A stretch of DNA of 64,000 nucleotides, taken from the NCBI GenBank assembly GCA_003132405.1, contig PKXQ01000104.1, positions 1-64,000 of the forward strand. Direction: 5' to 3'. The translations under genes were made by a program, and so were the position numbers. The notes beneath the pieces are model-generated. The model did not search any database and was not told the DNA's origin. It worked only from the letters and a program-made list of their open reading frames with translations. The stretch's first letter is position 1. Every line of letters begins with the position of its first letter. This stretch comes from Acidobacteriaceae bacterium. Lineage in GTDB: Bacteria > Acidobacteriota > Terriglobia > Terriglobales > Acidobacteriaceae. Below, in pieces: positions 1-64,000 of this stretch.

Positions 1-443
1 ACTTCAGAGTAGCGAAATCAAGCATCGTACGCGACTTTTTCTTCACTCTCAAAACACTTCCGCAACACGTCTGGAAACTACATCCCAACACCGTGTTGAC
101 GCTGGTACTCGTTCCACTCGGAGCACTGGTAGGATTCCTGGTCGTGGTCACCGCGCTCAGTTCGGATCCCCTGTCATGGGCAGGACCGGTGCCCCTGATT
201 ACAGCTCTCGGGATTGGAGCGGTTCTTACCTGGGTGATCAAGAAATATAGCGTGAAAGAAACGATCGCGCATCCCTTGGCGTTCGCCGCCTATGTCGGCT
301 GGACGCTGGTGAGCAGTTTGTTCCTCACGCCCCTTGCGCTGTGCACCATGGATTCCGCGGACTGGGGCACTCGAACCAAAGAACGTCAAGACGACCAACA
401 CGAAGAACAGCCAGAGGTGCCCCTTGGCAACACCACCCGTTGA
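1..443 (+). CDS. C-terminal end of a family 2 membrane glycosyltransferase (5' truncated by the window)
   Basis: The reading frame is open from base 3 to the stop at 443 (146 visible residues), so the gene begins upstream of the window; a GTG at 93 is internal. Three hydrophobic segments are visible (about residues 31-52, 60-79 and 90-113), followed by the motif WGTR at about 121-124 and a polar tail. The last membrane helices plus a W-G-T-R box match the C-terminus of processive family 2 synthases such as hyaluronan, Nod-factor and alginate (Alg8) synthases. The catalytic domain is outside the window, so the sugar cannot be inferred. It overlaps the next gene by 20 bases, which implies an operon for exopolysaccharide synthesis. 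The family is inferred from the C-terminus only. Confidence 0.7.
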   Translation, partial: FRVAKSSIVRDFFFTLKTLPQHVWKLHPNTVLTLVLVPLGALVGFLVVVTALSSDPLSWAGPVPLITALGIGAVLTWVIKKYSVKETIAHPLAFAAYVGWTLVSSLFLTPLALCTMDSADWGTRTKERQDDQHEEQPEVPLGNTTR

Positions 444-1542
444 TACGCTTGCCTCAGAAACGAAAGTAAAGTCGCTGCCCTCCGAGAATAGGAAAGCTCC
501 GGTTGGGCAATCGCTCCATTACAAGCTCGTGATCACGCTCTACCGCATCTTTGCCATCACCGTGTTGTATCTGGTGCTGGCCGGCATTATCGCCTATGCC
601 TTTGTCATGGGCTTCTATGCCGTGAACAATTCTTGGGCGGCGCCGGTTATTCTCTCGGCCGCAGACGAAAAGAGCCTCGATTTCCGCGAGAAGCTTGTGA
701 CCAGCCAGCAGACCATCGAAGACTTGAAGGTGGACACCAGGAAACTCGACAGTGGTATCGCCGAAATGACCAAGCATCGCGGAGCACTACTGCAGTTGGA
801 GCCTGAACTACAGGCTGCGATCGCCCGGGAGCGCACGCATAACCTCAGCGCCGGGCCGGAACTTTCAGCACTCGACAAACAGAAGCAGGCCGACAACCTG
901 AAGACGCAAAAAGTCCTAGCCCAGCTCAAGCAAGTGGAATCCGACATCAACAAAGACCTGGCTGCGGGATTGATCACCAAGGGTGACGCAGCGACCCAAC
1001 TGGCCGCTCTGAACACGGCCGAGGGCGCCTACACGGACAACAAAATTGCCGAGGTTCTGCTGACTGACAGCGTTCTCGACAAAACCACGACTGGAACCGA
1101 CTCGCTGAATGTGCTCGTAAAGCAGGCCGAGTTGCGGTCTGAAGTCGCGCAACTCGACATCGCCATTAGTGTCGCGCAAAAACAACTTCAGGAAGAGTCG
1201 CGCCAGATCGATCGGCTAAGAGAAGCAATTGTTACCGCCAAACAAAGCCCCTACTACCTGAATGCGGCCGGAGAACAAAGGCTCTACTTCGCCTTCGTCC
1301 CCTATGACGACCAGGCCAGCGCGGTTGTAGGTGGTTCCGTCTATGACTGTTACCTGAATATGGTTCTGTGCCGCAAAGTGGGGACGGTGAAACAGATATT
1401 GACCGGCGAAGAGCAGGCCATTCATCCCATCTTCAAAACCCAGATTCGTGGCTTCCTGATTCAGATGAATCTTGACACGGACCACGCCGACTCTGCGAAA
1501 TCAAAGACAGTGTTCCTGGGCCGCAAGCCCCTGTTGTTTTGA
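424..1542 (+). CDS. Inner-membrane coiled-coil accessory protein of polysaccharide synthase (Alg44/HlyD-like topology)
   Basis: The 372-residue protein has one strong membrane helix (about 36-66), a long heptad-rich coiled coil rich in K, Q and E (about 85-270) and a C-terminal domain of about 100 residues containing FVPYDD and VYDCYLNMVLC. This is the topology of membrane-fusion adaptors; polysaccharide partners such as Alg44 end in a similar domain. I see no PilZ domain. The TTG at 424 is chosen because AGAGG lies at 413-417 with six bases of spacing; an earlier in-frame ATG at 334 would overlap the upstream gene by 110 bases and has no ribosome site. It probably links the synthase to an envelope export channel. 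The polysaccharide role rests on the neighbours. Confidence 0.65.
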   Translation: MATPPVDTLASETKVKSLPSENRKAPVGQSLHYKLVITLYRIFAITVLYLVLAGIIAYAFVMGFYAVNNSWAAPVILSAADEKSLDFREKLVTSQQTIEDLKVDTRKLDSGIAEMTKHRGALLQLEPELQAAIARERTHNLSAGPELSALDKQKQADNLKTQKVLAQLKQVESDINKDLAAGLITKGDAATQLAALNTAEGAYTDNKIAEVLLTDSVLDKTTTGTDSLNVLVKQAELRSEVAQLDIAISVAQKQLQEESRQIDRLREAIVTAKQSPYYLNAAGEQRLYFAFVPYDDQASAVVGGSVYDCYLNMVLCRKVGTVKQILTGEEQAIHPIFKTQIRGFLIQMNLDTDHADSAKSKTVFLGRKPLLF

Positions 1543-1553
1543 GGAGAACGAGA

Positions 1554-2657
1554 ATGTTTCTGCTGCGCTGGAAGTTTGTGATGACCTCATCGCTTGCGAT
1601 GGCCTCGTCCCTTTTCCTTTTCTCCGTCCCCACGTTTGCAGTGGACCCGCAAGCCCTCACAGTGAACTCGACAGATCAGCAAGCTTACTGCGCCTACGTC
1701 ATGGAGCAGGCCGAGGCGCAACGCGACCTGCTGCGCACTCCCGACGCCATCGTCGGAATGACCCAGCCCGAGACCGGCTTGCCATTGCAAGTGGTGGCCG
1801 GCGCTTCGGTTGGCCTTTCGGCCATGAAGAAAGCAGGTCTGACTATGGATGCGGCGCGCAAGAACTGCGAGTTGTACAGGGCCACTACGGGAGCCCAGCA
1901 GGATATCCAATATGCAGTCCCTAGCCTGGAGAAAGAGGCTCTGCGTAATCGGCTCGTTCTGATCGAACAGGCCTCGAAATCGCTGGACGCGCTAATGGAA
2001 AAGACCTCAAAGATGGTCGAGAACCAGAATGCGACGCGTCTAATGCTTTTCTCGCTGCAGACCACGAAGATCAAGCTGGACGCTGACGAGGCCGACACGC
2101 AGTCGAAGATTACGGCGCTCTACACTCCGCCGCTGAGCGATAAGCCATTAAAGGAGTTGGTCGCAGAAAAACAGAAGAGTGAGGCGGATGAGCAAAGAGC
2201 ACAGGATAGGTTAAGCCGTCAGAATAATTGGGATGTAGCGCTCTCGGTCGGCGTCCATCAGCAGGTCAATCCGGTGGACTACGGCGCACAACCGTATGGT
2301 GCCGTCTCTGTCAGCTACAATCTCGCCAGCCGTGCCATTAACAAGCATCTGGATCGAACTGCCGAAGCCTATGACGAATGGAAAAAAGTGCAGGAGGGCG
2401 ACGTTGTGCGCAACATGGAGATCCTGCGACAGCAGTTGGTCGACACCATGTCGGTGCAAGAATCCAAGCTCGGGTCTTTGCAAGAAGAAAGCAAGCAGAT
2501 CGATAGAAGTCTTCAGCTAGTTGGCGATCCGGACACCTCGGCAGCCTTCGACTTCCACAACCAACTGACTGCGGCGCGACTACTCCTGGAAGTCGAGAAC
2601 GGCGATGCTAGCTTTAGGATTAGCCGCCTGCGCGAGTACATGGCGAAGAACTACTGA
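1554..2657 (+). CDS. Secreted coiled-coil protein with a TolC-like segment, third gene of the polysaccharide operon
   Basis: Starts at ATG 1554 with GAGGAG 7 bases upstream (the in-frame TTG at 1539 lies before that site). The 367-residue protein has a clear signal peptide (about 1-30, ending near TFAVDP). Long alpha-helical stretches with K/E/Q repeats (about 120-215 and 270-340) flank a short strand-rich part (about 220-260, with VALSVGVHQQVN and YGAVSVSYNLAS). Helical hairpins interrupted by amphipathic strands are what outer-membrane TolC-type factors look like, but the length and a single barrel repeat do not match a standard OMF. With the two upstream genes it would complete a synthase-adaptor-outer-envelope set. 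I do not recognise a named family. Confidence 0.6.
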   Translation: MFLLRWKFVMTSSLAMASSLFLFSVPTFAVDPQALTVNSTDQQAYCAYVMEQAEAQRDLLRTPDAIVGMTQPETGLPLQVVAGASVGLSAMKKAGLTMDAARKNCELYRATTGAQQDIQYAVPSLEKEALRNRLVLIEQASKSLDALMEKTSKMVENQNATRLMLFSLQTTKIKLDADEADTQSKITALYTPPLSDKPLKELVAEKQKSEADEQRAQDRLSRQNNWDVALSVGVHQQVNPVDYGAQPYGAVSVSYNLASRAINKHLDRTAEAYDEWKKVQEGDVVRNMEILRQQLVDTMSVQESKLGSLQEESKQIDRSLQLVGDPDTSAAFDFHNQLTAARLLLEVENGDASFRISRLREYMAKNY

Positions 2658-2852
2658 TTGGGTTGGGCCAGTGATCTTGCCATGTCATCTGAGTCTGGCC
2701 TTCCTCGCAATAGGCGGAAGCGCCTTCTGGGTCGAGCGCCGACCTTCCTCTGATTGTGGATTAGCCACAACGCGGCTCGTCTCGCGATCCAGAAACGGGC
2801 TTGTGAGAAATGCCAACAGGTCTTTGGGTGCGGAGTGCTCGTCCGACTTCCT

Positions 2853-3092
2853 TCACTGTCCTCGGAGCCAGCTCGCCACCGCTTTCGGATCAAACCGGAC
2901 ACAAGAGCCAACCCTAAAAGATGGGATACGATTCTTCTTGGCGAGCTTATAAATGATGATCCTCGAAACAGCGAGGAAGGAGGCCAGTTGGGTCGCAGTC
3001 ATGGCGCGCCCAAATCGTTCGATCCGATCGGCCAGGGCGAGCTGAGGGCCCGTGGATACCCTCCTTTCTACGAATTTGAGATCGGTGATCAT
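2853..3092 (-). CDS. Excisionase-type helix-turn-helix protein
   Basis: A 79-residue protein with a MerR/excisionase-type winged helix near residues 30-77: the motif MTATQLASFLAVS, then KNRIPSFRVGSCVRF and DPKAVASWL. These are hallmarks of the DNA-binding domain, excisionase family, used by integrative elements to direct excision or regulate their promoters. The true start could be the internal Met at about residue 30. It sits on the same strand as the phage-type terminase subunit and integrase remnant, so it most likely belongs to the decayed mobile island. It appears intact. Confidence 0.75.
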   Translation of the reverse strand: MITDLKFVERRVSTGPQLALADRIERFGRAMTATQLASFLAVSRIIIYKLAKKNRIPSFRVGSCVRFDPKAVASWLRGQ

Positions 3093-3220
3093 TGACTAGG
3101 AATCGGTATTGGTGCGTGATATCGCTCTAGTTTCTCCCATTTAAGAGGGCTCGATGAGATTCTGTGAGAACTGCTGACCTGTGCTGCCGCTTCCAAGTTC
3201 TCTCCTAACTTTCTTCGTGG

Positions 3221-3613
3221 CTAACCATGGAGGATGCCTTCCAGTGTTTCCGTCTTGACTTCCTCCGGCTGTGCGACGGATGCCCGAAGGCCAAGCATGG
3301 TGAGCGCCTTGAGGTAGTCACGGCGTAGCGCGTCCATGCGTTTGGCAGCCGGATGTTCCTTCGGCTCGCCGGTCTTTTTGTTGGTCCAGTAGAGACCCTC
3401 CTTCTCTATCACCTTCCACATTGCTGCGATGTCGGCAGCGACGGTCGCAGCGAGGGTGAGGGTTGCGCGGTGCCCTTCGGACAAGTGGATACGTGAGCGC
3501 TCCAGTTCGCCGGTCAGCCTGTCCCACTCACGCGAGGCACCATCGGATAGGTTGGTGGGCTTGGTGGGGTTGCCCGCCTTTAGGTTGGGGTCTGTTTTGA
3601 CAGAACGCGGCAT
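3221..3613 (-). CDS. Phage terminase small subunit, P27-type
   Basis: The 130-residue protein begins MPRSVKTDPNLKAGNP, with the proline- and asparagine-rich N-terminus typical of P27 small terminases. A helical body follows (LSDGASREWDRL, LTLAATVAADIAAMW, HPAAKRMDALRRDYLKALTM) and a short acidic tail. In phages this subunit binds DNA at the packaging site and recruits the large subunit. No large subunit, portal or capsid gene is visible nearby, so packaging cannot occur from this locus alone. It is either a relic or belongs to a satellite-like element using helper functions. Length is near the low end for the family. Confidence 0.7.
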   Translation of the reverse strand: MPRSVKTDPNLKAGNPTKPTNLSDGASREWDRLTGELERSRIHLSEGHRATLTLAATVAADIAAMWKVIEKEGLYWTNKKTGEPKEHPAAKRMDALRRDYLKALTMLGLRASVAQPEEVKTETLEGILHG

Positions 3614-3761
3614 TTTTCATTCTCCTTGGGGCGAATCAAAAGCGAATCTATTCTTGCGTGCATCCCAAAAACATCGGCTGAGGGCTATGAGTGATTTGCT
3701 GTCAACTTCGCAGTGCGTTCACGCTACATCTCCCACAGCCAAGTCGCACTTCTGGTGCGAG

Positions 3762-3889
3762 TGCAACTATGCAACTATGCAACTTGAGGCGTGCCAAGGT
3801 GCACCGACCGGCACATGCTTGTGGACTGCATCTTGCACATACCAATTACTTTAAAGCATTATTATTACTTGCCTCCTTGCATAGTTGCA
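3762..3889. repeat. 8-bp tandem repeat and matching inverted repeat (iteron-like)
   Basis: TGCAACTA occurs at 3762-3769 and 3770-3777, with a near copy TGCAACTT at 3778-3785. The 13-mer TGCAACTATGCAA at 3762-3774 is exactly inverted at 3877-3889 (TTGCATAGTTGCA). Further TGCA-containing words are scattered between. No gene is convincing here. The position, between terminase and primase remnants, suggests a replication-origin or regulatory iteron cluster of the mobile island; that is inference. Confidence 0.5.
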
Positions 3890-4194
3890 TCTGCCGCACA
3901 AAGTGCATCGTGTGCGCTGTCTGCAACTTGACCTTATGACCTTGCGCCACACGCTCCGACCGCCCGCCTGCTTGATAACCTCAATCTCGCGTGCACCTTT
4001 TAGCTTGCCCACCGCGCGCTTCACTTTGGTCAACGGAAAAGCCTTCACCGTCCATCAACACACCACGCACCACATCCGAATCGTTGTCACCGTCTTGCAG
4101 CAACGCAAGCAGACGCACGGCACAATCCGGTGCTTTGTTTATGACAAGTGCGTCGCTGGCTGTCGCTGTGCCAAGTCCCATCCACGTAATAACC
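3890..4194 (-). other. Degenerate coding-like DNA downstream of the primase remnant
   Basis: On the minus strand short open stretches in different frames look protein-like: one frame reads VITWMGLGTATASDALVI between about 4190 and 4130, another reads LTKVKRAVGKLKGAREIEV around 4030-3970. They are joined by frame changes and no start or ribosome site is visible. Most simply this is the decayed 3' continuation of the primase gene or its neighbour. No function can be assigned. Confidence 0.3.
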
Positions 4195-4405
4195 GGCTGC
4201 TTACCTTGGTGTCGTATATCTCGACCGCTCCGCTCTCATAAGGCCGCTTGCGCCCTTTACCCGGCAGCTTAATATCATCCCCGAGAATGTGCGCGCCGGT
4301 GCCTGATGGTGAAAATTCGGCGTAGCTGTCCAGGGCAATGATGATTTCCCGCGCCCACGGCATTATCTTGGCATCCACTACACAGTGGTCCAGGTCCGCA
4401 CAAAT
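4195..4405 (-). pseudogene. Remnant of a phage/plasmid DNA primase
   Basis: About 70 codons on the minus strand read ADLDHCVVDAKIMPWAREI, SYAEFSPSGTGAHIL and ending AVEIYDTK. This matches the N-terminal catalytic part of bifunctional primase-polymerases and related phage replication proteins, where D-L-D-H-C and the S-P-S-G-T-G-x-H box are the signature. The protein is missing its beginning (the frame runs into the oppositely oriented SIS remnant at about 4405) and loses the frame after YDTK. It supports an autonomously replicating ancestor for the island. No start codon is credible. Confidence 0.6.
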
Positions 4406-4408
4406 TGG

Positions 4409-5095
4409 AAGACCATTCAAGACCGAACTCCTATCCCTCGGCTCGACATACCGATGGTCGCTAGCCCTGGATATATCACGGCTCGCCGAACAGCTCGAAT
4501 CCACCAGATCACGCCCCTTGCTAGTGGTCGGGTCAGGGGGCTCGCAGAGCACCGCGCATCTGATCGCTAACCTGCACATGAACAGATTCGGACAGCTCTC
4601 CAAAGCCGAAACTCCACTCCTCGCGACCAGCGACTTAAATCGGTTGAAGTCATGCGGTGTTCTGCTTGTAAGTGCCAGCGGACGGAATCCCGACATCCTC
4701 GGTGTCGCTCGAGCGGCGGTGCGAGCGGAGCCTCCGGTGTTGCTTGCGCTTTGCGCCGCCCAAGGGTCACCACTGGCGACCGTGGTGCAAAGTTTCAGCA
4801 GAGGTTTTTGTTTTGAGTTCGACTTGCCCACAGGCAAGGATGGATTTCTACAACCAACAGTCTTCTTGCGCTTAGCATCGTTGCGCTAGCCGGGTACGGG
4901 TTTACTGTTTCTGACTCGCTGCCTGGTTTCGAAACCTTTAGTCCTTCTGGACTGCTGGCGTTGAGACAACAATCTTCCCGAAAGCGACCTTTCCTTGAGT
5001 GTAACTATTTGATCGTCCTCTATGGGCCGGAGAGCAGAGCTGCTGCCGTGGATCTGGAATCGAAGCTTGTTGAAGCTGGATTAGTCTCGGTTCCA
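4409..5095 (+). pseudogene. Frameshifted, 3'-truncated SIS-domain (phosphosugar isomerase-like) gene
   Basis: The plus-strand frame from about 4409 reads FKTELLSLGSTYRWSLA, then LLVVGSGGSQSTAHL, LLVSASGRNPDIL and PTGKDGFL, a Rossmann-like SIS (sugar isomerase) fold with its glycine/serine phosphosugar loop. At 4848-4850 the frame slips by one base; the continuation TTNSLLALSIVALAGYG and later NYLIVLYGPESRAAAVDL runs in another frame to about 5095. There it abuts the minus-strand integrase remnant and the gene is cut off. No start codon with a ribosome site is visible. SIS-fold proteins of this kind are often cargo of mobile islands; a precise role is unknown. Confidence 0.55.
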
Positions 5096-5772
5096 GTCGC
5101 CGCGCGAGTTGCGCGATCACCGGAACCGGGGCTTTACTCTTTCGAGTCTTTGGCTCCAGCGCGTGGCCCCTCCAAAAGGACTGGGAGATGCGGATCTGTA
5201 CCCCATCGTAATTCTCCCAGAGGAACCCTCGCACTTCGCCCTTTCGTGCACCCCTGAATGCGGCCGCTGCCACAATCGTGGCGGCCGGCTCTGGCAGCAC
5301 GTCTAGCATCTGCACAATGTCTTCGAGAGAGTAGGCGTGCGTCTCGCCGGGAGGTTTGCCCTTGGGCAAAACAACATCCCGCATCGGGTTTTCCGAATTG
5401 ATCACACCTTGGCGTTTTGCGAATCGAAAGACTCCCGAAAGAAACGCTTTGATGTGGGCCAACGTTGTGCATGTTAGGTTGTGCTCTTTGGCTATTGATT
5501 GAAGGAGACGTTCTCCGTCGACCGTCACGCAGCATGATATTGCTGCGCGACTTTAAGTACCGCGTCCACATGTTTCGATAGCCACGAAACGTGCTGATCC
5601 GCTTGTGCTCTCCGACGAACGGCAGATAACGATCTCCGGTAAATCGAATCAGGGTCATTGCACTTTCAGGAGTGTTCCTTGCGAGGTTGATCGATTCGAG
5701 GAACTCCCTCGCGAGGTCTCGAGCAGCAGTTTTGGTCGGACACTCGGCAGTCGGTAGAATTGATGTGCACAT
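5096..5772 (-). pseudogene. Tyrosine integrase remnant, frameshifted and lacking the catalytic C-terminus
   Basis: The N-terminal SAM-like part reads AREFLESINLARNTPESA, RFTGDRYLPFVGEHKRIS and MWTRYLKSRSNIMLRD (minus strand, about 5740-5540). The frame is then lost and resumes as TVDGERLLQSIAKEHNLT near 5528. The catalytic half begins with the AAFRGARKGEVRGFLWENY box, which holds the first catalytic Arg, and continues to TRKSKAPVPVIAQLA. After about 5096 homology stops where the SIS remnant meets it, so the H-x-x-R box and the nucleophilic Tyr are missing. Length and position at the edge of the island suggest it once drove integration. It cannot be active as it stands. Confidence 0.65.
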
Positions 5773-5840
5773 GCGGGCGCGAGTAGTCCCGCCTCGACCA
5801 ATGGGTGGCTCGGGACAGACCGTTATGCAATCCGGGCGCT

Positions 5841-5871
5841 GCAGTCGCGGAGGTAGTGCTTTCGCGACTGC
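5841..5871. repeat. Perfect inverted repeat upstream of the integrase remnant
   Basis: GCAGTCGCG at 5841-5849 and CGCGACTGC at 5863-5871 form a perfect 9-bp stem with a 13-base loop. It lies between the integrase remnant and the next chromosomal gene, where an attachment core, an integrase arm site or a promoter operator would be expected. No T-run follows, so it is a poor intrinsic terminator. Confidence 0.45.
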
Positions 5872-5897
5872 GGTCCGTCACATGCGCCCTTATCACG

Positions 5898-6587
5898 CTA
5901 CTCTATATAGACTTGGAATGTTAGAGAAGGGTTACCATATGCAACTGCATACCATAGCCCATCCGCTCCCATAATGAAGTACACGTCCTGCTGGTAAAAC
6001 CACGGCGGATATGCTGCTGCATAGAACCAATAGCCGCCGAAAGAGTATTCCCGGCGTCCGTTATATTCGCGCCCACCACTTGCCTCAAAGCGTCCATGAT
6101 GGTTGGGACCAAAATGACTTTCGTTGTATTCGTGTCCGTGCCTATCTTTTTGACCACTTCGTGCGTATTGAGCTTGTGATTGTTGCCCATGGCCAGTGGC
6201 TTGCTGTTGTTGGTGCTGCTGCTGACTCTTTTGCTGGTTCTGCTGGGTCTTGGTCTGCTGTTGCTGTTGTTTCTTTTCTTGTTGCTGGCCCTTGGCTTGT
6301 TGCTGTGCCTGTTTCTGCTGGCTCTGTTCTTGGCTCTTCGCCTGTTGCTGTTGCTTCTGTGGCTTAGCTTGCTGTTGCTGCTTCTCCGGTTTCGCTTGCT
6401 CCTGTTTTGCAGGCTTTGCCTGCTGTTCCTGTTTCTGAGGCTTGGCTTGTTCCTGCTTTGCAGCAGGCTTAGCCTGTTCCTCATGCTGTGCTGGCTTGCC
6501 GCTCTCTTCATGGCGCTCCTCCTGCGCGAAGGCAGGAAGAGTGACCCCGACAATAAGTAACAACATTCCAATGATCACTGGCTTCAT
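5898..6587 (-). CDS. Secreted glutamine/lysine-rich low-complexity protein
   Basis: The 229-residue protein starts at ATG 6587 after GAGG and has a signal peptide (cleavage near PAFAQEE, residue 21). Residues about 25-140 are an almost pure K/Q/A/E low-complexity tract with units such as KQEQAKPQ and QQQAKPQK. The last 90 residues form a different, aromatic-rich globular end (HGHEYNESHFGPNHHGRF, GGYWFYAAAYPPWFY, YFIMGADGLWYAVAY). Similar short aromatic C-terminal domains occur in many secreted acidobacterial and proteobacterial proteins of unknown role. The repeat tract is probably disordered and extracellular or periplasmic. It lies just beyond the island edge, and its final residues could have been altered by the insertion. 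Confidence 0.75.
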   Translation of the reverse strand: MKPVIIGMLLLIVGVTLPAFAQEERHEESGKPAQHEEQAKPAAKQEQAKPQKQEQQAKPAKQEQAKPEKQQQQAKPQKQQQQAKSQEQSQQKQAQQQAKGQQQEKKQQQQQTKTQQNQQKSQQQHQQQQATGHGQQSQAQYARSGQKDRHGHEYNESHFGPNHHGRFEASGGREYNGRREYSFGGYWFYAAAYPPWFYQQDVYFIMGADGLWYAVAYGNPSLTFQVYIE

Positions 6588-6671
6588 AATGGTTTCCTCG
6601 AAAAGCTAATGCCCGTTGGTACGGCCTTTTCCCCGCTTCTACAAACCGTTCGGCAAGAAACGATTCGACCG

Positions 6672-8312
6672 TTACTGTTCGGCCGCTTTCTTCTTGGCGA
6701 CCGGCTTTGGATGATCCGGAATCGGCAGTACCTTCGTCTCATCAACCGGAGTCGTATTGCTGGCCTCGGGGAAGGTGGCTCCAGCCGGAACAATCCATTG
6801 TTCCGAAGTCGCCGTGCCGACGTTTCCGGTGCGGGTTTCGATGCGGCTTGGGTCGATGTTCTGTTTCGCCTCGCCTCCCGAGATATAGGCCTTCACGTCG
6901 ACTGTGCGCTCGGCCGCCAGATTCTTGCGCTTTTCAGCTGGATCAGCGTTCCCGACGACGACCAACTTGGCGTCTGGATCCTGCTGCAGCTTGAGCGCAA
7001 CATCGTCCAACTCGGCCTTGCAGGTGTTATCGACGCGCCACGGTTTCGTGATGTTCGGGTACTGGCACTCGTTCACCTTGGTGGCCTGCGGCGCCACGGG
7101 TGGCGGCGGATTCTCAACTGTAACCGTGCTCGAAGTTGAAGCCGCTAAGCCGCGTGAGTCGGTACAGGTAGCGTTGATGGTAATCGGCCCCGATGAGGCG
7201 CCCGTGGTGTTCAGGGTGGCGGAGGTTCCGTTGCCGGAAATGCTGCCGCCGCTTGCACTCCACCCGCCTACCGTTACCGGAACATTGTCCGGACTGGTGC
7301 AGGAGCAGGTGATGTTTGCCGAAGTGCCGGCCTGGACCGTCGATGGATTTGCTGAGCAGGAGAACTGCGGCGGGTTCTTGGGTAATTCCTTTACTCTGAA
7401 GCTGGCGGTGGCGCTGGCCGTATTGTTGGTCTTGGCCTTGGGATCGGTGACCGTGACACTGACCGTATAGCTGCCGCCGCTGAGACCGTTCGTGTTAATG
7501 CTCGCGGTATTGTCTTTTCCGGTAATCTGGCCGCCAGTGCTGCTCCATGTGTAATTCAGCGTGTGCTTGCGATTGAAGTTGCTCGCGGCGGCAGTCGCCG
7601 TCGTCGGCTCGCCTACCATGACTTCCGTGGGATTGACCGAGCAACTTGCGGAAACTGGCGGACCAGGCTGTTCGCCGCCAAACATATATACCACGCCAGC
7701 TTGCAGTCTGACGCCTCTCACATCCGTGGCGGGAACAACTGACGACGGACCATACTGATGATCCGAGTACACGAAATCGGCTCTGAACAGACGCACAGCC
7801 CAGTGTCTGCCCAAGTTCACATCAAGACCGCCGCCAGCCATGAATCCGGGAGCGAGATCGTTCCCGAAGACTTCCGACGCCAGGCGGTGTTCGCCCCCGA
7901 GAGCTTCGAGAAACGGGGAAAAATAGTGCGTGCGAAAAGTTATTTTAGGCCCAGCGGAGATGTTGAAGAATTCCACTTGGTCAATTCGGGCAGCCACCCC
8001 GGTGTTACCGCTGCCCCATTGCCCACTGCTGTCGACCGTCAATCCGAACCAGCGGTTAAAGTCGTAGGTGACGCTGGCGCCCACGCCCCGCGGATCCCAT
8101 TTCAGGCAGCTGGTCACCGGCGTCACACCTCCCGGAAGCAGGCCGTGCAGATCGCAGCCTGCATAAAAAGCGGAGTATCCGCCGTAAAGTTCCCATTTGG
8201 GAGCAGGATGATCCTGCGCAGCCGCGAGCGTGCCCACGCTGCACAGGAGAGCAACAATTGCCAACAACACAACCGCAACGCGGCCACAAGCGATATGAGA
8301 GTGAGATGACAT
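6672..8312 (-). CDS. Outer-membrane beta-barrel protein with two Ig-like domains and an OmpA-like C-terminus
   Basis: The 546-residue protein starts at ATG 8312, nine bases after GGAGG. It has a signal peptide (about 1-33), then a small barrel (about 36-217) built of strands such as KWELYGGYSAFYAG and ending VRLQAGVVYMFGG. Two Ig/PKD-like repeats follow (about 222-310 and 315-400), each opening with a CSVNP or CSANP type sequence. The C-terminal 140 residues resemble an OmpA peptidoglycan-binding domain (VDNTCKAELDDVALKLQQ, NLAAERTVDVKAYI). It is likely an outer-membrane anchor to the cell wall with surface Ig domains. It lies alone on the minus strand between two other envelope genes. Paralogues of this layout are common in acidobacteria. 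Confidence 0.8.
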   Translation of the reverse strand: MSSHSHIACGRVAVVLLAIVALLCSVGTLAAAQDHPAPKWELYGGYSAFYAGCDLHGLLPGGVTPVTSCLKWDPRGVGASVTYDFNRWFGLTVDSSGQWGSGNTGVAARIDQVEFFNISAGPKITFRTHYFSPFLEALGGEHRLASEVFGNDLAPGFMAGGGLDVNLGRHWAVRLFRADFVYSDHQYGPSSVVPATDVRGVRLQAGVVYMFGGEQPGPPVSASCSVNPTEVMVGEPTTATAAASNFNRKHTLNYTWSSTGGQITGKDNTASINTNGLSGGSYTVSVTVTDPKAKTNNTASATASFRVKELPKNPPQFSCSANPSTVQAGTSANITCSCTSPDNVPVTVGGWSASGGSISGNGTSATLNTTGASSGPITINATCTDSRGLAASTSSTVTVENPPPPVAPQATKVNECQYPNITKPWRVDNTCKAELDDVALKLQQDPDAKLVVVGNADPAEKRKNLAAERTVDVKAYISGGEAKQNIDPSRIETRTGNVGTATSEQWIVPAGATFPEASNTTPVDETKVLPIPDHPKPVAKKKAAEQ

Positions 8313-8363
8313 GTGCCAATTCCTCCGAACTTCAAGAACTTGAAATCGTGCTTTTCCAGCCTC

Positions 8364-8395
8364 GTAGTGAACCAGCGGCGAGCCAATCTCACTAC
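8364..8395. repeat. Short inverted repeat between two envelope genes
   Basis: GTAGTGA at 8364-8370 is inverted as TCACTAC at 8389-8395, 18 bases apart, just after the stop of the ice-binding-like gene and about 52 bases upstream of the OmpA-like gene start. It could be a weak terminator or an operator with GTGA/TCAC half-sites. Confidence 0.3.
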
Positions 8396-8404
8396 CGAAT
8401 ACCC

Positions 8405-10096
8405 TTATGGACAGGGAGGTACATTCACCTGATTGCTGAGCAACGTGACTGCGCCCGTCCGAGCCAGCGCTCTGCCATTCAGCGTCGCGCCGGTGTCTAG
8501 CGAGACGGACGCCTGAGCCATAATGGTTCCTGCGAACGTTGTGCTGGTTCCAAGCGTCGCCGAACTACCGACCTGCCAGAACACGTCTGCGGACGTGGCG
8601 CCTCCGCTTAAAATGACATCGCTGTTGGTTGCTGCCGTGGTCAGCGTGGACACGATCTGGAAGATGTAGACACCGTTCCCGCTGAGGGTAAGGTTCCCGG
8701 TTATTCCCAGCGAGGGCTGGGCGCTCGTCGTCTTATAAACGCCGGGAGCGAGTGTTTCCCCTCCTATATCTGCGGGGAGGACAGCTCCTCCCGGTGCTGC
8801 CGCGGCGAAGTTATACGCCGTGGTCAAGTCGCCCTGGGCCGTCTGGGCAACCGCATCGCCCGCATGCAGCGTGCCGCTATAATTTGCCGGCGTAAATCCA
8901 GTGATCGCAGTCCCTGGCCACACGCCAATATCCCCACTAACGAACGTGGACGCTCCAGAATTGGTGACTGTGGAACCACCCAGGATTCCGAAACTGCAGG
9001 CCGATCCCAGCGGTACGGTGGGTTGACATGCCGTGGCAGATGTGGTGAAGGTCCATACATAATTACTTGTTAGTCCAACGCCAGCGAGATTCTTGGCCCC
9101 CGTGGTAATGGTGGCGGTGTAGAGGGTATCGAGTGTGAGCGGGTTGTCCGGTGTGAAGGTCGCGACATAGCTTGACACAGAATAGGTAACTGTCCCGGCC
9201 ACGGATGTAGAGCCCGCCGCCAACGTAAAGGTTGTGGTGTTGATCGTGGCGGGATTCATCGCCTCGCTGAAGGTGGCAACCACCAGGGTGCTGGGACATA
9301 TATCGTCAGAGCCATTAGGAGGGGCTACGGAAACCACGGTGGGCGGAGCGCATGCCGTGGCACTTGTGGTGAAAGTCCATACATAGTTACTCGCCAGGGC
9401 ATTGCCATTGAGGTTCTGGGCCCCCGTTGTAATGGTGGCGGTATAGAGAGTGCTCAGTGCAAGAGGGCTCGATGGTGTAAACGTCGCGGTTGACGCAGCG
9501 TACGTAACTACTCCCGTTACGGGCGTAGTGCCCGGCCCTGTCAAAGTGAAGGTTGTGGTATTGATCGTGGCAGGATTCATCGCCTCGCTGAAGGTAGCGG
9601 TCACTGCCGTGCTGGGACAGACGCCATTTGCCGGGGTCACGGAAATCACGGTGGGCGGAGCGCATGGTTCGGCAGCGGTGGTGAAGGTCCATACAAAGTT
9701 ACTCGCTAGCGCAATGCCGTACTCGTCTATGGCTCCAGTCGTAATCGTCGCGGTATAGAGAGTATCCAGTTCCAGAGCGCTTGATGGCGTAAAAGTAAAA
9801 ATTGTGTTGGTTGGATCGGCGGTAATTACTCCTGCCACTGCCTCGGGAGGAGTGCCTGCCGTCAACGTAAAGGTTGTGGCATTGATCGTGGCGGGTTGCA
9901 TCGGCAGGCTGAACGTGGCGGTCACTACGGTGTTGGGACAGACGCCGGCAGCACCAGTAGGAGGGGTTTCGGAAATTACTGTAGGCGGGGTTAGGCCTGG
10001 GTTGGCGCCGGGATTGCAGCATCCGGCGCTGAAGATGAGCAGTAAGAATGCTATGCACCACGTCGTGTAATTGTAGTATTTGCGCATGACCGTCAT
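8405..10096 (-). CDS. Lipoprotein with three Big_5 Ig-like repeats and an ice-binding (DUF3494) domain
   Basis: The 563-residue protein has a lipoprotein signal (FLLLIFSAGC, Cys26). It then carries three near-identical Ig-like repeats of about 104-110 residues (about 37-143, 144-247, 248-357), each with PPTVIS, a CP(N/S)T core, FTPSS or FTPDN and ending N(F/Y)VWTFTT. The last 200 residues are a DUF3494-type right-handed beta-helix (FGILGGSTVTNSGAS, SGDIGVWPGTAITGF, PGVYKTTSA, GNGVYIFQI, ADVFWQVGSSATLG, FAGTIMAQASVSLDTGATLNG), the fold of bacterial ice-binding proteins. That family binds ice or is used as an adhesin module. AGAGG lies seven bases before ATG 10096. The neighbouring palindrome at 10213 is 117 bases upstream. 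Confidence 0.85.
   Translation of the reverse strand: MTVMRKYYNYTTWCIAFLLLIFSAGCCNPGANPGLTPPTVISETPPTGAAGVCPNTVVTATFSLPMQPATINATTFTLTAGTPPEAVAGVITADPTNTIFTFTPSSALELDTLYTATITTGAIDEYGIALASNFVWTFTTAAEPCAPPTVISVTPANGVCPSTAVTATFSEAMNPATINTTTFTLTGPGTTPVTGVVTYAASTATFTPSSPLALSTLYTATITTGAQNLNGNALASNYVWTFTTSATACAPPTVVSVAPPNGSDDICPSTLVVATFSEAMNPATINTTTFTLAAGSTSVAGTVTYSVSSYVATFTPDNPLTLDTLYTATITTGAKNLAGVGLTSNYVWTFTTSATACQPTVPLGSACSFGILGGSTVTNSGASTFVSGDIGVWPGTAITGFTPANYSGTLHAGDAVAQTAQGDLTTAYNFAAAAPGGAVLPADIGGETLAPGVYKTTSAQPSLGITGNLTLSGNGVYIFQIVSTLTTAATNSDVILSGGATSADVFWQVGSSATLGTSTTFAGTIMAQASVSLDTGATLNGRALARTGAVTLLSNQVNVPPCP
9026..9991 (-). repeat. Three tandem Ig-domain-coding repeats of about 310 bp
   Basis: The DNA coding for the three Big_5 domains is itself repetitive: similar stretches such as those coding for NPATINTTTFTL and LYTATITTGA recur at about 310-bp spacing, most alike between the second and third units. 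This indicates recent tandem duplication and makes unequal recombination and copy-number variation likely. Confidence 0.7.
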
Positions 10097-10212
10097 CCTT
10101 TTTCCTCTCGGCTCAACTGCCGCGGTTCATTGGAATATTGCATTAGAACAAAAAAGATTAGTCGGATCGGCTGTAACCAATCTGTTCACAATTGCTCACA
10201 GTTACATCCAGC

Positions 10213-10248
10213 GTGACATCGATCACACAGATGTGTGATCGATGTCAC
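10213..10248. promoter_or_regulatory. Perfect 36-bp palindrome containing two CRP-like boxes
   Basis: GTGACATCGATCACACA (10213-10229) is exactly inverted at 10232-10248, leaving a two-base centre. Each arm holds a GTGA-N6-TCAC box (10213-10226 and 10235-10248), the recognition pattern of Crp-type regulators. It lies in the 469-bp divergent gap between the ice-binding-like lipoprotein (starting at 10096 leftwards) and the YSC84 gene (starting at 10566 rightwards), and could control either. The same box occurs once more upstream of the Crp/Fnr gene at 12414. The rest of the gap shows no gene. Confidence 0.65.
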
Positions 10249-10565
10249 TATGCGTACCCATTTGTCTTCCGGTTGCTGTGTCGTGGCTGAGCATAACTGT
10301 GTGTATGGGGGGGTGCTCTTGAAACCGCAGGTGCCGAACTTGTGAAAGAGTACTCTAAGGTCAACCTAAGGCAGGCATTCAAGACACACGGAGAACAAGA
10401 ATACGATTGGTAGTTCCGAGTGAGCATTTTTGCTCAGCCCTCTTAAGACCTGATTTGCTAAGTTCGGATTGACCTTGATGTGCCCGAATGTTCTCCCGGA
10501 CTTGTGCGCAAGACACGGTACGAATCCGGAGATGCGGCGCAGAGGTAACAGAAAAGAGGTTATCC

Positions 10566-11258
10566 ATGAAAAAAACAATGTTCCTACTTGCGATGTTGAG
10601 TCTCGGTACGTTGTGCTGGGCGGGGTCGGCGCGGGAAGACGCCACCGACCGGCTGGACAACGCAACCAACGTGATTCACGAAATTATGGGGATGCCTGAC
10701 AAAGGTATCCCGGAAGAAGTTTTAGAGCACGCAAAGTGCGTGGCGGTTATACCGCACACGGTCAAAGGTGGTTTTGTCTTCGGAGCTGAAGGAGGCAAGG
10801 GCGTGGCCACCTGCCGTACGGCGAATGGCTGGAGTGCGCCGGCGTTCATCACGATTTCGGGTGGAAGCTGGGGGTTGCAGATCGGTGTGGAAGCTGTGGA
10901 CGTGGTAATGATCTTTCAGAATGACAAAGCAATGCAAAGGCTGCTCTCCAGTAATTTCCAGGTTGGCGGGGACGCTTCCGCGGCGGCGGGTCCAGTTGGA
11001 CGCCATGCCGAGGCGGGCACGGATTGGAAGTTGGATACAGAGATCCTGACCTACTCTCGTGCCAAAGGCGCATTCGCTGGGCTCACGCTGACAGGTGCAT
11101 CGCTCCGTCAAGACAATGACTCCCGGCGTGCGATATACGGACACAACGTCACAACTCGGGCTTTGCTGTCGGGCAGAGTGCCGGTTCCAGCCGCAGCTGA
11201 GCGGTTCATTGCGGAGGTTCGCGGATCCAAAGCTGCGGCCAGAGTCAACAAAGAGTAG
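10566..11258 (+). CDS. Lipid-binding SYLF/YSC84 domain protein, secreted
   Basis: The 230-residue protein starts at ATG 10566 after AAGAGG (spacing about eight); in-frame upstream codons lack a ribosome site. A signal peptide (1-19, ending CWAGSA) is followed by the SYLF/YSC84 domain (about 30-215), recognised from IPEEVLEHAKCVAVIP, GGFVFGAEGGKGVATCR, APAFITISGGSWGLQIG and the later LTLTGASLRQDNDSRRAIYG. The family binds phosphoinositides in eukaryotes; bacterial members are periplasmic or outer-membrane associated stress proteins of unclear role. It is followed by a small lmo0937-type membrane protein, and the upstream palindrome may regulate it. Confidence 0.85.
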   Translation: MKKTMFLLAMLSLGTLCWAGSAREDATDRLDNATNVIHEIMGMPDKGIPEEVLEHAKCVAVIPHTVKGGFVFGAEGGKGVATCRTANGWSAPAFITISGGSWGLQIGVEAVDVVMIFQNDKAMQRLLSSNFQVGGDASAAAGPVGRHAEAGTDWKLDTEILTYSRAKGAFAGLTLTGASLRQDNDSRRAIYGHNVTTRALLSGRVPVPAAAERFIAEVRGSKAAARVNKE

Positions 11259-11385
11259 GTCTTCTGGACTCGACCTCTGCCGTTGTTTGGCAACAGAAAC
11301 TATCCATGCGTGCGAAGCGGTTTTCTTGCGAACGTTTGGATAGGACTCACATTCAGGTGCTCGCGAATGAGCAAAGGAGGTTGAC

Positions 11386-11535
11386 ATGCTTTGGACTATG
11401 TTCGTTGTTCTTCTGATTTTGTGGCTTTTGGGTTTCAGTCTGCATCTCGGCGGCGCCCTGATTCACTTACTGCTGGTTGTGGCGTTGGTGGTTCTGGTCA
11501 TTAACTTATTAAGTGGACGGCGGACCGCGGTTTGA
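11386..11535 (+). CDS. Small lmo0937-family membrane protein
   Basis: A 49-residue protein with a very good ribosome site (AAAGGAGG, seven bases before ATG 11386). It consists of two hydrophobic helices (MFVVLLILWLLGFSL and IHLLLVVALVVLVINLL) joined by HLGGA and ends SGRRTAV. This is the lmo0937/DUF5670 pattern, a small membrane protein often found beside stress genes such as YSC84 and CsbD. The molecular role is unknown. A strong hairpin follows the stop by 22 bases. Confidence 0.85.
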   Translation: MLWTMFVVLLILWLLGFSLHLGGALIHLLLVVALVVLVINLLSGRRTAV

Positions 11536-11557
11536 AGAGAGGTCGGTACGAGCTCAG

Positions 11558-11589
11558 CACCAGGAGGCCTCGGGTGTAGCCTCCTGGTG
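11558..11589. terminator. Strong hairpin between convergent genes
   Basis: CACCAGGAGGC at 11558-11568 pairs with GCCTCCTGGTG at 11579-11589, an 11-bp perfect stem with a 10-base loop. It sits between the lmo0937-type gene and the end of the Crp/Fnr gene, and probably stops transcription from either side; there is no T-run. Confidence 0.6.
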
Positions 11590-11684
11590 TACATCCTCTG
11601 TTCGTCCCCTTCCAACTTGACCATACTGTAAGGAATCTGTAATGTCCGAGCCTGACCCGTGAGTGCGAGACCTGGGGGCGCTAG

Positions 11685-12353
11685 CTAGTCGTGGAGCACG
11701 ACGTTGAGAAGCGAACTGTGAACGTGCAATACGTCGCCAGCCTGATAATCAACGAACCCCAATCCCCTGAACTTGTTCATGAAATGGCTAACCCGAGACC
11801 GAGTAGTGCCGATCATTTCTGCGAGGGTCTCCTGACTAATGTTGGGGATCACACATTCGGGCTTTCCGTCCTTGCCGAAGTGAGCAAGGAGGAGAAGGAC
11901 GCGAGCGAGGCGCTCCTCACTCGAATTGAAAAGCTGATCAACCAAATCCTCTTCGAGGCGTATGTTCCGTGCCAGCAAGAATGCTACGAACACACCGGAA
12001 ACCCCGTGTTCCCGGTGAAGCATTTCGATCATGGACTTCTTGTCGATTCGTATCACGGAGCAATCGGTCATCGCGGTAGCAGTGCAGAACCGAAGAGGCT
12101 CTCCTCTAAGGCACTCTTCTCCCAAGAAATCTCCCTCGCTCAGAATTCCTATCGTGGCTTCCTTCCCGCTCTTTGATACAACGGTCAGCTTTACCTTTCC
12201 TTTCTGTATATAAAAAACAGCATCGGACGAGTCACCCTGAACAAAGACTGTCTGTTTCTTGGGAACAGCCGTGATCGTCCTACCGTCGCCGATGGTCGAA
12301 AGGGATGTCTTGAGGTCGAATTTGACGAGCTGATTGGCCGCTACGACTCTCAT
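11685..12353 (-). CDS. Crp/Fnr-family transcription regulator
   Basis: The 222-residue protein has a cyclic-nucleotide-binding-type beta-roll (about 20-130; VFVQGDSSDAVFYIQKGKVK, ATIGILSEGDFLGEECL), a dimer helix (VAFLLARNIRLEEDLVDQLF) and a winged helix (about 145-215; ISQETLAEMIGTTRSRVSHF). No cysteine pattern of an Fnr iron-sulfur cluster is seen at the N-terminus. The RxRVS recognition helix differs from both CRP and FNR. ATG 12353 is used; a GTG nine bases upstream is possible and neither has a clear ribosome site. A GTGA-N6-TCAC box 61 bases upstream suggests autoregulation, and two such boxes form the palindrome at 10213. Confidence 0.85.
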   Translation of the reverse strand: MRVVAANQLVKFDLKTSLSTIGDGRTITAVPKKQTVFVQGDSSDAVFYIQKGKVKLTVVSKSGKEATIGILSEGDFLGEECLRGEPLRFCTATAMTDCSVIRIDKKSMIEMLHREHGVSGVFVAFLLARNIRLEEDLVDQLFNSSEERLARVLLLLAHFGKDGKPECVIPNISQETLAEMIGTTRSRVSHFMNKFRGLGFVDYQAGDVLHVHSSLLNVVLHD

Positions 12354-12413
12354 GATCGGCACTCTGCTGGCTGCTAGCTACCACAATTATCTCGCGCTGT
12401 TCGTTCTTTGCCC

Positions 12414-12427
12414 GTGATGGACGTCAC
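12414..12427. promoter_or_regulatory. CRP-like box upstream of the Crp/Fnr gene
   Basis: GTGATGGACGTCAC matches GTGA-N6-TCAC and differs from the right arm of the 10213 palindrome (GTGATCGATGTCAC) at only two positions. It lies 61 bases before the regulator's start codon, where an autoregulatory operator would be expected. Confidence 0.5.
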
Positions 12428-12491
12428 TTTCTGGAGTGATGCCAGACCGGAAGTATCTGGTACCGAGTTCAGCATCCGAGCCAACTGCTCG

Positions 12492-12645
12492 TTAGGTCTT
12501 GCCTCCGGTCACGCTCAGGATGTTTTTGTAGAACTCATCTTCCGTGTAGGCATCGGCCATCACGTCCGTCGGTGCCTCGTGCATAACCCGCAGATCCCCC
12601 GTGTGCCGGCTGTTGCCGGCGCGGAAGTCCTTCGGAGCGCCCTCT
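12492..12645 (-). pseudogene. C-terminal fragment of an unrecognised protein
   Basis: On the minus strand about 50 codons read GAPKDFRAGNSRHTGDLRV, MHEAPTDVMADAYTEDEFY and end NILSVTGGKT before TAA at 12494-12492. Composition and smooth amphipathic pattern look coding, yet no start is visible and the frame is not continued upstream. It appears to be the stump of a deleted gene. I do not recognise the family. Confidence 0.35.
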
Positions 12646-12960
12646 AGGACCAGCACACTAGCGCCGCTTTCGCAGTCTCGGCGGCCGGATCGTGAGCGAG
12701 CAGTAGCTCTAACTCACGGCGCAGATCGGGATTGCTGCGGTCCCCGTGAGAATCGTCGCATGGGAAGGCGAGGTTAGCGGAACCTGCGCGTAGGCCCGTG
12801 TGAACACCGCCGACTGCCGCGCCAACCCATCCAGGTTCGGAGTAAGTCGGCGCCTCGATCCCATGAACCCCATACGGTCCGCGCGCGTCGTGTCGAGCGG
12901 CGAAAAACGCGCGGGCCGGAGAAGGCGTTTCCAATATTGTGCTGATCATTTGTCGGCGAC
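12646..12960 (-). other. Gap with a possible kinase-like coding scrap
   Basis: No intact gene. On the minus strand, about 12742-12646, the text SNPDLRRELELLLAHDP resembles the short N-terminal helix preceding acidobacterial Ser/Thr kinases and related sigma-associated proteins, but no kinase follows. The rest shows nothing recognisable. Together with the flanking fragments this is a stretch of dead genes. Confidence 0.25.
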
Positions 12961-12972
12961 GCTTGTGCAGGT

Positions 12973-13266
12973 CACCTCGATCTGGACGACGGAAAGACCT
13001 ATGACTATAAGAAGGGTGCAAGCCTAAGTATGGACTTCCATTGTGAAGTTAGCGCCGAGGGATTGCGGATCGTGCTAGGTAAGCAGCAAGGGTCATATCC
13101 GGCGTGGTGGCGACAGATTGAGGTTCAGGTTTACGGCTGGCAGCCCAGGGAGCACACTGCCACTCTTGATGGGAAAAATATTGAGCTCGGAGTTAGTTCA
13201 GTGCCGGACAACGTGTCACTTACTATTCCGGACAATGAACGGGGAGCATGGTTAGAACTCAAGTAA
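12973..13266 (+). pseudogene. C-terminal remnant of a GH31-type glycoside hydrolase
   Basis: The plus-strand frame, open from about 12946, reads LDLDDGKTYDYKKGASLS and then VSAEGLRIVLGKQQGSYP and WRQIEVQVYGW, stopping at 13266. The D-D-G-x-T/S-Y-D-Y-x-x-G-A block followed by a beta-sandwich with I-x-V-x-V-Y-G is the C-terminal region of family 31 alpha-glucosidase-like enzymes. The catalytic barrel is absent. A Met at 13030 exists but has no ribosome site. I read it as a deletion remnant and not as a 78-residue gene. Confidence 0.5.
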
Positions 13267-13623
13267 ACTGCATGTCGAGTCTTGCGTATTCTTGAAATAA
13301 TCGATCCGTACTACTTTCCAGCATAAATGGTTCCGGAAGCATGATAAGGGGAATCGCCCATCCGGCGGATATTCATCGGAAAAGATACGGTTGATGGCGG
13401 TCAGCTCCGCACAGCGGTGATGGCGCGCCCACGATGGGCGCTTTGATCGGCCAAAACCGCGATCTTCGTGCGGCCTCGTCAAGAACCGATTCAGGTCCTT
13501 CTACCCGCGGGTCATCAATCACGTCTCGAGAAATCGCGCTGTCGATCTTTTCCGTCGGGTCCGCCTATCCCTATTCTCGATCTGAACGGCACCCTTTGAT
13601 ACGCAGCGCCAGGCCGTAAACGG
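13267..13623. other. Non-coding gap, nothing recognised
   Basis: This 357-bp stretch between the GH31 remnant and the convergent end of the metallophosphoesterase gene has short open frames on both strands but none with a ribosome site or recognisable motif. Confidence 0.4.
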
Positions 13624-14739
13624 TTACTCGAACTCAAGCATTACAATCTCGGGATTCGACCCTAATCTTAGTGGTGGTCCCCACGTTCCTGCTCCGCTCG
13701 AAGTAAAAACCTGCATCTTTCCGATGCGGCTTAAGCCATACACAAACTGGCCGTAGATTCTCCGCGCCATCCAACTCCAGGGTATGAATTGCCCAAGGTG
13801 CGTGTGCCCGGATAATTGCAGAGAAATGCCCGCAGCCTCGGCGACGTCCGGATGGTCGGGCGCGTGCGTCAACAGAATGCTCGCGCGCTCGCGGTCCAAG
13901 CGGACGCCGTGAAGCACCGACGCAAGCCGCCCATCCTGCGCCGCGTTTCGGTATGGCACGCCAATAATCTGTAAACCGTCCACTTCTACCTTCTCATTGC
14001 TGAGAACACGCACCCCAGCTGACGCAATGGCCTGCAGATACTTGCTATCGTCGCCAAATTGCTCGTGATTTCCCGCGACAAAATACACGCCCTGTGGCGC
14101 TGTGAGTTTGTTCAATGGTTGTGCTGCTAGCCCTGCATCAATGGCTGTCCCGTCATAGAGATCGCCGGCAATGAAAATCGCGTCCGGCTCTTCCTTTAAG
14201 ATCTTCGCAACCATGCGTCGCAGAAAACTGCCGTTTCGCACGTGGCCCAGGTGCACATCGCTGATCAGCGCCGCCCTTCGCCCGCGCCATGACGCCGGCA
14301 AGTTCGCGAGCCGTACCGTCTTTCGCGTGATTCTTGTCCAGCTTGCATTGAAAACCCCGTAGAGTCCGACCACTACGGCGGCACCGAACAGCAGTTCCAC
14401 GGTCCGATGGAAGTTCACGAGCAGCCCAGCCAGACGCGCGACACCGAGGATAATCCAAGCGGAAATTGCCGCCAGGAAAAGAAAAGTCAGTAGACCCAGC
14501 CAAACCGCGGCAGCCCTGTAAAACGCACGGAGAGCGACATTTGTATAGCGAAAGGCGAGCAGCGAGGCGGCAATGAAGCTCATCGACAACAATCCGAGAG
14601 CCAGCTTGATCCACAGTGCCCGCTGAGAACCGTTTCCTGCGGATGAAAATGTCCATGTCTCATAGAGGAGAAAGTGCGTCAAAAAAAGAACGGACTGAAG
14701 AATTACGATGAAACCGATTAGGCGTTTTCGTGCCCGCAT
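13624..14739 (-). CDS. Membrane-anchored metallophosphoesterase
   Basis: The 371-residue protein has four hydrophobic helices in its first 150 residues (e.g. LIGFIVILQSVLFLTHFLLY, AALFGLLTFL-like segments, VELLFGAAVVVGLYGVF). A calcineurin-like phosphoesterase domain follows, with all metal motifs: ISDVHLGH (D, H), FIAGDLYDG (G-D), VYFVAGNHEQFGD (G-N-H-E), LLTHAPDH and LSGHTHLGQ (G-H-x-H). The closest known type is the YaeI/UDP-2,3-diacylglucosamine-like membrane phosphodiesterase family; the substrate cannot be read from sequence. The Met at 14739 is preferred because the next upstream Met (14799) only adds a polar stretch, though neither has a strong ribosome site. Confidence 0.85.
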   Translation of the reverse strand: MRARKRLIGFIVILQSVLFLTHFLLYETWTFSSAGNGSQRALWIKLALGLLSMSFIAASLLAFRYTNVALRAFYRAAAVWLGLLTFLFLAAISAWIILGVARLAGLLVNFHRTVELLFGAAVVVGLYGVFNASWTRITRKTVRLANLPASWRGRRAALISDVHLGHVRNGSFLRRMVAKILKEEPDAIFIAGDLYDGTAIDAGLAAQPLNKLTAPQGVYFVAGNHEQFGDDSKYLQAIASAGVRVLSNEKVEVDGLQIIGVPYRNAAQDGRLASVLHGVRLDRERASILLTHAPDHPDVAEAAGISLQLSGHTHLGQFIPWSWMARRIYGQFVYGLSRIGKMQVFTSSGAGTWGPPLRLGSNPEIVMLEFE

Positions 14740-14828
14740 GGTGGATTGGATTCCCGCTTTGACATTACGATTGTTGGCCAGGCTTAATCGATATGACAAT
14801 CGATAGCGATTCTTGATGGCTCCCTATT

Positions 14829-14850
14829 TCGTTGGGTTACAACCCAACGA
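14829..14850. promoter_or_regulatory. 22-bp perfect palindrome in an intergenic region
   Basis: TCGTTGGGTT at 14829-14838 is exactly inverted as AACCCAACGA at 14841-14850, with AC at the centre. It lies 90 bases upstream of the metallophosphoesterase start and 440 bases before iorA. Size and symmetry suggest an operator for a dimeric repressor; the regulator is not identified. Confidence 0.5.
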
Positions 14851-15289
14851 TCCCGTGGTTGACAACACCAACTCAATCTGCGCGACAGCTCGTGCGAATC
14901 CAAGTCAATTAAGCGATGAGCAATTCTGCGATAGCAGGAACAATCGCCGAGAATCACAGATGCGAACTCCTGATCTTGACCGTCTGCGTCCACATTTCGA
15001 CAGCGCCGTCGACAGGTTGGCACACCGACAGTTGAGTGCTGCCCTGAGAGACGTTGATTGCGCGGCATGAGGCAATACTTCCCTTAACTTCAGGTGGCAG
15101 GCAAAGTGCTTCCAGATTTCACCGAGACGTCTGGAGAAATCTGTGAGAGTGGTGGTGTACTGGCGATTGTATACTCGCTCTTTTGTCATAGAGCGTTTCA
15201 GCTTCAGAGGATCGCCTTGCGCCAGAGCAAGTAGCAACGAGGATGAGTGAAGCTACCACTTGCAACTCAGATTCAGCGGTGACAACGAT
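14851..15289. other. Divergent intergenic region, no gene recognised
   Basis: About 440 bp before iorA. Minus-strand open frames exist (e.g. one beginning MTKERVYNRQYTT at about 15189) but show no ribosome site or known motif. A loose sigma-54-like sequence TGGCA-N7-GTGCT at 15095-15110 was seen and is not relied on. Confidence 0.35.
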
Positions 15290-15754
15290 ATGGCGAACGC
15301 GATCCAGTTCAAGGTAAACGGCGTAGCGCGCTCCTTTGACGGCGAACCGGACATGCCTCTGTTGTGGTATATCCGCGATACGCTGGGCCTGACCGGCACG
15401 AAGTTCGGCTGCGGTGTTGGGTTGTGCGGAGCATGCGCCATACACAAGAATGGCGACGCTACGCGTGCTTGTATTACTCCCATGAGTTCCCTGGCGGGCG
15501 CCGAAATCCGAACGATTGAGGATATTGGAGCCAACGGGCTCCATCCCGTGCAGAAGATGTGGATGCAATTCAACGTTCCGCAATGCGGTTACTGCCAGTC
15601 AGGGCAGATCATGCAGGCTATCGCCTTGTTGAAGGGTAAGCCCAAGCCCACCGACCAAGACGTTGACGATGGCATGGCAGCGAACATTTGCCGTTGCGGA
15701 ACTTATCAACGGATTCGGGCGGCCATCAAGGCTGCGGCGCAGGAGTCGGCATGA
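15290..15754 (+). CDS. iorA: Isoquinoline 1-oxidoreductase-type small subunit, two [2Fe-2S] clusters
   Basis: The 154-residue protein has the plant-type ferredoxin fold (about 1-75) with [13 protein letters not shown] and a further Cys in TRACIT binding the first [2Fe-2S] cluster. The helical domain (about 85-150) has [10 protein letters not shown] and [10 protein letters not shown] binding the second. This is the electron-transfer subunit of xanthine-dehydrogenase-family molybdoenzymes of the IorA/IorB type, which oxidise N-heterocycles or aldehydes and lack a FAD subunit. ATG 15290 is used since the fold starts immediately after it. Its stop overlaps the start of the large subunit, so the two are translationally coupled. 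Confidence 0.9.
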
Positions 15755-18011
15755 GCGCGATTGAAAATGTGAGTCGACGCGGGTTTCTTAAGGGCCTGGC
15801 TAGCGCGGGAGCTTTTGTCTTGGGCGCCTATTACGCGCCCGAAATATTATGGGGAGATACTCCTCGAGACACTCTCAACGACGGGCGCACCGACGCAGAC
15901 AACGCCACACTTCATCCCAATGTGTTTGTGGGTATCGAGACGGATGGAACGGTTTGGATTGTTGCTCATCGCTCGGAAATGGGAACTGTAATTCGCACCT
16001 CTCTGCCCCTTGTGCTGGCCGACGAACTGGACGCGGACTGGAGGCGTGTGAAAATCGATCAGGCGATCAGAATACGGACGGTTCGCATTCCATCCGGAGT
16101 TTTTTTGACGTGTTACGACTGTCCGGAGCCACGGCCCGGCTCATGCTCATTCGAGCCGCGGCCCAGCAGTGGGAAGTTTCTGCCAGTGAATGTAAGACCG
16201 ACGTTCATGTGGTGGTTCATTCTTTATCCGGCCGCCGTCTGGGATATGGCGACCTTGCGACGGCAGCCTCCAAGCTTGCGGTACCGAAGAAGGACGAAGT
16301 TCAACTGAAGTCGAAGAGTGCGTGGCGCTACATTGGCAAGGGGATGACCAGCTACGATCTGACGGAGTTAGTGACGGGCAAGGCAGTGTATGGGATGGAC
16401 GCTCATATCGACGGAATGTTGTATGCGTCGATCGAGCATCCGCCAGTGCTCGGCGGCAAAATCAAGTCGGTCGACAATGCCGAGGCTCTGAAAGTGGCCG
16501 GCGTGTCGCAAACGGTCGTCCTCGACCCGTTCAAGCCTCCTCCTGCTTTCCAGCCTTTGGGTGGCGTAGCGGTTTTGGCCAACAGCACTTGGGCCGCGTT
16601 TCAGGGGCGTAAGAAGCTGAAGATCGAGTGGGACAACGGCCCCAACGAAACCTACGATTCGGATCAATACAAAAAAGAATTGCAGGAAACTGCCAGAAAA
16701 CCGGCGAAGCTGATTCGCGGCCAGGGAGATGTGGACAAGGCATTCGCTTCGACGGAGTCCACCTTTGAAGCTGAGTACTACGTTCCGCTCCTGGCTCACG
16801 CTCCGATGGAGCCGATGGTCGCGCTGGCTGAGTTTAAGGACGGCAAAGTTCACGCCTGGGCGCCTACGCAGAATCCGCAGGCCGTGCAAGCGATCATCTC
16901 GAGCGAACTCGGAATTCGCAAAGAAGACGTGATATGCCACGTTACACTTCTGGGCGGCGGCTTCGGTAGGAAGTCTAAACCAGACTACGTCGCTGAAGCG
17001 GCTGTGCTGTCGCACAAGGTTGGGCGTCCGGTGAAGGTTGTCTGGACTCGCGAGGACGACATCAAGTTCGATTACTACAATGCTGTTGCGGCGATGTACA
17101 TGAAGGCCGCGCTGGATTCCAACGGCAAGCCGACCGCTTGGCTGCAACGCTCGGTGTTCCCTCCGATAACGTCTATCTTCGACGTCAATGCGGTGTACGG
17201 AGATCCACCTCATTTGGCACAAGGCTGGACCGATATGCCGTACGACATTCCGAATCTGCGTATTGAGAACGGTCCGGCGAAGGCACACGTTCGCATTGGC
17301 TGGCTGCGGTCGGTGGCGAATATATATCATGGGTTCGCGGTCCAGACCTTTACCGATGAACTCGCGCATCGCGCCAAACGCGATCCTGCCGACTACCTGC
17401 TCGACTTGATTGGCCAACCCCGCACGCTGAATTTTACTGGAGTTGATTATCCGAATTATGGAGCATCCTACGACACTTACCCCTGGGAGACGGGCCGTCT
17501 GCGGCGCGTAACGGAGATGGTTGTGGAGAAGTCAGGGTGGGGAAAACGCAAGCTGGGCAAAGGAGCCGGCCTCGGCATAGCAGCCCACCGCAGCTTCCTC
17601 ACCTATGTTGCCACAGTCGTTGAAGTGGAGGTGAATGACGATGGAGATATTCGAATTCCACGGGTTGACGCCGTGGTGGACGCAGGATTGGTGGTCAATC
17701 CCGAGGTCACGAAAGCACAGTTCGAAGGTGCGGCCGTATTTGGAACCAGTGTGGCTCGAAGCGGAGAAATCACGGCCAAAAACGGGGTGATCGAGCAGTC
17801 AAATTTCGATACCTACCCTGTTGCGCGCATAAATGAAGCTCCATATCAAACTAACGTCTACCTGGTTGAGAGTGATGCCCCGCCGGCGGGAGTGGGTGAG
17901 CCCGGCGTGCCGCCATTTATTCCGGCGCTCTGCAATGCCATCTATGCCGCGACGGGAAAGCGGATCCGCGAGTTGCCGCTCTCACGAACCGACTTGGGGA
18001 AGCAATCCTAA
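15751..18011 (+). pseudogene. iorB: Isoquinoline 1-oxidoreductase-type molybdopterin subunit, frameshifted
   Basis: The gene starts at ATG 15751 overlapping iorA by four bases and encodes a twin-arginine signal (SRRGFLKG) followed by NVFVGIETDGTVWIVAHR, typical of IorB. The frame holds until about 16064 (DWRRVKIDQA) and then continues in another frame from 16062 as GDQNTDGSHSIRSFFDV to the stop at 18011. In the family about six residues (pattern x-G-D-x-x-Y) stand between these two pieces, so some 22 bases appear deleted. The rest is complete, including TLLGGGFGRKSKPDYV and PAGVGEPGVPPFIPA cofactor regions. As it stands only a 120-residue stub is made unless the ribosome shifts. A sequencing error cannot be excluded. 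Confidence 0.8.
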
Positions 18012-18064
18012 GCCGGCATCGTCTCTGTTCGCTTTACCGGCTTTATTGTAGTACCAGGGTTTTC

Positions 18065-19060
18065 CTACCCCAGCCACTGCGGATTCTGGTAGGTGCCGTC
18101 GAAGTGGTGGCTGGTCTTATACATTTCAAACTCGCCCGATTGGGCAGCCTTGGCAGTTTTTGCTAGTATTGTCGCCACCTCTTCGTTTCCCATCGGCTGA
18201 AAACTGCGCGCCGCATTCAGCGCCTGCTGCAGAATCTCAAGGGAATCGCATCCGGTGATGACCACGCTCGTCGGCAGGTTCATGGCGTAATGCAGGCACT
18301 CAATCGCGGTCACCGTTTTGCTCTGAAGAATGAAGTGATCGCCCATTGGCTTCATGCCCAGCACTCCGATGTTCTGCTTCTGCAAAACAGGAAGCACCTT
18401 AGCTTCGAAACTATTGAAATGGTGGTCCATCACGTTGAGAGGCATCTGCACGGCGTCAAATGTGAACTGATGAGCGGATGCGGTAGCCAGCATCTTCAAA
18501 TGGATATCGGGGCTCTTGTGACCGGTGAATCCGATGTACCGGACTTTCCCAGCTTTTTTCGCTTCCAGAACCGTTTCAAGAGCTCCTCCGGCAGCGAAGA
18601 TGCGGTCGGGGTCGGTATCACGAATGACTTCGTGAAACTGCAACAGGTCGATGCGGTCGGTCTGCAGTCGTTTCAATGAATCGTTAATCTGGCTAACCGC
18701 AGTCGCCTGGTTGCGGCCGTCGATCTTCGTCATCAAGAATGCTTTTTGCCGATAGCCGTCGCGCAGCGCCTTACCCATGCGGAGTTCACTCTCTCCTCCG
18801 TTGTAATCCCAGCAGTTGTCTAGGAAGTTGATGCCCTGGTCGAGGCCAGTTCGAACGATGCGGATGCTTTCCTCTAAATCCACACCGGGCCGGGCCAGGT
18901 GATAACCGCCAATGCCGACCATCGAGACTTTCTCACCCGTGTGCCCGAGGGCGCGCATGGGAACGCCGCTCTTTGATTCTGCTCCCCACGCTTGCTTGTT
19001 GATTCTGGCGCTTATCATGGTCGCTGCCGCAAATCCGAGGAATCCACGTCTCGTAGACAT
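18065..19060 (-). CDS. Aldo/keto reductase with twin-arginine signal
   Basis: The 331-residue protein starts at the ATG at 19060, nine bases after GGAGGAG; two in-frame Mets upstream overlap or precede that site. It begins STRRGFLGFAAATMI, a Tat signal, so the enzyme is exported folded. The TIM-barrel reductase follows with the catalytic set D and Y in FLDNCWDYNGGESE, K in LMTKIDG and H in LLQFHEV, plus late GVLGMKP and TSVVITGCDSLE cofactor parts. Substrates of exported members are unknown. It lies 50 bases after a cytochrome c gene on the same strand, probably in one operon, convergent to iorB. Confidence 0.85.
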   Translation of the reverse strand: MSTRRGFLGFAAATMISARINKQAWGAESKSGVPMRALGHTGEKVSMVGIGGYHLARPGVDLEESIRIVRTGLDQGINFLDNCWDYNGGESELRMGKALRDGYRQKAFLMTKIDGRNQATAVSQINDSLKRLQTDRIDLLQFHEVIRDTDPDRIFAAGGALETVLEAKKAGKVRYIGFTGHKSPDIHLKMLATASAHQFTFDAVQMPLNVMDHHFNSFEAKVLPVLQKQNIGVLGMKPMGDHFILQSKTVTAIECLHYAMNLPTSVVITGCDSLEILQQALNAARSFQPMGNEEVATILAKTAKAAQSGEFEMYKTSHHFDGTYQNPQWLG

Positions 19061-19110
19061 TGCTCTCATCTCCTCCGTAGTTTCCATCGCCGATCACCCC
19101 GGTGAATTTT

Positions 19111-19482
19111 TCATTTGTGTTGTTCGGCAAGTGTGCGGATATGTGCTATGAGCGCATCGATCTGACCATCTGACAAGCTGTTTTTGAAAGGAGGCATGTT
19201 GCCTTTTCCATTGGCAATGATCTGGTGCAGTTCCGCATCCGTGTGGCTCTGGACCGCCGCCGAACCAAGGTCTGGCGCGTTAAGGCTTTTCCCAACCGCG
19301 CTCGGAGTACCGTTCCGGCCATGGCAAGACACGCAAGTGCGGTTGAATACACTCGCTCCAGTCTGCTCCTGCGCCACCGCTAACGCCGTCCCACAGTGAA
19401 GCACAAGGACGAGTGCCGCCACCGTAACAACAATTCTGAAACAAATCTTGCTGCTGTCGGACTTCGCTAGGTTTCGAGTCAT
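19111..19482 (-). CDS. Small class I cytochrome c
   Basis: The 123-residue protein starts at ATG 19482 with AAAGGAGG upstream; the longer in-frame form lacks a ribosome site. A signal-anchor (about 12-36) is followed by one c-type haem site CVSCH and the distal Met in GKGNMPPF, with LSDGQIDALIAHIRTL closing the fold. It is a periplasmic single-haem electron carrier. Being beside an exported aldo/keto reductase and opposite iorAB, it is a plausible electron acceptor for the molybdoenzyme; IorB-type enzymes lack a FAD subunit and often pair with cytochromes. That link is inference. Confidence 0.85.
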   Translation of the reverse strand: MTRNLAKSDSSKICFRIVVTVAALVLVLHCGTALAVAQEQTGASVFNRTCVSCHGRNGTPSAVGKSLNAPDLGSAAVQSHTDAELHQIIANGKGNMPPFKNSLSDGQIDALIAHIRTLAEQHK

Positions 19483-19713
19483 CAATCCAACCTCCTTTAC
19501 TATTTCAAAGCACTTGATGTTCCATTCCTGCGCTCCGCTCGCGTGTGGAAACAAGGGACGGTGCATGCTCGGGAAAGAAACACATAGGCCAAATCTCGAC
19601 ATCAGTGTCCTGCTATCGACACAACTGCTTGTTACGGATTTGTGCTCACGGCCTATGTCAGTTGGAAAAGGGCGCTCGCAATAGCAGTTACGCTCGCTCG
19701 AACCACGAAAGGT

Positions 19714-19730
19714 TTGGAGAGAATCTTGCT
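19714..19730 (+). promoter_or_regulatory. Candidate sigma-54 promoter
   Basis: TTGGAGAGAATCTTGCT has the invariant GG-N10-GC spacing of sigma-54 promoters (GG 19716-19717, GC 19728-19729) with the TTGC-T of the -12 box intact. It lies 38 bases before the dehydrogenase start codon, leaving a normal leader with its GGAGAA ribosome site. Confidence 0.5.
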
Positions 19731-19767
19731 ATAACTCATACGCTGAAGGTTATCGGAGAAAATAATT

Positions 19768-20685
19768 ATGAATCAAATCGATGCAAATAATACCCGGCTT
19801 GGCTTCGTAGGGGTTGGTGCGATGGGGAGCCGCATCGTTCGGCGACTCCTGGCAAATGGCTACAAAGTGGCCGTCTATGACGTTAATCGCGCCAATGCCG
19901 ATGCATTGGTCGTCGATGGTGCAACGGTGTCGGACAGTCTTGCAGCTCTCACAAGCACATCCGATGTGATTTTGTCCTGCCTTACCAACGACGAAGCGGT
20001 GCGGAGCGTATACCTGGACCCTGAGGGAATTTTTGCCCATGCTGCTCCGGGGACGGTCGTTGTCGAAATGAGCACGATTCGTCCGCGAACCAGCCGCGAA
20101 GTCGCTCGCGTGGGCGCACAGCGTGGCGTCAGCGTGCTGGATGTGGCGATTTCCGGCAGCACTCCTGCGATGGAACAGGGCACGGTGACGTTGCTTGGTG
20201 GTGGCGACCCGAAGCTCTTTGCGGCGGTTGAGCCGATCTTCAAGACGATTGCCAAACAGTATTTCCTCCTTGGTCCGAGCGGGTCTGGCGCATCCGCAAA
20301 ATTAGTTGTTAACACATTGCTCGGAGTCGGTATGCAGGCGATAGCCGAAGCGTGCGCATTGGGCGAAAAAGAGGGGCTCGATCGCGAACGACTTCTGACA
20401 GTCTTGGCTAAGACTGCCGTTGTCTCTCCGGCCCATGTCGGGAAGCTACCCCGAGCAGCCAATAATGACTACAGTCCGCAATTTCCCTTGCGCCTCATGA
20501 ACAAAGACTTGGGCCTGATTCTCGAAACTGCTTCGGACCTGAACCTGGTGTTACCGGCGACCGAGGCGGCTTTCCGAGTGAATACCGAAGCACTCGCACG
20601 TGGCCCTGAACAGGATTTTTCAATCGTGATCCGGGAAATGGAATCGCGAGCGCAGATGGATGTGAAGGAAGCAGTCGAGCACTAG
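19768..20685 (+). CDS. Beta-hydroxyacid (3-hydroxyisobutyrate-type) dehydrogenase
   Basis: The 305-residue protein has the Rossmann motif GFVGVGAMGSRIVRRL at residues 11-26, the substrate signature DVAISGSTPAMEQGTVTLL (about 125-143), and the catalytic Lys in GSGASAKLVVNTLLG (about 171-185). These define the 3-hydroxyisobutyrate/tartronate semialdehyde/6-phosphogluconate-like reductase family; the exact substrate is open. ATG 19768 follows GGAGAA. It is a lone plus-strand gene, convergent with the signalling cluster. A good sigma-54 promoter candidate stands just upstream and the neighbouring minus-strand gene encodes a sigma-54 activator, so it may be a local target. Confidence 0.85.
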   Translation: MNQIDANNTRLGFVGVGAMGSRIVRRLLANGYKVAVYDVNRANADALVVDGATVSDSLAALTSTSDVILSCLTNDEAVRSVYLDPEGIFAHAAPGTVVVEMSTIRPRTSREVARVGAQRGVSVLDVAISGSTPAMEQGTVTLLGGGDPKLFAAVEPIFKTIAKQYFLLGPSGSGASAKLVVNTLLGVGMQAIAEACALGEKEGLDRERLLTVLAKTAVVSPAHVGKLPRAANNDYSPQFPLRLMNKDLGLILETASDLNLVLPATEAAFRVNTEALARGPEQDFSIVIREMESRAQMDVKEAVEH

Positions 20686-20744
20686 ATCTCGAGTGCTAGA
20701 TCAGAATAATCGTTGCGTCCACCGGTTGCGAACGCCGGTCAGTG

Positions 20745-21791
20745 CTACTGCAATTGCGACAGCTGCTCCTGCGATCCTGACCTCGTCGTGCCTGGGGAGC
20801 GTTGGTGAGAGGATCGGGAGATTCCCAGCTTCTGCATCTTGTGAATGAGTGTCGTGCGCTTCAAATCAAGTTTCGCAGCCGCTCCTTTCGGGCCGCCGAT
20901 CACCCAACCCACTGATTCAAGCGTGTTCAAAATGAGGATGCGCTCGGAGCCCTTTAGAGTCGTTGCGGCCGGAGAGGTGCTGGTATCTAAAGTCGCAACC
21001 GACGGCAAAGGATTGGGAAGCACGCCATCGTCGGAAAGGATCACGGCACGTTCGATCAGGTTCTGCAATTCGCGGATGTTGCCCGGCCATGGATAGGACA
21101 CGAGCGCAGCCATCGTTCCCGGAGCAATGTGTTCGATCTGACGACTCATCCGGCGGCCGTAGATCTCGACGAAGTGGGCCACGAGCGCTGGAATGTCTTC
21201 GCGGCGTTCGCGCAAGGGAGGCAGCGTGATCGGAAATACGTTCAGACGATAGTAGAGATCGCTGCGAAACTCACCCCGGTTCGCCATCTCCGTCAGATTG
21301 CGATTTGTCGCAGCCACCAGCCTCACGTCTACCTGATGAGTGCGCGTGCTGCCCAAGCGTTCAAACTCCTGCTCCTGCAGAACGCGCAGCAACTTCGGCT
21401 GCAACGCGGGCGGAATATCCCCCACTTCATCCAGGAAGAGGGTGCCTTTATCGGCGAGCTCGAAACGGCCAATCTTTTGCGCGATGGCTCCAGTGAATGC
21501 GCCCTTCTCGTGGCCGAAGAGTTCACTCTCCAGCAGATCCAGGGGAATAGCAGCGCAATTCAGCCTTACGAAGGGTCGTCCGCAGCGCGCGCTCAGGTTA
21601 TGAATTGCGTGCGCGATCAGTTCCTTGCCCGTGCCGGTTTCTCCCAGGATAAGAACGGTTGAACTCGTCGGCGCAACCCGCTCGACTTGGTCGAGCACCG
21701 ATTCCAAGGCAGGACTGTTGCCGATCACCTGCTCGAATCTGCGCTCATAAGATGCTTGATCACCACTTACAAACCTTTGGATAGCTCCCAC
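20745..21791 (-). CDS. Sigma-54 activator (AAA+ plus Fis helix-turn-helix) without a receiver domain
   Basis: The 348-residue protein starts at GTG 21791, six bases after AGGAGG. It contains almost only the central AAA+ domain (about 20-245: GETGTGKE Walker A, GHEKGAFTGA sigma-54 loop, GTLFLDEVGD Walker B, RSDLYYRLNVFPI) and a C-terminal Fis-type HTH (about 295-330: GGPKGAAAKLDLKRTTLIHK). The usual N-terminal receiver, GAF or PAS sensor is missing; only about 15 residues precede the domain. A receiver-only protein is encoded 34 bases upstream on the same strand. It may be constitutively competent or be controlled by that separate receiver. Candidate sigma-54 promoters occur upstream of 19768, 31791 and 33537. 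Confidence 0.85.
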   Translation of the reverse strand: MGAIQRFVSGDQASYERRFEQVIGNSPALESVLDQVERVAPTSSTVLILGETGTGKELIAHAIHNLSARCGRPFVRLNCAAIPLDLLESELFGHEKGAFTGAIAQKIGRFELADKGTLFLDEVGDIPPALQPKLLRVLQEQEFERLGSTRTHQVDVRLVAATNRNLTEMANRGEFRSDLYYRLNVFPITLPPLRERREDIPALVAHFVEIYGRRMSRQIEHIAPGTMAALVSYPWPGNIRELQNLIERAVILSDDGVLPNPLPSVATLDTSTSPAATTLKGSERILILNTLESVGWVIGGPKGAAAKLDLKRTTLIHKMQKLGISRSSHQRSPGTTRSGSQEQLSQLQ

Positions 21792-21825
21792 AGAGATCCT
21801 CCTGGCGCACAAGTTCTAATTGGGC

Positions 21826-22179
21826 TCAATTCTCCAAAGCGGCTCGAACGCTATCGAGCAGCACCTCATCGTCAAAGGGTTTGGCCAGGAACTCTACCGC
21901 TCCGGCCCTGAGCGCTTGCATACGCATTTTTGTGTCGCCGTGAGCCGTGATGAAGATGGTCGGGATTCTGCAGTGTTCAGCGTTGAGTTGGGCCTGCAGT
22001 TCCAGACCGGACATTCCCGGCATGCGAATATCCGCGATCAGGCATGCCGTCATCTGCTGCTGGCCGGAGTTCAGGAATTCTTCCGCCGACGCAAACGCTT
22101 GTGACGGCAATCCGACGGATTTCAGCATGCCCTGCAATGCACTGCGCATCAACTCATCGTCATCAACAATCGCGACCAT
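21826..22179 (-). CDS. Single-domain response regulator (FixJ-type receiver)
   Basis: A 117-residue receiver with the acidic pocket VAIVDDDEL, phospho-acceptor Asp in CLIADIRMPGMSG, Thr/Ser in IFITAHGD and Lys in EFLAKPFDD. The sequence is of the FixJ type and nothing follows the fold, so it lacks an output domain. ATG 22179 is chosen for AGAGGG five bases upstream; two more Mets lie upstream without one. It is placed between a PAS kinase and the sigma-54 activator, both on its strand, and may relay phosphate from the kinase or act by protein contact on the activator. Confidence 0.85.
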   Translation of the reverse strand: MVAIVDDDELMRSALQGMLKSVGLPSQAFASAEEFLNSGQQQMTACLIADIRMPGMSGLELQAQLNAEHCRIPTIFITAHGDTKMRMQALRAGAVEFLAKPFDDEVLLDSVRAALEN

Positions 22180-22310
22180 TTTTTCCCTCTTCTGCATAAC
22201 CATGTTCGCAAGTTAATCGTTTTGCCGGCGACGGTGCAATCATGCTTTGGGAGCGCGCAATCATACCTTGGTATGAGGGCTACGATGGCACCCGAGCAGA
22301 GGCTGCGAGC

Positions 22311-23858
22311 TCATTCGTGAAGGTCGACTTTGGCGGGGAGGGTGAAGTGAAAGCTTGCTCCGCGCGGAGAGTTGCCGTCAGCCCACAAGCGGCCGCCATG
22401 GGACTCAACAATGGATCGGCTGATGCGAAGTCCCATGCCGGTGCCGTGAGCTTTGGTGGTAAAGAATGCGTTGAAGATTTGATCTGCCTGCTGCTGCGGG
22501 AGCCCCACGCCGGTGTCGCTGACCGAAACCATCACTTGGCCGTCTTCGGTTCGCGAGCGAATGATCAGCTCGCGCGGGCCATCTACATCCTTCATCGCTT
22601 CGATGCTGTTCATCATGAGATTCATCAGTACCTGTTGCAGTTGGACGCGATCTCCCATGACCTGAGAAAGTTCGGCAGCGAGTTCAGCCGAGACTGATAT
22701 GGAATATCGGGCTGCCTCACCGCTCATGAGGACCGCCATCTCTCGAATGATCTCATGCATATCGACAGACTCCCATTGCGGGGTAGCCTTTTTGAACAAC
22801 AGGCGAGTTCGGCTGATGATCTCCGCCGCACGGGTGGCATCTTTGACGACTCTCAATGCGGCCTCGCGAGCCTCTTCCATATCGGGATGATCGCGATTCA
22901 GCCAGCGCAAGCAAGTGCTCGCGTCGGTGACAGCAGCAGCAATTGGTTGATTCACTTCGTGTGCCAGGGAGGCGGTTAGCTCTCCCATCGTCGTGATGCG
23001 GCTGATGCGCGCAAGATCCGCCTGCGCGTGACGCAAAGCTTCTTCGGCCTGCCTGTGCTCCGTAATGTCGGTCGAGCTGCCAACGAATTGCACTAAATTT
23101 CCAGACGCGTCCAAAACCGGATGTCCGACACTGTGGAGATGTCTAACGGTGCCACTAGGCAGAAAAATGCGGTATTCAACTTCGTACTCCGACTTGTCAC
23201 GTATAGCTTGATCGATTATTCGTTGGCGCCCCAATCGATCATCGGGATGAATGCGCTGCAGCCGTTGTTTCCACGCCGACATGCCCTCTTCAGGATCGAA
23301 GCCATATACGGAATACCATTCTTCGGATAGATGTAACGCGCGTCTCTCGGCTACGTCCCAGACCCAGCTTCCGGTATGTGTGATCTTCTGCGCTTCTGCT
23401 AAATAGGCCTCGCTCAGCCGTAGCTTCTCTTCGGCGCGCTCGCGTTCGGCGATCTCAAGACTCAGTTCCTCATTGGCGCGAGTCAGTTCTGTGGTTCGCT
23501 GTTCGACGCTGACTTCAAGTTCCCTGCGTGCACGGGTTAGCTCGATCATTAGCAGAGCAAAGATCACAAATACCAGATCATAAAGAGCGCGAGACGCCAC
23601 GCCGCCCTCCGACCCATGGGAGTAACGGAAAATCGAAGCAAGGGCCGTTGCCACTATCCCCGGCCCCATGCCGGCATACCAAAACGTAATCGCGATTGCT
23701 GACAGAGCAAATGCGGCAAACGGCTGAGGCAAGTGAAAGTATAAGAAAATACGCGCAAGGCCCAGAGCTGCGGCGATCGACACGAAGGCCAATCCATAGC
23801 GCCGAGCAGCGGATGCCGCTGGCCGTGTCGTCCATTTTCCTGTAACGCTATACGTCAT
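22311..23858 (-). CDS. Membrane PAS-domain histidine kinase
   Basis: The 515-residue protein has an N-terminal four-helix membrane unit (about 20-107) of the DUF4118/KdpD-like kind (FHLPQPFAAFALSAIAITFW, GPGIVATALASIF), then a coiled coil (about 108-150) and a PAS_3 fold (about 155-270). HisKA follows with the phospho-His in [13 protein letters not shown], then HATPase_c with N-box NLMMNSIEAM, G1 VSDTGVGLP and G2 [19 protein letters not shown]. The core matches FixL-type kinases. It is 131 bases upstream of the receiver-only protein and 40 bases downstream of the LuxR-type regulator gene, forming one signalling cluster. The signal is unknown. Confidence 0.9.
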   Translation of the reverse strand: MTYSVTGKWTTRPAASAARRYGLAFVSIAAALGLARIFLYFHLPQPFAAFALSAIAITFWYAGMGPGIVATALASIFRYSHGSEGGVASRALYDLVFVIFALLMIELTRARRELEVSVEQRTTELTRANEELSLEIAERERAEEKLRLSEAYLAEAQKITHTGSWVWDVAERRALHLSEEWYSVYGFDPEEGMSAWKQRLQRIHPDDRLGRQRIIDQAIRDKSEYEVEYRIFLPSGTVRHLHSVGHPVLDASGNLVQFVGSSTDITEHRQAEEALRHAQADLARISRITTMGELTASLAHEVNQPIAAAVTDASTCLRWLNRDHPDMEEAREAALRVVKDATRAAEIISRTRLLFKKATPQWESVDMHEIIREMAVLMSGEAARYSISVSAELAAELSQVMGDRVQLQQVLMNLMMNSIEAMKDVDGPRELIIRSRTEDGQVMVSVSDTGVGLPQQQADQIFNAFFTTKAHGTGMGLRISRSIVESHGGRLWADGNSPRGASFHFTLPAKVDLHE

Positions 23859-23898
23859 CGGCGAAAGTTTATCTCGTGTCTCCTGATGGGTCGGACTG

Positions 23899-24528
23899 CT
23901 ATTTCTTGCCGGCGGGAATCCCGAGCTTCGCCGCCATTCTCACTAATTCCGCGAGTGATTCAGCCTGCATCTTGTGCATCACCTGCCCGCGCTGGATCTT
24001 CACGGTGACTTCACTGGTCCCGAACTCGAAAGCTATTTGCTTATTGAGCATGCCTGAGACCACGAGCCCCATGACCTCGCGCTCGCGTGAGCTGAGCAAC
24101 TCGTAGCGTTTTCTCAATGCGACAAGCTCATGCTCTTGTTGCCGCGTCACCCGATCGCGGTCCAAAGCCTGGTAAATCGCATCCAGCAAATCCTGATCCC
24201 GGAAGGGCTTGGTCAGGAACTCTACAGCGCCTGATTTCATAGCCTTCACTGTCATGGGAATATCCCCATGACCGGTGATGAAGATGATGGGAATCCGGAT
24301 GCCCGCGTCTGCCAACTCGCGCTGAAAGTCCAGACCGCTGACGCCGGGAAGTCTCACGTCCAAAACAAGACAACTTGGTCCATCCGGCCGCTTAGCACGC
24401 AGGAACTCTCGTGGCGCCGCGAAGGTCTCCGAATGCATGCCAACCGATTTCAGCATGCCTTGAATGGAGGCACGCACCAAGTCATTGTCATCGACAACGA
24501 ACACCGTGGGGGCAGCAGCAACCGTCAT
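23899..24528 (-). CDS. FixJ-type response regulator with LuxR helix-turn-helix
   Basis: The 209-residue protein has a receiver (1-125; VFVVDDNDL, phospho-Asp in [28 protein letters not shown]), a linker helix and a LuxR/GerE HTH (about 140-203: [39 protein letters not shown]). Its start codon overlaps the stop of the preceding kinase gene (ATGA), so the two are translationally coupled and form a cognate FixL/FixJ-like pair. It should activate transcription when phosphorylated. Targets cannot be read from the window. Confidence 0.9.
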
Positions 24529-26042
24529 TCACGGGCCTCGACTTGTGTGGGTACGGTAAGGTGAAAGCTGGCGCCGCGCGGTGAGTTGTCGCCGGCCCAC
24601 AAGCGTCCGCCATGCGATTCAACGATGGAACGGCTGATGCGAAGTCCCATGCCGGTCCCATGGGGCTTGGTGGTAAAGAAGGCATTAAAGATTTGGTCCG
24701 CCTGCTGCGGGGGCAAGCCTATACCGTTATCGCTGATCGTGACCATCAGTTGACCGTCTTCGGCTTGTTGCGAGCGGATGATTAGCTCACGCGTCCCATC
24801 TACATCTTTCATTGCGTCGATGGCGTTGATCACGAGGTTCATCACTACCTGCTGCAATTGCACGCGATCCCCCATCACTCGGGCAAGATCCTCCGCGAGG
24901 TCCGTTCGGAAGAATATGGAGTATTGCGTTGCTTCGTTACGCAGGAGGACGATCATTTCTCGAATGATTTCGTTTATATCGATCGACTCCCGTTCCGGAG
25001 CACTCTTGTTGAAGAGCAGGCGGATCCGCTTAATGATTTCCGCAGCGCGGGTTGCGTCCATGACCATTCTCGACGCAGCTTCGCGCGCCTCTTCCAGATC
25101 AGGGTGATCGCGCGTAAGCCAGCGCAAGCAGGTACTGGCGTCGGTGACGGCGGCGGCAATCGGCTGATTCACTTCGTGCGCCAGCGAGGCAGTCAGCTCT
25201 CCGATGGTGTTCAAACGGCTGACCTGTTCGAGATCGGCCTGCGCCTGACGGAGCGCTTCTTCGGCCCGCTTGCGTTCGCTAACGTCCATGACTGCCCCAA
25301 CAAACTCAAGTGCGGTCGATTTGTCTCTTAGAGCATGAGCCACGATATGGACATACTTGATGGAACCATCTGGCATCAGCAATCGATGTTCAAAATCAAA
25401 GTCCATCCCATCCTGCGCAGCCCGCTCGATTGTCTGTTTCACGAGCGCCACGTCTTCCGGATGAACCCGTTGGAGAACAAGTTCCATCTTCGGCGTCGTG
25501 GTCCGGTCGTATTGAAAGATTCGAAGGCTCTCCTCTGACCAGAGGATCTTGCCGGTGGAAGCCGTCCAGCTGAAAGTGGCGATGTTGCTTAATCGTCGTG
25601 CTTCTAATAAATATGCCTCGCTTTGCTGCAGCTTCTCTTCCATCAACCTGCGCACTCTCGACACCAAGCCAGTGATCGCAGCCGAGGTAGTCCCAAAGGC
25701 CGCAATGGCCACGATATTGATCGAGTCGCGCACCTGGAAAGAGAAAAGTGGCGGCGTAAAGTAGTAATCCAAACAGGCAACTGCGATGATCGAGACAAGC
25801 GTCGATGAAATAAAGCTGCCTCGGAGGGACACCAGAACAATAACAATCAGATACAGACACGTCGCCGTAGCGATGTTGGACTGAAATCGGAAGCAGGCCA
25901 AGGTTAGCAAGGCGAGAGCAATGCCGCCGGACAAGCAGTAAGCGGCTTCCCGCCAGAATCGATGCAAGTTTTGCGAGCCTATTACAGCGAACACCTTCCT
26001 CCCAAAGAATCTTCTGGATGTGGGGGCGGCTGTAGGGGTCAT
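24525..26042 (-). CDS. Membrane PAS-domain histidine kinase, partner of the FixJ-type regulator
   Basis: The 505-residue protein has a DUF4118-like four-helix membrane unit (about 30-125; [32 protein letters not shown]), a PAS_3 domain (about 145-255; [40 protein letters not shown]) and a kinase core nearly identical to the other kinase of the cluster: phospho-His in [51 protein letters not shown]. Its start overlaps the stop of a kinase stump by four bases (ATGA) and its own stop overlaps the regulator gene. Paralogy with the 22311-23858 kinase indicates tandem duplication. Confidence 0.9.
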
Positions 26043-26239
26043 TCATGCGCCTCGGCTGTTGTGGGTCGGGTAAGGTGAAAGCTGCCGACGCGCGGTGTAA
26101 ACGGCTGAGGGAAATCGAAGGATAGAAGTGTATGAACCCGGCCGAGAGTTGCTGCGGCCGAGACCAAGGCTAACCCATAGGGCAGAACACCAGAGGCTCG
26201 TGGTCGTGCAATCCACCTCCTTTTGCGGGGATATCCCAT
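26039..26239 (-). pseudogene. Internally deleted histidine-kinase stump
   Basis: The short frame reads RPRASGVLPYGLALVSAAAT and LLSFDFPQPF, which aligns over about 37 residues with the membrane N-terminus of the 22311-23858 kinase. It then jumps to [15 protein letters not shown], which matches the last residues of the same kinase family (compare [16 protein letters not shown]). About 450 codons in between are gone. The stop overlaps the next kinase start (ATGA), so the stump may still act as a coupled upstream frame for it. The start is uncertain; ATG 26239 or an upstream TTG at 26263 are possible. Confidence 0.6.
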
Positions 26240-26432
26240 CCTCAAGATCTCTCTCGCGCTCAAAATTGGAGCGACAGGTAATGAGCCCCTTGTAACTCTA
26301 GCTCGGTTTCAAGGCCATTACAATCGATTCACATAACTCGTCTTAAGCTCGACCACAAATTTAACGACAAACAAAGCGGGCCCTGGTTCCTCGAACCGTG
26401 CCCCCCTGACGAGCGAATGCCAGGCTTCATCC

Positions 26433-26912
26433 TTAGTTGCCAGCTCCGGCAGCATCAGAATTCGATACTGTCGATTGGTCGGCCACGACAGTCTGTTGTC
26501 TGTCCTGAGCCAGTTCCTTCTCCTTCTGCTTGGGGTACACGAACTCAAACCCGACTTCGCGCCCCGGATAAAACCACTTCAGGAGGGCGTCCGGTTGTCC
26601 GGTTCCTGGTTCGGCGACTGAGACGACGGTGCCGCCGGTTAGCTTCTGGCGCGTTGTTGGAATTGTCCGAAGGGTTGCGTACAGAACAGTGCTGTCGGCA
26701 CTGAAGATCTGCACAACATTTTCGTTAGAAAGGTCGTCTGCCGGCTTGAACAAGTATGTACCTGCAGGTAATACCTGTCCGGGGATCTGGATCGTCTGGC
26801 TGAAGGTGATTGTAGTGGATTGGTCAAACTCGTCGGCATGAGCAAAGAGCTCCAAGAAGAGCGAAAGAGCGATCACTAAACCGATGACAATATAAATTTT
26901 ATTAATTTTCAT
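26433..26912 (-). CDS. Secreted protein of unknown function
   Basis: The 159-residue protein has a signal peptide (about 1-26, ending FAHADE) and a compact strand-rich body with QTIQIPGQVLPAGTYLFKPA, NVVQIFSADSTVLYATL and GREVGFEFVYPK, followed by a Q/S/A-rich tail. The pattern of a Q-I-P-G-x-V-L-P-A-G-x-Y box is common in short secreted acidobacterial proteins, with no assigned role. AAAGGAG precedes the start. It lies upstream of the kinase cluster on the same strand, with 170 bases between that hold nothing recognisable. Confidence 0.7.
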   Translation of the reverse strand: MKINKIYIVIGLVIALSLFLELFAHADEFDQSTTITFSQTIQIPGQVLPAGTYLFKPADDLSNENVVQIFSADSTVLYATLRTIPTTRQKLTGGTVVSVAEPGTGQPDALLKWFYPGREVGFEFVYPKQKEKELAQDRQQTVVADQSTVSNSDAAGAGN

Positions 26913-26956
26913 TTTGGTTCATCTCCTTTAACAATTTCTCGCATTTTGACCTCAGG

Positions 26957-27154
26957 CTAGAAAAGGAACCTCACCACCGCTTTTCCTGCCTTGGCGGTAT
27001 CCTTCGCCGAGGTTTTCGCGGCTTTGTAAGAATCCTTTCCTGCGACCTTAGCGGAATGGCCAACAATGTCAGCGGAATGGCCGATAATATCGGCTCCAAA
27101 TGATGGGGCCGGCACAGACATAGCAAGAACAACCAGAATCACAAGCTTTTTCAT
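26957..27154 (-). CDS. Small secreted alanine/lysine-rich protein
   Basis: The 65-residue protein starts at ATG 27154 directly after TAAAGGAGGAAAT, an excellent ribosome site; the longer in-frame form has none. A signal peptide (1-20, SFGA) precedes a mature part of about 44 residues with a doubled unit (IIGHSADIVGHSA) and a lysine/alanine helix (KDSYKAAKTSAKDTAKAGKA) ending VVRFLF. It is short and cationic and could be amphipathic. Function unknown. Confidence 0.65.
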   Translation of the reverse strand: MKKLVILVVLAMSVPAPSFGADIIGHSADIVGHSAKVAGKDSYKAAKTSAKDTAKAGKAVVRFLF

Positions 27155-27633
27155 ATTTCCTCCTTTAGTTTTCTCGGTGTGCGTGGCCTGCCTTTTCGCA
27201 GTCGAGAGTAAAAGCTCGAACCAGGATTCAGTACGCAACGCATCAGTACCGAAACTTTCTCTTCACTCGGACTAAGGCACGGCAGGTGCCAAACGGAGCC
27301 GGATCTAAATTGGCCGCGATAGAAAGACTACAAACAGTCAAAGGGAAAAGGCGGCACGTCGTGACCGTCCAAATAAGGACTTCTTATCCGCCTGCTGACA
27401 CTCCAGGCTTCGTTGAGTCTTTGCTGGCGTTGCGCAAACCCTTGCTAAACTGCGCGCTCGCGGAAAAATCGGGTTTGGAAATCAGGATGCAATTAGTCAG
27501 GAGGCGTAGTCACCGCGAGCTGGCTAGCAGAGTGAGTTCCCTCAGACTTACCTGGGGGTCGAGCAAACGGGGCTACGTCCAAGAATCGCAGTGCTATCGT
27601 GATCGAAAAGTGATGCAGAAGGACGGAACCAAA
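27155..27633. other. Intergenic region, no gene recognised
   Basis: About 480 bp between two divergent small genes. A plus-strand frame is open from 27286 into the metallothionein-like gene, but the part before 27634 has no protein-like pattern and no ribosome site, so it is probably leader and promoter DNA. Confidence 0.4.
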
Positions 27634-27840
27634 ATGGCGAATCAAAAGAGCAAGAAGTGCGCGCACATACCGTGTTTGTGCGATGTGCCCAACGGGGAAG
27701 AATACTGCGGAGAAGCCTGTCGTAACGCGGGAAGCGAAGACGTGGAAATCGCGTGTCAATGCAGCCATCCGGCATGTCCACTGACGTTTCAGCAGTTCGC
27801 GCCTCGAAGTTTCCGCGAACCTGGTCAGCTAAAAACATAG
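27634..27840 (+). CDS. Metallothionein-like cysteine-rich protein
   Basis: The 68-residue protein reads KCAHIPCLCDVPNGEEYCGE, ACRNAG, IACQCSHPACPLTF: nine cysteines and two histidines in C-x4-C-x-C and C-x-C-x4-C groupings. This matches the short bacterial metallothionein-like proteins that bind zinc, copper or cadmium in the cytoplasm. ATG 27634 follows GGACGGAACC weakly; ATG 27613 is an alternative adding MQKDGTK. It stands before DUF3300, DUF2950 and multicopper-oxidase genes, which fits a metal or envelope-stress neighbourhood, though that link is inference. Confidence 0.75.
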   Translation: MANQKSKKCAHIPCLCDVPNGEEYCGEACRNAGSEDVEIACQCSHPACPLTFQQFAPRSFREPGQLKT

Positions 27841-27917
27841 GTTGCGGCGGCGCGCATATCCTGAGCGAAAGAATCCGCCGGTGACCGTCGATACGACCGG
27901 TCGAAGGAGAATCGATT

Positions 27918-28958
27918 GTGAAATTCATAAAACAGAGTTTGTCGCTGTTTCTCTCATTTTGTCTTCTATTAATCACAGCGCCGGGAGGATTCGCCGCGCT
28001 GGCGGACCAATCCTCCACACAACCGCCGGTTCAAGTTGCGCCGGTTCAAGCCGCGCCACAGACGCCGCAACAGCTCCAGCAACTCGTCGCGCCCATCGCA
28101 TTGTATCCGGATGCGCTGGTTGCACAAATTCTCGCGGCGGCTACTTATCCCGACCAGGTTGTAGAAGCAGACCGATGGCTGCAGCAAAACAACAACTTGA
28201 AGGGTGAGCAACTCGGAAAAGAAGTTGATAAGCAGCCTTGGGATCCGAGTGTAAAGGCCCTTACCGAGTTTCCTTCGGTGCTCGGCAACATGGACAAGAA
28301 CCTGTCATGGACCTCATCGCTCGGTGACGCTTATGTCAACCAAGAACAGGACGTGATGAATGCTGTTCAGGAAATGCGGGAGCGAGCGGAGAAGGCGGGG
28401 AACCTGAAGAGCACTTCGCAGGAAAAAGTGAGCAAGAAGGGCAAGACCATTGTGATCGAGCCCGCGGATCCTGAGGTTGTTTACGTGCCTGAGTACGACC
28501 CTTGGCTCATTTATGGAGAACCCATCGGAATCTGGCCCGGCTGGTATTGGTATCCGGGTCTGTTCCTTGACGGTCCTGGATTTGCGTTTGGCCTCGGCTT
28601 TGGAATCGGTTTCTTTGGCGGCTTCGGCTGGGGATGGGGACACTGGGGATATGACTGGCACCACCACGATATTCGTTTCGACAACCACCACTACGAGTCC
28701 CACAGCAGAATTTTCGCCAATCACAACACCGTCCGTCGTGCCGGTGGGTTTCATGGTGGCACCTTTGCCGGCGGTCGGGGGTTCGGAGGGTCGCAGCGCG
28801 GATTTGCCGGCACCCATTCAGGCGCCTTCAGCGGCTTTAATCATGGAGGAGTAGCCAGAGGCTTCTCTGCCCGCGGGCAGTCGAGCTTCGGTGGAGGTTT
28901 CCATGGTGGAGGTTTCGGAGGCGGAGGTTTCCACGGCGGCGGAGGCGGTCGCCGGTAA
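27918..28958 (+). CDS. DUF3300 envelope protein with a glycine/histidine-rich tail
   Basis: The 346-residue protein starts at GTG 27918 with AAGGAG upstream. It has a signal peptide (about 1-27, ending GGFAALAD), the DUF3300 domain (about 50-215: LVAPIALYPDALVAQILAAA, YPDQVVEADRWLQQN, WDPSVKALTEFPSVL, PADPEVVYVPEYDPWLIYG) and a long low-complexity C-terminus rich in G, F, W and H (about 215-346; GFGWGWGHWGYDWHHHDIRF, HGGTFAGGRGFGG, FHGGGFGGGG). The role of DUF3300 is unknown; members are secreted or outer-membrane. It is followed 49 bases later by a DUF2950 gene, a pairing seen repeatedly in acidobacteria and proteobacteria, so one operon. Confidence 0.85.
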   Translation: MKFIKQSLSLFLSFCLLLITAPGGFAALADQSSTQPPVQVAPVQAAPQTPQQLQQLVAPIALYPDALVAQILAAATYPDQVVEADRWLQQNNNLKGEQLGKEVDKQPWDPSVKALTEFPSVLGNMDKNLSWTSSLGDAYVNQEQDVMNAVQEMRERAEKAGNLKSTSQEKVSKKGKTIVIEPADPEVVYVPEYDPWLIYGEPIGIWPGWYWYPGLFLDGPGFAFGLGFGIGFFGGFGWGWGHWGYDWHHHDIRFDNHHYESHSRIFANHNTVRRAGGFHGGTFAGGRGFGGSQRGFAGTHSGAFSGFNHGGVARGFSARGQSSFGGGFHGGGFGGGGFHGGGGGRR

Positions 28959-29007
28959 TTCGATTTCACCCACTACTAATGAGATGGATGATATGGAGGA
29001 AGAACTT

Positions 29008-29874
29008 ATGCGCCCAAACAATATGACTCTTGAAACTCTCGAAACCTTTACCGTGAGGCTTGCCTGCGGGTTCGCATCCACGGTCCTTCTTCTACTATTC
29101 CTGTCGCTAGTCATAGGTTTCGCATCCACGAGCTTTGCTCAGGAATCACAATCAAGAATGTTCTCGTCTCCTGGAGAAGCTAGCGACGCTCTGTTTCAGG
29201 CTGCGCAAAAGGAAGATGAACCGGCTTTGGAAGCGATCCTCGGAGACAAGGAAGTCACTTCCTCGAGCGACGAAGAAGAGGACAAGCTGGAACACGAGCA
29301 GTTCAGCAAGAAGTACCAGGAGATGCACCGTCTCGTCCAAGAACCCGACGGAACCACGATTCTGTACATTGGGGCAGAAAACTGGCCCTTTCCCATCCCG
29401 CTGGTGTCAAAGAATGGTGAATGGCACTTCGATTCTAATCGCGGCAAGAAAGAGATCCTGTTCCGCCGGATCGGGGAAAACGAGGCGACAGCAATCGAAG
29501 TCTGCGAGCAATTCGCAACGGCGAAGAATGAAGCCAACGGCCAGGCAGCGAGCGAAGACCCAATCACCCAATTCGTCCAAAGCCTGGTTTCTGGCGGCGC
29601 GGAGAGCGGGGACAACAAAGAGTCCAACCTTTTCTACGGGTATCACTTTCGAATCGTAACCAAGAATTCCGCATCGGAGGTGAGTAGCCAAGGCAGGAAA
29701 AAGGGAGGGCTGACTTTGGTTGCGTATCCCGCGGAGTACCAGTCGTCCGGGATTATGACCTTTGTAGTCAGCCGGGATGGGATCGTGTACGAAAAGGACC
29801 TTGGTCCCAGCACAACGACCGTGGCCCCACAAATAAAGGCCCGGACCGGTTCGAAGTGGCACCCGGCGGTGTGA
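29008..29874 (+). CDS. DUF2950 secreted protein
   Basis: The 288-residue protein starts at ATG 29008, eight bases after GGAGGAAG. A signal peptide spans about 14-46 (TSFAQES). The mature part shows the DUF2950 hallmarks: SSPGEASDALFQAAQKED, GAENWPFPIPLVSKNGEWHF, RIGENEATAIEVCEQFA, GYHFRIVTKNS, GLTLVAYPAEYQSSGIMTFV and VYEKDLG. The molecular role is unknown; the fold pairs with DUF3300 upstream. The last four bases overlap the start of a possible 43-residue frame. Confidence 0.85.
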   Translation: MRPNNMTLETLETFTVRLACGFASTVLLLLFLSLVIGFASTSFAQESQSRMFSSPGEASDALFQAAQKEDEPALEAILGDKEVTSSSDEEEDKLEHEQFSKKYQEMHRLVQEPDGTTILYIGAENWPFPIPLVSKNGEWHFDSNRGKKEILFRRIGENEATAIEVCEQFATAKNEANGQAASEDPITQFVQSLVSGGAESGDNKESNLFYGYHFRIVTKNSASEVSSQGRKKGGLTLVAYPAEYQSSGIMTFVVSRDGIVYEKDLGPSTTTVAPQIKARTGSKWHPAV

Positions 29875-30002
29875 AGCCAGAGCTGCGAACTCGCGTGGGC
29901 ACGATCACGGAAGGACGTTGTCGTCCACGCGAAATCGATCTCCTTACGCTCGCATATATCGTCGTGTTCATATTTGGAGTGGTGCTCATGCCGCAAGCTT
30001 AG
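29871..30002 (+). CDS. Possible small membrane protein coupled to the DUF2950 gene
   Basis: A GTG at 29871 overlaps the DUF2950 stop (GTGA), giving 43 residues: a basic N-terminus (KPELRTRVGTITEGRC) and one hydrophobic helix near the end (DLLTLAYIVVFIFGVVLMP). Stop TAG at 30000-30002 is 19 bases before the multicopper oxidase start. The overlap and single membrane span are suggestive, but no family is recognised. Confidence 0.4.
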   Translation: MKPELRTRVGTITEGRCRPREIDLLTLAYIVVFIFGVVLMPQA

Positions 30003-30021
30003 AACAAGGAACGGAGAATAT

Positions 30022-31527
30022 GTGAAGTGGTCGACTCGCAACATGAGTAAATGCGCCCACACAGCGCCCCTCTTAGCCGCGTGGATATTTCTCACAGTTC
30101 TTGCGTGGGCGCAGAACTCTTCTCTGCCGCAACCTCCGCAGGTGAGAGCCAAGAACCATGTTGTATCTCTCACCCTTCACGCAGTGAATGAAAATGGCCG
30201 GGACGCCTTTGCTTTCGATGGCAAGATGGTCGCTCCAGTCATTCGTGCTTCTCCGGGTGACACTATCAAAATCACCTATAGCAACGATCTTCCTTCCAAG
30301 TCTCTGGAGAATTGCGCCATCAATCCCTGCATGGACATGACGAACCTCCATTTTCACGGGCTGAGCGTTTCGCCTGATGCTCCGCAGGATGACGTGCTAA
30401 CCATGCTGGCCAAGCCTGGGCAGGTCTTGCATTACTCGGTTCGCATTCCGCATGATCATCCGCCGGGATTGTTCTGGTACCACACTCATCCTCACGGCGA
30501 AAGTCATCGTCAAGTGTTGGACGGAATGTCGGGAGCCATCGTCATTGAGGGAATGGAACGTTATGTCCCTGAAGTAGAATAGCTCCGTGAGCGAGTAATC
30601 GTAGTGCGCGGCCGCTCCATTGAGCATGATCCGAATGCTGCCGAACTCCAGCGCGAGGTTGAAATCCCAGCCAAGCGATGCGGGGGGGAAGCCGAGTCCA
30701 TCGAGGAGATCTTTACCGTCAACGGAGTGGTGCGACCGCAAATCGAGATCGCTCCTAAAGAACGGCAGTTCTGGCGCATCGTGAATGCTTCGGCGGACCG
30801 CTATTTGGACCTGCAACTCGATAGACAAACTTTTGAAATCGTCGCGCTTGATGGGATGCCCCTTGCCTACCGCGATCCAAAACATCCGACCAGAGTCACC
30901 GATCACTTAATGGTTGCACCTGCGGGCCGACTCGAAGCAATCGTCACCGGCCCACCGCCGGGGACAGGTAGCGCCTTGCGCACGCTTTGCGTAGATACAG
31001 GTCCGGTTGGCGATCCCAATCCGGAGATGGTGCTGGCAGATCTTGTGCAGCCGGGGTCCGATCAATCGGGCGCGTACTCCGCCCCCAGGCAGGCGCATGC
31101 CATCGACAATCATCCGCCGGTCTACAAGCCGATTGATGTTGAGTCGTTGAAGAAGACCGCACCCGACTTCATTGTCAACTTTACCGAAGATAAGAATGGT
31201 TTCTACATCAACGGCCGCAAATTTGCGTCGGATGCGCCTCCGATGACAAGCGTTCGTGTGGGTACCTATCAGCATTGGCGTATTGTCAACGAAACTGCCG
31301 AACTCCATCCTTTCCACATTCACCAGGTTCACTTCCTGGCTTATGCACAGAATGATTCGCCGCTCCCCCATCCCGCGTGGCTGGATACCGTGAACGTTCC
31401 GTATGCCGGCTCCGTCGACGTCATTCTTGACTTTACCGATCCCGTCATCAAGGGTATGTCGCTATTTCATTGCCATCTGCTCAATCACGAGGACAAGGGA
31501 ATGATGGCCAAGATCCTGTTCAAGTAA
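30022..31527 (+). pseudogene. Multicopper oxidase with an in-frame amber codon
   Basis: Starting at GTG 30022 (GGAG five bases upstream), the frame has a signal peptide, then HFHGLSVSPDAPQDD and FWYHTHPHGESH (first type 2/3 copper ligands). It meets TAG at 30580-30582 after ERYVPEVE. The same frame continues without shift as LRERVIVVRGRSIEHDP through domain 2, to HPFHIHQVHF and HCHLLNHEDKGMM (remaining copper ligands) and stops at 31527. All four copper motifs are intact, so only the amber codon breaks the gene. It could be a fresh nonsense mutation, readthrough or a base-call error. The family oxidises metal ions or phenols with oxygen in the periplasm. Confidence 0.8.
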
Positions 31528-31693
31528 CGGAAAACTGGACTGCCAGCATCGATTGGACTTGAGATCGAAGAGCCGCGGGAACACAAGAAAAATTTGTGGC
31601 GGCGTGAGGTCGCGATGACCGAGCAAGTGTCGATGTTCGGACGCTGCCATCAGACGAGTTCGAGTGCGCGAGGCTTTGTGAGTGGGTTTGGTG

Positions 31694-31710
31694 CTGGCAG
31701 TTGAATTGCA
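31694..31710 (+). promoter_or_regulatory. Candidate sigma-54 promoter
   Basis: CTGGCAGTTGAATTGCA fits the consensus TGGCA-N7-TTGCA with GG-N10-GC spacing (GG 31696-31697, GC 31708-31709). It is the best match I found in the window and lies 81 bases before the small gene at 31791. Confidence 0.55.
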
Positions 31711-31790
31711 TTGGAAGCTGGTAGGAGTTGTTCCCACGAAACGTTGGAACGCGATTGACCGCAGCAAATGCTGATTCATAGGAGAGCAAG

Positions 31791-32009
31791 ATGGACATCG
31801 ACTACGTGTTTCTCTGTGGAGTGATGTGGTGCAGATTCGGACAGAAAGACGCAGGCGAGGAACTGCTCAGGGCTTCGAATTCCGAAGATCCAGCCATAAA
31901 AGCATTGGCCTGGGCAATGTTTACAAGACGCGTGCGTCGCCCGAGAGAGTCAGAGGACACGGACGCGCTCCTCTTTTCGCACGATGCCACGAGAGAGCTT
32001 TGCGGATAG
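31791..32009 (+). CDS. Small hypothetical protein
   Basis: The 72-residue protein starts at ATG 31791 after AGGAGAG. It reads MDIDYVFLCGVMWCRFGQKD, a helix with VLLR-like packing (AGEELLRASNSEDPAIKALA) and a polar end. It looks like a soluble helical protein with two cysteines; no family is recognised. The strong sigma-54-like promoter upstream gives it interest as a possible regulated product. Confidence 0.6.
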   Translation: MDIDYVFLCGVMWCRFGQKDAGEELLRASNSEDPAIKALAWAMFTRRVRRPRESEDTDALLFSHDATRELCG

Positions 32010-32112
32010 AGGAACGCGCTGTCTTTAGGAGCGCCTGGCCCGTACGTGCGATTCCGTGCGTTGACGGCAGCCTGGCTCACCGCGATGATCGCAGTGAAAG
32101 CGGCCTTCAAAG

Positions 32113-33081
32113 TCACGCTGCCTTCTCAGCGGAAAAGCTTTCGATCTCAGTTACCTCTTCCTCAGTGAGACGCAACTCGCCGGCCGGCATTACTCCTTCG
32201 GCTTGACGCGCATTGCGGGCGCCGACGATGGCTCCGGTGACGGCGAAATGATGTAGGGTCCAGGCGATTGCGACTTCGCCCACTGAACAGTTGCGACGGT
32301 TGGCTATCTCTTGCAAGCGATCGACCAGCGCCAGATTGTGAGAAAGATCTGGCTCCATAAAGTCGGGATCCGCGCTGCGCCAATCGTCCGTGGGCAATCT
32401 AGCCGCGCGCTCGCGGGTCATGGCGCCGGTCAGGAGACCGGAAGCCATCGGCGAATAAACGATTACCCCGATACCTTCACCTTGGCAGTAGGGCAGGATT
32501 TCGTTTTCGATCTCACGGTGGACTAGCGAATAACGCGGCTGCAAAGAAGTCACTGGAGCGATAGCCTGAGCGCGCCGCAACTGCAGGACATTAAAATTCG
32601 AGACGCCAATCCAGCGTACTTTGCCTTCGTGCTTCAGGTTGGTGAGCGTCGACCAACCTTCCTCCAGTGCGGCAGAGTCCGGCTCGGGGGGCCAGTGAAT
32701 CTGATAAAGATCGATTACATCGACCGAGAGGCGACGAAGGCTGTCTTCGACTTCGCGCCGGATCGATTCAGCGCTCAACACCTTACTCACTTTGCCTGTG
32801 GTGTCCCAGCGCAGGCCGCACTTGGTGAAAACGTAAGGCCGTGGACCTGACCAGCCCTTGAGCGCACGGGCAACGACTTCCTCGGAGTGTCCCAGGCCAT
32901 ATACGGCGGCAGTGTCAATCCAGTTGACGCCGAGTTCGAGGGAACGATGAATCGCGGCAATGGAATCGTTGTCGTCCTGCGATCCCCATCCGAACTGCCA
33001 GCCTGAGCCGCCGACAGCCCAGGCGCCATAGCCGACGGGAGTGATGTGCAGGTCTGAGTTACCAAGTCTGCGAGTTTGCAT
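32113..33081 (-). CDS. Cytoplasmic aldo/keto reductase
   Basis: The 322-residue TIM-barrel protein has the catalytic D and Y in NWIDTAAVYGLGHSEE, K in VFTKCGL and H in LYQIHWPPEPD, plus the NADPH part GAIVGARNARQAEG near the end. It has no signal peptide, unlike the other reductase in this window. It belongs to the class including YhdN/Gcy-type general aldehyde reductases; substrate unknown. Its start codon lies within the end of the small upstream frame (33059-33259), suggesting coupled translation. Confidence 0.88.
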   Translation of the reverse strand: MQTRRLGNSDLHITPVGYGAWAVGGSGWQFGWGSQDDNDSIAAIHRSLELGVNWIDTAAVYGLGHSEEVVARALKGWSGPRPYVFTKCGLRWDTTGKVSKVLSAESIRREVEDSLRRLSVDVIDLYQIHWPPEPDSAALEEGWSTLTNLKHEGKVRWIGVSNFNVLQLRRAQAIAPVTSLQPRYSLVHREIENEILPYCQGEGIGVIVYSPMASGLLTGAMTRERAARLPTDDWRSADPDFMEPDLSHNLALVDRLQEIANRRNCSVGEVAIAWTLHHFAVTGAIVGARNARQAEGVMPAGELRLTEEEVTEIESFSAEKAA

Positions 33082-33259
33082 TCTTAATCCCTTTCTGACG
33101 TTTTAATTGAGTGACAGAGAAGAGACAAGATTCCTTATCCCTTGCGAACTCGTACATGGCCTCTCTCGAGCGGCTGCTGCCCAACCGCAGACGGGAGAAG
33201 AAATAGGGGATCAAGCAAATGATCACGAGCAGAATTGTGTCGGCCAAATACCTGAACAT
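33059..33259 (-). CDS. Small membrane protein overlapping the aldo/keto reductase gene
   Basis: A 66-residue protein whose ATG at 33259 follows GGAGGTGCACA, one of the best ribosome sites in the window. It has one membrane helix at the N-terminus (LADTILLVIICLIPYFFS) and a basic tail (RLRLGSSRSREAMYEFARD). Its last 23 bases overlap the reductase start. A longer in-frame form from 33508 has no ribosome site. Family unknown. Confidence 0.6.
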   Translation of the reverse strand: MFRYLADTILLVIICLIPYFFSRLRLGSSRSREAMYEFARDKESCLFSVTQLKRQKGIKNANSQTW

Positions 33260-33489
33260 TGTGCACCTCCATCTTCGAGAGAGTGCATTTCGATAACCGT
33301 TCGAGCGTACACGCACCACGCGACTTAACGGTACATCTGGTCGAGGTTGGGACGGCGAACTGAAGGAGTCGTGTCGAAATGCGGACGCGGCGTCGGTTGC
33401 GGGACTACGTATCCGACTGTCGTTAGGGTGGCGACCAGGCGGCTCACCCAAGGTTGCTGAAAACACAGGTCTAACCCGCCGCACTGCCA

Positions 33490-33507
33490 ATTGGTATGCA
33501 GCGTGCA
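33490..33507 (+). promoter_or_regulatory. Weak sigma-54 promoter candidate before the efflux operon
   Basis: TTGGTATGCAGCGTGCA (33491-33507) keeps GG-N10-GC (33493-33494 and 33505-33506) but has GTGC in place of TTGC. It stands 30 bases before the RND pump start. Such matches can arise by chance. Confidence 0.3.
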
Positions 33508-33536
33508 TTTAGCAGAGAACTCAGAAGAGAACATTT

Positions 33537-36500
33537 ATGTGGATTGTCCGACTAGCATTGCGACGGCCCTACACCTTTGTGGTGCTGTCCATACTTATTC
33601 TAATCCTGGGCGGACTCGCGATTGTTCGCACGCCAACCGATATCTTTCCAAACATCGACATTCCGGTCGTCAGCATCATCTGGAACTACAACGGTCTCGT
33701 GCCCGAGGACATGAGCGATCGAATCGTCAGCATCACGGAGCGATCGCTCACTACCACCGTCGATAACATAGAACACATCGAATCGCAGTCGCTTTATGGA
33801 ACTGCGGTTGTCAAAGTCTTCTTCCAGCCGACTGCGAATATTCAACAGGGAATCGCGCAAATTACGGCTGTTTCTCAGACCCAACTTCGGCAGTTGCCGG
33901 CTGGAACAACGCCGCCTCTCATTCTTGCCTATAGCGCATCGAGTGTGCCTGTACTCCAATTGGCCCTTTCCGGGCAGAATCTATCCGAACAACAACTCAA
34001 CGACTATGGGCTGAATTTCATTCGGACGCAGCTCATCACAGTACCGGGCGCATCCGTGCCCTATCCATATGGCGGCAAGCAGCGTCAGGTGCAAGTTGAT
34101 CTCAATACAACCGCCCTGCAGTCGAAGGGTTTGTCCGCGCTGGATGTGGTCAATGCGATCAGCCTGCAAAACCTGATCCTGCCCACTGGAACCTCCAAGA
34201 TCGGCTCCAGGGAATACGATGTTTCGATTCCGAATGCAGCGCCGCAGACGATCGCGGACCTGAACCGAATTCCAATCAAGACGATTGGTAGTACGACCAT
34301 CTACATCAAGGATGTCGCCTGGGTACGCGATGGTTTTCCTCCGCAGACGAATATCGTCAAGGTCAACGGGCAGCGTTCCGTTTTGCTGACGATCCAAAAA
34401 GCGGGGGATGCGTCAACGCTGGACGTGATCTCTGGCATCAAAGGCCTTCTGCCTCAAATCGCGGCGACAGTTCCGCCCCAACTGAAGATGACGCCTTTGG
34501 CGGATCAGTCGATTTTTGTGCGTGCCGCGATCAGCGGCGTGGTTAGAGAAACATTGATCGCCGCCTGCCTCACGTCTTTCATGATTCTCACGTTCCTGGG
34601 TAGTTGGCGAAGCACCGTTATCATCGCGACCTCCATCCCGTTGGCCATCCTGACCTCGATCATTGTGCTCAGCGCGATCGGTCAAACGATCAACATCATG
34701 ACGCTCGGGGGACTCGCTTTGGCAGTCGGCATTCTGGTGGACGACGCCACTGTCGAAGTCGAGAACATCAATCGCAATCGCGAGGCTGAGCCCGGGAAGG
34801 ATATGGACGAAGTCGTTCTCGACAGTGCCTCGCAAATCGCGACCCCCGCGTTTGTTTCCACGCTCTCGATCTGCATCGTGTTTGCTCCGATGTTCTTGCT
34901 TTCCGGAGTGGCCCGGTATTTGTTTGTTCCGCTTGCCGAAGCAGTAGTGTTCGCCATGTTGGCCTCGTATTTTCTTTCACGGACCATCGTTCCAACCATG
35001 GCCAAGTATTTGTTGCGGGGAGAAAAAAAGGAAGTTGAAGATGCCCCTAGTCGCAATCCGCTGGTACGCCTTCAAAAGGGATTTGAAGCGGCCTTCGAGA
35101 GATTTCGTCACGGCTATCGCAGTCTGTTGGAGCTCTGCCTGCATCACCGGCCGGCGTTTCTGATTGCGTTCTTCGCTGCCAGTCTCGGATCGGTGGCAAT
35201 CCTGGTTCCCTGGCTTGGCCGAGATTTCTTCCCCAGCGTTGACAGCGGCACTTTCAAACTTCACATGCGCGCTCCGACGGGAATGCGCATTGAAGAAACC
35301 GCGAACCTTTGCGATCTGGTAGAGCAGTCGATTCGGAAGGAGATTCCGGCGGCGGAAGTCCAGAGTGTTATCGACAACATTGGCCTGCCCTATAGCGGCA
35401 TTAATCTTTCGTACAGCAATTCAGCTCCGGTTGGCACATCGGACGCCGACGTGCTTGTGACTCTGTCTGCCAGACATCATCCTACGGACAACTACGTTCA
35501 CCAGCTTCGCCAGACGCTACCGAAAGACTTTCCCGGTGTGTCATTCGCTTTCTTACCCGCTGACATGGTTGGGCAGATTCTCAATTTTGGGTTACCCGCT
35601 CCTATTGATGTTCAGGTTGTCGGGAACAACTTGGAGGGGAACCGAATCTACGCAGACAACTTGCTTGCGAAAATGAGATATGTCTCCGGAGCAACCGATC
35701 TGCGGATTCAGCAGCCTTTCGATGAGCCGTATCTCCGTCTCAGAGTCGAACGTACGAAGGCAGAGCAGTTGGGTTTTACTGCTCACGATATTGCGCAGAA
35801 TCTGCTGGTGTCCCTAAGTGGCAGCTTCCAGACTTCACCCACGTTTTGGGTGGACCCCAAGAATCATGTCAGCTACCAGATAGCGACCCAGACTCCGCAA
35901 TATCGAACGGACACTCTGCAGGATCTTGAGAACGTTCCGATCACAGGCTCCGACCCAACTGCTCCTCCGTCGCTCATGGCCAGTCTCGTGTCCACGCAGC
36001 GCGGAGCAGGAATGGCTGTCGTTTCCGACTACAACGTTGCGCCAGTCATAGACATCTACGGTTCTGTCGCGGGTCGCGACCTTGGTGGCGTCGCCGGTGA
36101 TATCAACAAGATCATTGACGCCACGCGTCAGCAGCTGCCGCGCGGTTCTCGAGTCGTTGTGCGCGGGCAGGTGCAGACCATGCGAGCATCCTACATCGGT
36201 CTTCTGAGTGGACTGGCGTTCTCGATCGTACTTGTATACCTGCTGATCGTAGTCAACTTTCAGTCCTGGCTGGATCCTTTCATCATGATTTCTGCGCTGC
36301 CCGCTGCGCTCGCCGGGATTGCATGGTTCTTATTCATTACACACACGACTCTGAGCGTGCCCGCATTGATGGGCGCCATCATGTGCATGGGTGTCGCAAC
36401 CTCAAACAGCATTCTGGTGGTGAGTTTTGCCACAGAAAAAATGACCGAAGGAATGGATTCCATTGCGGCCGCGCTGGAAGCAGGATTTACGCGTTTTCGA

Positions 36501-36710
36501 CCCGTGCTGATGACCGCTTTGGCCATGATTATCGGCATGGTGCCCATGGCTCTCGGATTAGGCGATGGCGGTGAACAAAACGCTCCGCTTGGCCGGGCGG
36601 TCATCGGGGGTCTGCTTTTCGCGACCGTTTCGACGCTGTTCTTTGTTCCGGCATTTTTCAGTGTCCTCCAAGGTTCACGCCGGCATTCAGCCCAGGAGAA
36701 AGGACACTAG
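33537..36710 (+). CDS. RND efflux pump, inner-membrane transporter
   Basis: The 1057-residue protein has the RND plan: first helix (about 10-32), a large periplasmic loop with FPNIDIPVVSIIWNY and LPAGTTPPLILAY, helices 2-6 (about 340-510) with the proton-relay VGILVDDATVEVENINRN, the second periplasmic loop and helices 8-12 near the end (GLAFSIVLVYLLIVVNF, LMGAIMCMGVATSNSILVVS). It belongs to the HAE-type drug/hydrophobe exporters. It is the first gene of an operon with its adaptor 24 bases downstream and the outer-membrane channel after that. The substrate is not apparent. Confidence 0.93.
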   Translation: MWIVRLALRRPYTFVVLSILILILGGLAIVRTPTDIFPNIDIPVVSIIWNYNGLVPEDMSDRIVSITERSLTTTVDNIEHIESQSLYGTAVVKVFFQPTANIQQGIAQITAVSQTQLRQLPAGTTPPLILAYSASSVPVLQLALSGQNLSEQQLNDYGLNFIRTQLITVPGASVPYPYGGKQRQVQVDLNTTALQSKGLSALDVVNAISLQNLILPTGTSKIGSREYDVSIPNAAPQTIADLNRIPIKTIGSTTIYIKDVAWVRDGFPPQTNIVKVNGQRSVLLTIQKAGDASTLDVISGIKGLLPQIAATVPPQLKMTPLADQSIFVRAAISGVVRETLIAACLTSFMILTFLGSWRSTVIIATSIPLAILTSIIVLSAIGQTINIMTLGGLALAVGILVDDATVEVENINRNREAEPGKDMDEVVLDSASQIATPAFVSTLSICIVFAPMFLLSGVARYLFVPLAEAVVFAMLASYFLSRTIVPTMAKYLLRGEKKEVEDAPSRNPLVRLQKGFEAAFERFRHGYRSLLELCLHHRPAFLIAFFAASLGSVAILVPWLGRDFFPSVDSGTFKLHMRAPTGMRIEETANLCDLVEQSIRKEIPAAEVQSVIDNIGLPYSGINLSYSNSAPVGTSDADVLVTLSARHHPTDNYVHQLRQTLPKDFPGVSFAFLPADMVGQILNFGLPAPIDVQVVGNNLEGNRIYADNLLAKMRYVSGATDLRIQQPFDEPYLRLRVERTKAEQLGFTAHDIAQNLLVSLSGSFQTSPTFWVDPKNHVSYQIATQTPQYRTDTLQDLENVPITGSDPTAPPSLMASLVSTQRGAGMAVVSDYNVAPVIDIYGSVAGRDLGGVAGDINKIIDATRQQLPRGSRVVVRGQVQTMRASYIGLLSGLAFSIVLVYLLIVVNFQSWLDPFIMISALPAALAGIAWFLFITHTTLSVPALMGAIMCMGVATSNSILVVSFATEKMTEGMDSIAAALEAGFTRFRPVLMTALAMIIGMVPMALGLGDGGEQNAPLGRAVIGGLLFATVSTLFFVPAFFSVLQGSRRHSAQEKGH

Positions 36711-36734
36711 GCGTCAAGCCGTGGGGAGTTATTT

Positions 36735-37949
36735 ATGTTGACTCAAACTGAAGATAGACAAATCGATGGTCAAAGAGCTCCGGTGAAGCCGGATGTAGCG
36801 GAGCGTCCATACAAACGTTGGGTGGGCTTGGGGATTGCCCTCATTGCGGTCGCCGCACTCTTGATATCCGGCATCTGGTCGCGAGTCAGAGCACGCGCTG
36901 CCCTCGATACGGAGACGGCTCAAGCCGCCGTGCCGGCGGTGTCAGTAGTTGCGCCAAAACAAACGGCACCGGCAGATCAAATCATTCTTCCGGGAAACGT
37001 TCAACCATACATCAGTTCACCCATCTATGCCCGGACGAATGGTTACTTAAAGAAGTGGTATTTCGATATCGGAGCGCGCGTGAAGAAGGGCGAATTGCTT
37101 GCTGTCATCGAAACACCAGAGGTCGATCAGCAACTCGAGCAAGCTCGCAGCAATCTGTTAACCGCCCAGGCAAATCTCGAATTGGCTTCGATCACCAAAA
37201 CCCGTTATCAGGGACTATTGGAAAGCAATGCGGTATCGCAACAGGACGTGGACAACGCGGTCGGCACCTACAACGCGAATAAAGCGATCGTTGAAGCCGA
37301 TAAGGCGGCGGTGCAGCAGTACTCGGCGCTGGTCTCTTTCGAAAAAGTTTACGCACCCTTCGATGGCGTGATCACCGCGCGCAACACGGATCTTGGCGAC
37401 CTCATCAATTCCGGCAGTACGAGCAATGTGAAAACCGATCTCTTTCACATCGCTCAACCAGGAAAATTGCGCGTGTATGTGAACGTGCCAGAGGAATACT
37501 CGCGAGGAATCAAAGTCGGCATGACAGCGGATCTCAGTCTCGCCGAATTTCCAGACCGAAAATTTCAGGGAAAGGTGGTGCGCACGGCCGATGATATCAA
37601 CCTCACGACTCGTACCTTGCTGATCGAAATCGATGTGGACAATCCTACGGGCACACTGCTCACGGGCTCCTATGCCGAAGTTCACTTGGCCATCCCAACA
37701 TCGAACTCTACCTTCCTGCTTCCCGTTAATACTCTGCTATTCCGCACCGAGGGACTACGAGTGGGCGTTGTGCGAAATGGGAAGGTCGTGCTGACTCCGG
37801 TCACTCCCGGGCACGACTTCGGCGATCAGATAGAAATTGTCTCGGGCCTCAAGCTGGATGATCAGGTCATCATCAATCCGCCCGACTCGATCGTTTCCGG
37901 ACAGGAAGTCCAAATTGTTCAGGCAACCTTGCCGGGAGATCCAAAGTGA
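36735..37949 (+). CDS. RND efflux adaptor (membrane-fusion protein)
   Basis: The 404-residue protein has one N-terminal membrane helix (about 35-55), a lipoyl/barrel-sandwich half (IYARTNGYLKKWYFDIGARV), a coiled-coil hairpin (about 130-190; VDQQLEQARSNLLTAQANLE, LLESNAVSQQDVDNAVG), the second lipoyl half (YAPFDGVITARNTDLGDLI) and the beta-barrel and proximal domains. It bridges the RND pump to the outer-membrane channel. No lipobox is present, so it is membrane anchored by its helix. The stop overlaps the next gene by four bases. Confidence 0.92.
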   Translation: MLTQTEDRQIDGQRAPVKPDVAERPYKRWVGLGIALIAVAALLISGIWSRVRARAALDTETAQAAVPAVSVVAPKQTAPADQIILPGNVQPYISSPIYARTNGYLKKWYFDIGARVKKGELLAVIETPEVDQQLEQARSNLLTAQANLELASITKTRYQGLLESNAVSQQDVDNAVGTYNANKAIVEADKAAVQQYSALVSFEKVYAPFDGVITARNTDLGDLINSGSTSNVKTDLFHIAQPGKLRVYVNVPEEYSRGIKVGMTADLSLAEFPDRKFQGKVVRTADDINLTTRTLLIEIDVDNPTGTLLTGSYAEVHLAIPTSNSTFLLPVNTLLFRTEGLRVGVVRNGKVVLTPVTPGHDFGDQIEIVSGLKLDDQVIINPPDSIVSGQEVQIVQATLPGDPK

Positions 37950-39448
37950 AGCTATCTCAAGAAAAGATTTTCAGGAGCTCGCGGAAAGCTTCCGGATACG
38001 CTCTGATCGCCATAGCGCCGCTGCTGCTGGCAGGATGCGTGGTTGGCTCCAAGTACCACCAGCCCGCGGCACCGGCACCGCCCGCATATAAAGAAGTAGG
38101 GGATTGGAAGCCCGCCCAGCCAAATGACCAGAACCTTGGCGGTGCGTGGTGGACGATATTTCAAGATCCGCAACTCAATGTGCTCGAGGAGCAGGTCAAC
38201 GTATCGAATCAAAATTTAAAGGCCGCGGACGCCCAGTTCCAGCAAGCACGCGCAGTCCTGCGCTACTATCGGGCTGACTACTACCCCACTGTAACCGCCG
38301 GGCCATCGGCCACTCGGACGCTCGTCTCTGCGAACAGTCCCACTAGTACGGTTTTGCGTGGGGCGACTTACAACGACTTCGTGCTGCCATTCGACGTGTC
38401 CTATCAGGCCGATGTCTGGGGACGGGTGCGAAAAACGGTTGAGTCTTACCGAGAGCAAGCGCAGGCGAGCGCAGCGGACCTGGCGACGGTTAACCTGAGC
38501 ATGCACGCCGATCTCGCTATCGATTACTTCCAAGCCCGCAGCCTGGACGCTGAGGAACAACTACTGAATTCTACGGTCAAGGATTACGAGCAGGCCTTGG
38601 AGCTGAATGAGAGTCGCTTCCGGGGAGGGATTGCCTCGGAAGTGGACGTCGAGCAGGCGAAAACTCAATTGCAAACCACCCGGGCAGAAGCGATTGATGT
38701 CGGCGTGCTGCGCGCGCAGTACGAACATGCGGTGGCAATTCTTATTGGAAAGCCTCCGGCAGACTTCAGCCTTCCTCCGCTGCCTCTCACCGCACCGCCT
38801 CCGCATGTTCCTATCTCCGTGCCCTCTGAGCTGCTGGAAAGACGACCGGACATTGCCGCCTCCGAGAGGCGAGTAGCCTCGGCCAACGCTCAGATCGGAG
38901 TTGCTAAAACGGCTTACTACCCCCTGATCAGCCTGGGCGCCTCGGGAGGATTTGAAAGTTCCGCCATCACAACGCTCGTGAATGGTCCGAGCGGCTTGTG
39001 GTCCATCGGACTTTCCGCCGTGGGTACCATTTTCGATGGGGGACGGCGACGTTCTCTGAACGATCAGGCGCGCGCCGCTTATGACTATCAAGTCGCTGCC
39101 TATCGCCAGAACGTGCTGGCTGGATTCCAACAAGTTGAAGACAACCTGGCCGCCGTCAGAATTCTCGAAAATGAGGCGACGGTTCAGGATGAAGCCGTGG
39201 CAGCAGCGCAGCGATCGTTAGAACTTTCGACTATTCGTTACAGAGGGGGAGTCACCAGTTACCTCGAGGTGATCACGGCGCAAAGTGCCGCGCTGGCGGA
39301 TGAAGTGACCGCGGTCAATATTTTGGGACGTCGTATGGCGAGCACTGTGTTGCTGATCCAGGCTCTCGGCGGGGGATGGCAACGCTCAAGCCTGCCAGAG
39401 CGGCCCGAATGCTGCGGCAAACTGGTGAGCAGTAATGCGCATCCTTAA
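37946..39448 (+). CDS. NodT-type outer-membrane efflux channel
   Basis: The 500-residue protein starts at GTG 37946 overlapping the adaptor stop (GTGA). A lipoprotein signal (IAIAPLLLAGCVVGSKYHQP, lipobox LAGC) is followed by two TolC-type repeats with GGAWWTIFQDPQLNVL, YQADVWGRVRKTVESYREQA, ELLERRPDIAASERRVASAN and VAAYRQNVLAGFQQVEDNLA. It is the outer-membrane exit duct of the RND system. Confidence 0.92.
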   Translation: MKLSQEKIFRSSRKASGYALIAIAPLLLAGCVVGSKYHQPAAPAPPAYKEVGDWKPAQPNDQNLGGAWWTIFQDPQLNVLEEQVNVSNQNLKAADAQFQQARAVLRYYRADYYPTVTAGPSATRTLVSANSPTSTVLRGATYNDFVLPFDVSYQADVWGRVRKTVESYREQAQASAADLATVNLSMHADLAIDYFQARSLDAEEQLLNSTVKDYEQALELNESRFRGGIASEVDVEQAKTQLQTTRAEAIDVGVLRAQYEHAVAILIGKPPADFSLPPLPLTAPPPHVPISVPSELLERRPDIAASERRVASANAQIGVAKTAYYPLISLGASGGFESSAITTLVNGPSGLWSIGLSAVGTIFDGGRRRSLNDQARAAYDYQVAAYRQNVLAGFQQVEDNLAAVRILENEATVQDEAVAAAQRSLELSTIRYRGGVTSYLEVITAQSAALADEVTAVNILGRRMASTVLLIQALGGGWQRSSLPERPECCGKLVSSNAHP

Positions 39449-39504
39449 CCGGATCACCGTCATTACTCATATGAGGTCAAACAGATTTAGTTTGGAGAAG
39501 AATT

Positions 39505-41175
39505 ATGAGAGGATGTATCCCCTGTTATTTTTTCCAGGTAGCATTTGCTGCCATGGCGTTGACTTTTCCGCCTTCGACGTTGATGGCCCAGGACGCGCAT
39601 TTTCACAACGCGCCCGCATCTAGCAATCAGTTGAAGAATCCGTACGCTGGGCAACAAACCGCCGTCGCGGCGGGCGCCAGACTCTATAGTGCAAACTGCG
39701 GCGCCTGCCATGGCAGCGCGGGACAAGGGACAGGGAACATTCCTCCGCTAGCGCACGGCCCCACGCAATCTGCATCGGACGGAGAAGTCTTCTGGTTTAT
39801 TACAACCGGATCGGTCGATAACGGTATGCCTTCGTGGGCCAGCATGTCTGAGCAAAACCGATGGCAGATTGTCACTTATCTAAAGTTGCTGAAGAATTCC
39901 ACGAGCGCAACGACGAATGCTTCTGCTACCGGCGACTTCAAGCCCGTCAAGACAAACGCACCGCCGCCACAACCTCCTTTCACCGACTTCCGCTACGAGG
40001 AGCCCGGAAAAACCCGCAAGATCACAGTGCAAGATCTTCCGGCGCCCTATGCCACGGCGACGGCGAGCAATGGGCCTCAAGTGGTGGCGCGCCCCAGCGG
40101 CGCATGGCCGAAAGCCCCGGCTGGATTTACCGTGCAGCAATACGCCACGGGACTTTATAACCCGCGGCTGATCCGCACCGCCCCCAACGGCGACTTCTTC
40201 CTGGCAGAGAGCAGCGCCGGGGACATCAAAGTGTTCCGCGGAATTACCAGCGATGGCAAGCCAGAACGGGTCGATACCTTTGCCGCTGGACTCAACGAGC
40301 CTTATGGCATCGCTTTCTATCCTCCCGGAAATAATCCTCAATGGATCTATGTAGGAGACACCGAATCTGTCGTCCGCTTCCCCTATAAGAATGGAGACAT
40401 GAAAGCAAGCGGACCGCCAGAGCACATTGTGGACCTACCTCACGGCAGTGGACATTGGACCCGCGACCTGCAGTTCACTGCGGACGGGAAGAAAATGTTC
40501 GTCGCAGTCGGATCGGCGTCGAATGTCGACGATCCCGACACCACACCCCAGGAAAAGAATCGCGCCGACATTCTGGAATTCAGTCCCGATGGCTCAGACA
40601 TGCGCGTGTACGCGTACGGGATTCGCAACGCTGGAGGCGGGCTCGCGATCAATCCTAAGACTGGCGAGCTATGGTGCTCGGTCAATGAGCGCGACGGATT
40701 GGGCGACAATCTCGTGCCCGACTACATCACTCACGTCGAAGAGGGCGGTTTCTATGGTTGGCCGTGGTGGTATATCGGCAACCATCAAGACCCGCGCCAT
40801 GAGGGCAAGCATCCCGAACTTAAAGACAAGGCTATCGTTCCCGACGTTCTGCTACAGCCTCACAACGCTTCACTGGAGATGACGTTCTATGAGGGTAAGC
40901 AATTCCCGTCTGAATATCAGGGCGACATTTTCGCCTCCGAGCATGGTTCATGGAACCGCTCGGTGCGCACCGGATATGAGGTGATTCGCGTGCCTCTGCA
41001 CCAGACAAACCGAGCCACCGGCGACTATGAAGATTTTTTGACCGGATTCGTGGTTGACAACGGACACGTATGGGGAAGACCCGTCGGTATCACCGTAGCT
41101 CAAGACGGATCGCTGCTCGTAACCGATGATGGTTCGAACTCCATCTGGCGGGTCAGCTACACGGGACACCTGTAA
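39505..41175 (+). CDS. Cytochrome c fused to a sorbosone-dehydrogenase-type propeller
   Basis: The 556-residue protein has a signal peptide (about 1-28), a single-haem cytochrome c domain (about 45-130: NCGACHGSAGQGTGNIPPLA, with GSVDNGMPSWASM supplying the distal Met) and a C-terminal PQQ-type glucose/sorbosone dehydrogenase propeller (about 190-555: GFTVQQYATGLYNPRLI, GIRNAGGGLAINPKTGELWC, GGFYGWPWWYIGNHQDPRH, DDGSNSIWRVSY). The fused haem suggests direct electron transfer from sugar oxidation to the respiratory chain in the periplasm. It follows the efflux operon by 56 bases with its own ribosome site (GGAGAAG). Confidence 0.88.
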   Translation: MRGCIPCYFFQVAFAAMALTFPPSTLMAQDAHFHNAPASSNQLKNPYAGQQTAVAAGARLYSANCGACHGSAGQGTGNIPPLAHGPTQSASDGEVFWFITTGSVDNGMPSWASMSEQNRWQIVTYLKLLKNSTSATTNASATGDFKPVKTNAPPPQPPFTDFRYEEPGKTRKITVQDLPAPYATATASNGPQVVARPSGAWPKAPAGFTVQQYATGLYNPRLIRTAPNGDFFLAESSAGDIKVFRGITSDGKPERVDTFAAGLNEPYGIAFYPPGNNPQWIYVGDTESVVRFPYKNGDMKASGPPEHIVDLPHGSGHWTRDLQFTADGKKMFVAVGSASNVDDPDTTPQEKNRADILEFSPDGSDMRVYAYGIRNAGGGLAINPKTGELWCSVNERDGLGDNLVPDYITHVEEGGFYGWPWWYIGNHQDPRHEGKHPELKDKAIVPDVLLQPHNASLEMTFYEGKQFPSEYQGDIFASEHGSWNRSVRTGYEVIRVPLHQTNRATGDYEDFLTGFVVDNGHVWGRPVGITVAQDGSLLVTDDGSNSIWRVSYTGHL

Positions 41176-41192
41176 CCAATGCGAGTAAACCG

Positions 41193-41705
41193 ATGCAAAC
41201 CAGCCTGCGGAGAGGAAATCGAAGAAGATCGGTGGCATCATTGCTCACCGGAATCGCGACTCTGGGATTGTACGCTTTCCAGTTTGGAGATCGGAATGAG
41301 CTGAACAAAATGCCATTCACGAAAGTACAGGCCTTGGCCGAAGACTTGCCAAAAGCGCGGAGCCTGGCCAAGCAGGGGAACATCGATTTCCTGGTAGGGC
41401 AAGCGGTGCCTGGAAAAACTGTGACACTGCGAGGGGAAGTCACTGACGCAAATTGTTATCTTGGCACTCACACGCACGCGTACGATCACGCCTTCTGCGC
41501 CAAGCTGTGCGCCGCGGCCGGCGCTCCGCTGTTATTTGTTTCCGATCAGGGTGGACAAGTCTATCTTGTCCTCAATCAACAGAACGGAATACGGCTTCCC
41601 TCAGATGTTCTCGACCGTATAGGTGTTCCTGGGATTGTGGTAAAAGGCAAAGTGCTCGAGTCCGACGGAATGCACGCGCTCGCAATTGAGAGATTGGCAC
41701 AATAA
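41193..41705 (+). CDS. Secreted protein with a Cys/His cluster, unknown function
   Basis: The 170-residue protein begins 17 bases after the dehydrogenase stop. It has an N-terminal hydrophobic helix (VASLLTGIATLGLYAFQF), a central helical part (KARSLAKQGNIDFLVGQAVP) and a C-terminal domain with EVTDANCYLGTHTHAYDHAF, CAKLCAAAGAP, DQGGQVYLVLNQ and VPGIVVKGKVLE. The D-x-x-C, H-x-H and C-x3-C group with a following small barrel resembles short secreted acidobacterial proteins that may bind metal or haem. Operon with the upstream dehydrogenase is likely. Confidence 0.75.
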   Translation: MQTSLRRGNRRRSVASLLTGIATLGLYAFQFGDRNELNKMPFTKVQALAEDLPKARSLAKQGNIDFLVGQAVPGKTVTLRGEVTDANCYLGTHTHAYDHAFCAKLCAAAGAPLLFVSDQGGQVYLVLNQQNGIRLPSDVLDRIGVPGIVVKGKVLESDGMHALAIERLAQ

Positions 41706-41809
41706 ACGCTCTGAGCGAAGAGGGCGGCGCAGAGACTCAGAGACTCACGAAGCAAGTTCCAGGTTCATCGATCGAAGGTAATCGCGATAATAGCGATCAA
41801 TCGCTTCGC

Positions 41810-42022
41810 TTACGGGGCCTCTCCCGAAAGCACACGCTTCACAACATCCTTGTGGTTGGCATATCGTTCAGGCTCATGTAAAAAAATCCACTGGCACGGC
41901 TCCGAACAGAAAATGTACTTGCGCCCGTCGTGGACGAGGACTCTCGCAGTGTTCTTGCGCGGGCAACACAGAAATTGACACGCCGGTGGATAATGACTTC
42001 GGGGTTGTCGACTATGTGTGAG
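41810..42022 (-). pseudogene. YHS-domain remnant resembling the end of a toluene-monooxygenase-type hydroxylase
   Basis: On the minus strand a frame open from the TAG at 42025-42023 to TAA at 41812-41810 reads CQFLCCPRKNTARVLVHDG, KYIFCSEPCQWIFLHEPERY and AGH-like ANHKDVVKRVLSGEAP. The Y-I-F-C-S-E-P-C-x-W-I-F motif is a YHS metal domain as found at the C-terminus of diiron aromatic monooxygenase large subunits. There is no ATG or ribosome site and the diiron core is absent, so it appears to be a 3' stump. The remainder of the 500-bp gap to 42206 has no gene that I can support. Confidence 0.55.
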
Positions 42023-42206
42023 CTACCAGAAGAGCATTAAACCCTTCGTTGGATTTCAAGTCCAAACTCGGGCTTGTTAATCTTCACCGCGGTGAGCTAA
42101 ATTTGCTGCGGTAGGCGGTAAGTATGGGCTACGCCTGCGCCAATGACGATACCCACCGAGCCATTGGCAGCGTCCCAAGACCGGTTGATCTGATTGAGCG
42201 AGTCAC

Positions 42207-44831
42207 ATGGTTGCCATGAACTTGATTGGCTCGTACAACTACGCGCTCGTGGCGCTTTCGGTGTTCATCGCCGTGTTCGCGTCGTACGCTGCTCTGGATC
42301 TCGCAAGTCGCGTAACGGCTGCGGGCGGTTGGACTCGTGCGCTTTGGGTGCTGGGCGGTGCCTGTGCGATGGGGACAGGCATTTGGTCAATGCACTACAT
42401 TGGGATGCTCGCGTTCATCCTGCCGATTCCTGTGGCTTACCACTGGCCAACCGTTCTGCTGTCACTTTTTGCGGCCATTCTCGCGTCGGTCATTGCGCTG
42501 TACGTGGTGAGCCGCCAGAAAATGGGCGCGTCTCAAGCGCTCGCCGGAAGTGTCCTGATGGGTGCGGGTATTGCCGGTATGCATTACATCGGCATGGCCG
42601 CTATGCGCTTACCGGCTCTATGCCAATTTAATTCCTTTGTCGTCGTCCTGTCCGTCGCCTTAGCGGTTCTGATCTCACTCGCGGCCCTATGGATTACCTT
42701 TCACTTCCGAGATGAGAAAACGGGTATCGGCCGGAAGAAGTTAGCCGGAGCCGTCCTGATGGGTGCTGCGATCCCTGTCATGCATTACACCGGCATGGCC
42801 GCCGCCAGTTTCACGTCCTCCGGCATGCCGGCCGACCTGTCTCACGCCGTAAGCATCTCCGCACTCGGCATTGCCGGAATTGTCGCCATCACCTTCATCG
42901 TCCTCGGACTGGCTCTGCTGACGTCCTGGGTGGATAGACGATTCGCTGCCCAGACCTTTGAACTGCAGCAGCGGCGAAACGAGGCGTACTTGGCGGAAGC
43001 CCAAAGGCTCAGCCACACGGGCAGTTTCGGTTGGAAACCCTCTACTGGCGAGATCATCTGGTCAGAGGAAACCTTTCGCGTCTTCCAATACGGCCGAACG
43101 ACGACACCGACCGTGGAACTCCTTCTCCAACGGGTTCATCCGGAAGACGTGGCGCTCGTGAAACAGACAATTGAACGCGCGACGCAGGATGGAAAGAATT
43201 TTGAACATGAATATCGCTTGCTCATGCCAGATGGTTCCGCCAAACATGTCCACGTTGTGGCTCATACCTTAGGCGATGAATCGGGCACCTTAGAGTTCGT
43301 AGGAGCGGTGATGGACGTCACCGAGCGCAAGCAAGCCGAGCAGAAATTTCGCGGGCTTCTGGAATCTGCTCCGGATGCAGTGATCGTCATGAATCGGCAG
43401 GGCAAGATCGTCTTGGTCAATGCTCAAGTCGAGAAGCTGTTTGAGTATCAGCGGGACGACCTCTTGGGGCAAGAGGTTGAAGTTTTGGTGCCGGAACGAT
43501 TTCGGGGCCTACACCCCCAGCACCGGAAGGAGTTCTTCGCACACTCTCGGGTACGGCCGATGGGTGAAGGCCTGCAACTGTACGGACGGCGGAAAGACGG
43601 CACAGAGTTTCCCGTGGAAATCAGTCTGAGTCCGCTGGAAACGGAACAGGGTACGCTTGTCTCCGCTGCCGTCCGCGACGTCACCGAGCGCATGCGGTCG
43701 CAAGAGGCATTGCGGCGGAGCGAGAGTTATCTGGCCGAAGCGCAGAAGCTCACACATATGGGAAGTTGGGTCTGGGCAGTAGCTGAAAGACGCGCATTGC
43801 ATCTATCCGAAGAATGGTATCGCGTGTATGGCTTCGATCCGAATGAAGGCATTCCGGATTGGAATAAGCCAGTGCAGCGCATGCATCCGGATGATCGAGC
43901 CAGGTGGCAACAAGTATTCGACCGAGCAATACGTGAAAAGTTGGATTACGAAGCTGAATACCGAATTCTTCTTCCAGACGGCGCCGTAAGACACATCCGC
44001 AGTGTCGGACATCCTGTTCTGAACGCTTCCGGGAATCTGGTGCAATTCGTTGGCAGCTCCACCGACATCACCGAACGCAAACAAGCCGAAGAGGCTCTGC
44101 GCCGGGCGCAGGCTGATCTCGCCCACATCAACCGCGTGAGCATGATGGGAGAATTGGCCGCCTCACTGGCTCATGAGCTCAAACAGCCAATCGCCGCCGC
44201 CCTAACGGACGCCAAAACCTGCGTGCGATGGCTACGACGCGATACTCCCGATGTCGCTGAGGGTTGCGAGGCGGCATTAAGAATAATCAATGATGCAACG
44301 CGCGCTGCCGAGGTTATCGACAGGGTTCGCTCGCTTTATAGGCGAGACACATCGGACCGGGAACTGCTTGATGTAAACGAAATCATTCGAGAAATGATTA
44401 TTCTGCTGCACGACAACGCGGATCGGAATTCTATTTCAATCCGCACCGAGCTCGACTCAGGGCTTCCGCTGGTCACAGCGGATCGCGTACAGCTGCAGCA
44501 GGTATTAATGAACCTGTTGCTCAATGGCGTTGAAGCGATGAAAGATGCAAAAGGCGAACTGACGGTCACGTCGAAGAGGACCGACGATGGTCAACTGCTC
44601 ATTTCAGTGAGTGATTCGGGCATCGGTCTTCCGAGCGGAGACGTGGACCGGATTTTCGAGGCCTTCTTCACCACCAAAGCCCAGGGTACCGGCATGGGAT
44701 TGTCCATTAGTTGGAGGATTATCGAGTCTCACGGAGGGCGTTTGTGGGCGTCCGCCAATTCGGAACGCGGCGCGACATTTCACTTCACACTGCCCGGCGA
44801 CGTGGCGGCGTCCTCACCATCGGCCGCGTAA
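42207..44831 (+). CDS. MHYT-sensor, triple-PAS histidine kinase
   Basis: The 874-residue protein carries a 7-helix MHYT domain (about 1-250) with three copies of the metal-binding motif (MHYIGM twice, MHYTGM once), thought to sense O2, CO or NO through copper. Three PAS domains follow (about 275-380, 385-500, 505-630), then HisKA with phospho-His in [13 protein letters not shown] and HATPase_c ([29 protein letters not shown]). PAS1 closely resembles the PAS of the kinase at 24525-26042 and PAS3 that of the kinase at 22311-23858. No regulator gene follows it. ATG 42207 is used; the next Met is three codons in. Confidence 0.9.
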
Positions 44832-45132
44832 CATTGGGATCGTCTCGCATCTCAACCAGAAAACCTGATCGTTCTTTCCGCCATCCCCTGTATCTTTTGC
44901 GCAGTTCAGTAGCAAGGACTCCTTCGGGCCGCGTGACGGTAGCGAAGTAATTCCGTCGCGCCTTTTGCGTTCCCGGACTCGGATTGCCTTTTGTCCAGCA
45001 ATTTCTTCCGATTAATAAAAATCGACTGGCGACGTGTTCTTTGCGTTGTCGGGGACGAAAACGGGTCAGTGACATTCACACGGCTGGCGGGGCGGGTTCA
45101 GCTTCGTGGGGACTTTGCGTTTGAGGCGTGAA
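44832..45132. other. Convergent intergenic gap, no gene recognised
   Basis: Between the MHYT kinase stop and the terminator of the minus-strand phosphoesterase gene. Minus-strand open frames (e.g. about 45075-44785) have no ribosome site or motif. Confidence 0.4.
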
Positions 45133-45168
45133 CAAAAAAAACCCTCTCCCCGGCGATCGGGGAGAGGG
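45133..45168 (-). terminator. Rho-independent terminator of the YncE/phosphoesterase gene
   Basis: CCCTCTCCCCG (45142-45152) pairs with CGGGGAGAGGG (45158-45168): an 11-bp stem and 5-base loop. Reading the minus strand, it is followed by a run of T (plus strand A 45133-45141). It lies 22 bases after the gene's stop. Confidence 0.85.
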
Positions 45169-45189
45169 CTGTTGCAGTCGGAACGTGTT

Positions 45190-48111
45190 TTAGTCGTCGT
45201 CGTCGTCACCAGCCGGAGCGGGATTATTGAATTCGCTCGGTGGGCGAACTGTGGTCTCTCCAGGATAGGGACGCGTAAACCCGGTGGACTCGTACCAGTT
45301 GAAATGGTTGACAGTGTCGGGGTCTTCGGAGTCGGGCTTGTTCAGCTTGCCAGCGGAGATCTCCGCCTTCTTGTCGAGCCAAGCCCTTCTCAGGGATTTG
45401 ACCGCCGGGCTGTCCTTCGCGTTGTCTGCGTTCCCTCCAACGCCCTGGTTCAGCGGGATCTGCTCCGGCACGTGGGTCCAGGGCTCGAAGTTCCCCGCGG
45501 GCGGCTGGCCCACGACGAACTCCGTCCCCATCGGCGATGCGATGAGGTCGTACTGGTTCATGGGCGTCAGACCGAGGATTTGCTCGATCGTCCGCGTCAT
45601 GTTGACCTGCGTGTAGAAGGTGTGGTCGGTGGGTCCGTTCTGCACGACGTATGGGCTGACGATGTAGCCTGGGCTGCGATGACCGTCAACGTGGTCGACG
45701 CCGTTCTGCGCGTCGTCCTCCTCGATGAAGATCGCCGAAGTGGACCACACGGGGCTGTGGCTGATGTAGTCGATAATGCGCCCCACGGCCAAGTCGTTAT
45801 CGGCTTGTTCGGCTTGCGACGTCGGCGGGCCGGTGGTGTGGTCGCACATGATCCACAGCTGTTCCATCGCAGGCACCGTACCGTTCGCGAGGTCCTTATT
45901 GAAGTCCTGCACCCAGAGATCGACGCGGAACTGGTCAGGGATGTTCAGATCGAACTGCGGGAAGTTCTTGATGACCCGGCTATCCACGGCCGGGATAGAA
46001 GAGTATGCCTGAACCGTGTTCTGATAGTACAGCGTCGTCTCGCCCGGGGTCCCTGGAGGTCCGCAATCAGGCCCTCCCTCGAAGCACTGCGAGTCGGCGT
46101 AAAACTGGCTCCAACTCGGTTCGCTCGTCGACCCATTCGGTTGTAGGAACGTATCGCCCTCGACGTATTCGCCGTAGATCTTCACCGGCAGGCTGGCCTG
46201 TTCCGCTTCCGAAAACAGGAAGCCCTTGGGCTGATAGGCGAGTGCATCGCCGGCGTTCCCGCCGGGATAGCTGCGCACCCAGTCCGGCGACTCGATGTCG
46301 TCGGCGTAGGGTGCCATGGCTTCCTGGATCCATTGGTGACCGTCCGCCGACTGGCGGCTCGGGTCGTAGAAATTGTCCAGGAGAGGGAAGCGCGTGATCC
46401 ACGTGTGCGCGTTCGGCGTGACCGGAGTGCCTCCAGCTGCGGAGCCGTCGCCGAACACTGCCAACGAGGGGTCGCCATTGCCGGCGGCCACGTCGCCCAG
46501 GATCTGATCATAGGTGCGGTTTTCACGGATGATCACGAACACGTGCTTGATCACCGAGGGGTCGCCGATGTGGGCCGGAAGCGCGACCGGCGGGGTAGTC
46601 GGGCTGCCACCGGAGGCAGACTCGATATTTTGCGTCAGATCCCAGTGGTTATTCACGAAAACCTGGCTCGTCATCTTCTTCAAGGCCGCGTTACTCGGCA
46701 CTGGGACGACACTGACGGTGCCATCGTCCTGGTGGCTATTGTAGCCGCAGACGCCATGGTCACACTCGAACGAATAACGCGTGCCGATGCCCTTGTCGTT
46801 GGCAACGATGAGTATCTTAGCGGTCGTGTCCAGCACGACCGAGGACGGCGCATAGGCCACCGGGATCATGCCTTCGACGGAAAAGGTTTTGAGGTTGACC
46901 ACTGCGATCGCATTGGCATTGTAAAGTGCCACATAGGCAACGTCTGTCTTGGAATCGACGGCGATCGAGTTGGGCGCGGCGCCGTAGGCGGATTGGCCTG
47001 TGTCGGGCACTCCGATCGGCAGACCCAGGTTGATCGTCGTCTGCACCTCGTTAGTATTCGTGTTGATAACCGAGATGGTATCGCTATAAGTATTGGCGAC
47101 CAACACGTACCGCTTGTAGAGCGCCAACCCGGTCGGGTGCAGACCGGTCGCGATCGTATCGGTGACCGTCATCGAGCCCAGATCAACCACAGAAACGGTA
47201 CCAGTGACTGCGGCGCCCACGAACGGGTCGGCGACGATTTCCGTGCCGGCGGAGTTGATCTGGAAGTCCGACTCGGTAGCGGCGCGGCCACCCTCGTTGC
47301 TGACGTAGGCGGTCGTGCCGTTGGGGGCGATCACGATGCTGTGCGGCGCGTTGCCGACGCGAATCTGCGTACCCTGCGTCGGCGGGTTCGCGGTCAGGTC
47401 GATCTGGGTGAGCGTATCGTTCTGGTTCAGCAGGGCGTATGCGCTCTTGCCATCGCTAGAGAGCGCGACACCGCCGGGATAAGAGGTGTACCCGCTATAG
47501 AACGAGCCGCAGGGGTTGAAATAAGAGGCTGGCGGGCTGTTCGGAAAGCAGGCGATGAAGGAATTGTTCGGCGCCACGTATACCTGGGCGTTGTCTGACA
47601 GCAGGCCCTGTGCATTGACGTTGGCGATGGTGACATGGCTGCTGTCCTGGCTGAACACCAGGTGGCTGCCGTCCGCCGAATAGGTTATGCCGCTATAGCT
47701 GCCGCTCGGATCGTTTCCTCCGGCTGGGGTGTAGTTCTGCAGGACAATGCCGGTCTGGATATCGAACACCTCGACGGCTCCGTTGCCGTTGGACGAGTAC
47801 GTACCCATGGTGAGCACGGCGGCGGTGTGAGTTTTGACGTTGGGGTTCAGCGCGACGGCCTTCGCGCGGACCTCGATGCCGAGGTTGACTTGTTTGCCGG
47901 CCGGTGTGATGACCTGGCCATCGCTGACGACCCACGAGCCGTTCGTCTGCGGGCCGACGAAGTAGGTCGGGTACTCCTGGGACTGACCAGCGGCGAGCGT
48001 TGACAAGCTCAGCCCCGCCGCCAGCACACCGGCGAGCGGACGCAGATGCTTGATCCGAGACTTATTTCGAGACCTCTTTTGAGGCTTATTTCGAGACGCT
48101 TTTCCAGACAT
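45190..48111 (-). CDS. Large secreted YncE-propeller/phosphoesterase protein
   Basis: The 973-residue protein has a signal sequence (about 24-43, after a basic N-terminus with repeated SRNK-type units), a seven-bladed YVTN/YncE-type propeller (about 50-470: YPGGVALSSDGKSAYALLNQ, PHSIVIAPNGTTAYVSNEGG, HPTGLALYKRYVLVANTYSD) and an alkaline-phosphatase-superfamily domain (about 510-890: VFVIIRENRTYDQILGD, QSADGHQWIQE, SAIFIEEDDAQNGVDHVDGH). The tail ends in a run of five Asp. It probably acts on phosphoesters outside the cytoplasm. A paralogue is encoded at 52644-55028. It is followed by a good terminator. Confidence 0.88.
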   Translation of the reverse strand: MSGKASRNKPQKRSRNKSRIKHLRPLAGVLAAGLSLSTLAAGQSQEYPTYFVGPQTNGSWVVSDGQVITPAGKQVNLGIEVRAKAVALNPNVKTHTAAVLTMGTYSSNGNGAVEVFDIQTGIVLQNYTPAGGNDPSGSYSGITYSADGSHLVFSQDSSHVTIANVNAQGLLSDNAQVYVAPNNSFIACFPNSPPASYFNPCGSFYSGYTSYPGGVALSSDGKSAYALLNQNDTLTQIDLTANPPTQGTQIRVGNAPHSIVIAPNGTTAYVSNEGGRAATESDFQINSAGTEIVADPFVGAAVTGTVSVVDLGSMTVTDTIATGLHPTGLALYKRYVLVANTYSDTISVINTNTNEVQTTINLGLPIGVPDTGQSAYGAAPNSIAVDSKTDVAYVALYNANAIAVVNLKTFSVEGMIPVAYAPSSVVLDTTAKILIVANDKGIGTRYSFECDHGVCGYNSHQDDGTVSVVPVPSNAALKKMTSQVFVNNHWDLTQNIESASGGSPTTPPVALPAHIGDPSVIKHVFVIIRENRTYDQILGDVAAGNGDPSLAVFGDGSAAGGTPVTPNAHTWITRFPLLDNFYDPSRQSADGHQWIQEAMAPYADDIESPDWVRSYPGGNAGDALAYQPKGFLFSEAEQASLPVKIYGEYVEGDTFLQPNGSTSEPSWSQFYADSQCFEGGPDCGPPGTPGETTLYYQNTVQAYSSIPAVDSRVIKNFPQFDLNIPDQFRVDLWVQDFNKDLANGTVPAMEQLWIMCDHTTGPPTSQAEQADNDLAVGRIIDYISHSPVWSTSAIFIEEDDAQNGVDHVDGHRSPGYIVSPYVVQNGPTDHTFYTQVNMTRTIEQILGLTPMNQYDLIASPMGTEFVVGQPPAGNFEPWTHVPEQIPLNQGVGGNADNAKDSPAVKSLRRAWLDKKAEISAGKLNKPDSEDPDTVNHFNWYESTGFTRPYPGETTVRPPSEFNNPAPAGDDDDD

Positions 48112-48315
48112 ACCGTTCTCCTCTTTGGATTGTTTCCATCACGCAAGTGGGACTGGCCGTGCGACGCCGGCGTGAAATGCGACCGGCGCCGCCTGCTACT
48201 GAATTGGTAGTAGCGAATCCTAGCAGCGGCCTATAACGGAAATATGAAGGTCTTGTGAAATTTTCCTTTAGAGGGCTGAATTTTTTTGTTGGGGATTGTG
48301 ACGCGCAGATCGGCG

Positions 48316-50022
48316 TTAAGAGTCGACGTCGACGAGTGCGCGCAGCGGCCCCAGCCAGGGTTCGTAGCGTCGCCAGCGCGCAACCGAAGTGCGATAGATC
48401 GGCTGTCGGGCTTGCCACTTGCTGGGGGTGTTCACCGCCCGCGGATTGGATTCGGGGCGCAGGCAGGCGTCGTTCCAGGCCAGGCCGCAGGCCGCGATGA
48501 TTCGCCGGATGACTGGTTCCGGCGCGCAGGTCAGGTCTTCGTAATCGACCTCGATGAAGCGCTCCGCCGGCAGCACGCTCCGCCAATGGTCGATGAGCCG
48601 CTGGTAGTCGCGGAAATACGCGACCAGTTCGGTGCCTCCGGTTGGAAACGCCATGTCCGGACGGAAATGAGTTTGATGGATCGACAGCGCCGTGTCGATT
48701 GCAGCACGGCGGCAATGGATGATGGTGGCGCGCGGGAATGTCACGTGGATCAGCCCGGCCCAGAGGAAGTTGAATGGCATCTTGTCGGTCACTCGCGCCG
48801 CAGTCGGCGCGATCGCACGCAACACGCCAAGATAGTCTGCCGCCGCCTTGGCTAAAAACTCGGAGACGACGAACGGCGTCTCGTTCCCGGCCGCAGCGTT
48901 CCCGGCAACACCGGAGCGGTGCCACTCCGCTCCGCGCTGGTTCCAGAAATGCAGCTCGGCGCCGGCCCCGACCTCGGGATGCATGGAGACGATCTGCTCG
49001 ACGAGAGTTGTACCGGACCGCGGCATGCCAATGATCAGCACCGGCGTCGCATCTGAGCTGCCGATTTCGGGCGCCTGCGCGATCCATTCGGGTGTGCAGC
49101 GGGCAATCAGGCGGTCGATCTCGATGGAGAACGCGGCCGAGTCGAATGGCGCGAAGCCGCGGCGCACAACGTCTGCGGCGTCGAAATGCTGCATGGCCAA
49201 GGCGTAGTCGCCAAGATCCTCCTCCGCCTTGCCGATCGCGAGGTGAAGCCGCAGGCGTTGCGCCGCTTCCAGTCCCGGAGTCACCAGGGCGGCTTGCATC
49301 CGTTGAAGCAGACCCTCGTCATTGTCATTGCTCGTGACGGGCCGGCACCGAACCAGATCGTAGTAGCTTCCCGCCAGCAGCGGCGCGATCGCGATTGCGC
49401 GTTCGAAGCATGCACGGGCCTGGTCGAAACGGCCTAGCTCAGAGAGCAGATTGCCCCGTAGCTCATACGCCATGGCGTTCATTGGATCGGCCGCCAGCGT
49501 CTCTCGCAATACCTGTTCGGCTTCCTCATTGCGATCCTCAATCAGCAGCGCCCGCGCCTTGGCAAGGCGGCCCAAGCTGTTCCTACCTCCGGTCACCGCC
49601 GCTCGACGGAAACAGCCGATCGCCTGGTCGCGATTGCCCAGGGTGTAGACCAGGGCGCCGGCGCGGAACCACGCCTCGGTCAGGGATGGGAGAAGCTGAG
49701 TGGCGCGATCGTACGCAGCGATTGCCCCGCGGGTGTTGCCCAGTTTCTCCAAGGCGATTCCCAGTCGGAAATATGCATCGGCGTAGCGCGGGTTGCTGGC
49801 GACGGCGCGCTGCAATGCTGCGATGGCATCCGGTATGAGGCCGACCTCAAGGCAGGCGAGGCCGAGGTCATGCTGAATGGTGGGATTAGACGGCTGCAGC
49901 AGCGCGGCGTCGCGCAAGGGTGCGATCGCATCGGCTGGTCGCCCGGCTCTGAGAAAGGTCGTGGCCAACGCAAGCAGAGGCGCCACCTGCTGCGGCGCGG
50001 CTGGGTTTGGAAACTGGGACAT
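48316..50022 (-). CDS. TPR-repeat sulfotransferase
   Basis: The 568-residue protein has TPR units in its first 280 residues (PADAIAPLRDAALLQPSNPT, YADAYFRLGIALEKLGNTRG, GRFDQARACFERAIAIAPLL) and a C-terminal PAPS-dependent sulfotransferase domain (about 320-550) with the 5'-phosphosulfate loop PVLIIGMPRSGTTLVEQI and the 3'-phosphate region RATIIHCRRAAIDTALSIHQ. The fusion transfers sulfate to an unknown acceptor, often a protein or polysaccharide. It is upstream of the YncE/phosphoesterase gene on the same strand with 204 bases between. The text appears more GC-rich than neighbours, so transfer is possible. Confidence 0.85.
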   Translation of the reverse strand: MSQFPNPAAPQQVAPLLALATTFLRAGRPADAIAPLRDAALLQPSNPTIQHDLGLACLEVGLIPDAIAALQRAVASNPRYADAYFRLGIALEKLGNTRGAIAAYDRATQLLPSLTEAWFRAGALVYTLGNRDQAIGCFRRAAVTGGRNSLGRLAKARALLIEDRNEEAEQVLRETLAADPMNAMAYELRGNLLSELGRFDQARACFERAIAIAPLLAGSYYDLVRCRPVTSNDNDEGLLQRMQAALVTPGLEAAQRLRLHLAIGKAEEDLGDYALAMQHFDAADVVRRGFAPFDSAAFSIEIDRLIARCTPEWIAQAPEIGSSDATPVLIIGMPRSGTTLVEQIVSMHPEVGAGAELHFWNQRGAEWHRSGVAGNAAAGNETPFVVSEFLAKAAADYLGVLRAIAPTAARVTDKMPFNFLWAGLIHVTFPRATIIHCRRAAIDTALSIHQTHFRPDMAFPTGGTELVAYFRDYQRLIDHWRSVLPAERFIEVDYEDLTCAPEPVIRRIIAACGLAWNDACLRPESNPRAVNTPSKWQARQPIYRTSVARWRRYEPWLGPLRALVDVDS

Positions 50023-50159
50023 GGCGCAAACCTAGCATGGGAAGCCGTTGCGTGGCCATCAGAATTGCCAGCGCAATTGTTACGCCACCATGATCTGCGT
50101 GAAACTTTTGTTCAATGTTATACGTTTCTAGGACTACGCTTTAAGGACCGGAGGAATGA

Positions 50160-51041
50160 TTGCAACTTGTCATCGATGGAGTCAGTAAACGCTACAGCGG
50201 CGGAAATTGGGCGCTTAAAGGATTCACGCTCGAACTGAAACCTGGCGGGTTGGGATTGCTCGGGCCGAATGGCGCCGGCAAAACCACGTTGATGAGCATC
50301 CTGGCGACGATCACTCGCGCGACCGAGGGTAGAGTCACGTGGAACGGCAGAGACGTGGCGTCGCATCCCGATGAATTGCGCGCGGTGCTTGGCTTTTTGC
50401 CGCAGGACTTTGGCGTTTATCCCAATCTGAATGTGGTGGAGTTTTTGGAATATCTGGCGGCGGTGAAGGGATTGGATGCGGCGACTTCGCGACGGCGCAT
50501 TGACGAACTGCTGAACCTGGTCAATCTGACGGATGTGCGAAAGCGGCCACTGGGCGGTTATTCCGGAGGGATGAAGCAGAGAGTGGGCATCGCGCAGGCG
50601 CTGCTCAACGATCCGCAGTTGTTGATTGTGGATGAACCGACGGCCGGGCTTGATCCAGAAGAGCGGGTTCGCTTTCGCAATTTGCTCTCTGATCTTTCAG
50701 GCGTGCGGATTGTGATTCTTTCTACGCACATTGTCTCGGACGTGGAGGCCACTGCCACCGACATCGCACTGATTGCGCAAGGCACGCTGGTGGCGCATGC
50801 TTCGCCGGAGGATCTGCTTCGGCGGGTGGAAGGTAAAGTTTGGGAGTGGGTGCTTCCGAGCGCTGAGTTGAATGCGGCGAAACAAAAATATCTGATCAGC
50901 AACACTTCGCGGCGCAGCGATGGCGTACATGCGCGTGTGCTGGCAGATGCGCCTCCGGATGGCGCGCAGCCGGTCACTCCGAATCTCGAAGATGCTTATC
51001 TGTTCTGTCTCTCGCATCATCGCGCAGGAGTTGCGGCATGA
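50160..51041 (+). CDS. ABC transporter ATP-binding protein
   Basis: The 293-residue protein starts at TTG 50160, five bases after GGAGG. It shows Walker A GPNGAGKTTLMS, Q-loop PQDFGVY, signature GGYSGGMKQRVGIAQAL, Walker B LLIVDEPTAGLDPEER and switch His LSTHIVSDVE. The C-terminal extension (about 220-290) is typical of exporters of the ABC-2 type (drug or lipid export, or protease-type maturation). It is coupled to the permease by a 4-base overlap. Confidence 0.92.
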   Translation: MQLVIDGVSKRYSGGNWALKGFTLELKPGGLGLLGPNGAGKTTLMSILATITRATEGRVTWNGRDVASHPDELRAVLGFLPQDFGVYPNLNVVEFLEYLAAVKGLDAATSRRRIDELLNLVNLTDVRKRPLGGYSGGMKQRVGIAQALLNDPQLLIVDEPTAGLDPEERVRFRNLLSDLSGVRIVILSTHIVSDVEATATDIALIAQGTLVAHASPEDLLRRVEGKVWEWVLPSAELNAAKQKYLISNTSRRSDGVHARVLADAPPDGAQPVTPNLEDAYLFCLSHHRAGVAA

Positions 51042-52618
51042 ATCAGGCGCGGGTTCTGTATCACATGGTGCGGGCGGATTTTCTCGAGCGGGTACGGCGC
51101 TACAGCTTTCTGCTGACGCTGGCATTCGCCGCCTATCTGGCGTGGGGCGCGGCTACGGGGCGTGTGGTTTTGCGGTTGGACGAATATCGCGGCGTATTCA
51201 ACTCGGCGTGGTTGGGCAGCATGATGACCGTAGTGGGCACGATGTTCATCTCGCTCGTAGGCTTCTACATCGTGAAGAACGCAATTCTGCGTGACGAGCA
51301 GACGCGAGTGGGAAGGATTTTGGCGAGTACTCCGATGAGCCGTCTTCTTTATACTCTCGCCAAATCGCTGAGTAATTTCGCGGTGCTGACGCTGATGATC
51401 GCGGTGCTGGCGATGACGGCGCTCCTCATGCAATTCACGCACGCTGAAGATACGCATTATCACCTGGGGACTTTGCTGGCGCCGTTTCTTTGGGTTGGGA
51501 TTCCGGCGATGGCGGTGACGGCGGCGGTGGCAGTTTTATTTGAGACGCTGCCGATATTGCGTGGCGGGGTCGGCAATGTGATTTATGTTTTTGTTTGGGT
51601 CGGTGCGTTGGCGGTCAGCGACAAAAAAGGCATTGATGATTACGCCGGATTCTTTGTGATCGCGCACAGCATGCAGACGGCGCTGAAGAAGGTGAATCCC
51701 GCTTACAACAATGATTTCGCGCTCAACATCGGGGACAGCGCTCTTGTCACCAAGAGATTTCTATGGACGGGAGTGGATTGGACGGCGGCGATCATTTGGC
51801 ATCGGATGCTGTGGGTACTTATCGCGCTCGCGATAGCAGGAGTGGCGTCATTATTCTTTCATCGGTTTGATCCGGCGCGGGCGTGGTCGTTGAGAAGGAA
51901 AAAGCCGGCTGCTCCTGCGAGCGCGAATGGAGACGCGCTGGCGGCGGGGCCTGCTGCGGAAGGCCGGGCCTTGGGGACTTCGGGCGGACATCTCACGCCG
52001 CTTGGACCGGAAGCAAGAGAAAACCGCTTTTGGCAACTGGTTGTTTCTGAATTGCGGCTGATGCTGCAAGGGCAGCGCTGGTGGTGGTATGTGGTCGCGC
52101 TTGGATTGTTGATTGCGAGTGTGGCTTCGCCGACGCTCGAGGCGCGATCGGTTGTAATCGCCGTGGCGTGGCTGTGGCCGACGCTGGTATGGTCGCAGAT
52201 GGGTGCGCGCGAATCGCGCTTCGCGACCGAGTCGCTGATTTTTTCTTCGGCGCGAACCTTGAATCGGCAATTGCCGGCGGTGTGGGTTGCGGGCTTCATC
52301 GTGACCATGCTCACAGGCGGTGGCTATGGGATTCGGCTTCTCACGAGCACGGATTGGCGCGGATTGCTGGCGTGGTTCGCGGGGGCGCTCTTTATACCAA
52401 GCCTGGCGCTGGCGCTCGGAACGTTGAGCGGAACCTCTAAGCCGTTCGAGGCGACCTATACGGTGTGGTGGTACCTGGGGCCGTTGAATCATGCTCCGGG
52501 ATTTGATTTTGTGGGCAGCGTGGCGGCGACTCGCAATCCGTTGTTTTATGTTGCGTCGAGCGCAGTATTAATGACCGCAGCCTATTTCGGGCGGCGGGTG
52601 CGAATGGCATACGTTTAG
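51038..52618 (+). CDS. ABC-2-type transporter permease
   Basis: The 526-residue protein has about 12 hydrophobic helices in two groups of six (about 20-275 and 345-520) separated by a hydrophilic loop with A/P-rich stretch (KKPAAPASANGDALAAGPAA). The first helix follows FLERVRRYSFLLTLAFAAYL, as in Nat/ABC-2 permeases. It starts four bases before the ATPase stop (ATGA), so the pair is one transporter. The substrate is unknown. It is convergent with the second YncE/phosphoesterase gene, whose stop lies only 26 bases away. Confidence 0.88.
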   Translation: MNQARVLYHMVRADFLERVRRYSFLLTLAFAAYLAWGAATGRVVLRLDEYRGVFNSAWLGSMMTVVGTMFISLVGFYIVKNAILRDEQTRVGRILASTPMSRLLYTLAKSLSNFAVLTLMIAVLAMTALLMQFTHAEDTHYHLGTLLAPFLWVGIPAMAVTAAVAVLFETLPILRGGVGNVIYVFVWVGALAVSDKKGIDDYAGFFVIAHSMQTALKKVNPAYNNDFALNIGDSALVTKRFLWTGVDWTAAIIWHRMLWVLIALAIAGVASLFFHRFDPARAWSLRRKKPAAPASANGDALAAGPAAEGRALGTSGGHLTPLGPEARENRFWQLVVSELRLMLQGQRWWWYVVALGLLIASVASPTLEARSVVIAVAWLWPTLVWSQMGARESRFATESLIFSSARTLNRQLPAVWVAGFIVTMLTGGGYGIRLLTSTDWRGLLAWFAGALFIPSLALALGTLSGTSKPFEATYTVWWYLGPLNHAPGFDFVGSVAATRNPLFYVASSAVLMTAAYFGRRVRMAYV

Positions 52619-52643
52619 ATCGTCGAACATATTAGCCTCGCGT

Positions 52644-55028
52644 TCAGCGACTGACTTGGTAGGTGTGCAGCGGTGCTTTTGCGTCGGTCGCCGGTAAAGG
52701 TTGCGATTCTTTGATCATGCTCCAGAGAATTTGATTGAATGTTGCGTCGTCGACGCGATCGGGCGCGCTGAAATCCAGCGCAGCAGATGCCTTGGCAGCC
52801 GGTGTTGCCGGAGGGTTCGTTTCATTCATGTCGGCCTCGGGAACGATCGACGTAAATGGCGAGAGATCCGGCGTGTCAGCGAAGATGTCGGACAAAGATC
52901 GGCTGAAGTAGTCGAACTGCGAAAGGCGGCCCAATCCGAGGATGTCTTCGATTGCGGCGACGACGTCGGTGGTATTGGCGAAGCGGTGCATGGTGCCGGG
53001 GCGGTTGTAGGCGGAGATCGCGAAGAAGCATGAACGATGCGAGTCGATGTGGTCGGGGCCGGCCTGGGAATCGTCTTCGAGCACGAAGATCACGGTGTCT
53101 TTCCAGAATGGAGAGTTGCTGAGGGCTTCGACGATTCGGCCGAGGGCTAGATCATTGTCGGCCATGAAGGCGCGCGGAGTGTGAAAGCCGGCGCGTCCAC
53201 CGGCGGTGTGGTCGCTAGGCAGATGCATGATTTCGAGCTTGGGCATTTCTCCTTCGCGGGAAAATTTCTCGAGCTCGGCGATCCATGCATCGGCGCGGGC
53301 TTGGTCGGGCGTTTTCAAATCAAACGCGGGGTAAGTGGGGCTGAGATAAGGTACCACCTCGCGCTGCGTTACCGGCCAGCCCTCCGGCACTTTGACCATC
53401 TCGCCGTAATCGCGAAAACTGATTCCCTTTTTCTTGGCCAGCGTCCAGAGGAAGCCATTGAGAGGCTCGTCGATTTCCTCGCCATCGACGCCTTCACGCT
53501 TGCCGGAGTAGGCGGAGGGGATTGTCTTTTCTCCGAAATCGGTGACGTAGGCCGCGGTCGACCAGATGTGGCCTTGGGAGCTGACTTCCGCGTTGGTGAA
53601 AAAACGATCGAACAATCCGAAGCGCAAGGCGAGCGCGTGATGATTAGGCGAAATCGCCTGGCCGAAAAAAACCAGGGATGGATCGCCATCGCCCTCTTTC
53701 AAGTCTCCGAGCACCTGATCATAGGTGCGATTCTCTTTGATGATGTAGAGCACATGTTGAAACGGTGGGTATGGTTTGCGAACGCGCTCGACTTGCCAGT
53801 TATTCGCGGCGGCGACCCTCTGTGAATATTCTACCCGCGAGGCCGAAGAGATCTGGTCGGGAAACGTGCGCAAGGATCCGTTGAGCTGGCCCAGGGCATA
53901 ACCGAGCGGGCGCTTGATGCCTTCGCCAGGAATGGGACCGTCAGGATTGGCGTGACTTCCGCGGCCCTTGCCGTTCAGCACAAGGATTTGACCACCGGCA
54001 TCGAGAATTGCGGTTGGGTACCAATCGGTTGGAATGCGACCTAGCAATGGGGGCGCCGTCGAACTTTTTTCCGAAACATCGAAGACTGCAACAGCGTTGT
54101 TGTCTGCCTCGGCAACGTAAAGCAGCGACTGGTCATCGGAGAGGGCCAAGGCGTTTGGTGTGCTGCCTTGTTCCGGTCCGGCAGGCGCGGCGTCGCTTAG
54201 GTAGCGGATGACAGTTTTGTGCGCGGTGTCGATGACGGCGATTTGATCCGTACCTGCGAGCGCGGCAAATAAGCGGGAGCCGGTGCGATTCGAGAGCAGA
54301 GCGGAAGGCCGAGGGCCTACCTTCAAGTTGCCGAGAGGAGCGAGGAGACCATCTGGCTTCACTCGAAATTCCGCGACGGTGTCGGCTGCCCAGGCAGAGA
54401 CGTAGACTTTTCCGTTGGGTGCAGCTTCGACGGCGTAGGGATAATGATCGGTGGGAAATCGTTGTACGACTTGTGATGTCGCGAGATCGATAACTGCGAG
54501 GTTGTCGGCCACATCTTCGGCGACATAGAGATAGTTGCCGACTCGAGAGACGGCGAGGCCCGCGGGATATCGCGTGCTGGGCTTGTCTGGCGCTTTTTCA
54601 GCTAGCGTAATCTTGCGATCAAATGCTGCGGTGCCATCGCGCCAGGAGTAGCAGAAAATTGTGTCGTCATTGCCGCCCGAGACGAAGAGTTCGCGGCCAT
54701 CGCGAGAGAAAGCGATGCCAAAGAAGGCGGCGGGCTGAGTTAACGTTTGAGTGACTTGGCGCGATTTCAGATCGACGATTTGTACGCCCTGTTCGCGCCA
54801 ACCGCTGAGGATGACGGCGAGCTTTCCGCCTCTGGGGGCGAGGGCCATCGCCAGGGGCATGCTGCCTAAATCGATCGCTTCACCGATCGGGTCGAGGCGC
54901 ACTCCAGTGGACAACGGCGCGGTAAAGGTTGGAGTCTCCGCGGCGCTGGATTCAGTGGGGGTGGAAATTGTGGCGGAAAATAGCAACGTGATTGCGGGAA
55001 TGCAGAGAAATGAACGTGAACGAGTCAT
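52644..55028 (-). CDS. Second YncE-propeller/phosphoesterase protein
   Basis: The 794-residue protein has a signal peptide (about 1-29), a YVTN-type propeller (about 50-365: YPAGLAVSRVGNYLYVAEDV, YPYAVEAAPNGKVYVSAWAA, TPNALALSDDQSLLYVAEAD) and a phosphoesterase domain (about 430-740: VLYIIKENRTYDQVLGDLKE, SSQGHIWSTAAYVTDFGEKT, DTVIFVLEDDSQAGPDHIDS). The motifs R/KENRTYDQ-LGD and DHTAG match the paralogue at 45190-48111, though overall sequences differ. It is probably periplasmic. The spacing and opposite strand show it is not in the ABC operon. Confidence 0.88.
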   Translation of the reverse strand: MTRSRSFLCIPAITLLFSATISTPTESSAAETPTFTAPLSTGVRLDPIGEAIDLGSMPLAMALAPRGGKLAVILSGWREQGVQIVDLKSRQVTQTLTQPAAFFGIAFSRDGRELFVSGGNDDTIFCYSWRDGTAAFDRKITLAEKAPDKPSTRYPAGLAVSRVGNYLYVAEDVADNLAVIDLATSQVVQRFPTDHYPYAVEAAPNGKVYVSAWAADTVAEFRVKPDGLLAPLGNLKVGPRPSALLSNRTGSRLFAALAGTDQIAVIDTAHKTVIRYLSDAAPAGPEQGSTPNALALSDDQSLLYVAEADNNAVAVFDVSEKSSTAPPLLGRIPTDWYPTAILDAGGQILVLNGKGRGSHANPDGPIPGEGIKRPLGYALGQLNGSLRTFPDQISSASRVEYSQRVAAANNWQVERVRKPYPPFQHVLYIIKENRTYDQVLGDLKEGDGDPSLVFFGQAISPNHHALALRFGLFDRFFTNAEVSSQGHIWSTAAYVTDFGEKTIPSAYSGKREGVDGEEIDEPLNGFLWTLAKKKGISFRDYGEMVKVPEGWPVTQREVVPYLSPTYPAFDLKTPDQARADAWIAELEKFSREGEMPKLEIMHLPSDHTAGGRAGFHTPRAFMADNDLALGRIVEALSNSPFWKDTVIFVLEDDSQAGPDHIDSHRSCFFAISAYNRPGTMHRFANTTDVVAAIEDILGLGRLSQFDYFSRSLSDIFADTPDLSPFTSIVPEADMNETNPPATPAAKASAALDFSAPDRVDDATFNQILWSMIKESQPLPATDAKAPLHTYQVSR

Positions 55029-55207
55029 AGCGGGCTTCCAAGGAGACGATTATTGCAGAAGTCTAGGATAGAACGATCTCGCATTAGAAAATTTGGCAAC
55101 GGGAACGAATCAACGAACATCTAGCATTATGCGATTCTTCGAGGGATAGACTCAACCGGAAAGAAATCGTGAGCCGCGGAGTTGGCTCGTCGCTAGGAGG
55201 AGCGCTG

Positions 55208-56641
55208 ATGGTTGCCGAAGTCAAGAATCGCGAGACGCTTGAAAGGAAGATAAGAAAATTTGGTGGGTGCCTTGTTTGCGTTTTCTGCCTTATCGTCGCT
55301 ATGGCGTTCCTGGTGGGCTCGGTGAGTGCGCAATCGTCATCATCGGACGAGACCATTGTCTTGAAGGATGTGCGGGTAATCGATGGTACGGGTGGACCGC
55401 CGCTGGAGCACTCTGCGATCGTGATCAAGGGGGAGCGCATCGTGGCTATTGGCCCGATCGAAAAACTGCCGTGGCCGAAGTCGGCGCGGGTGATCGATTA
55501 TGGCGGCAAGACGGTTGTGCCCGGGCTGATATCCGACCACTCGCACGTCGGGCAGGTCGATGGAACTGGTACTGGGCCCCAGAATTACAACCGCACCAAT
55601 ATTGTGCGGCAGCTGCGGCAATACGAGGTTTATGGCGTTACGACGGTGACCGCTCTCGGTTTGAATGGCGATTTGTTTTACGAACTGCGGCCGCAGTTAC
55701 ATGCCGGTGCTCTGCCGGGAGCGGATTTATTTGGCGCGGACCGCGGAATTGGCATTCCGAATGGCGCGCCGCCCACATTCAATTTGCCCGAGAGTCAACT
55801 CTACCGCGTCTCGACCGCGGAGGAGGCGATAAAGGCGGTTGACGAGATGGCAACTCGCAAGCCGGATTTGATCAAGGTGTGGATCGACGACTTCCATGGC
55901 AGCCTGCGAGTGAAGATGCAGCCCGAAGTATATGCGGCGGCTATTAAAGAGGCGCACAAACTGGGACTGCGGGTAGCGGCTCACATCTACTATCTCGCGG
56001 ATGCAAAGTCGCTGGTGAATGCGGGCGTCGACGCCATTGCGCATGGGGTGCGGGATCAGCCAGTAGATGCGGAATTTATCGGCCTCATGAAGTCTCATTC
56101 GGCCTGGTACATTTCGACGATCGACCTGGATGAGTCGTTTTACATTTATGCGGAGAAGCCAGACTGGCTCAAGAACCAATTTCTTCTCCACGCGCTGCAA
56201 CCGGCGCTGTTGGCTCAGTTCAACGATTCTGAGTGGCGCGCCAAGACGCTGAGCAACCAGAAACAGGTCGAAGGGTCGAAGGCTTCGGTGCTCATGAACG
56301 AGCGCAATTTGAAGACTCTCCACAATGCTGGAGTGAACATTGGGTTTGGAACGGATTCGGGAGCAACCGCGCTACGCATTCCGGGCTTTGCCGAGCATAG
56401 AGAATTGGAATTGATGGTGGACGCGGGCTTGACGCCGTTGGAAGCGATCAACCTTGCCACCGCGAGGGCCGCGGCGTTGCTTCGTCTGGATGACCGGGGA
56501 GTTTTGGCGCCGGGGAAATTGGCGGATATGATTGTGGTCAATGGCAACCCGGCGGCACAGATTAAGGATATTCATAATATTGAAGCGGTGTGGCACAGGG
56601 GAAAGTTAGCCGGTGGGCGGGTGCAGGATTTCACGCCTTAG
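55208..56641 (+). CDS. Secreted amidohydrolase
   Basis: The 477-residue protein starts at ATG 55208 directly after AGGAGGAGCGCTG; an in-frame codon at 55169 lies upstream of that site. A signal peptide (about 20-40, ending VSAQSS) is followed by the amidohydrolase fold: VVPGLISDHSHVG (metal H-x-H), LIKVWIDD (bridging Lys), RVAAHIYYLADAKSLV and AIAHGVRD (metal His), and GFGTDSGATALR (catalytic Asp). The C-terminal strand ends VVNGNPAAQIKDIHNI, VWHRGKLAGGR. It hydrolyses C-N or C-O bonds of an unknown periplasmic substrate. It stands alone on the plus strand. Confidence 0.88.
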   Translation: MVAEVKNRETLERKIRKFGGCLVCVFCLIVAMAFLVGSVSAQSSSSDETIVLKDVRVIDGTGGPPLEHSAIVIKGERIVAIGPIEKLPWPKSARVIDYGGKTVVPGLISDHSHVGQVDGTGTGPQNYNRTNIVRQLRQYEVYGVTTVTALGLNGDLFYELRPQLHAGALPGADLFGADRGIGIPNGAPPTFNLPESQLYRVSTAEEAIKAVDEMATRKPDLIKVWIDDFHGSLRVKMQPEVYAAAIKEAHKLGLRVAAHIYYLADAKSLVNAGVDAIAHGVRDQPVDAEFIGLMKSHSAWYISTIDLDESFYIYAEKPDWLKNQFLLHALQPALLAQFNDSEWRAKTLSNQKQVEGSKASVLMNERNLKTLHNAGVNIGFGTDSGATALRIPGFAEHRELELMVDAGLTPLEAINLATARAAALLRLDDRGVLAPGKLADMIVVNGNPAAQIKDIHNIEAVWHRGKLAGGRVQDFTP

Positions 56642-56741
56642 ATAGTATGAGGGCACCGCTCCGCACAAATGGAGCGAGACCCATCGACGGCGGTATATGC
56701 CGGTCGCTACGGTTCATCCATTGTCTGCGCCGTCTCAGGGT

Positions 56742-57203
56742 TCATTTGTGCGCGGGGTCGTTGCGAATTCGATAAAGAAGGTATGCCACCACCGCAATAT
56801 TTATGGCAAGGATCAGACATTTAATTGCGTTGGGATGGCGATGGATCTCGTAAATTTCTACGGGAATCAGCGACGTAGTGATGATGACGCTGAACCACTC
56901 TCCCCAACGCTTCACCAGCCAAAGGCCAGTCCCCTCGGTTAGAAATAATCCCGCGTAAATAAAACTGACAATTCCCAGATTTCTTATCTTATTCGGAGTG
57001 AGATCGGCGACCTTCTCAAGGCCTCTGGCGACGTAGTGGTTGCCCGGATCCAGGCCGAGCCTTGCGACCCAATGCTCCGAAAGGCCGGCGATATTTTTGT
57101 GGAGCAAATGGAGAGCGCTCATGCCGACCGCGATGAGCAGAGCTGACTTTGCGAACTTGAACAACGCAATCAGCCGGATCAGCCTGTTGTCGGAAGATTT
57201 CAT
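56742..57203 (-). CDS. DUF2127 membrane protein
   Basis: The 153-residue protein has four membrane helices (LIRLIALFKFAKSALLIAVG, LGIVSFIYAGLFLTEGTGLW, SVIITTSLIPVEIYEIH, CLILAINIAVVAYLLYRI) and the family box GLWLVKRWGEWFSVI with PVEIYEI. DUF2127 proteins are uncharacterised inner-membrane proteins. It follows the kinase-propeller gene on the same strand (64 bases), so it could share its transcript. Confidence 0.85.
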   Translation of the reverse strand: MKSSDNRLIRLIALFKFAKSALLIAVGMSALHLLHKNIAGLSEHWVARLGLDPGNHYVARGLEKVADLTPNKIRNLGIVSFIYAGLFLTEGTGLWLVKRWGEWFSVIITTSLIPVEIYEIHRHPNAIKCLILAINIAVVAYLLYRIRNDPAHK

Positions 57204-57267
57204 GTCACGGATCTGTACGTAGCGAACTGGATTGCTGCCGAACTTCCACGTTCGCGAAGAAAGAATT

Positions 57268-59970
57268 CTACTTCAGGCCTTCTACCAGATAGAGATCTCC
57301 AAGAGTGCGGTGGAAGCCGTATACATACGTCTTTCCGTCGGGAGTTATCAGGATCGGCCCGATGGTGGAGACTCCGGTGGGATCGAGCGGGGCGATTTGC
57401 TTCCAGACAGTTTTCTTTCCAGTGGCTAGTTCCAAGCGATAAACCTTGGCGGGCACTTCGCCGGTTTTGCAAAGATAAATGGAGCGGGCATCCTGACTCC
57501 AATTGAGGGGAATGTCGCCGGGTTCCATACCCTTTACGATTCGAGGGTCGCCTCCCTCGGAAGAATATAAGTAGCCTTTTTGATCGGGGCCGATGCCGAC
57601 GACGAACTGGCTATCCGGCGAGACCGCGAAATTCTGGGCGTCGACACCTTCGGGAGAAATTGGCTTGGGCTTGCCTCCGGAAATATCCTGTATATAAAAG
57701 CGCACGCCGCGGCCTGGTTCGTTGCCCGCGAAGACGAGGTGCTTGCCGTCGGGAAACCATCGTGCCCATTGATGATTGATCGGGTCATTGGTGAGCGATT
57801 GAGTTTCGCCGGGGCCAGTTGGCAGCAATCGAAGTTGCCCGGGCGCGATCGGGGTTACGACCAGGACCCATTTCTGATCGGGCGAGAGAGCCGAGGCTCC
57901 GCCTTCGCCTAGTCGAATGGCGGGCGTGCCGTCTGTGTTTCGAATATAAACGGCGTAGGTCAGTTCCTGTGCGTCGCCGTACTGCACGCCGCCGCCAATT
58001 CCTTCTTCATCGAAGAGAAGCGTTTTGCCGTCGGCGGAAAGGTCGGCGGGGTAGGAGTAATCGAGCCAGGAAAGATCTCGCTCTTTGGCCTCGCCCGCGT
58101 AAAGTGACATGACCTCGCGGCGGCGGTCGGCGCGCGCCAGCAGCACGCGTCCGTCGCGCCAGATATCGAACATCACGAGAGAGCCGGGCACGCGCGTGAC
58201 GAGGCGCTGCTTGCCGGTGAGATCGACGGCGGTGATGTAATGAAACAGCCCCAATTCACTGGCAGTAAACCAAATCTCCCGGCCGTCAGGCGCCCACGCG
58301 AGGCCCTGCGTGCCGTACCATTCACGCGTCAACTCCTTCGCGTGACCGGATGTGTCGACGACGGCGATAGAGCCGCCGTCATCTCCCTGATTGGGATGGT
58401 CCATGAAGGCCACGTAATCGCCCTTGGGCGAAACTCGGGGATAGCTGATCCATCCGCCGCTGGTTTCGTAAAGGACTTTGCCGATGGGGAACTCGAGACG
58501 GTCGCGCCCATCCACGTTGCGAACGACGGCGAGGTTATTGCCGTCCGGCGACCAATCGGCCCACTCGACATCTTCGAGAATGGGGCGCGGAGCACCGCCT
58601 GCAATCGGCGCGCGGGCGAGCGTGCCGACATTGATCCAAGTTCCGACGGGATGGCTGCCTAGGGAGAGAGCCATTTCGCCTTTGGATGAGATACCGAGAA
58701 GCTCGGCGCGGCCCAATCCCAAAGAGCGCGACTCGACCATGCCCTGGCGCGCGGAGAATGTTTCGACGGGATTGCCTTGCCAGGCGGCGCTGTAGAGGAT
58801 GGTTTGGCCATCGGGCGCGAAGCGGGCGGAGCGAATTTCGCCGCGACGGAAAGTAATCTCGTGATAGAGAGGAGCGCTGGCGGCGGAGGATCCCCAGAGG
58901 CGTTTGCCGACTATCAGGCCGATCGCTAGCATGACAACAAAGCCGCAAGCAATTAGCAGCGGCAGAAGACGGCTGGTCGTTTTCTCTCGCTGCGTTTGTC
59001 TACCCAACTCGCTGCCGGGAGCGATGCTGCGAACTGCTGTCAAGCCGCTAGTTCCCACTGTTGGAACAACTCCACTCGTCGCACTGCGGGAAGATTCACT
59101 GTCGCGCTTCAGGCGCTTCAAGTCGGCGCGAAGTTCGGCGGCGCTCTGGCAGCGCAACTCTCTGTCTTTTTCGAGCGCCTTGTTCAGGATAATTTCCATC
59201 CCTGCCGGAAGGCCGGGATTCAACTGAACCGGCGGCGCGGGTATTTTGTTGAGAATGGCTTCAAAAATTACGGCCGAGGTAGCTCCCGAAAAGGGCTGCC
59301 TACCGGTCGCCATTTCGTAGAGCACGACTCCGAAAGAAAACAGATCGCTGCGCTCATCAAGCGCCTCGCCGCGTGCCTGTTCCGGCGACATGTAGCCGAT
59401 CGTTCCCATTGCTGTTCCGGGAGAAGTCAGTTGATCGGCGCTGACGGCGGTTACAGCGCCCACAGTTGGTACCGAGCCATCGACCAGAGTGTGTGACTGC
59501 GGCGTGACTTTCGCCAAACCAAAATCGAGGATCTTGGCTTGACCTCTTTGTGTCACAAAAATATTCGCAGGCTTGATGTCGCGATGCACAATTCCGCCGG
59601 AGTGGGCGGCATCGAGGGCGTCGGAGATTTGAATGCCCAGATCAAGGAGCTGCGCAGTCTTTAGCGGACGACCCTCAATCATATGTTTCAGGGTCGTTCC
59701 GTCCAGATATTCCATGGCAATGAAAGCTTTGCCATCTTCCTGGCCGATGTCGTAGATGGTGCAGATATTCGGATGATTCAGCGCCGAAGCCGCCTGCGCC
59801 TCACGCTGAAAGCGGCTGAGCGCTTGAGGGTCTCGGGCTACGTCGTCAGGGAGAAACTTGAGCGCGACGAAGCGGCGGAGTCGCGTGTCTTCGGCCTTGT
59901 AGACCACGCCCATGCCGCCGCCACCAAGCTTTTCGACAATGCGGTAATGCGAAATGGTCTGGCCGATCAT
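57268..59970 (-). CDS. Ser/Thr protein kinase fused to a TolB-like propeller
   Basis: The 900-residue protein has a Hanks-type kinase domain (about 1-270: [68 protein letters not shown]), a juxtamembrane linker, one membrane helix (about 335-357, [20 protein letters not shown]) and a C-terminal WD40/TolB-like propeller (about 380-900; [44 protein letters not shown]). The kinase is cytoplasmic and the propeller faces the periplasm as a likely sensor. This fusion is very common in acidobacteria. A PP2C-type phosphatase gene starts at 63737 and might reverse it, which is inference. Confidence 0.92.
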
Positions 59971-60006
59971 TCAGCTCATGAAATGCGGGATTAAATGCGT
60001 ATCGTT

Positions 60007-60041
60007 GAAAGCGGGCATGCGGAGGGAAGCATGCCGCTTTC
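60007..60041 (-). terminator. Hairpin after the glutamine synthetase gene
   Basis: GAAAGCGGGCATGC (60007-60020) pairs with GCATGCCGCTTTC (60029-60041) with one bulged G and an 8-base loop. It sits 83 bases after the glutamine synthetase stop and just upstream of the kinase start, so it probably ends the synthetase transcript. Confidence 0.5.
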
Positions 60042-60123
60042 GAGTCGCTCCATCTTAAGGGCGAGGTGACCTTCCGTCAACGAAATGCAGTTCGCGGAAA
60101 ATGGGCGGCCGCCGTCTCGCCTT

Positions 60124-61554
60124 CTAGAACAAATTCCACAAGAACTGGTTATAGACGTCGTGGTGGTACTGCACTTCCTGCGCTTTGACGAAGGTTCCTA
60201 GCAGGCGCGGACAGCGGTCGGCTGAGGCTTGCTTCAGATCGGCGTAGCGGCCTTTCACGTCTTCACCTAAAATCTCGGACGTCCACTTGGCCTTCCGAAA
60301 ATTGTCGATTGCGTCATAAATGTTGTCGGGCAGATAACGTTCGGCTTGGCGCAGGTTCTTGATCTTCGACGTTTCTCCATCCAAGCCGGTCTTGAAGATG
60401 GAATACATCACCATATAAGGATTGGCGTCAGGGCTAACCGAACGCACCTCGACGCGCATGCTTTTCTCGTTGCCGATAGGAATGCGAATCATCGATCCGC
60501 GATCGACCGCCGAAGCCTTCAACTGATTGGGCGCCTCAAAATGCGGATCGAGACGGCGGTAGGCGTTTACGCTGGCATTAAGCATCAGGCAAATATCGTT
60601 GCCGTGCGTGAGGATGCGATCGAGAAATTCCCATCCGAACTTGCTCAGCATCTCTTCGCCTTTTGGATCCCAGAAAAGATTTTTTCCACCTTTGCTGATG
60701 GAAACATTGGTGTGCATGCCGCTGCCGTTCACGCCGACGACGGGCTTGGGCAGGAAGGACGCGGTCAGTCCCATGTTGGTTGCGACTTGCCGGCAGATCA
60801 GCTTGTAGAGTTGGATCTGATCGGCTGCGGCGACCACCTCGCCGTAGCTATAGTTGATTTCAAACTGCGAGGGCGCAACTTCGGGATGATCTTTCTCATT
60901 CTGGAAGCCCATCGCGCGCTGCACTTCGGCGCTGGTGTCGATGAACTCGCGCAGCGGATCGCCTGGCAGTGAGTGGTAATATCCGCCGGTGTTGACGTAC
61001 TCGAATTTGCCGGTCTGGTTGTAAGTCCGTTCGGCGTCTTTTCCCTGAAAGATGAAGCCCTCGATCTCGTTGGCGGCGTTGAGCGTGTATCCCTTCTTGG
61101 CGTGCAACTCATCGGCGAAAGTTTTCAGGATGCCGCGAATGTCGGCGGCGTAGGGCTCTCCTCCCTTGTCGATGACGTTGCCGAAGACGAGCACTTTGCC
61201 GGGACCAAAAACGTCGGCCGGACCCCAATAGAAGGCGCTCCAATCGATGCCGAGACGCAAGTCGCTCTCGCGCTGGGCGGTAAAGCCGCGAATCGACGAG
61301 CCGTCAAAGGTCAGATTGTCGAAGCTCTTGAGCAGGAATTTTTTGTCGTAGTCGAGCATGTGCAGGCGGCCTTCCAAATCGCTGAAAAGCACGGTCAGCG
61401 CCTTGATGCGCTTTTCATCAGTCAGATACTTCAGGCGCTCTTCCTGAATTTTGTGAAAGGCGACGCGGTTCTTGCATTGCTCTTTGGCCTTCAAGTTCAT
61501 CTCTTCGAGTTCGTCGTATGGAATAGCAAGAAAATTTCTCAGTTCTGTGGACAT
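60124..61554 (-). CDS. glnA: Glutamine synthetase, type I
   Basis: The 476-residue protein starts at ATG 61554, with AAGGAG five bases upstream; the 15-codon extension upstream lacks one. It has the beta-Grasp domain with DGSSIRGFTAQRESDLRL (the D-G-S-S-x-R-G-F box), and the active-site motifs NEIEGFIF, DHPEVAPSQFEINY, GVNGSGMHTNVSI (K-P-x-x-G-x-N-G-S-G-x-H) and the ammonia/glutamate region RIPIGNEKSMRVEVRS. It condenses glutamate and ammonia with ATP. I see no clear adenylylation loop NLYDLP, so GlnE control is uncertain. It is divergent from an amino-acid permease across a 297-bp gap with no gene. Confidence 0.93.
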   Translation of the reverse strand: MSTELRNFLAIPYDELEEMNLKAKEQCKNRVAFHKIQEERLKYLTDEKRIKALTVLFSDLEGRLHMLDYDKKFLLKSFDNLTFDGSSIRGFTAQRESDLRLGIDWSAFYWGPADVFGPGKVLVFGNVIDKGGEPYAADIRGILKTFADELHAKKGYTLNAANEIEGFIFQGKDAERTYNQTGKFEYVNTGGYYHSLPGDPLREFIDTSAEVQRAMGFQNEKDHPEVAPSQFEINYSYGEVVAAADQIQLYKLICRQVATNMGLTASFLPKPVVGVNGSGMHTNVSISKGGKNLFWDPKGEEMLSKFGWEFLDRILTHGNDICLMLNASVNAYRRLDPHFEAPNQLKASAVDRGSMIRIPIGNEKSMRVEVRSVSPDANPYMVMYSIFKTGLDGETSKIKNLRQAERYLPDNIYDAIDNFRKAKWTSEILGEDVKGRYADLKQASADRCPRLLGTFVKAQEVQYHHDVYNQFLWNLF

Positions 61555-61851
61555 GCATCTCCTTGTGGCGGGTGAAGTCCAAATAAGTGCGTCAGGCACC
61601 GGGGAACAGGGTAACGCGCTTGGAGCAATCGCGCCAATAGCGCCGCGAAATATTGTCGCTGTCGTTGGATTAATGGGTACGGAACCGGCGTCCTATTAAT
61701 GGTTCTTCTAGCGAAAAGACTTATGCGAGGTAGAAGAAATACCGATTGGACTTGGGCTTCGGCTGTCGATAAGGTCAGTTTCTAGCGATCGGAGCCTTAG
61801 TGTGTCATGCGCACGCCACTGCCCACACCTAAGGAGATGAGGAGACAAGTC

Positions 61852-63651
61852 ATGGCAGAGGAAGCTGCAACCATGAAACCGACTTTGGGCCTGACCGGGC
61901 TGACCATGAACGCCATGGCGTTGATTGCCCCGGGAGCATTTCTGTGGCTGACTTTTGCGGGGCAGGCGGCGGCGGGCGCGACCGCGCCATCGATGTGGAT
62001 GGGCATCGTGTTTGCTACTTTGTTGTGCCTGGCCACCGCAGTCTGTTATGCCGAAATGGCCAAGCTCTATCCCGGCACGGGAAGCTCGTATTATTTTGCC
62101 GAGCAATCATTTCTCAATCACGACAAAGCGTGGCGTTATGCGCGGCTGGCGAAATTCGTCGTCGGCTGGGGCTCGCATCTTTATTACTGGATCTACCCGG
62201 GCGTGATGGTTGGCGTTATCGGGGTGATCTCCGGCTATCTGGTCGGTACGCTTTGGCCAAACTTTATGAGCGCATCGAATCCTGGCCCGATGTTCATGAT
62301 GGCGGTCGCGATTGTATTTGCGTTTGGTGTGTCTTACATTGCCCACCGGGGCATAACCGGATCGACAGTAGTCAACGTTGCTATCAACTTTATCCAGATC
62401 AGCGCTCTTATCGTCTTCGCGGTGATTGCACTCGGCTATCGCATGAATCATCCGCCAGGCAGCGTGGCCTTCCAGTTTGACCCGCAGACTAGCACCGCTT
62501 ACAGCTGTGAGTTTGCTGCGACAAAAGCAATAGTGAACGGGCAGAGCATCGATACGATCATGCGCGCTGCTGACGGAACGCCGCAGTGCGCGAAGGATGC
62601 GGCGGGCAAAGCGGTACTGTATCACATCAGCTATCCAGAGAAGGATGCGAGCGGTGCTTTTGCGTCTCATCCTAACGCACGCTCGGTCGTGAGCATGCAC
62701 AATTTTGGCTGGATGTTCGTGCAGGCGACGATTGCGATTCTTATTCTCGTCGGATTTGAATCGGTTACTTCGATGGGCGGCGAGGCAAGAAACGCCAAAC
62801 GCGATGTGCCGATCGCGGTGATTGTCTCGCTGCTAGTGCAGGCCTGCTTTTGCTATCTGTTCGAATATTTTGCTGCGAATTATTTCCTTAACAGCGGTTA
62901 TCCGATGAGCTTTGCCGGAACTTCGGCCGCACCCATCGGGGACATGATGACCATTGTTGGCGATGCGCTGTTCGGACCGGGCAACGGGCGGACTTTCATG
63001 CTGATCGAAGCAGCTACGGTTTTTCTGGCGCTGATCGGCACGACGCTCTCATGCATCAATACTGGGGCGCGTGTGACCTACGCGATGGGAAAAGATCAGG
63101 AGGTTCCTGAACACTTCGGCATGCTGCACGACAAGAATCTCACGCCTCATCGTGCCATCTGGACGCTGGCCGCGATTTCTGCGGTGGTTGGGTGCATCAC
63201 GGTGGTTATGTTTTTTGGGGACGGCGCCGCGCCGACGGATTCGGCCATTCAAGCGCTACCGCACGGCTTCTGGTCGAGTTTTGGATATACCACGCACGAC
63301 AAGATGGCGGCGCTGCCCAATACGTTTCTGACTACCACGCTGGCTTCAAACTTCGGGACGTTTCTGCTTTATATGCTGAGTTGCGTGACTTGCATCGTCT
63401 GCTATCACAAGCATCCGCAATTCAAAGTAGTGCGCCACTTGCTCGTTCCCTTATTTGGATTGCTCGCTAACCTGGCATGCATGATCTTTTATGTTGTCGG
63501 CCCGTTCATGGGCTACGGCACGAAGATGGAGCCGTTGATCGCCCTGGGGATTGCGCTCGTCTGGGGAATTTACGGAGGAATTTATTTTCTGCGCGCGAGC
63601 AAGGCCATGGGACGAACTACGTTTCGTGCCAGCCGCGTGGCTAGCCTCTGA
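61852..63651 (+). CDS. Amino-acid permease (APC family)
   Basis: The 599-residue protein starts at ATG 61852, seven bases after AGGAG; an upstream in-frame ATG (61807) has no such site. It has about 12 membrane helices with the APC N-terminal signature LTMNAMALIAPGAFLWLTFA and the helix 6-8 region GFESVTSMGGEARNAKRDVP, where family members contact the substrate. A hydrophilic loop (about 220-290) is longer than usual. The permease probably imports an amino acid; its place opposite glutamine synthetase suggests glutamate, glutamine or an antiport, but that is inference. Confidence 0.88.
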   Translation: MAEEAATMKPTLGLTGLTMNAMALIAPGAFLWLTFAGQAAAGATAPSMWMGIVFATLLCLATAVCYAEMAKLYPGTGSSYYFAEQSFLNHDKAWRYARLAKFVVGWGSHLYYWIYPGVMVGVIGVISGYLVGTLWPNFMSASNPGPMFMMAVAIVFAFGVSYIAHRGITGSTVVNVAINFIQISALIVFAVIALGYRMNHPPGSVAFQFDPQTSTAYSCEFAATKAIVNGQSIDTIMRAADGTPQCAKDAAGKAVLYHISYPEKDASGAFASHPNARSVVSMHNFGWMFVQATIAILILVGFESVTSMGGEARNAKRDVPIAVIVSLLVQACFCYLFEYFAANYFLNSGYPMSFAGTSAAPIGDMMTIVGDALFGPGNGRTFMLIEAATVFLALIGTTLSCINTGARVTYAMGKDQEVPEHFGMLHDKNLTPHRAIWTLAAISAVVGCITVVMFFGDGAAPTDSAIQALPHGFWSSFGYTTHDKMAALPNTFLTTTLASNFGTFLLYMLSCVTCIVCYHKHPQFKVVRHLLVPLFGLLANLACMIFYVVGPFMGYGTKMEPLIALGIALVWGIYGGIYFLRASKAMGRTTFRASRVASL

Positions 63652-63675
63652 GCTCAAGAACAGTTGAAAGCAAGC

Positions 63676-63707
63676 GAAGCCTGGCAATGGTAGGGTTGCC
63701 AGGCTTT
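63676..63707 (+). terminator. Intrinsic terminator of the permease gene
   Basis: AAGCCTGGCAA (63677-63687) pairs with TTGCCAGGCTT (63696-63706), an 11-bp stem with an 8-base loop and a short T tract at its end. It lies 25 bases after the permease stop. Confidence 0.75.
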
Positions 63708-63736
63708 CGCATGTCAGTAAGAATTAGATTTCTTCT

Positions 63737-64000
63737 ATGCTCGATATCGAATTCGCCGAGCTCTCCGATCCGGGCCGCGTGCGCACGCGCAACGAGGATT
63801 ATCTCGGGCACGTCGCTCCCGGGTCTCCCTCGCAAGCGCGCTCGCACGGATGGCTCTTCGCGTTGGCCGACGGTGTCGGCGGACAGCGCCAGGGCGAAGT
63901 TGCTTCGCGCGCCGCGGTGCAGGAAGCGCTGGCTGGATTCCGCCGCGCGAAAGAGGGAGCTTTGCATAAGGATGTAGTCACGCAGCTCGTGCAATCGGCC
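63737..64000 (+). CDS. PP2C-type protein phosphatase, N-terminal part (cut by the window end)
   Basis: The first 88 codons from ATG 63737 read DIEFAELSDPGRVRTRNEDY, then GWLFALADGVGGQRQGEVAS and RAAVQEALAGFRRA. The R-x-x-N-E-D and F-x-L-A-D-G-V-G-G boxes hold the metal-binding Asp residues of PP2C phosphatases such as PrpC/PstP. Such enzymes dephosphorylate substrates of Hanks-type kinases, and one is encoded 4 kb upstream. The rest of the gene is outside the window. Confidence 0.88.
   Translation, partial: MLDIEFAELSDPGRVRTRNEDYLGHVAPGSPSQARSHGWLFALADGVGGQRQGEVASRAAVQEALAGFRRAKEGALHKDVVTQLVQSA

Follow-up and report, generated by a model that had tools for sequence, protein, structure and literature searches.

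A perfect 36-bp palindrome between an ice-binding-like gene and a YSC84 gene of an Acidobacteriaceae bacterium is best read as a recently gained Fnr-type double operator, placed on a promoter that was probably already under a regulator of the P0001 type. Judging from sequence comparisons, we give a probability of roughly three in four to the palindrome serving an Fnr-type regulator of the P0004 group as a double operator, and not the neighbouring Crp/Fnr-family regulator P0001. The window, that is the whole stretch of 64,000 nucleotides analysed, contains the following features around the palindrome.

8405 to 10096, minus strand: P0003, protein with Big_5 repeats and an ice-binding-like domain (PF11999), N-terminal signal or lipobox-like start
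10183 to 10198, minus strand: TGAGCAATTGTGAACA, putative P0001-family operator in the promoter of the ice-binding-like gene, beside the palindrome
10213 to 10248, no strand: 36-bp palindrome, two GTGA-N6-TCAC boxes with centres 22 bp apart, candidate Fnr-type double operator
10213 to 10229 and 10232 to 10248: palindrome arms, 2 nt between them
10213 to 10226, no strand: box 1, GTGACATCGATCAC
10235 to 10248, no strand: box 2, GTGATCGATGTCAC
10421 to 10436, no strand: TGAGCATTTTTGCTCA, putative P0001-family operator before YSC84
10566 to 11258, plus strand: P0002, YSC84/SYLF domain protein (PF04366)
11386 to 11535, plus strand: lmo0937-family small membrane protein (NF033488, PF18919)
11685 to 12362, minus strand: P0001, Crp/Fnr-family regulator, recognition helix TTRSRVSHFMNKF, start at GTG 12362 or ATG 12353
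12414 to 12427, no strand: single box GTGATGGACGTCAC, 61 bp before the P0001 ATG at 12353

A perfect palindrome built from two GTGA boxes

Positions 10213-10248 form a perfect inverted repeat whose 17-nt arms are 100% complementary around the centre GA. No other perfect inverted repeat in the window has arms of at least 12 nt and a spacer of at most 10, and in 26 other loci of the genome, which add up to 101,162 bases, the longest such arms measure 13 nt. By hand arithmetic (64,000 x 11 spacers x 4^-17), about 4e-5 repeats with 17-nt arms are expected by chance, which bears out the initial annotation in placing the repeat beyond chance. Its other structural descriptions also held: each arm is a GTGA-N6-TCAC box, these inverted repeats are CRP-like, and the third box before the Crp/Fnr gene has two base differences from the palindrome box. 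The half-sites are GTGA and do not form the canonical FNR box TTGAT-N4-ATCAA, and the putative P0001-family operator, TGAGCA-N4-TGMWCA, is absent from the palindrome itself. A perfect 26-bp palindrome, ACAAATGTTCCACGTGGAACATTTGT, lies at positions 4779-4804 of locus L132 on contig C25 of the same genome; it presumably resembles a parS centromere site.

GTGA boxes are spread through the genome

It had been proposed that the boxes define a local regulon under the neighbouring regulator, and the genome scan spoke against this. The pattern GTGAYNNNNRTCAC has 88 sites in the genome and 5 for the reversed pattern, the sole control for this count, which preserves base content and not dinucleotide content; the boxes are therefore not private to the neighbour. 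Within the window, four GTGAYNNNNRTCAC sites were observed, with 0.12 expected from shuffles. Searched for through the 5.7-Mb assembly, GTGATSGAYGTCAC has four exact copies, and every one of them falls within the window. The fourth (43308-43321), which the initial annotation did not mention, lies inside a PAS-kinase reading frame (42207-44831), where it encodes V-M-D-V-T, and is probably a coincidence. Allowing at most one mismatch, GTGATSGAYGTCAC is found at 22 places in the genome, compared with one for the reversed control. The palindrome carries the marks of a genome-wide GTGA regulon, as it matches GTGAYNNNNRTCAC, is intergenic and forms a 22-bp pair.

Outside called genes lie 45 of the 52 sites inspected (the first 50 of the 88 by contig and two on contig C97), an approximate count since the gene calls come from a simple codon-usage script. 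The genes next to the boxes, named by eye and not by family searches, include those for 2-oxoacid:ferredoxin oxidoreductases, ferredoxin, a NiFe-hydrogenase small subunit, HemB, cytochromes c, ResB-like and CcsA-like proteins, a radical-SAM protein, acetyl-CoA synthetase and a CoA transferase, and one more GTGAYNNNNRTCAC-type site precedes HemE. Some boxes precede genes without a redox link, such as a GalE-like gene. The gene content behind the boxes resembles an anaerobic and haem (Fnr-like) regulon. The ice-binding-like gene and YSC84 are untypical as Fnr targets, and this counts against the Fnr-type reading.

Double boxes recur at a spacing of 22 bp

Across 61 genomes, comprising its own and those of 60 relatives, pairs of GTGA-N6-TCAC boxes 1-29 bp apart are present in 33, while the reversed control gave 0 in all 61. 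Among the matches listed (75 of the 85 forward), the gap is exactly 8 bp, or 22 bp centre to centre, in 44 of 75 pairs, a count inflated by orthologues: these 44 reduce to 18 sequence clusters, and all other gaps to 21. Forty distinct 22-bp doubles were examined; all fall outside called genes, and 17 stand upstream of one and the same radical-SAM gene. This recurrence in related genomes makes it plausible, as had been suggested, that two dimers could bind the same DNA. A gap of 29 bp is seen in 14 of the 75 matches listed, several of which have, by eye, a degenerate third box between the two. The palindrome arms are symmetric at 17 of 18 positions, compared with only 8-13 in the other 43 22-bp doubles among the matches listed. 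On these comparisons the palindrome is a member of a recurrent class of putative double operators, and an outlier only in its symmetry.

Half-site asymmetry, with GTGAC outer and GTGAT inner, was considered as a mark of paired binding and dropped: it is strong in 14 of the 44 doubles, those resembling the radical-SAM site, and Fisher's p is 0.17 once the radical-SAM-like doubles are reduced to one. Upstream of a ferredoxin gene in the own genome (L155, C23:4300-4356) is a 57-bp match with boxes 43 bp apart, and there are 13 others of this kind; several have a degenerate middle box, which suggests that they are triple arrays. A 38-bp box pair with an ACACA/TGTGT hairpin core stands near P0004-group Fnr-like genes at G008:C141:55262, G010:C106:60740 and G014:C333:24448.

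The unusual arm identity also bears on a second function that had been raised, that of an RNA hairpin, considered here as part of the 5' leader of a flanking transcript, where it would act by attenuation or on stability. Arm identity beyond that of the other doubles favours such a role, as does the strong predicted fold (z of -3.82 as RNA and -5.57 as DNA). No positive evidence for the hairpin beyond the fold emerged. At the palindrome there is neither a T run nor a call of an intrinsic terminator, an Rfam scan of the window gave no match, and the repeat consists of copies of an operator that is genome-wide, set at the usual spacing of such operators. We therefore consider an RNA hairpin improbable. 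Under the double-operator reading, the arm identity beyond the boxes would probably be secondary, for example the result of template-switch correction of a quasi-palindrome formed by two adjacent boxes. Template switching within quasi-palindromes is a known type of mutation (PMC7202029, PMC3820800). A tRNA scan of the window gave no match, and a sigma-70 scan gave a single weak one, inside YSC84, that scored below the shuffled mean.

Two regulator groups and their predicted sites

The genome has 24 HTH_Crp_2 matches, of which 22 are above the family cut-off. The P0004 group has four members here, encoded on contigs other than that of the palindrome, and its recognition helices read RETVTR, RETVSR or RETITR. 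In CRP, residues 180, 181 and 185 contact DNA, and family-wide residue 180 goes with G3 and residue 181 with A6 of the site, as described in PMC1274295. Alignments give Arg-Glu at residues 180-181 in P0004 and Arg-Ser in P0001. Because of this rule and its Arg-Glu helix, the P0004 group would be expected to read TGTGA.

The upstream regions point the same way. An exact GTGA-N6-TCAC box lies within 250 bp upstream of 28 of the 32 P0004-group genes scored, many of whose upstream regions are orthologous to one another, compared with 0.125 in mononucleotide shuffles; a TGAGCA-type site was found upstream of none of the 32. These are all but one of 33 loci, L205 having been omitted as a partial match. 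Box site density also follows P0004-group copy number across the 61 genomes (Spearman 0.83, relatedness ignored). Of the 32 proteins scored, 31 have Cys7, Cys10, Cys19 and Cys58; the exception is L037, one of the four members in the own genome, which has no N-terminal cysteines. The four residues suggest an Fe-S cluster in P0004, an assignment that we assume from E. coli FNR.

The P0001 family has 12 matches in the own genome at E<=1e-40, P0001 and 11 paralogues, and appears to be a lineage expansion of one Crp/Fnr group. Its helix is RSRVSH/F, with His in P0001 where most relatives have Phe. Short matches to the sequence that adjoins the palindrome on its left turn up in relatives: with at most one mismatch, GTGAGCAATTKTGAACA is found at 79 places in 25 of the 61 genomes (control 0). 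In 24 genomes it occurs with P0001 homologues and in one without them, 15 genomes have homologues alone, and 21 have neither. For ten of the 79 places a P0001-family gene is at most 1 kb away, compared with 0.18 expected. A slightly widened TGAGCA-N4-TGMWCA, with at most one mismatch, is found upstream of 11 of 39 P0001-family genes and twice in six (mononucleotide shuffles average 0.22); it was not found before 28 of the 39, P0001 among them. The only exact TGAGCA-N4-TGMWCA sites in the window are the two that flank the palindrome, 10183-10198 in the ice-binding-like promoter and 10421-10436 in the YSC84 promoter. Both genes may well be under P0001 or under one of the 11 paralogues, acting through these sites rather than the palindrome. 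Retention of Arg180 with G3 in P0001 and the TGAGCA site, and the change of Glu181 to Ser alongside A6 to C, fit the published rule. GTGAGCAATTKTGAACA was also seen upstream of response-regulator, PRC-barrel-like and PsiE-like genes (names by eye).

These results weigh on the local regulon, in which P0001 would bind both the palindrome and the single box upstream of its gene. Proximity speaks for it, three of the four genomic GTGATSGAYGTCAC copies being at most 2.2 kb from P0001. Among 42 P0001-family upstream regions (some duplicates), moreover, only that of P0001 has an exact GTGA-N6-TCAC box, and His for Phe in the helix makes a private change of specificity conceivable. Set against this, the motif class is genome-wide and follows the P0004 group, P0001 has no Glu181, and its family goes with TGAGCA-N4-TGMWCA. 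We judge regulation of the palindrome by P0001 to be unlikely. It nevertheless counts against our main reading that the region upstream of P0001 contains a GTGA box and lacks a TGAGCA-type site.

A probable recent addition to an older promoter

Comparison with relatives, which the initial annotation had proposed, did not favour the palindrome. A GTGA-N6-TCAC box within 350 bp upstream was found in none of 16 ice-binding orthologues in acidobacterial records (scored from 18 loci, as L248 and L269 have no usable start, out of 80 fetched). Eight other distinct ice-binding-like promoters came from the 61-genome search, duplicates counted once, and one of them has a GTGA-N6-TCAC box (L174, a single box). 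Since orthologous ice-binding promoters lack the double box, conservation lends no support at this locus, and the palindrome looks recently added. A TGAGCA-type site is present in 10 of the 16 orthologue promoters by a loose scan, six of them exact, and exact GTGAGCAATTKTGAA in two of the eight other promoters, with a near copy in L122. The site before YSC84 is exact and in the same place in four of five relatives, with a variant in L118. In the 700 bp upstream of YSC84 orthologues, an exact GTGA-N6-TCAC box was not found in four of five relatives; L118 has a single GTGAAGGGTCTCAC.

The own genome also has a close ice-binding-like paralogue (L178 and L180, C134:95323-97341), with no GTGA-N6-TCAC box upstream. 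On the minus strand of the window, 5898-6587 encodes a predicted protein rich in long Gln/Lys/Ala repeats, and a Gln/Lys-rich protein is also found downstream of YSC84 in L121.

Absence from orthologous promoters, as a sign of recent acquisition, would equally suit a mobile or repeat element inserted recently, such as a REP-like unit or a transposon end. The exact arms, however, are found nowhere else in the 5.7-Mb assembly, and a 601-bp DNA search around the palindrome returned over it only the self and inverted self matches at E<1e-3. The palindrome is single-copy and no widespread repeat element; we regard an inserted element as very improbable.

If the palindrome is an Fnr-type double operator, one P0004-type dimer would sit on each box, with the Arg-Glu-Arg helix reading GTGA. 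Both dimers would lie on one face of the DNA, two helical turns (22 bp) apart and adjoining the TGAGCA site. The ice-binding-like gene, and perhaps YSC84 too, would then be transcribed differently as oxygen falls. The TGAGCA-N4-TGMWCA sites would let a P0001-type regulator act on these two promoters as well, and through the box at 12414 P0001 itself would come under the Fnr-type regulator.

Implications and comparison with known systems

A wider picture can be drawn tentatively. This family of soil Acidobacteriota might have a global anaerobic regulon in which Cys-bearing Fnr-type proteins bind GTGA sites, often as 22-bp dimer pairs, and an expanded P0001 group (12 copies here) that uses TGAGCA-N4-TGMWCA. 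Both codes would meet at one ice-binding or surface-protein promoter, where template switching would have perfected the palindrome. The results offer two testable operator codes with likely regulators for Acidobacteriota, and the recurrent 22-bp double site, if true, is a clean case of paired Crp/Fnr dimers. They also show that an adjacent regulator gene can mislead, as the operator beside P0001 seems to be that of another regulator. In the open-access literature, by titles and abstract openings and with most subscription papers outside its range, we found no paper on 22-bp paired Crp/Fnr sites or on an Fnr/Crp regulon of Acidobacteria that uses these operators. The main text of a study of the Crp/Fnr regulons of a microbiome (PMC8510549) does not mention Acidobacteria.

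The E. coli CRP and Desulfovibrio HcpR operators, given as wTGTGAnnnnnnTCACAw in PMC1274295, share with the boxes the half-site GTGA, the 6-bp centre and a Crp/Fnr-family reader with an Arg-Glu recognition helix. Unlike these systems, the likely reader here has N-terminal cysteines, with redox and haem genes as its targets, and fixed 22-bp pairs recur. The FNR/DNR box, TTGATnnnnATCAA in the same source, belongs to the same regulator family and has similar target genes and the same site geometry, but the second base of the half-site is here G for T (GTGA, not TTGA), which agrees with position 180 being Arg and not a neutral residue. The tandem upstream sites of NorR (PMC1274295) likewise put several copies of an operator at a single promoter. 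NorR, however, belongs to a different family and is a sigma-54-dependent activator, whereas the copies described here are Crp/Fnr-type boxes.
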